Shown in pieces: positions 1-12,824 of a stretch of 12,824 nt of DNA; position 1 is the stretch's first letter, and each line of letters begins with the position of its first letter. The notes under the pieces were generated by a model that worked only from the letters and a program-made list of their open reading frames with translations, made no database searches and had not been told where the DNA came from. Made by a program: the position numbers and the translations under genes. The DNA comes from a bacterium (GTDB lineage Bacteria > UBP15 > UBA6099 > DSWB01). The DNA lies in NCBI GenBank assembly GCA_020061125.1, contig JAGUYV010000368.1, forward strand, positions 1-12,824, given 5' to 3'.

Positions 1-62
1 CCGCAGCCCGTGCAGAACCGCGCTCCCGCAACATTGGTTTTTCCGCATCCCGGACAAATCAT
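1..62 (-). CDS. N-terminus of a zinc-ribbon protein (partial, runs off left edge)
   Basis: Read on the minus strand from the ATG at 62-60, the first 20 codons encode MICPGCGKTNVAGARFCTGC. Cysteines at residues 3, 6, 17 and 20 form two CxxC knuckles separated by ten residues. This is the typical N-terminal zinc-ribbon seen on many bacterial membrane or regulatory proteins, where it is followed by a linker and an unrelated domain that lies outside the window. The function of the whole protein cannot be told. The Shine-Dalgarno sequence is weak, but a good -10 (TATACT, 102-97 minus) lies about 35 bases upstream. The gene is divergent from the M23 peptidase gene. The start and the zinc ribbon are fairly secure given the exact cysteine spacing. 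No other frame in this stretch gives a comparable pattern. Confidence 0.6.
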   Translation of the reverse strand, partial: MICPGCGKTNVAGARFCTGC

Positions 63-96
63 AAGCTAGACGCCGCTTCCCTTTGTCATAACTTTC

Positions 97-137
97 AGTA
101 TACAGCAACCGCGGCGCGCATGGCAGCAGGGTATAAT
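97..137. promoter_or_regulatory. Divergent -10 elements between zinc-ribbon gene and M23 gene
   Basis: TATACT on the minus strand (102-97) faces the zinc-ribbon gene, and TATAAT on the plus strand (132-137) faces the M23 peptidase gene. Neither has a convincing -35 hexamer at 16-18 bases. The plus-strand element places the transcript start near 144, which fits a peptidase start at 170 rather than at the ATG at 143. Confidence 0.4.
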
Positions 138-169
138 ATCTCATGACATCAGATTTTTCGGAGGAACGC

Positions 170-1123
170 ATGGCGCGAACACGCGAACGCATCGGCATTC
201 TGGACACCTTCGGGCTGCGGCCCCTGGACCTGGCGCTCAAGCAGGCGGGCCGCGCCGTGTTCGGGAACAACGACATCCCTCCCACACAATGGGATCTGTC
301 TTCGGTCAAAGTGTTCAAACCGCACATCTCCATCCCCACCTGGCTGGGCGTCAAGGTCTATGGAGACAAAGCGCCGGTTTACAATCTATACAACCGCAAC
401 ATGCCCGGCCCCAAGGAGCCGTTTTCCGTGCGCGTGACCTCGTGCCGCGATTTCCGCGGCGGGCAGTGCACCTACGACAGCCACCTGGGCACGGATTTCG
501 CCATTCCCGTGGGCACGCCCCTGGTCACCTGTGCGCCCGGCCAGGTGCTGCTGGTCAAGAGCCAGTTCGACCACGGCGGCCTCAAAGTCATCGTGGACCA
601 CGGCCAGGGCCTGATCACATCCTACGGGCACATGTCGCGCGCCCGGGTGCGCGCGGGCGACATGCTGGACCGAGGGCAGGTCGTGGGCCTGTCCGGCGCG
701 GCAGGCGTCGAACTGCTCCTGTTCTTCCCCTGGGTATCGCCCCACATTCACTTAAATGTGGTTTTGAACAGCAAGCCCGTGGACCCCTTCGGCGCGAACG
801 GCGAGCCGTCCATGTGGCGCACGGGCAACGACCCTCTGCCCTTTGACGGTCACGGGGGCGAGGAGCCGTTCGAGCCTACTGACTGGAATCCCGCGCTCCT
901 GGACGCCGCCATCGAGGACTGCACGGACCCGGCCGAGCGCAACTATCTGCGCGGGTTCACCGACATCCGGACCCGCGCCGCGGAAATCGTCAACCACCGC
1001 ATGTTCTTCTCCACCATTTTCAGGGACTTCCCGCCCCTGTACGACCGGGAATACCCGCGCCGCCCCGTTCTGGACCTGCCGTTCCGGCCCCAGGATTACA
1101 CGGGCGTCAAAATGCCGGATTGA
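170..1123 (+). CDS. M23 (LytM-type) metallopeptidase family protein
   Basis: This 317-residue protein carries a LytM/peptidase M23 fold at roughly residues 90-215. Zinc ligands are recognisable: H105 and D109 in HLGTDFA, H194 in the HxH pair HIH (192-194), plus the active-site H154 in SYGHMS. M23 enzymes cleave peptide cross-links of peptidoglycan, or act as amidase activators when ligands are missing; here all are present. The start at 170 is chosen because GGAGG (160-164) sits five bases upstream and TATAAT at 132-137 would place the mRNA start near 144. An in-frame ATG at 143 would add nine residues. No signal peptide or membrane segment is visible at the N-terminus, which is odd for a cell-wall enzyme. 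The last ~100 residues (proline/arginine-rich, ending near VLDLPFRPQDY) match nothing I recognise. It is transcribed alone; the next plus-strand gene is about 200 bases away behind a hairpin. Confidence 0.85.
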   Translation: MARTRERIGILDTFGLRPLDLALKQAGRAVFGNNDIPPTQWDLSSVKVFKPHISIPTWLGVKVYGDKAPVYNLYNRNMPGPKEPFSVRVTSCRDFRGGQCTYDSHLGTDFAIPVGTPLVTCAPGQVLLVKSQFDHGGLKVIVDHGQGLITSYGHMSRARVRAGDMLDRGQVVGLSGAAGVELLLFFPWVSPHIHLNVVLNSKPVDPFGANGEPSMWRTGNDPLPFDGHGGEEPFEPTDWNPALLDAAIEDCTDPAERNYLRGFTDIRTRAAEIVNHRMFFSTIFRDFPPLYDREYPRRPVLDLPFRPQDYTGVKMPD

Positions 1124-1144
1124 AAAAGAGGGCTCGTTTAAGGC

Positions 1145-1181
1145 AAAAAAAAGGGCCACCTGTTGGCGTCCGGTGGCTCTT
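1145..1181 (+). terminator. Hairpin after M23 gene, A-tract on its 5' side
   Basis: AAGGGCCACC (1151-1160) pairs with GGTGGCTCTT (1172-1181), ten base pairs with one G-U and an 11-base loop. Eight A residues (1145-1152) precede it, while only CTCTTGT follows on the plus strand. It could be a modest intrinsic terminator for the M23 gene. It has a stronger U-tract if read on the minus strand, but no minus-strand gene is present to its right here. It could also be a leader structure for the short ORF that begins 16 bases downstream. Confidence 0.45.
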
Positions 1182-1196
1182 GTAGGAGGAGTTGCT

Positions 1197-1256
1197 GTGG
1201 CTAGCAGCAACCATGTCAATCATTTAACATATCGGCGCGTTCCCGCCGGACTTTAG
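1197..1256 (+). CDS. Possible 19-residue leader peptide / small protein (GTG start)
   Basis: A perfect AGGAGG (1184-1189) lies seven bases before a GTG at 1197. The frame reads MASSNHVNHLTYRRVPAGL and stops with TAG at 1254-1256, about 70 bases before the sialidase gene. A seven-base-pair hairpin (GTTGCTG 1191-1197 with CAGCAAC 1205-1211) covers the GTG. A ribosome binding site this strong with no long gene after it is the only support. The peptide has no recognisable family and no obvious run of one amino acid of the kind used in attenuation. It may be a leader peptide, a small protein or chance. Confidence 0.25.
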   Translation: MASSNHVNHLTYRRVPAGL

Positions 1257-1327
1257 AGGCTGTGAAAAATATTTTCTAAAAAGATCGGATTTTCGAGCGC
1301 CACATTCCGAACCCGGGGAGAGAAACC

Positions 1328-2431
1328 ATGAAAATCGCGCAAAATTCCCTTCTGATGCTGGCGTTTCTGGTTTTCGCCCCATGCGCGGCCCTGGCCGCTG
1401 GAGACCTGTTCCAGACGCCCGTGTATGTGTCCGGCCAGGGCGGCTACCACACCTACCGCATCCCCGCGCTGCTTGTCACGCGCGATGGTGCGGTTCTGGC
1501 CTTTGCCGAAGCCCGCAAAAACAGCTCCGCGGATTACGGCGACATTGACATGATGGTCAAGCGCAGCACGGACAATGGCGCCACCTGGTCCGCGCCCATC
1601 ATGATTTGGGATGAGCCGGGCACCGTGACCGTGGGCAACCCCGTGCCCGTGCAGGACCGTGAAACCGGGACCATCTGGCTGCTTCTGACCCGTAACAACA
1701 CCGATATATTCACCGTTTCCAGCGACGATGGCGGGCTGACATGGTCCGCGCCGCGCGACATTACTGCGCAGGCCAAGGCTCCGGACTGGGAATGGATCGC
1801 CACCGGGCCGGGTCACGGCATCCAGCTCGAATCGGGCCGCATCATCATCCCCTGCGACCACTCCGTGCTCGGCGGACTGGACGGCGTGATGCATTCGCAC
1901 ATCATGTACAGCGACGACCACGGCCAGACCTGGCGCCGGGGCGCGACCCTGCCCGAACACACCGACGAATGCACGGCCGCGCAGCTCGCCGACGGCTCCC
2001 TGTACCTCAACATGCGCAACAATTATTTCAAATCCAAACGCGCCTTCGCCGTGAGCGCGGACCAGGGCGAAACCTTCGGCAAATTGCGCTGGGACAACGA
2101 TCTGATCGAGCCGGTGTGCCAGGGCAGCGTGCTGCGCTACACCACCGCGGGCCTTTCAGACAAGAACCGGCTCCTGTTCTCCAACCCCGCCAGCCGCGTG
2201 CGCGAGCGCATGACCGTGAAAATGAGCACCGACGAAGCGCGCTCCTGGCCCGTGTCCCGCGAAGTGTACGAGGGCCTGTCCGGCTACTCGGACCTGGCCG
2301 TACTCCCGGACATGTCCGTGGGCCTGCTCTACGAAAACGGGGACAAATATTATCACGACCGGATCACATTCGCGCGTTTCGATCTGGAGTGGCTTTCCGG
2401 GGGCGCGGACCGCCTTCCGGACCGGAAATAA
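1328..2431 (+). CDS. Secreted exo-alpha-sialidase (GH33 neuraminidase)
   Basis: This 367-residue protein should release terminal sialic acid from glycans outside the cytoplasm. Residues 1-24 are a clear signal peptide (hydrophobic core LLMLAFLVFA, cleavage after ALA). The mature enzyme begins with the YRIP motif holding the first catalytic arginine (R44). Asp-boxes follow: STDNGATW (80-87), SSDDGGLTW (131-139), SDDHGQTW (195-202), SADQGETF (243-250) and a degenerate STDEARSW (300-307). E214, R230, an arginine at about 290-292 and Y320 in GYSDLAV are the likely remaining catalytic residues of the six-bladed propeller. Length is usual for a single-domain bacterial sialidase with no carbohydrate-binding module. 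GGGGAG just upstream supports the ATG at 1328. No sialic-acid transport or catabolism genes are next to it, so it may serve host- or mucin-glycan scavenging, or simply expose sugars beneath. Other BNR hydrolases are less likely. Confidence 0.9.
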   Translation: MKIAQNSLLMLAFLVFAPCAALAAGDLFQTPVYVSGQGGYHTYRIPALLVTRDGAVLAFAEARKNSSADYGDIDMMVKRSTDNGATWSAPIMIWDEPGTVTVGNPVPVQDRETGTIWLLLTRNNTDIFTVSSDDGGLTWSAPRDITAQAKAPDWEWIATGPGHGIQLESGRIIIPCDHSVLGGLDGVMHSHIMYSDDHGQTWRRGATLPEHTDECTAAQLADGSLYLNMRNNYFKSKRAFAVSADQGETFGKLRWDNDLIEPVCQGSVLRYTTAGLSDKNRLLFSNPASRVRERMTVKMSTDEARSWPVSREVYEGLSGYSDLAVLPDMSVGLLYENGDKYYHDRITFARFDLEWLSGGADRLPDRK

Positions 2432-2456
2432 CACCCCTGCAAAACCGGCCCCGCGC

Positions 2457-2485
2457 TTGTGCGCCCGGCGCGCTCGGGTTATAAT
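2457..2485 (+). promoter_or_regulatory. Sigma70-like promoter for the MBL-STAS gene
   Basis: TTGTGC (2457-2462), a 17-base spacer and a consensus TATAAT (2480-2485). The predicted transcript start is near 2492, about 43 bases before the TTG start codon. The in-frame ATG at 2484 overlaps the -10 box and so cannot be the start of a transcript from this promoter. Confidence 0.6.
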
Positions 2486-2534
2486 GGGTTGCCTGTCTGG
2501 AAACTCACGCCGCGGACACTGGGAGCGCACGCCT

Positions 2535-3839
2535 TTGAAGATCGAATTTCACGGAACCCGGGGAAGCATTCCCACGCCGTCGCGGCGCACCCAGAAATTC
2601 GGCGGCAACACAGCCTGCATCGAGGTGCGCACCCGCTCCAACGACCTCATCGTGCTGGACGCGGGCACGGGCATCCGCCGCCTCGGCGTCAATATCCTCC
2701 AGGGCGACCAGGCCGCCATCGAACTCATGCAGGCCGTGGAGTTCACCCTCGAAAGCCTGGCCATGGACGAGCGCCTCGAACGCTCCGAAGGTCTGCGCGC
2801 TCTCGAAGGCTCCAAACCCTACAAAAAAGAAATCCACCTGTTCCTGTCCCACTTCCACTGGGACCATATCCAGGGCTGGCCCTTCTTCGTTCCCGCCTAT
2901 GTGCCCCTGTTCAACATCAACATCTACGGGCACCTCAAGGCCGACCACCGCCTGTTCGATGTCATCAACGGACAGCAGAACCTCACCTACTTCCCGGTCT
3001 ATCTCGACATCATGCAGTCCAAAAAGAATTTCATCGAGCTGGCCGAAGACACCGTGTGCGTGGGCGACACCACCGTGACCTCGCGCTTTCTGAACCACCC
3101 CCAGGGCTGCCTCGGATACCGCATCACCAGCGGCGAAATGACCGTGGCCTACTGCACGGACAACGAGCACCCCGCGGACGGAAGCATCAACCCCAATGTC
3201 CTCGAACTGGCCGACGGCGCCGACATCTTCATCTACGACACCCAGTACACGCCCGAGGAATACAAGACCAAGCCCGGCTGGGGCCACAGCACCTATGAAG
3301 AAGGCGTGCGCATCGCGCGCGAAGCCGGCGCGGGCAAGCTCGTGCTCTGGCACCACGACCCCGAGCACGACGACAAATTCATGGAAGACCTCGAACGCAA
3401 AGCCAGGGACCTGTTCCCCAACACCATGGCCGCATACGAAGGGCTGGTCATCACCGACTTCCCGTGCGAACCCACGGAATCGCCCGCGGGCGACGAAGCC
3501 GAAGCCGGCGCCGCGGCCCAGGCCCCGGACATGCAAATCACGCCCGCGGCCGCGGTCATCAACCCCGGCGCAACCTTCCTGTCCATGGCCGACCCCGGTT
3601 TCCTGGCCCGGTTCGGCAAAGCCCTGGACCAGGGCCTGCCCCCCGTGGACTTCGACTGCGCGGCCGTGGAATTCACCTCGCGCCACGGCCTCTCGGCCCT
3701 GGCCGACCTCACCGGCGCGCTCCAGCGCCGCGGCGTCCCCATCTCCTTCTCCTCCATGCCCGGCCCCGTGGCCCGCATGCTCCACCACACCCGCTTCAAC
3801 CTCATCGCCTCCATGCAATACACACCGCCCAAGTACTGA
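2535..3839 (+). CDS. MBL-fold metallohydrolase with C-terminal STAS-like domain
   Basis: A TTG start at 2535 (GGGAG at 2521-2525 upstream) yields 434 residues beginning LKIEFHGTRGSIPTP, the standard N-terminus of this metallo-beta-lactamase subfamily. The domain covers about residues 1-315. Metal ligands are visible: HFHWDH (H106, H108, D110, H111), H188 in NHPQG, D209 in TDNEHP and H273/H274 in LWHHD. Related proteins are hydrolases of unknown or nucleotide-type substrates, often near signalling genes. A low-complexity Ala/Glu linker (about 318-340) leads to a C-terminal ~95 residues with the pattern of a STAS/anti-anti-sigma domain: a hydrophobic strand (VDFDCAAVEFTSRHG), a helix (LSALADLTGALQRRG) and strand VPISFSS. 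The conserved phosphorylatable Ser/Thr region is altered (TSRHGLSAL). The fusion suggests a signalling role. It is a single-gene transcript with its own promoter and a downstream terminator. Confidence 0.8.
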   Translation: MKIEFHGTRGSIPTPSRRTQKFGGNTACIEVRTRSNDLIVLDAGTGIRRLGVNILQGDQAAIELMQAVEFTLESLAMDERLERSEGLRALEGSKPYKKEIHLFLSHFHWDHIQGWPFFVPAYVPLFNINIYGHLKADHRLFDVINGQQNLTYFPVYLDIMQSKKNFIELAEDTVCVGDTTVTSRFLNHPQGCLGYRITSGEMTVAYCTDNEHPADGSINPNVLELADGADIFIYDTQYTPEEYKTKPGWGHSTYEEGVRIAREAGAGKLVLWHHDPEHDDKFMEDLERKARDLFPNTMAAYEGLVITDFPCEPTESPAGDEAEAGAAAQAPDMQITPAAAVINPGATFLSMADPGFLARFGKALDQGLPPVDFDCAAVEFTSRHGLSALADLTGALQRRGVPISFSSMPGPVARMLHHTRFNLIASMQYTPPKY

Positions 3840-3856
3840 TCGAAAACCCCCGTGAA

Positions 3857-3886
3857 GGCAGCAAAAACATTGCTGCCCTTTTATTT
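3857..3886 (+). terminator. Intrinsic terminator, probably bidirectional
   Basis: GGCAGCAA (3857-3864), a five-base loop and TTGCTGCC (3870-3877) form a perfect 8 bp stem followed by CTTTTATTT. It ends the plus-strand MBL-STAS transcript. The convergent minus-strand operon (last gene ending at 3981) has no other hairpin before it, so the same stem may stop that too, though its U-tract in that direction is poor. The base composition changes immediately to its right. Confidence 0.8.
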
Positions 3887-3980
3887 CAGCTCCCTTTCGG
3901 TTGATCATTATGTTATTCAAGTTGTGGGTGGGAGAGCATGGTATGTGCAATGGGCGTCCAGAACCTAATATGGGAATCAA

Positions 3981-4973
3981 CTATCGGCTAATTTTTGTCT
4001 CTTCAAAAGATCTTATCTGTGAACAGGCTATCGAACGCTTCATCCATTGTATCTCCTCATCAGAAAACCCATCCCCCTGCAAATCAATTTCAAGGGGTCG
4101 AAATGAACGTAAAACCTCATTGCTACCTTCAAAAAAAATTGCGTTTATCTCTTTGAAGGCTAAATATGCGGAATCCTCCCTGCAATCCTTCATAACAAAT
4201 GACAATGGCCGTTGCTCTATAACGCCAGCTATGATTGTGTGATATTGAGATTTCGACTCTGGATTCAGCAAGTATCTCCTGTTGAACATCCACAGATCAT
4301 CTGTCTCCGCAAATGGTTCATTAATCATCTTTGTACGGAAATACTGCGTGGTTCCTATGCCTAACGGTTTATTATCCTTCCCAATGCAATAACTGAATGA
4401 TCTGCCATCCCAGTAAAAACCATAGCAATACTCCGAATCCCATGCAGAATGATTCTCTGTTCGCAGCAGAAGAAAGTCATCCGGCTTGATCTTGGAAGGA
4501 ATGATGTCCCCGCTTAAGACCCCATATACATCTTCGATTCGCCGTCCCATGATTCCTGTCAGCAATAATTGGAGATTATGATGCACTGATTCATCAAGTG
4601 GCGTGCGGGCTTGATAACCTGCGTATGAACTGTCAGAAATTTTCTCAATTGAAAGCGAAAGAGACCCTCTTCCGGCACATGTGGAGAGAAGTGTAGTTGG
4701 AATGCATGCTTCTCCCGAATCGCTAACCTTTTTGAATAGATCCTCAAGGACTTCCCGATGATCATGGTCTATGGCTCCGTGCCGGATTTCCAGCGGCAAA
4801 AAGTACTCAACGGGCAACCGGTAATGAGCGACAAAAAAAGAATCTTCTGTAAAAATCGCATTTATTTCACTTGAATTGCATGACGATACCGTAAGATGAT
4901 ACTTTGTTGTGCCGGCATGGCAATTAATTGTATTGGATATGAAAAAGATGATTGCGGCAAAGTAAATTCTCAT
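3981..4973 (-). CDS. Secreted protein of unknown family; candidate immunity to zincin mini-Rhs
   Basis: I do not recognise the family of this 330-residue protein. It begins with a signal peptide (MRIYFAAIIFFISNTINCHAG; likely cleavage near CHA-G), so it should act outside the cytoplasm. It contains several cysteines in the mature part and, near the C-terminus (about residue 300), a single calcium-loop-like segment DLQGDGFSDEE. Otherwise it has mixed alpha/beta character with no known catalytic motif. A GTG at 4979 overlapping the previous gene's stop would add MT- at the front; the ATG at 4973 is preferred because it directly begins the signal peptide. It follows the zincin mini-Rhs gene with only two bases between stop and start, which implies translational coupling. 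In polymorphic-toxin loci the gene directly after the toxin normally encodes immunity. That function is inferred from position and localisation only. It could equally be a further effector or an accessory factor. Confidence 0.75.
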   Translation of the reverse strand: MRIYFAAIIFFISNTINCHAGTTKYHLTVSSCNSSEINAIFTEDSFFVAHYRLPVEYFLPLEIRHGAIDHDHREVLEDLFKKVSDSGEACIPTTLLSTCAGRGSLSLSIEKISDSSYAGYQARTPLDESVHHNLQLLLTGIMGRRIEDVYGVLSGDIIPSKIKPDDFLLLRTENHSAWDSEYCYGFYWDGRSFSYCIGKDNKPLGIGTTQYFRTKMINEPFAETDDLWMFNRRYLLNPESKSQYHTIIAGVIEQRPLSFVMKDCREDSAYLAFKEINAIFFEGSNEVLRSFRPLEIDLQGDGFSDEEIQWMKRSIACSQIRSFEETKISR

Positions 4974-4975
4974 TG

Positions 4976-5698
4976 TCACATTCCGTTTAATATTTGCTCT
5001 ACCGCAGGGTTGCGATAAAAAAACCGGTTTGGATCGTATTCGTTCCCGACAATGCGATCCAACAGATACAGCGAATTATTGTTCAGGCAATTCATTCCAC
5101 AAGTACCCGGCGACGATATGATGGGCATGATGCTTTCTCGTCCAAAAACCTTCGAATATGTATCTTGGGCCCCAAGCCAATGTGTAAACTCATGTGAGAA
5201 AATATGTCCCTTGCCCAAATCGTGGTAATCAATGAAGACAGCTTTACCCATACATTCCGACCCATAATCTCTTATCTTCAACACATGATAATCCGAATAT
5301 TCTGAAGAATGTCCGGCGACGACAATGTCCGCATTTACATTGATTTTCCCGCTAACACTCCATGTGCGTTCGATATCATATTTGGCGGACATTGCAAACC
5401 ACCCGGCAGCGAACGGTATAAGCTCGAAGCTGGCATCTTCATTTGCCGCTACAGGATCAACCCGAATGGTAATATCTATCGAATATTCATCTCCATTTTT
5501 ACCAACATTAATCCACAATCCAAATGGATCCGTATTGGCAACAGGATTGTTCATTCCATAATTGTAAACATTTGTGCTCAAGAAGGCATCTTCCTGTAGA
5601 AATCGTCCTGTTGATGGATCATATTGCCTTGCGTGGACAATTGAAACAGATACCAGCAGAATGAGAACCGCCCCCATCAAAGAACCTCGCCATTTCAT
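4976..5698 (-). CDS. Mini-Rhs secreted effector with zincin (HExxH) C-terminal domain
   Basis: This 240-residue protein has three parts. Residues 1-23 are a signal peptide (core LMGAVLILLVSVSIV, cleavage after VHA). Residues 24-61 are the terminal Rhs-core tag (RQYDPSTGRFLQED, YNYGMNNPV, DPFGL). Residues 62-240 are a variable toxin-type domain. That domain holds HEFTHWLGAQD (169-179), an HExxHxxGxxD zinc site with H169, E170 and H173 and a likely third ligand D179, and a downstream ESIMP (188-192) resembling a Met-turn, so a metzincin-like peptidase is likely. Normal Rhs proteins have a shell of more than a thousand residues before this tag; here it is replaced by the signal peptide. The start is strong: AAGGAGA seven bases upstream. 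It follows the HEAT-like gene by 43 bases and is coupled to the unknown gene at 3981-4973. The target is probably an envelope or extracellular protein (inference). It could be a housekeeping secreted protease that merely carries the tag. Confidence 0.8.
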   Translation of the reverse strand: MKWRGSLMGAVLILLVSVSIVHARQYDPSTGRFLQEDAFLSTNVYNYGMNNPVANTDPFGLWINVGKNGDEYSIDITIRVDPVAANEDASFELIPFAAGWFAMSAKYDIERTWSVSGKINVNADIVVAGHSSEYSDYHVLKIRDYGSECMGKAVFIDYHDLGKGHIFSHEFTHWLGAQDTYSKVFGRESIMPIISSPGTCGMNCLNNNSLYLLDRIVGNEYDPNRFFYRNPAVEQILNGM

Positions 5699-5741
5699 GG
5701 CTGACTCTCCTTAGCGAGTAGTATACAGAATTCCCTTAAAT

Positions 5742-6242
5742 TCATTTTATTTCTAGTGTTTGTTCTCTGCCATCGTCAATTTCTAAATACCCGTATGGCA
5801 CATAATGGGCAGCACACTCGCGAATCTGTTTGTTTTCATCGTGCAGCATGTTTTTGAGATATTCATGCCCCCCCAACTCACCAATTGCATATGTGGTATT
5901 CTCTCGTATTACCAAATTGGGACTGTCGAGATTCCGCGCCAAAACAGGAATTGCCTCTTTCGAACAAGACTCCATTCTTCTTACAGCCTGAATTTGCGCC
6001 TTGCCCATTGATGTTCCGCAAACAGTTGTTAAGGGTTTCCCTTGCGAACCGACATATAAAACTCCAAATAAAGTAGCGATATCAATATCACCACAGAGTT
6101 CCGGAACTGCTTGAACTGAACTGATCATGATATTGTCAAAATGCAACACGCCGATTTCTTCATCATAGAGCAAAAAGGCGCCGAGTGGCCCCAATATGAT
6201 CAAAACAATCAAAAGCAATAAGAAGCTTTTTTTCTTAGTCAT
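5742..6242 (-). CDS. Membrane-anchored HEAT-like small protein; candidate immunity to lysozyme-like mini-Rhs
   Basis: The protein has 166 residues. A lysine-rich start (MTKKKS) and a long hydrophobic stretch (about 6-25) form an N-terminal membrane anchor, leaving the rest on the periplasmic side. The middle (about 30-90) has paired cysteines (ELCGDID, TVCGTS). From about 92 to 150 the pattern AIPVLARNLDSPNLVIRENT, then AIGELGG and IRECAAHYV, is that of one to two HEAT-like helical repeats. The ATG lies inside the end of the preceding mini-Rhs gene, overlapping by eight bases, so the two are translationally coupled. Position after a peptidoglycan-type toxin, together with membrane anchoring on the outside, is what an immunity protein to a wall hydrolase would need. 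That role is inferred from context; the sequence shows no catalytic motif. Confidence 0.75.
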   Translation of the reverse strand: MTKKKSFLLLLIVLIILGPLGAFLLYDEEIGVLHFDNIMISSVQAVPELCGDIDIATLFGVLYVGSQGKPLTTVCGTSMGKAQIQAVRRMESCSKEAIPVLARNLDSPNLVIRENTTYAIGELGGHEYLKNMLHDENKQIRECAAHYVPYGYLEIDDGREQTLEIK

Positions 6243-6945
6243 TGTCGTTCAGCGTCTCGCTTGCCTCTCGATAATACAAACAAAATCTGTTCCACCATAT
6301 TCTTTTGCCATTCCAATTTTTTGACAAAAAGAAGCGTAGCGATTCTTTATGGTTTTTGTTACTCATAATCTCAGATAATGATAACCCACGCAAGGAATCA
6401 GGATATGATTTGTCAAGAAGCCAAACAGCAATATATGTCTGCCTATGTGGATTTAGCATTTGTGTCCTTACCCAATTCACGTCATCTTTCGAAAACATTC
6501 GTGTACTGTGCCGTTCATAATAATCCATACCGTGTCTTATTTGCATTTGATACCAACCGATTGATCGCCGATCGCCATTATTGAATTCGGAAAGAACAAT
6601 GCTCCCAACGGTGTTGAGCTGATTAAGGAATGGAACACCAGCAGCATATCTTTCGACATACAATATCGTCGCCACCAATTCGGCTGAAATATTCTTGCTG
6701 TTAGCGGCTCCTAATATGGTTCCTTTTACGGCAGTTATCGCCTGTCTTGCGTCAACCGCATCTCTTCCGTCTGGATCAACATAATATACAGGATTTTGAT
6801 AAACATAGCCGTACAAGTTGACATCCCAACTGCTATCTTCTTGAAGAAAACGGCCTGTTGCCGGATCGTATTGTCTTGAACAAGCCTTGGATGACCATAA
6901 AAACAAAATGAGAAGCACTCCCAAATAGAAACCGCATCTGTTCAT
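6235..6945 (-). CDS. Mini-Rhs secreted effector with lysozyme/transglycosylase-like C-terminal domain
   Basis: The protein has 236 residues from the ATG at 6945. That ATG overlaps the stop of the upstream gene (ATGA) and has AGAGGA six bases before it; an upstream in-frame ATG at 6966 would bury the signal peptide. Residues 1-23 form a signal peptide (GVLLILFLWSSKA). A cysteine at 22 could alternatively be a lipid attachment site, though the lipobox is poor. Residues 24-61 are the Rhs terminal tag (RQYDPATGRFLQED, YGYVYQNPV, VDPDG). The C-terminal domain contains ISAELVATILYVERYAAG (E98 as putative catalytic acid) and SIGWYQMQI (128-136), the order and spacing found in lytic transglycosylase/lysozyme-like folds. 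It would therefore cut peptidoglycan glycan strands, probably in the periplasm of self or competitor. The domain match is by motif only. As in its neighbour, the large Rhs shell is missing entirely. Confidence 0.8.
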   Translation of the reverse strand: MNRCGFYLGVLLILFLWSSKACSRQYDPATGRFLQEDSSWDVNLYGYVYQNPVYYVDPDGRDAVDARQAITAVKGTILGAANSKNISAELVATILYVERYAAGVPFLNQLNTVGSIVLSEFNNGDRRSIGWYQMQIRHGMDYYERHSTRMFSKDDVNWVRTQMLNPHRQTYIAVWLLDKSYPDSLRGLSLSEIMSNKNHKESLRFFLSKNWNGKRIWWNRFCLYYREASETLNDND

Positions 6946-7907
6946 TTCTGATCCTCTTTCTCCCAAAAACCCTTTTGCAGCGTCTTCTGGTACTCTGCGT
7001 AATTTTCGTCAATCATTGGGGGCAGGCCCAGAGCCTCCGCCCTGTCCATGGTGTTATTGGCTTTCCACAAAAAGAAATCATAGCGATCCGGATTGGCCAC
7101 AGCCATATCATAATAGGCCGATGCAAGGGAGGCTTTAATTTCAGCCCCGGTTGGCTGCAGTTTGGCGGCGAGTTCCAAGTATCGGACTCCCCTCCTTATG
7201 TCTCCGTTCATGGCCCAATGGCGGCCGTTCTCGGCGATCATCTCTCCCATAAACTCCCGGTAGGTCAGGATTTTCATATATGCGCCGCTCTTGATTCCTG
7301 CTTCCGGAACTTGCATAACATAGATATATTCCTCGTCCGAGCTGTACCCGCCGGTAGTTGCCTCGATATTCCGCATCTCCAAACCAGGATCGTCGTATCT
7401 CAAGAAGATGTGCTGCGGGGCACTCACCGGGTATATGGGATAGCGCAATCTCTGGGCCACTGCAAGATACAGCAAGGGCATTGTCCAACAGCTTCCTTTC
7501 TCTGTGTCCATCAGACCGTTAATGGTCCGGTTTGATTTCTTTCTGCCAAGAATGTCGTCCTTGTCGTATTCAAAACCCAGTACCTTGAAAAAATATGTAT
7601 TCATGACCCGGATTCTGGTGTCTGAATCATCTTGCCCGATACGCGCCATCTTCACTTTGATATCTATGGCCATCATGTCCAGAAGCATGTTATACCGTTC
7701 AATATCAAGCTCTGGATAGTGTGTTTCTTTTGCGAAGACAAGCGCAAGCCAGCCTATGTCTATCTCGTCCTCTTGGAGAACAGCGATTTTCTCCATGTCA
7801 TTAATGGTTGCTATTTCCTTGACCGGATACTCATAGGGATATGCCAAAGCCGAACCCATCAAGAGCCACATGAAACAGAGCGCTGTTGCTTTTTTTAATA
7901 CAGTCAT
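6942..7907 (-). CDS. Secreted transglutaminase-like (SirB1/core2-type) protein with TPR-like tail
   Basis: The ATG at 7907 gives 321 residues starting with a clean signal peptide (MTVLKKATALCFMWLLMGSALA, cleaved before YPYEYP). The reading frame stays open to 8027 but the added part would bury that signal, and no better ribosome site is seen. Residues about 50-190 resemble the SirB1 / transglutaminase-core-2 family: a helical lead, then GSCWTMPLLYLAVAQRLRYP with C140, PQHIFLRY with H166, and the NIEATTGG segment (180-187). These are positioned as a Cys-His-(Asp/Asn) triad. A TPR-like helix pair (RRGVRYLELAAKLQP then AEIKASLASAYYDMAV) follows at about 245-280. It is the first gene of the minus-strand operon and overlaps the first mini-Rhs gene (ATGA). 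It could be a processing protease, a cross-linking or cleaving effector, or an unrelated periplasmic protein. The family assignment is moderate; the role is unknown. Confidence 0.7.
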   Translation of the reverse strand: MTVLKKATALCFMWLLMGSALAYPYEYPVKEIATINDMEKIAVLQEDEIDIGWLALVFAKETHYPELDIERYNMLLDMMAIDIKVKMARIGQDDSDTRIRVMNTYFFKVLGFEYDKDDILGRKKSNRTINGLMDTEKGSCWTMPLLYLAVAQRLRYPIYPVSAPQHIFLRYDDPGLEMRNIEATTGGYSSDEEYIYVMQVPEAGIKSGAYMKILTYREFMGEMIAENGRHWAMNGDIRRGVRYLELAAKLQPTGAEIKASLASAYYDMAVANPDRYDFFLWKANNTMDRAEALGLPPMIDENYAEYQKTLQKGFWEKEDQK

Positions 7908-8025
7908 GATAAAACGCTCAATATAGATGCTTTCAGGATACAACAAAGCAAGCCTTTTGTACAGATGGTTTTTTAACAAGGCCACGCTGAAACTCCAACC
8001 AAGGGCCATCTTTATGTGCGGTGAC

Positions 8026-8083
8026 ATTCCCAGATTCGTTTTATCTCGTTGTGATACCCCCCGTTTTGTTCATGTCTGGGAAT
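8026..8083. repeat. Nine-base inverted repeat at the island's right margin
   Basis: ATTCCCAGA (8026-8034) and TCTGGGAAT (8075-8083) are perfect reverse complements 40 bases apart. They sit where AT-rich island sequence turns into the GC-rich backbone. The arms could be a regulatory operator, an RNA hairpin or the remains of a recombination site. The sequence itself does not decide, and no matching copy was seen at the left margin. Confidence 0.4.
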
Positions 8084-8135
8084 TTGAAGATGCAGCCCGG
8101 GAGTTGCCGCGGCGGGGCCGGGCGGGCGCACGGCC

Positions 8136-8165
8136 TTCCTGTTGCGGCGCGGATGGCGTTATAAT
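8136..8165 (+). promoter_or_regulatory. Candidate promoter for response regulator-HtrA operon
   Basis: There is a consensus TATAAT at 8160-8165 with a weak TTCCTG (8136-8141) 18 bases upstream. The transcript would start near 8172, about 65 bases before the response regulator ATG. The exact TATAAT in GC-rich surroundings is the main support; the same hexamer precedes the M23 and MBL genes. Confidence 0.45.
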
Positions 8166-8236
8166 GTAATGATTACCAGGCGCACGCGGCCGGGGCGACG
8201 ATCCGGCGGCGGCGCGGAACCGGGATATTAAGCGTC

Positions 8237-8629
8237 ATGGCCCACTTGCTCATTGCCGACGACAATGAGGGCATCAGGGAATTGTACGCGCTGGAGTTCG
8301 AGAGCCGCGGCCACACGGTGACCACGGCCGCGGACGGCGAGCAGGCGCTGGCCCTTTGCCGCGCGCAGCGGTTCGACGCCGTGATCCTCGACATCGGCAT
8401 GCCCGAGAAGAGCGGCCTCGAGGTGCTGGGCGACATCGCGGTGTGCCACGGCGGCACACCGGTGATCGTGAACACCGCGTATCCCATGTTCAAGATGGAC
8501 TTCCGCGCGCTGCGCGCCAGCGCCTGGCTCACCAAATCCTCGAAGCTCGAGGGGCTGTTCGATGCCGTGGACAAGGTGCTCCAGGGTCCGCGCAAGGCCC
8601 CTGGCGGCCAGGGAGACGATAACCCATGA
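8237..8629 (+). CDS. Single-domain response regulator (REC only)
   Basis: The protein has 130 residues comprising one receiver domain with no output domain. The acidic pocket is D8/D9, the phospho-acceptor is D52 in VILDIGMPEKSG, and the switch residues are T80 (NTAY) and K100 (LTKSS), all intact. Such CheY/Spo0F-type proteins pass a phosphate or bind a partner when phosphorylated; no histidine kinase is in the window. Its TGA overlaps the ATG of the HtrA-type protease by four bases, so the two are translationally coupled and probably share the promoter at 8136-8165. This pairing suggests the regulator responds to the same stress as the protease (inference). The ribosome binding site is weak. 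Confidence 0.9.
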   Translation: MAHLLIADDNEGIRELYALEFESRGHTVTTAADGEQALALCRAQRFDAVILDIGMPEKSGLEVLGDIAVCHGGTPVIVNTAYPMFKMDFRALRASAWLTKSSKLEGLFDAVDKVLQGPRKAPGGQGDDNP

Positions 8630-9864
8630 AAGCCCGTTCCAGCGCCCTGCCCCTGGTGGCGCTCGTGTTGGCCATTATGTTCGCGTTCGCGGGCCTGGTG
8701 CTGTTCGCCCAGAGCAGCGCCCTGCCCGGCAGCGTGCGCAGGCTGCTCCAGAGCGAGGACGCGCGCGTCCCCGCGCCTCAAAGGCCGGACCCCAGCGTGG
8801 AGTTGACAAACCTCCAGGAAGCGTTCGTGCGCATCGCGCAGCTCGTGAAGCCCGCCGTGGTCAACATCACGGTCACGGGCCGCGCATCCGGCGGCGGCGC
8901 CCCCTTCAAATTTGACGATCAGCACCGAAAGTTCTTCGATGACGACGAGGATATGGAGAAGTTTTTCAAGCAGTTCGAGATGCCCGACGCGCCCATGGAG
9001 AGCATGGGCACGGGCTTCATCTTCGACCCCGCGGGCTACATCGTGACCAACAACCATGTGGTGCAGGACGCCAAGGGCATCACGGTCAAGCTCAACGACG
9101 GCCGGGTGCTGGACGCGGAGCTTGTGGGCGCGGATCCAAGCACGGATCTTGCGGTGATAAAAATCAAGGCGGACAAGCCCCTGCCCGTGGCCGAGTTCGG
9201 GGACAGCGACGCGATCAATGTGGGTGAGTGGGCCGTGGCCATCGGCAATCCGTTCGGGTTCGAGCAGACCGTGACCGCGGGCATCATCAGCGCCAAGGGC
9301 CGCACGGTGATCGGCGCGGGCGCATATAACCCGTACAATGATTTCATCCAGACGGACGCGGCCATCAACCCCGGCAACAGCGGCGGCCCCCTGGTGTCCA
9401 TTGACGGCAATGTGATCGGCATCAACACGGCTATCTATTCGCGCATGGGCGGGTACATGGGCATCGGCTTCGCCATCCCCATCAACCAGGCCAAAAGCGT
9501 GATTATGGATTTGAAGAAACGGGGCAAGGTGGTTCGCGGCTGGCTCGGGGTGTCCATCGCGGACATTGACAAGGACCTGGCCCGCGAGTTCAAGCTCGAC
9601 ACGGCCGCGGGCGTGGTGGTGGTGGAAACCTTCAAGGGCCACCCCGCGCACAAGGCGGGCATTAAACCGGGAGACATTCTTCTGGAATTCAACGGCAAAC
9701 CCGTGAAAACCGTGCGCGGCCTCCAGCAGATGGTGGCCGAGACGCCCGTGAACTCCAAAGCCGCCGTGAAAATCCGCCGCGGCAAGGATTCGAAAACTCT
9801 CGAATTGACAGTTGCCGAACGGCCCCAGGACCCCGATGCGATCGCGCCGCAGCCACGGCGCTGA
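8626..9864 (+). CDS. HtrA/Deg-family periplasmic serine protease, single PDZ
   Basis: This 412-residue protein degrades or refolds damaged envelope proteins. An N-terminal hydrophobic segment (about 8-26) is a signal anchor. The trypsin-like domain spans about 65-290 with catalytic H144 (TNNHVV), D174 (STDLAVIKI) and S252 (NPGNSGGPL). An acidic, Phe-rich insertion (FKFDDQHRKFFDDDEDMEKF, about 93-115) lies in the regulatory LA-loop region. One PDZ domain follows at about 300-395 (GWLGVSI, then AHKAGIKPGDILLEFNGKPV). Classical DegP and DegQ have two PDZ domains; a single PDZ with an anchor is closer to DegS or short HtrA, so no gene symbol is given. It is coupled to the response regulator gene (ATGA overlap). 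The next gene is 53 bases downstream and may be co-transcribed. Confidence 0.93.
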   Translation: MKARSSALPLVALVLAIMFAFAGLVLFAQSSALPGSVRRLLQSEDARVPAPQRPDPSVELTNLQEAFVRIAQLVKPAVVNITVTGRASGGGAPFKFDDQHRKFFDDDEDMEKFFKQFEMPDAPMESMGTGFIFDPAGYIVTNNHVVQDAKGITVKLNDGRVLDAELVGADPSTDLAVIKIKADKPLPVAEFGDSDAINVGEWAVAIGNPFGFEQTVTAGIISAKGRTVIGAGAYNPYNDFIQTDAAINPGNSGGPLVSIDGNVIGINTAIYSRMGGYMGIGFAIPINQAKSVIMDLKKRGKVVRGWLGVSIADIDKDLAREFKLDTAAGVVVVETFKGHPAHKAGIKPGDILLEFNGKPVKTVRGLQQMVAETPVNSKAAVKIRRGKDSKTLELTVAERPQDPDAIAPQPRR

Positions 9865-9917
9865 CGAGCGGACACCGCACGCAACGCGCGCCCTTTCCGC
9901 CATAAAGGTATTTGACC

Positions 9918-10772
9918 ATGGACGCAAGAATTCCGCTCAACAACCCGGACAACGCGCACGCCATGGAGCGGCCCCTGCGCATCGCCCTGGTGCAGCACCG
10001 CCGCAACCGGTTCGACCCGCCCGACAATCAGGCGCGCATGAACCGCGTGCTGCCCGCCATCGAGAATGTGGACATCGTGCTGCTGCCCGAGAACTGGCGC
10101 GGCGTGGCCCCGGTCTCCGGAGCCGAACTCGACGACATGCTCGCCCTTTGGTGCGAATTCGCCGCGCGACAGAATTACACCCTCCTCACCGGCGGCACAT
10201 TCGTCACGGACGGCTCGGGCGTACGCGACATCTGCCATGTGATCGGGCCAGACGGAACCGTGCTGGGCGCGGCCGACAAGATTTTCCCGTCCGAGCCGGT
10301 GGGCGAGCGCGCGTACCTCACCGGCGGCGACCGCCTGCCCGTGTTCCAGGCTGCGGGCGTGACATTCGGCGTGCTCATCTGCATTGACATGATGTACCCC
10401 GAGCTGGCGCGCTCCCTGGCGCTGCGCGGCGCCGCGGTGATTTTCAACCCCGCCAACATCCCCATCGCGCGCATCGGGCTGTGGCACAGCCTCATCCGCA
10501 TCCGCGCCGCGGAAAACACGGTGTTCACGGTGTTCGCCACCAACACGGGCACCACATACCCGGACTACCGCAATGTGCTGGGGCACAGCGCCGCGGCCGC
10601 GCCCTACGGCGAACTCATTTTCGAGGCGGGCCAGGAGTCCGGCGTGCACATCATCGAGCTGGACATCGCCGCGGCACACTCCCTGCGCACGCGATGGCCC
10701 TACCTCAAGGACCTCGAGGCCGTGGACGATTTTTCCGGGGAAACCGTGAGCTTCGCGCCCGGCGCACGGTGA
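9918..10772 (+). CDS. Carbon-nitrogen hydrolase (nitrilase superfamily)
   Basis: The protein has 284 residues from the ATG at 9918 (AAAGG nine bases upstream); a TTG at 9912 and an ATG at 9963 are alternatives. The first 15 residues precede the conserved start of the fold (PLRIALVQHR). The catalytic triad is complete: E58 in LPENW, K121 in ADKIFPSEP and C155 in GVLICIDMMYPE. Superfamily members hydrolyse amides, N-carbamoyl compounds or nitriles in the cytoplasm. The region after the cysteine (RSLALRGAAVIFNPANIP) is typical of the amidase/omega-amidase-like branches, but the substrate cannot be told from sequence. There is no signal peptide. It lies between the HtrA and FmdE genes, spaced by 53 and 81 bases, possibly in one transcript. 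Confidence 0.88.
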   Translation: MDARIPLNNPDNAHAMERPLRIALVQHRRNRFDPPDNQARMNRVLPAIENVDIVLLPENWRGVAPVSGAELDDMLALWCEFAARQNYTLLTGGTFVTDGSGVRDICHVIGPDGTVLGAADKIFPSEPVGERAYLTGGDRLPVFQAAGVTFGVLICIDMMYPELARSLALRGAAVIFNPANIPIARIGLWHSLIRIRAAENTVFTVFATNTGTTYPDYRNVLGHSAAAAPYGELIFEAGQESGVHIIELDIAAAHSLRTRWPYLKDLEAVDDFSGETVSFAPGAR

Positions 10773-10853
10773 TTTCTCCAGCCGCGGAACCCTGCGCCGC
10801 GCTTCTTGTTTTCAACTCCAGAAGGCGGCAACATCCGATGGAGGCTCGAACCC

Positions 10854-11429
10854 ATGACCGGCGAACAGGTTTTTCAGAGTGAGGAGTTCCAGAAATGCGT
10901 GGCGTTCCACGGGCATTTCTGTCCCGGCTTGAGCATCGGGTTCAGGGCGGCCAGAGCGGGCCTGGAGTGGCTGGCCGAAAACCGGTCCGAAGACGAACAG
11001 GTGGCGGCCGTGGTGGAAAATGACGCCTGCGGCGTGGACGCGGTGCAGGCGCTCACGGGCTGCACCTTCGGCAAGGGCAACCTCATCTTCCGCGACCTGG
11101 GCAAGCAGGCCTTCACCTTTTACAGCCGCGGCTCGGGCCGCGCCGTGCGCATCAGCCTCAAGCCCGGCGCGCTGGACCCCGTTTCTTCGGACGGGCGCGT
11201 CGAGCCGCAGCCGCCACAATCCATGCGCCACAACAAGGGCATCCGCATCCTGGGCATGCCCCTCGAGGACCTGTTCACCGTCACCGAGGTGGCCGAACCC
11301 GCGCCCCCCAAAGCGCGCATCCACAACTCCGTGATCTGCGCCCAATGCGGAGAGCCGACCATGGAAACCCGCACCGAGCACAAGGGCGGCCGCGCCCTGT
11401 GCCTGGACTGCGCCGCGCGCACGGATTGA
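10854..11429 (+). CDS. FmdE-family protein with C-terminal C4 zinc finger
   Basis: The protein has 191 residues from the ATG at 10854 with GGAGG nine bases upstream. The N-terminal domain (about 1-130) shows FmdE family hallmarks: FHGHFCPGL (H19, H21, C23), NDACGVDAVQALTGCT (C59, C70) and GNLIFRDLGKQAF. The last 30 residues form a zinc finger with C162/C165 and C183/C186 (ICAQCG, then LCLDCA). FmdE was named for formylmethanofuran dehydrogenase, but in bacteria the family is found without that complex and is linked to metal- or molybdopterin-related metabolism in anaerobes. No fmd/fwd genes are near, so methanofuran chemistry is not implied. All putative metal ligands are retained. It lies downstream of the nitrilase gene and upstream of the hemerythrin gene, which has its own promoter. 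Confidence 0.88.
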   Translation: MTGEQVFQSEEFQKCVAFHGHFCPGLSIGFRAARAGLEWLAENRSEDEQVAAVVENDACGVDAVQALTGCTFGKGNLIFRDLGKQAFTFYSRGSGRAVRISLKPGALDPVSSDGRVEPQPPQSMRHNKGIRILGMPLEDLFTVTEVAEPAPPKARIHNSVICAQCGEPTMETRTEHKGGRALCLDCAARTD

Positions 11430-11455
11430 CGCACACGCACCTTTTCTGGTACAAA
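11426..11455 (+). promoter_or_regulatory. Promoter for bacteriohemerythrin
   Basis: TTGACG (11426-11431) overlaps the stop codon of the FmdE gene. An 18-base spacer ends in an extended -10 (TG at 11447-11448, TACAAA at 11450-11455). The predicted transcript start is near 11462, about 27 bases before the ATG. This allows independent expression of the hemerythrin. Confidence 0.5.
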
Positions 11456-11488
11456 TGTGTCATGCAGTCATGACAGGGGGAATCTCGC

Positions 11489-11884
11489 ATGGAATGGTCC
11501 GCGGATCTGGAAATCGGCATCGAGCAGATTGACGAACAGCACCGCCGCTTCTTCGATTTCGTCATGGATCTCCGGGAATCCGATGATACAAAGCTCGACG
11601 AAAAATTCGAGTTTCTCAAGAACTACGCCCTGGAGCACTTCGACGCCGAAGAAGCGTTCATGGAAGCGCACGAATATCCGAGGCTCAACGAGCACGCGCA
11701 ACTGCATGTGGATTTCATCCGCAAGTATTCAGACATGGCGCGCGAGTTCCTGGAGTTCGGTTCGCCGGGGCCGGACCTTGACAGCATCCGGGAGATGGCT
11801 GAAACCTGGCTCGTGAACCACATCTCCGGAGCGGACGCGGATTATGCGAAATTCACACGGGAAAAACGCTCGGAAAATCAGTAG
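11489..11884 (+). CDS. Bacteriohemerythrin
   Basis: This 131-residue four-helix bundle holds a non-haem di-iron site that binds O2 reversibly. All seven expected ligands are visible: H18 (IDEQH), H50 and E54 (HFDAEE), H69 and H73 (NEHAQLH), H111 and D116 (NHISGAD). It is a full-length single-domain cytoplasmic protein with no signal peptide and no fused signalling domain. GGGGG (11476-11480) lies eight bases before the ATG. In anaerobes and microaerophiles such proteins store, deliver or detoxify oxygen, or sense it for taxis. The CheB-type gene 310 bases downstream makes a sensing role worth considering but does not prove it. Confidence 0.95.
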   Translation: MEWSADLEIGIEQIDEQHRRFFDFVMDLRESDDTKLDEKFEFLKNYALEHFDAEEAFMEAHEYPRLNEHAQLHVDFIRKYSDMAREFLEFGSPGPDLDSIREMAETWLVNHISGADADYAKFTREKRSENQ

Positions 11885-12193
11885 CTTCCACGGCAAATCA
11901 CAAAAACCGCCGGTAATGCGCGGAACATAAAAACATAAGCCCGCGTTCAAAATCCCCGATTATTCCATTTTTGCATTTGTTGCAAAGCATTTTCGCTTTC
12001 TCTCTCCCCTCGTGTCGCGGTTCCACGACAAATGCTTCATTGAAAAATGACATGCGGATTGCTTGACGCGCGATACTGCGGCGGCCCTGAAATGGCTTGA
12101 ATATACACAGGCCGCGGGAGCAGGGCGCAAGGCCTCGGCGCACCTCGCAAATTCCGGGGGGAAACAAATCCCGGCGCAGGGCCGGAGGGTCAC
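11885..12193. other. Intergenic region between hemerythrin and CheB-type gene
   Basis: The left two thirds are noticeably less GC-rich than the genes on either side. No strong intrinsic terminator follows the hemerythrin stop; a short imperfect stem (CCGC and GCGG near 11910-11925) is the only candidate. Near the CheB-type start, CCGGG and CCCGG can pair 11 bases apart just upstream of the GGAGG. On the minus strand a 30-codon cysteine-containing frame runs 11990-11898. No riboswitch class or RNA gene is recognised. Confidence 0.4.
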
Positions 12194-12824
12194 ATGAAAA
12201 ACAACAACAGAGAACGGGACACGCGGGCAAAGCTGAATCTGCTGGCCCGGTTTTTCAAACAGATCATCCGCATAGTTGACGGGCCGGATACGGGTCAGAG
12301 CATTGATCCCGGCCCGCGGTTCGCCCCCCTTGACGAAGCGGAGATCCATTTCGGCCCCTGGGCGCCGGACGCCGGGGATCATGAATTCCATCTGCCTGCA
12401 GCACAGGACAAGATCATTGTGATGGGAGCATCTTTCGGGGGCGTGCCCGCGCTCACATCCATTCTTGAGAAGTTTCCCGAGAACTGCCCGCCCACGCTCA
12501 TCGTGCAGCACATGCCCGCGGCGGCCATGCGCGCGTTCGCCAGCCGCCTCAACAAAGAATGCCGGCCCGAAGTGCGCATTGCGCGCGCCGGGGATGCGCC
12601 CCGGCCCGGGCTGGTTCTGGTGGCGCCGGGAGATGCGCACATGGTTCTGCGCCAAGGCCCGCACGGCTTGACCATCCGCCTGTTCGAAGGCATGCCGGTT
12701 CACAACCAGCGGCCCAGCGTGGATATGCTCTTCCATTCGGCGGCAAAAGCCGCGGGAGAAAACGCAGTGGGCATTCTGCTGACCGGCATGGGTGAAGACG
12801 GCGCGCTGGGGCTGTCGCAACTGC
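12194..12824 (+). CDS. CheB-type protein-glutamate methylesterase domain protein (partial at right edge)
   Basis: The frame is open from the ATG at 12194 (GGAGG 12184-12188, five bases upstream) to the window end, 210 codons. Residues about 72 onward match the CheB catalytic domain: S80 in IVMGASFGGVPAL, H106 in VQHMP and D202 in LTGMGEDGA, the complete Ser-His-Asp triad. CheB removes methyl groups from chemoreceptor glutamates. The first 70 residues are not a receiver domain: they lack the Asp pocket and read as a basic, then acidic, low-complexity lead (MKNNNRERD, then DEAEIHFGPWAPDAGDHEF). The enzyme is therefore either unregulated by phosphorylation or controlled through this short extension, as in CheB-like proteins of alternative chemosensory clusters. 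No chemoreceptor or cheR gene is in view, and the C-terminus is missing. Confidence 0.9.
   Translation, partial: MKNNNRERDTRAKLNLLARFFKQIIRIVDGPDTGQSIDPGPRFAPLDEAEIHFGPWAPDAGDHEFHLPAAQDKIIVMGASFGGVPALTSILEKFPENCPPTLIVQHMPAAAMRAFASRLNKECRPEVRIARAGDAPRPGLVLVAPGDAHMVLRQGPHGLTIRLFEGMPVHNQRPSVDMLFHSAAKAAGENAVGILLTGMGEDGALGLSQL

What the first reader, a model, noticed from the sequence alone, without database searches (positions are those of the whole stretch)
4976..6945. Shell-less 'mini-Rhs' effectors: signal peptide fused directly to the Rhs terminal tag and a toxin domain, twice in one operon
Seen: two proteins share an ungapped layout over residues 1-61 (signal peptide 1-23, RQYDP[AS]TGRFLQED from residue 24, DPxG at 57-60), then diverge completely into a lysozyme-like and a zincin-like domain. 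Known: in Rhs proteins this tag ends a shell of over a thousand residues that encloses the toxin and is delivered by type VI, Tc or other systems. Inference: here the tag is the N-terminus of the exported mature protein, so a Sec-exported small effector class may use the tag for something other than encapsulation, such as recognition, assembly with a shell elsewhere, or release. This is the best candidate for an undescribed system in the window.
Basis: partly seen in the sequence, partly recalled or inferred. Interest (0 to 1): 0.82.

Follow-up and report, generated by a model that had tools for sequence, protein, structure and literature searches.

The report
Shell-less Rhs toxins with transglutaminase partner
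Small exported proteins that begin with the end-piece of a giant shell toxin (Rhs) and carry interchangeable toxin-like domains recur in at least four bacterial phyla, in three of them beside the same exported transglutaminase-like gene, which points to an apparently undescribed kind of bacterial weapon cassette.

Summary
Both ORFs reach the Rhs-associated core family cut-off (TIGR03696) but match only its second half. The tag sits directly behind a signal-peptide-like leader, and the C-termini are unrelated. It is not a broken Rhs gene: I found 13 more leader+tag genes in eight other genomes of three other phyla. Their C-termini are unrelated and include EndoU and MafB19-deaminase polymorphic-toxin domains and HExxH metallopeptidases. 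The same gene precedes the leader+tag gene at 12 of 12 loci of this subfamily in three phyla; 17 of 17 background Transglut_core2 loci have no tag. Four of the 12 were found by the transglutaminase search alone. The tag is under protein-level selection. The operon is a 4-kb low-GC island (43% against 63%). In one genome the same metallopeptidase sits on a 1516-residue Rhs frame and on a shell-less leader+tag protein. Best reading: a Sec-exported polymorphic-toxin cassette (accessory, toxin, immunity), laid out like SitBAI or MafAB, with half an Rhs tag as the conserved adaptor. Toxicity, immunity and the transglutaminase's role are inferred. 'Lysozyme-like' was not confirmed.

The parts
6942..7907 (-). 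Exported Transglut_core2 (PF13369)/TPR-like protein, 321 aa; Cys140 (7488-7490) and His166 (7410-7412) invariant in the family, third residue Glu182 (7362-7364)
   Evidence: Pfam E 1.1e-13; alignment of orthologues; stop codon overlaps the ATG of the next gene
6235..6945 (-). Leader + half Rhs tag + unrelated C-terminal domain (proposed lysozyme-like, unconfirmed), 236 aa
   Evidence: TIGR03696 37.3 bits, above cut-off; motifs VERYA and SIGWYQMQI by eye only
6877..6945 (-). Signal-peptide-like leader, residues 1-23
   Evidence: hydrophobicity 3.34, (-3,-1) A-x-S
6766..6876 (-). Half Rhs tag, residues 24-60 (RQYDPATGRFLQED...DPDG)
5742..6242 (-). Membrane-anchored/exported HEAT-repeat protein, 166 aa; candidate immunity protein for 6235-6945 (overlaps it by 8 bp)
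   Evidence: PF02985 26.2 bits, above cut-off; N-terminal hydrophobic helix, KD 4.08; Imm-HEAT is a known immunity class (PMC3482391)
4976..5698 (-). Leader + half Rhs tag + metallopeptidase-like domain (HEFTHWLGAQD), 240 aa
   Evidence: TIGR03696 40.7 bits; HEFTH at 5180-5194; weak M6 hit E 0.0093
5630..5698 (-). Signal-peptide-like leader, residues 1-23
   Evidence: hydrophobicity 3.28, (-3,-1) V-x-A
5519..5629 (-). Half Rhs tag, residues 24-60 (RQYDPSTGRFLQED...DPFG)
   Evidence: with the next residue it matches PxxxxDPxG[W/L/F], the Rhs autocleavage consensus (PMC8765631)
3981..4979 (-). Exported protein of unknown family (up to 332 aa, signal-peptide-like start); candidate periplasmic immunity protein for 4976-5698 (overlaps it by 4 bp)
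   Evidence: N-terminal KD 2.74; no Pfam or NCBIfam hit
3900..8170 (.). Low-GC island that holds the whole five-gene operon, approximate bounds
   Evidence: GC about 0.43 against 0.63 on both sides

Best explanation
The operon is a horizontally acquired, Sec-exported polymorphic-toxin cassette laid out as transglutaminase-like accessory, toxin, immunity, toxin, immunity. Shown by sequence: coupled genes; leaders on the accessory and both toxins; the leader joins the Rhs core just before RxYDP, so the predicted mature toxin starts with the second half of the Rhs tag; the C-terminal domain is exchangeable; the accessory gene is a conserved neighbour in three phyla; and the tag is kept at protein level. 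Inferred: the proteins cross the inner membrane by Sec. The tag acts as a short adaptor recognised by the exported transglutaminase-like protein, which processes, crosslinks, anchors or hands on the toxin (a role like SitB or MafA). The C-terminal domain then attacks the envelope of a neighbouring cell (both window toxins) or its cytosol (EndoU and deaminase versions), and the downstream protein protects the producer in the matching compartment. The tag is unlikely to work as the Rhs autoprotease in the family as a whole.
For: TIGR03696 hits restricted to the half tag. 15 leader+tag genes in 9 genomes of 4 phyla. Polymorphic-toxin domains on the same chassis: EndoU (PF14436, above cut-off), MafB19 deaminase (PF14437, just above cut-off), M91/SprT-like (weak). 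C-termini mutually unrelated; two paralogues in G034 share 185 residues after the tag at 64% identity and then diverge. The Transglut_core2 gene lies directly upstream at 12/12 subfamily loci, against no tag at 17/17 background Transglut_core2 loci; 4/4 when only loci found by the transglutaminase are counted, Fisher p 1.7e-4. Family scores are separated from background in Myxococcota (209 bits and above, against 103 and below). Catalytic Cys and His invariant. Tag: dS 1.3 to 4.4 with dN 0.17-0.21 in G034; in the window dS saturated, dN 0.03 over residues 24-37 and 0.39 over the whole tag. Imm1-like gene beside the deaminase toxin (E 0.012; Imm1 is a known deaminase partner, PMC3482391). Low-GC island. 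In G467 the same metallopeptidase toxin occurs on a 1516-aa Rhs frame and on a leader+tag protein, 67% over 177 aa. SitBAI and MafAB have the same gene layout and are experimentally shown transferred or secreted toxins.
Against: No activity, export or immunity was tested. Both window C-terminal domains lack a significant family assignment. The second window toxin has no transglutaminase gene of its own, and the G467 genes have none at all (their neighbours are HEAT proteins). Some members look decayed: broken frames in G198 and G111 (accessory gene) and in G467 (toxin gene). Immunity assignments rest on position plus weak or generic matches. Eight of the 12 accessory loci were found through the tag, so 12/12 overstates the strength; the unbiased figure is 4/4.
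Confidence: 0.6

Rival explanations
1. Passive remnants: toxin ends of dead Rhs genes that happened to fuse to a leader; the tag has no function and only marks the origin.
For: Orphan Rhs and CT cassettes are common; G467 carries a shell copy of the same toxin; some members have broken frames.
Against: The tag is held at protein level while synonymous sites are near saturation. A conserved coupled partner gene occurs in three phyla. The join lies at the same place in at least two seemingly separate origins.
Confidence: 0.12
2. Shell in trans: the short proteins are loaded by their tag into an Rhs or Tc-like shell encoded elsewhere.
For: G034 and G467 also hold full-length Rhs genes; the core region closes the shell in Rhs structures (PMC8765631).
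Against: No other Rhs core in the window's genome, which is 79% complete. Only half of the core domain is kept. The leaders send the protein to the periplasm, whereas T6SS Rhs effectors are loaded in the cytosol (general knowledge). Three members have lost the YDPxTGRF half of the tag.
Confidence: 0.08
3. Cis-acting autoprotease: the tag is kept as the Rhs aspartyl protease that frees the toxin.
For: The two catalytic Asp of Rhs (in GRFxxxD and in DPxG; PMC8765631, PMC9637101) are both kept in many members; the window protein 4976-5698 has the full PxxxxDPxGL consensus.
Against: The first Asp is missing in 4 of 15 members. In Rhs and Tc proteins the site is formed within the shell, which is absent. 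Most members lack the W/L/F after DPxG, although this does not separate them from full-length Rhs.
Confidence: 0.12
4. Secreted digestive or housekeeping hydrolases rather than weapons.
For: Peptidase and possibly lysozyme domains could serve feeding; several carriers are Myxococcota, a phylum that includes predators.
Against: EndoU nuclease and deaminase domains on the same chassis, a candidate Imm1 neighbour, C-terminal polymorphism between paralogues, sporadic distribution and low-GC island.
Confidence: 0.12

Closest known systems
SitBAI outer-membrane-exchange toxins of myxobacteria (PMC5562445)
   Same: Upstream overlapping accessory gene with a type I signal sequence (sitB), short exported toxin with swapped C-terminal domain (sitA), downstream immunity gene (sitI); no shell, no dedicated apparatus encoded; partly the same phylum.
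   Different: SitA proteins are lipoproteins with their own N-terminal domains and no reported Rhs tag; SitB has no detectable domain homology, whereas here the accessory is a Transglut_core2 protein; found here in non-myxobacterial phyla as well.
MafA/MafB/MafI system of Neisseria (PMC4287609; PMC3482391)
   Same: Signal peptide + conserved N-domain + variable toxin C-terminus, upstream conserved exported partner, downstream immunity; a MafB19-type deaminase also occurs on the chassis described here.
   Different: The conserved N-domain is DUF1020, the partner is the lipoprotein MafA; restricted to Neisseria.
Full-length Rhs / TcC / Teneurin-like shell proteins (PMC8765631, PMC9637101, PMC13018210)
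   Same: The RxYDPxTGRFxxxD...NPxxxxDPxG tag directly before a swapped toxin; in G467 the same toxin domain is on both.
   Different: No YD shell, only the second half of the core domain, leader joined directly; no T6SS or Tc parts in the cassette.
'Unstalked' Sec-exported polymorphic toxins and SP-inactive transglutaminase-RHS toxins (Zhang et al. 2012, PMC3482391)
   Same: Short secreted toxins lacking the filamentous part are recognised there; a transglutaminase domain with RHS repeats is also described.
   Different: There the transglutaminase is inactive and fused in cis ahead of RHS repeats; here it is a separate gene with Cys and His kept, paired with a shell-less half tag.

Membership tests
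Rhs-associated core domain proteins (TIGR03696) | Match to the core domain above the curated cut-off | tested here: met
   40.7 and 37.3 bits against 32.5; several relatives are below it
Rhs / YD-shell toxins | Shell of YD repeats N-terminal to the core tag | tested here: not met
   Leader directly before profile position 34/35; 236-240 aa in all
Rhs aspartyl autoprotease | Catalytic Asp in GRFxxxD and in DPxG, with cleavage | tested here: inconclusive
   Both Asp kept in the window proteins; first Asp lost in 4 of 15 family members; cleavage not testable
Polymorphic toxin systems | Common N-terminal part with unrelated C-terminal toxin domains | tested here: met
Polymorphic toxin systems | Cognate immunity gene directly downstream | tested here: inconclusive
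   Exported HEAT and unknown exported proteins in the window; Imm1-like beside the deaminase, E 0.012, below cut-off
Polymorphic toxin systems | Toxicity and neutralisation shown | not testable with these tools
   Needs experiment
SitA | Type II signal sequence with lipobox | tested here: not met
   By reading only: no lipobox at the leader end of either window protein; leaders end VHA|R and ACS|R
MafB | DUF1020 (PF06255) N-domain and MafA partner | tested here: not met
   No Pfam hit to it; partner is Transglut_core2
Transglut_core2 (PF13369) | Profile match and catalytic Cys/His | tested here: met
   8/8 partners match; Cys140 and His166 invariant; third residue Glu (Asp in one)

The most novel reading that the evidence does not exclude
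A separate class of polymorphic-toxin export system in which an exported transglutaminase-like enzyme recognises, and chemically processes or attaches, toxins through a 40-residue Rhs-derived tag, so that toxin ends can move between giant shells and a minimal Sec-exported carrier.
Probability: 0.4. Interest if true: 0.82.

Novelty: new variant of a known kind. Interest (0 to 1): 0.66.

Why it matters
The Rhs tag is understood as the lid and self-cleaving protease of a large shell. A recurrent class that keeps half of the lid without the shell, under protein-level selection and beside a conserved exported enzyme, means the tag can do a second job. It adds a third layout to the accessory-toxin-immunity cassettes known from Neisseria and myxobacteria and extends that layout to other phyla. 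It also gives a simple search key, the subfamily Transglut_core2 gene: the C-terminus of its downstream neighbour is a candidate new toxin. The occurrence of one toxin domain on both a shell and a shell-less carrier in one genome makes it testable whether the shell is needed for action.

Tried and rejected
Single-sequence AlphaFold of both window proteins: pLDDT 38 and 34, not used, no fold search run. Homologues of the two window C-termini in viral contigs and plasmids: none. PDB search: the tag matched Rhs/Teneurin/SGS1/TcC chains; nothing significant for the C-termini. Collection search with the leader+tag alignment in genome contigs: of 80 loci only L174 (uncultured Myxococcales VK_bin-1538, the same locus as G188) was leader+tag; the others inspected were full-length Rhs or fragments. 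Candidates with short frames but no leader (G001, G003, G029, G040, G055, G281, G387, G271 and others) were rejected as fragments or shell-type. Residue after DPxG as a mark of lost autoproteolysis: rejected, W/L/F in 2/15 against 15/77 in full-length tags. Loss of the first Asp (11/15 kept against 76/77) is reported but partly biased by how full-length tags were chosen. Literature searches found no description of this pairing; the library holds open-access papers only.

Full report
Observation. Two ORFs on the minus strand, 6235-6945 (236 aa) and 4976-5698 (240 aa), align without gaps over residues 1-60 (29/60 identical). Both match the Rhs-associated core family TIGR03696 above its cut-off, but only its second half (40.7 bits for 4976-5698, positions 34-76; 37.3 bits for 6235-6945, positions 35-75). 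Residues 1-23 have the charged start, hydrophobic core and small -1 residue of a Sec signal peptide; no predictor was available. Beyond residue 60 the proteins are unrelated. 4976-5698 has HEFTHWLGAQD and a weak M6 peptidase match (E 0.0093). 6235-6945 has lysozyme-like motifs by eye only, with no profile, PDB or structural support. No further Rhs core occurs in the genome (513 contigs, 79% complete).

Not an artefact, and not always full-length. A search of 60 relatives with TIGR03696, then of 147 genomes of one class and 386 diverse genomes with a leader+tag profile, turned up the same layout elsewhere: three paralogues of 439-443 aa in G034, one each in G123, G111, G188 and G264, and two in G467. 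One of them, G188, matches the public record of an uncultured Myxococcales MAG (L174), which places the G034 class in Myxococcota. By the tool's kinship labels and phylum-level searches, the window's genome and those of G034, G264 and G467 belong to four different phyla. In nearly all, the predicted mature protein begins at the Arg of RxYDP or its equivalent (A|RWYDAGTGRF, A|RYYDPEYGRF and so on). Most short Rhs-tag frames in the surveys had no leader, so the class is uncommon; shell-type Rhs genes outnumber it strongly.

Toxin-like, exchangeable ends. Among the relatives, Pfam recognises a bacterial EndoU nuclease (PF14436, 36.6 bits against 25.3) and a MafB19-like deaminase (PF14437, 27.3 against 27) on two G034 paralogues, and weak M91/SprT-like matches in G467. 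HExxH motifs occur in four members, the window's included. C-termini are mutually unrelated except two G034 paralogues that share 185 residues after the tag at 64% identity and then diverge, the usual pattern of polymorphic toxins. In G467 the metallopeptidase end (67% identity over 177 aa) is present both on a 1516-aa Rhs frame (length) and on a leader+tag protein; the leader+tag copy has a broken frame near its end.

The gene upstream of the first window toxin (6942-7907) is a Transglut_core2 (PF13369) protein with a leader and a TPR-like C-terminal part. A gene of the same subfamily precedes the leader+tag gene in G034 (three times), G123, G188, G111 and G264, with overlap of stop and start in the window, L037, L039 and L088. 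Searching with the transglutaminase alignment alone then found four more loci (three in G148, one in G198), and each has a leader+tag gene next to it. Three of these have tags too degenerate to reach the TIGR03696 cut-off. In the Myxococcota search the subfamily scores (209 bits and above) stand clear of other Transglut_core2 proteins (103 and below). A tag lies near 12/12 subfamily loci and 0/17 background loci; for the four loci found without using the tag, Fisher p is 1.7e-4. Cys140 and His166 are invariant and the third catalytic position is Glu, or Asp in one. The transglutaminase domains reported in RHS toxins by Zhang et al. 2012 are inactive and fused in cis (PMC3482391), so this one differs in both respects.

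Why the tag is there. Between the G034 paralogues the tag has dS of 1.3-4.4 and dN of 0.17-0.21. In the window, residues 24-37 differ by about 7 synonymous changes over 9.3 sites and one non-synonymous change over 32.7 (dN 0.03; dN 0.39 over the whole tag). The peptide is therefore kept while the DNA has drifted, which argues against a passive remnant and against a pure DNA-recombination anchor. It is probably not kept as the Rhs autoprotease in general. The two catalytic Asp known from RhsA and Tse5 (PMC8765631, PMC9637101) are both present in the window proteins, but the first is missing in 4 of 15 members. The part kept in every member is the end, [YFW]-x-Y...NP...[DN][PA]xG. A role as an adaptor for the exported transglutaminase-like partner is the simplest reading for three of the four phyla. 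The G467 genes lack that partner and lie among exported HEAT proteins; their tags resemble the tags of G467's own Rhs proteins, so they look like a separate origin.

Immunity and origin. Each window toxin is followed by an overlapping gene for an exported or membrane-anchored protein: a HEAT protein at 5742-6242 (PF02985 above cut-off) and an unknown at 3981-4979. This fits envelope targets; HEAT is a known immunity type (PMC3482391). The deaminase relative is followed by an overlapping gene without a leader that has a sub-threshold Imm1 match (E 0.012), fitting a cytosolic target. The five-gene operon is a 4-kb island of 43% GC in a 63% GC region, and the subfamily is sporadic: 6 of 195 genomes in the Myxococcota phylum search, 1 of 16 in the G264 phylum. 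Both points fit horizontal acquisition.

Comparison with known systems. The gene layout equals that of SitBAI in Myxococcus xanthus (accessory with type I signal sequence overlapping the toxin gene, exported toxin, immunity; PMC5562445) and MafAB in Neisseria (PMC4287609). It belongs to neither family: no lipobox by reading, no DUF1020, and a different partner. It shares the tag with Rhs proteins but fails their defining feature, the shell. It works like a Sec-exported polymorphic-toxin cassette and is best filed as a new variant of that kind. Shown: layout, recurrence, partner conservation, tag selection, exchangeable ends. Inferred: export, toxicity, immunity, and that the transglutaminase-like protein acts on the tag.

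Noticed in passing
window 3900-8170: The operon is a 4-kb low-GC island (43%) between 63% GC flanks; bounds approximate, no integrase or repeats examined.
   Followed up: partly
window 1328-2431 (+): Exported BNR-repeat (sialidase-like) protein, PF13088 E 1.7e-35, with a marginal above-cut-off hit to Tli3 (T6SS immunity protein, PF24316, 27.2 bits against 27).
   Followed up: no
L226 and L081 (genome G467): The same metallopeptidase end is found on a 1516-aa Rhs frame and on a leader+tag protein in one genome; the latter is broken near its end.
   Followed up: partly
L082 2859-3239 (+) (genome G467): A second leader+tag ORF that stops a few residues after the tag (no toxin), among several exported HEAT proteins.
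   Followed up: no
L205, L206, L207: Unrelated long Transglut_core2 proteins (840-869 aa) with a leader, each followed by a short membrane protein starting MIGAIE; conserved pair of unknown role.
   Followed up: no
L028 (genome G034): A giant Rhs frame (4932 residues) whose tag (RWYNSGTGRFLSEDP...WLYANGNP) closely resembles the myxobacterial leader+tag proteins; possible source of their tags.
   Followed up: partly
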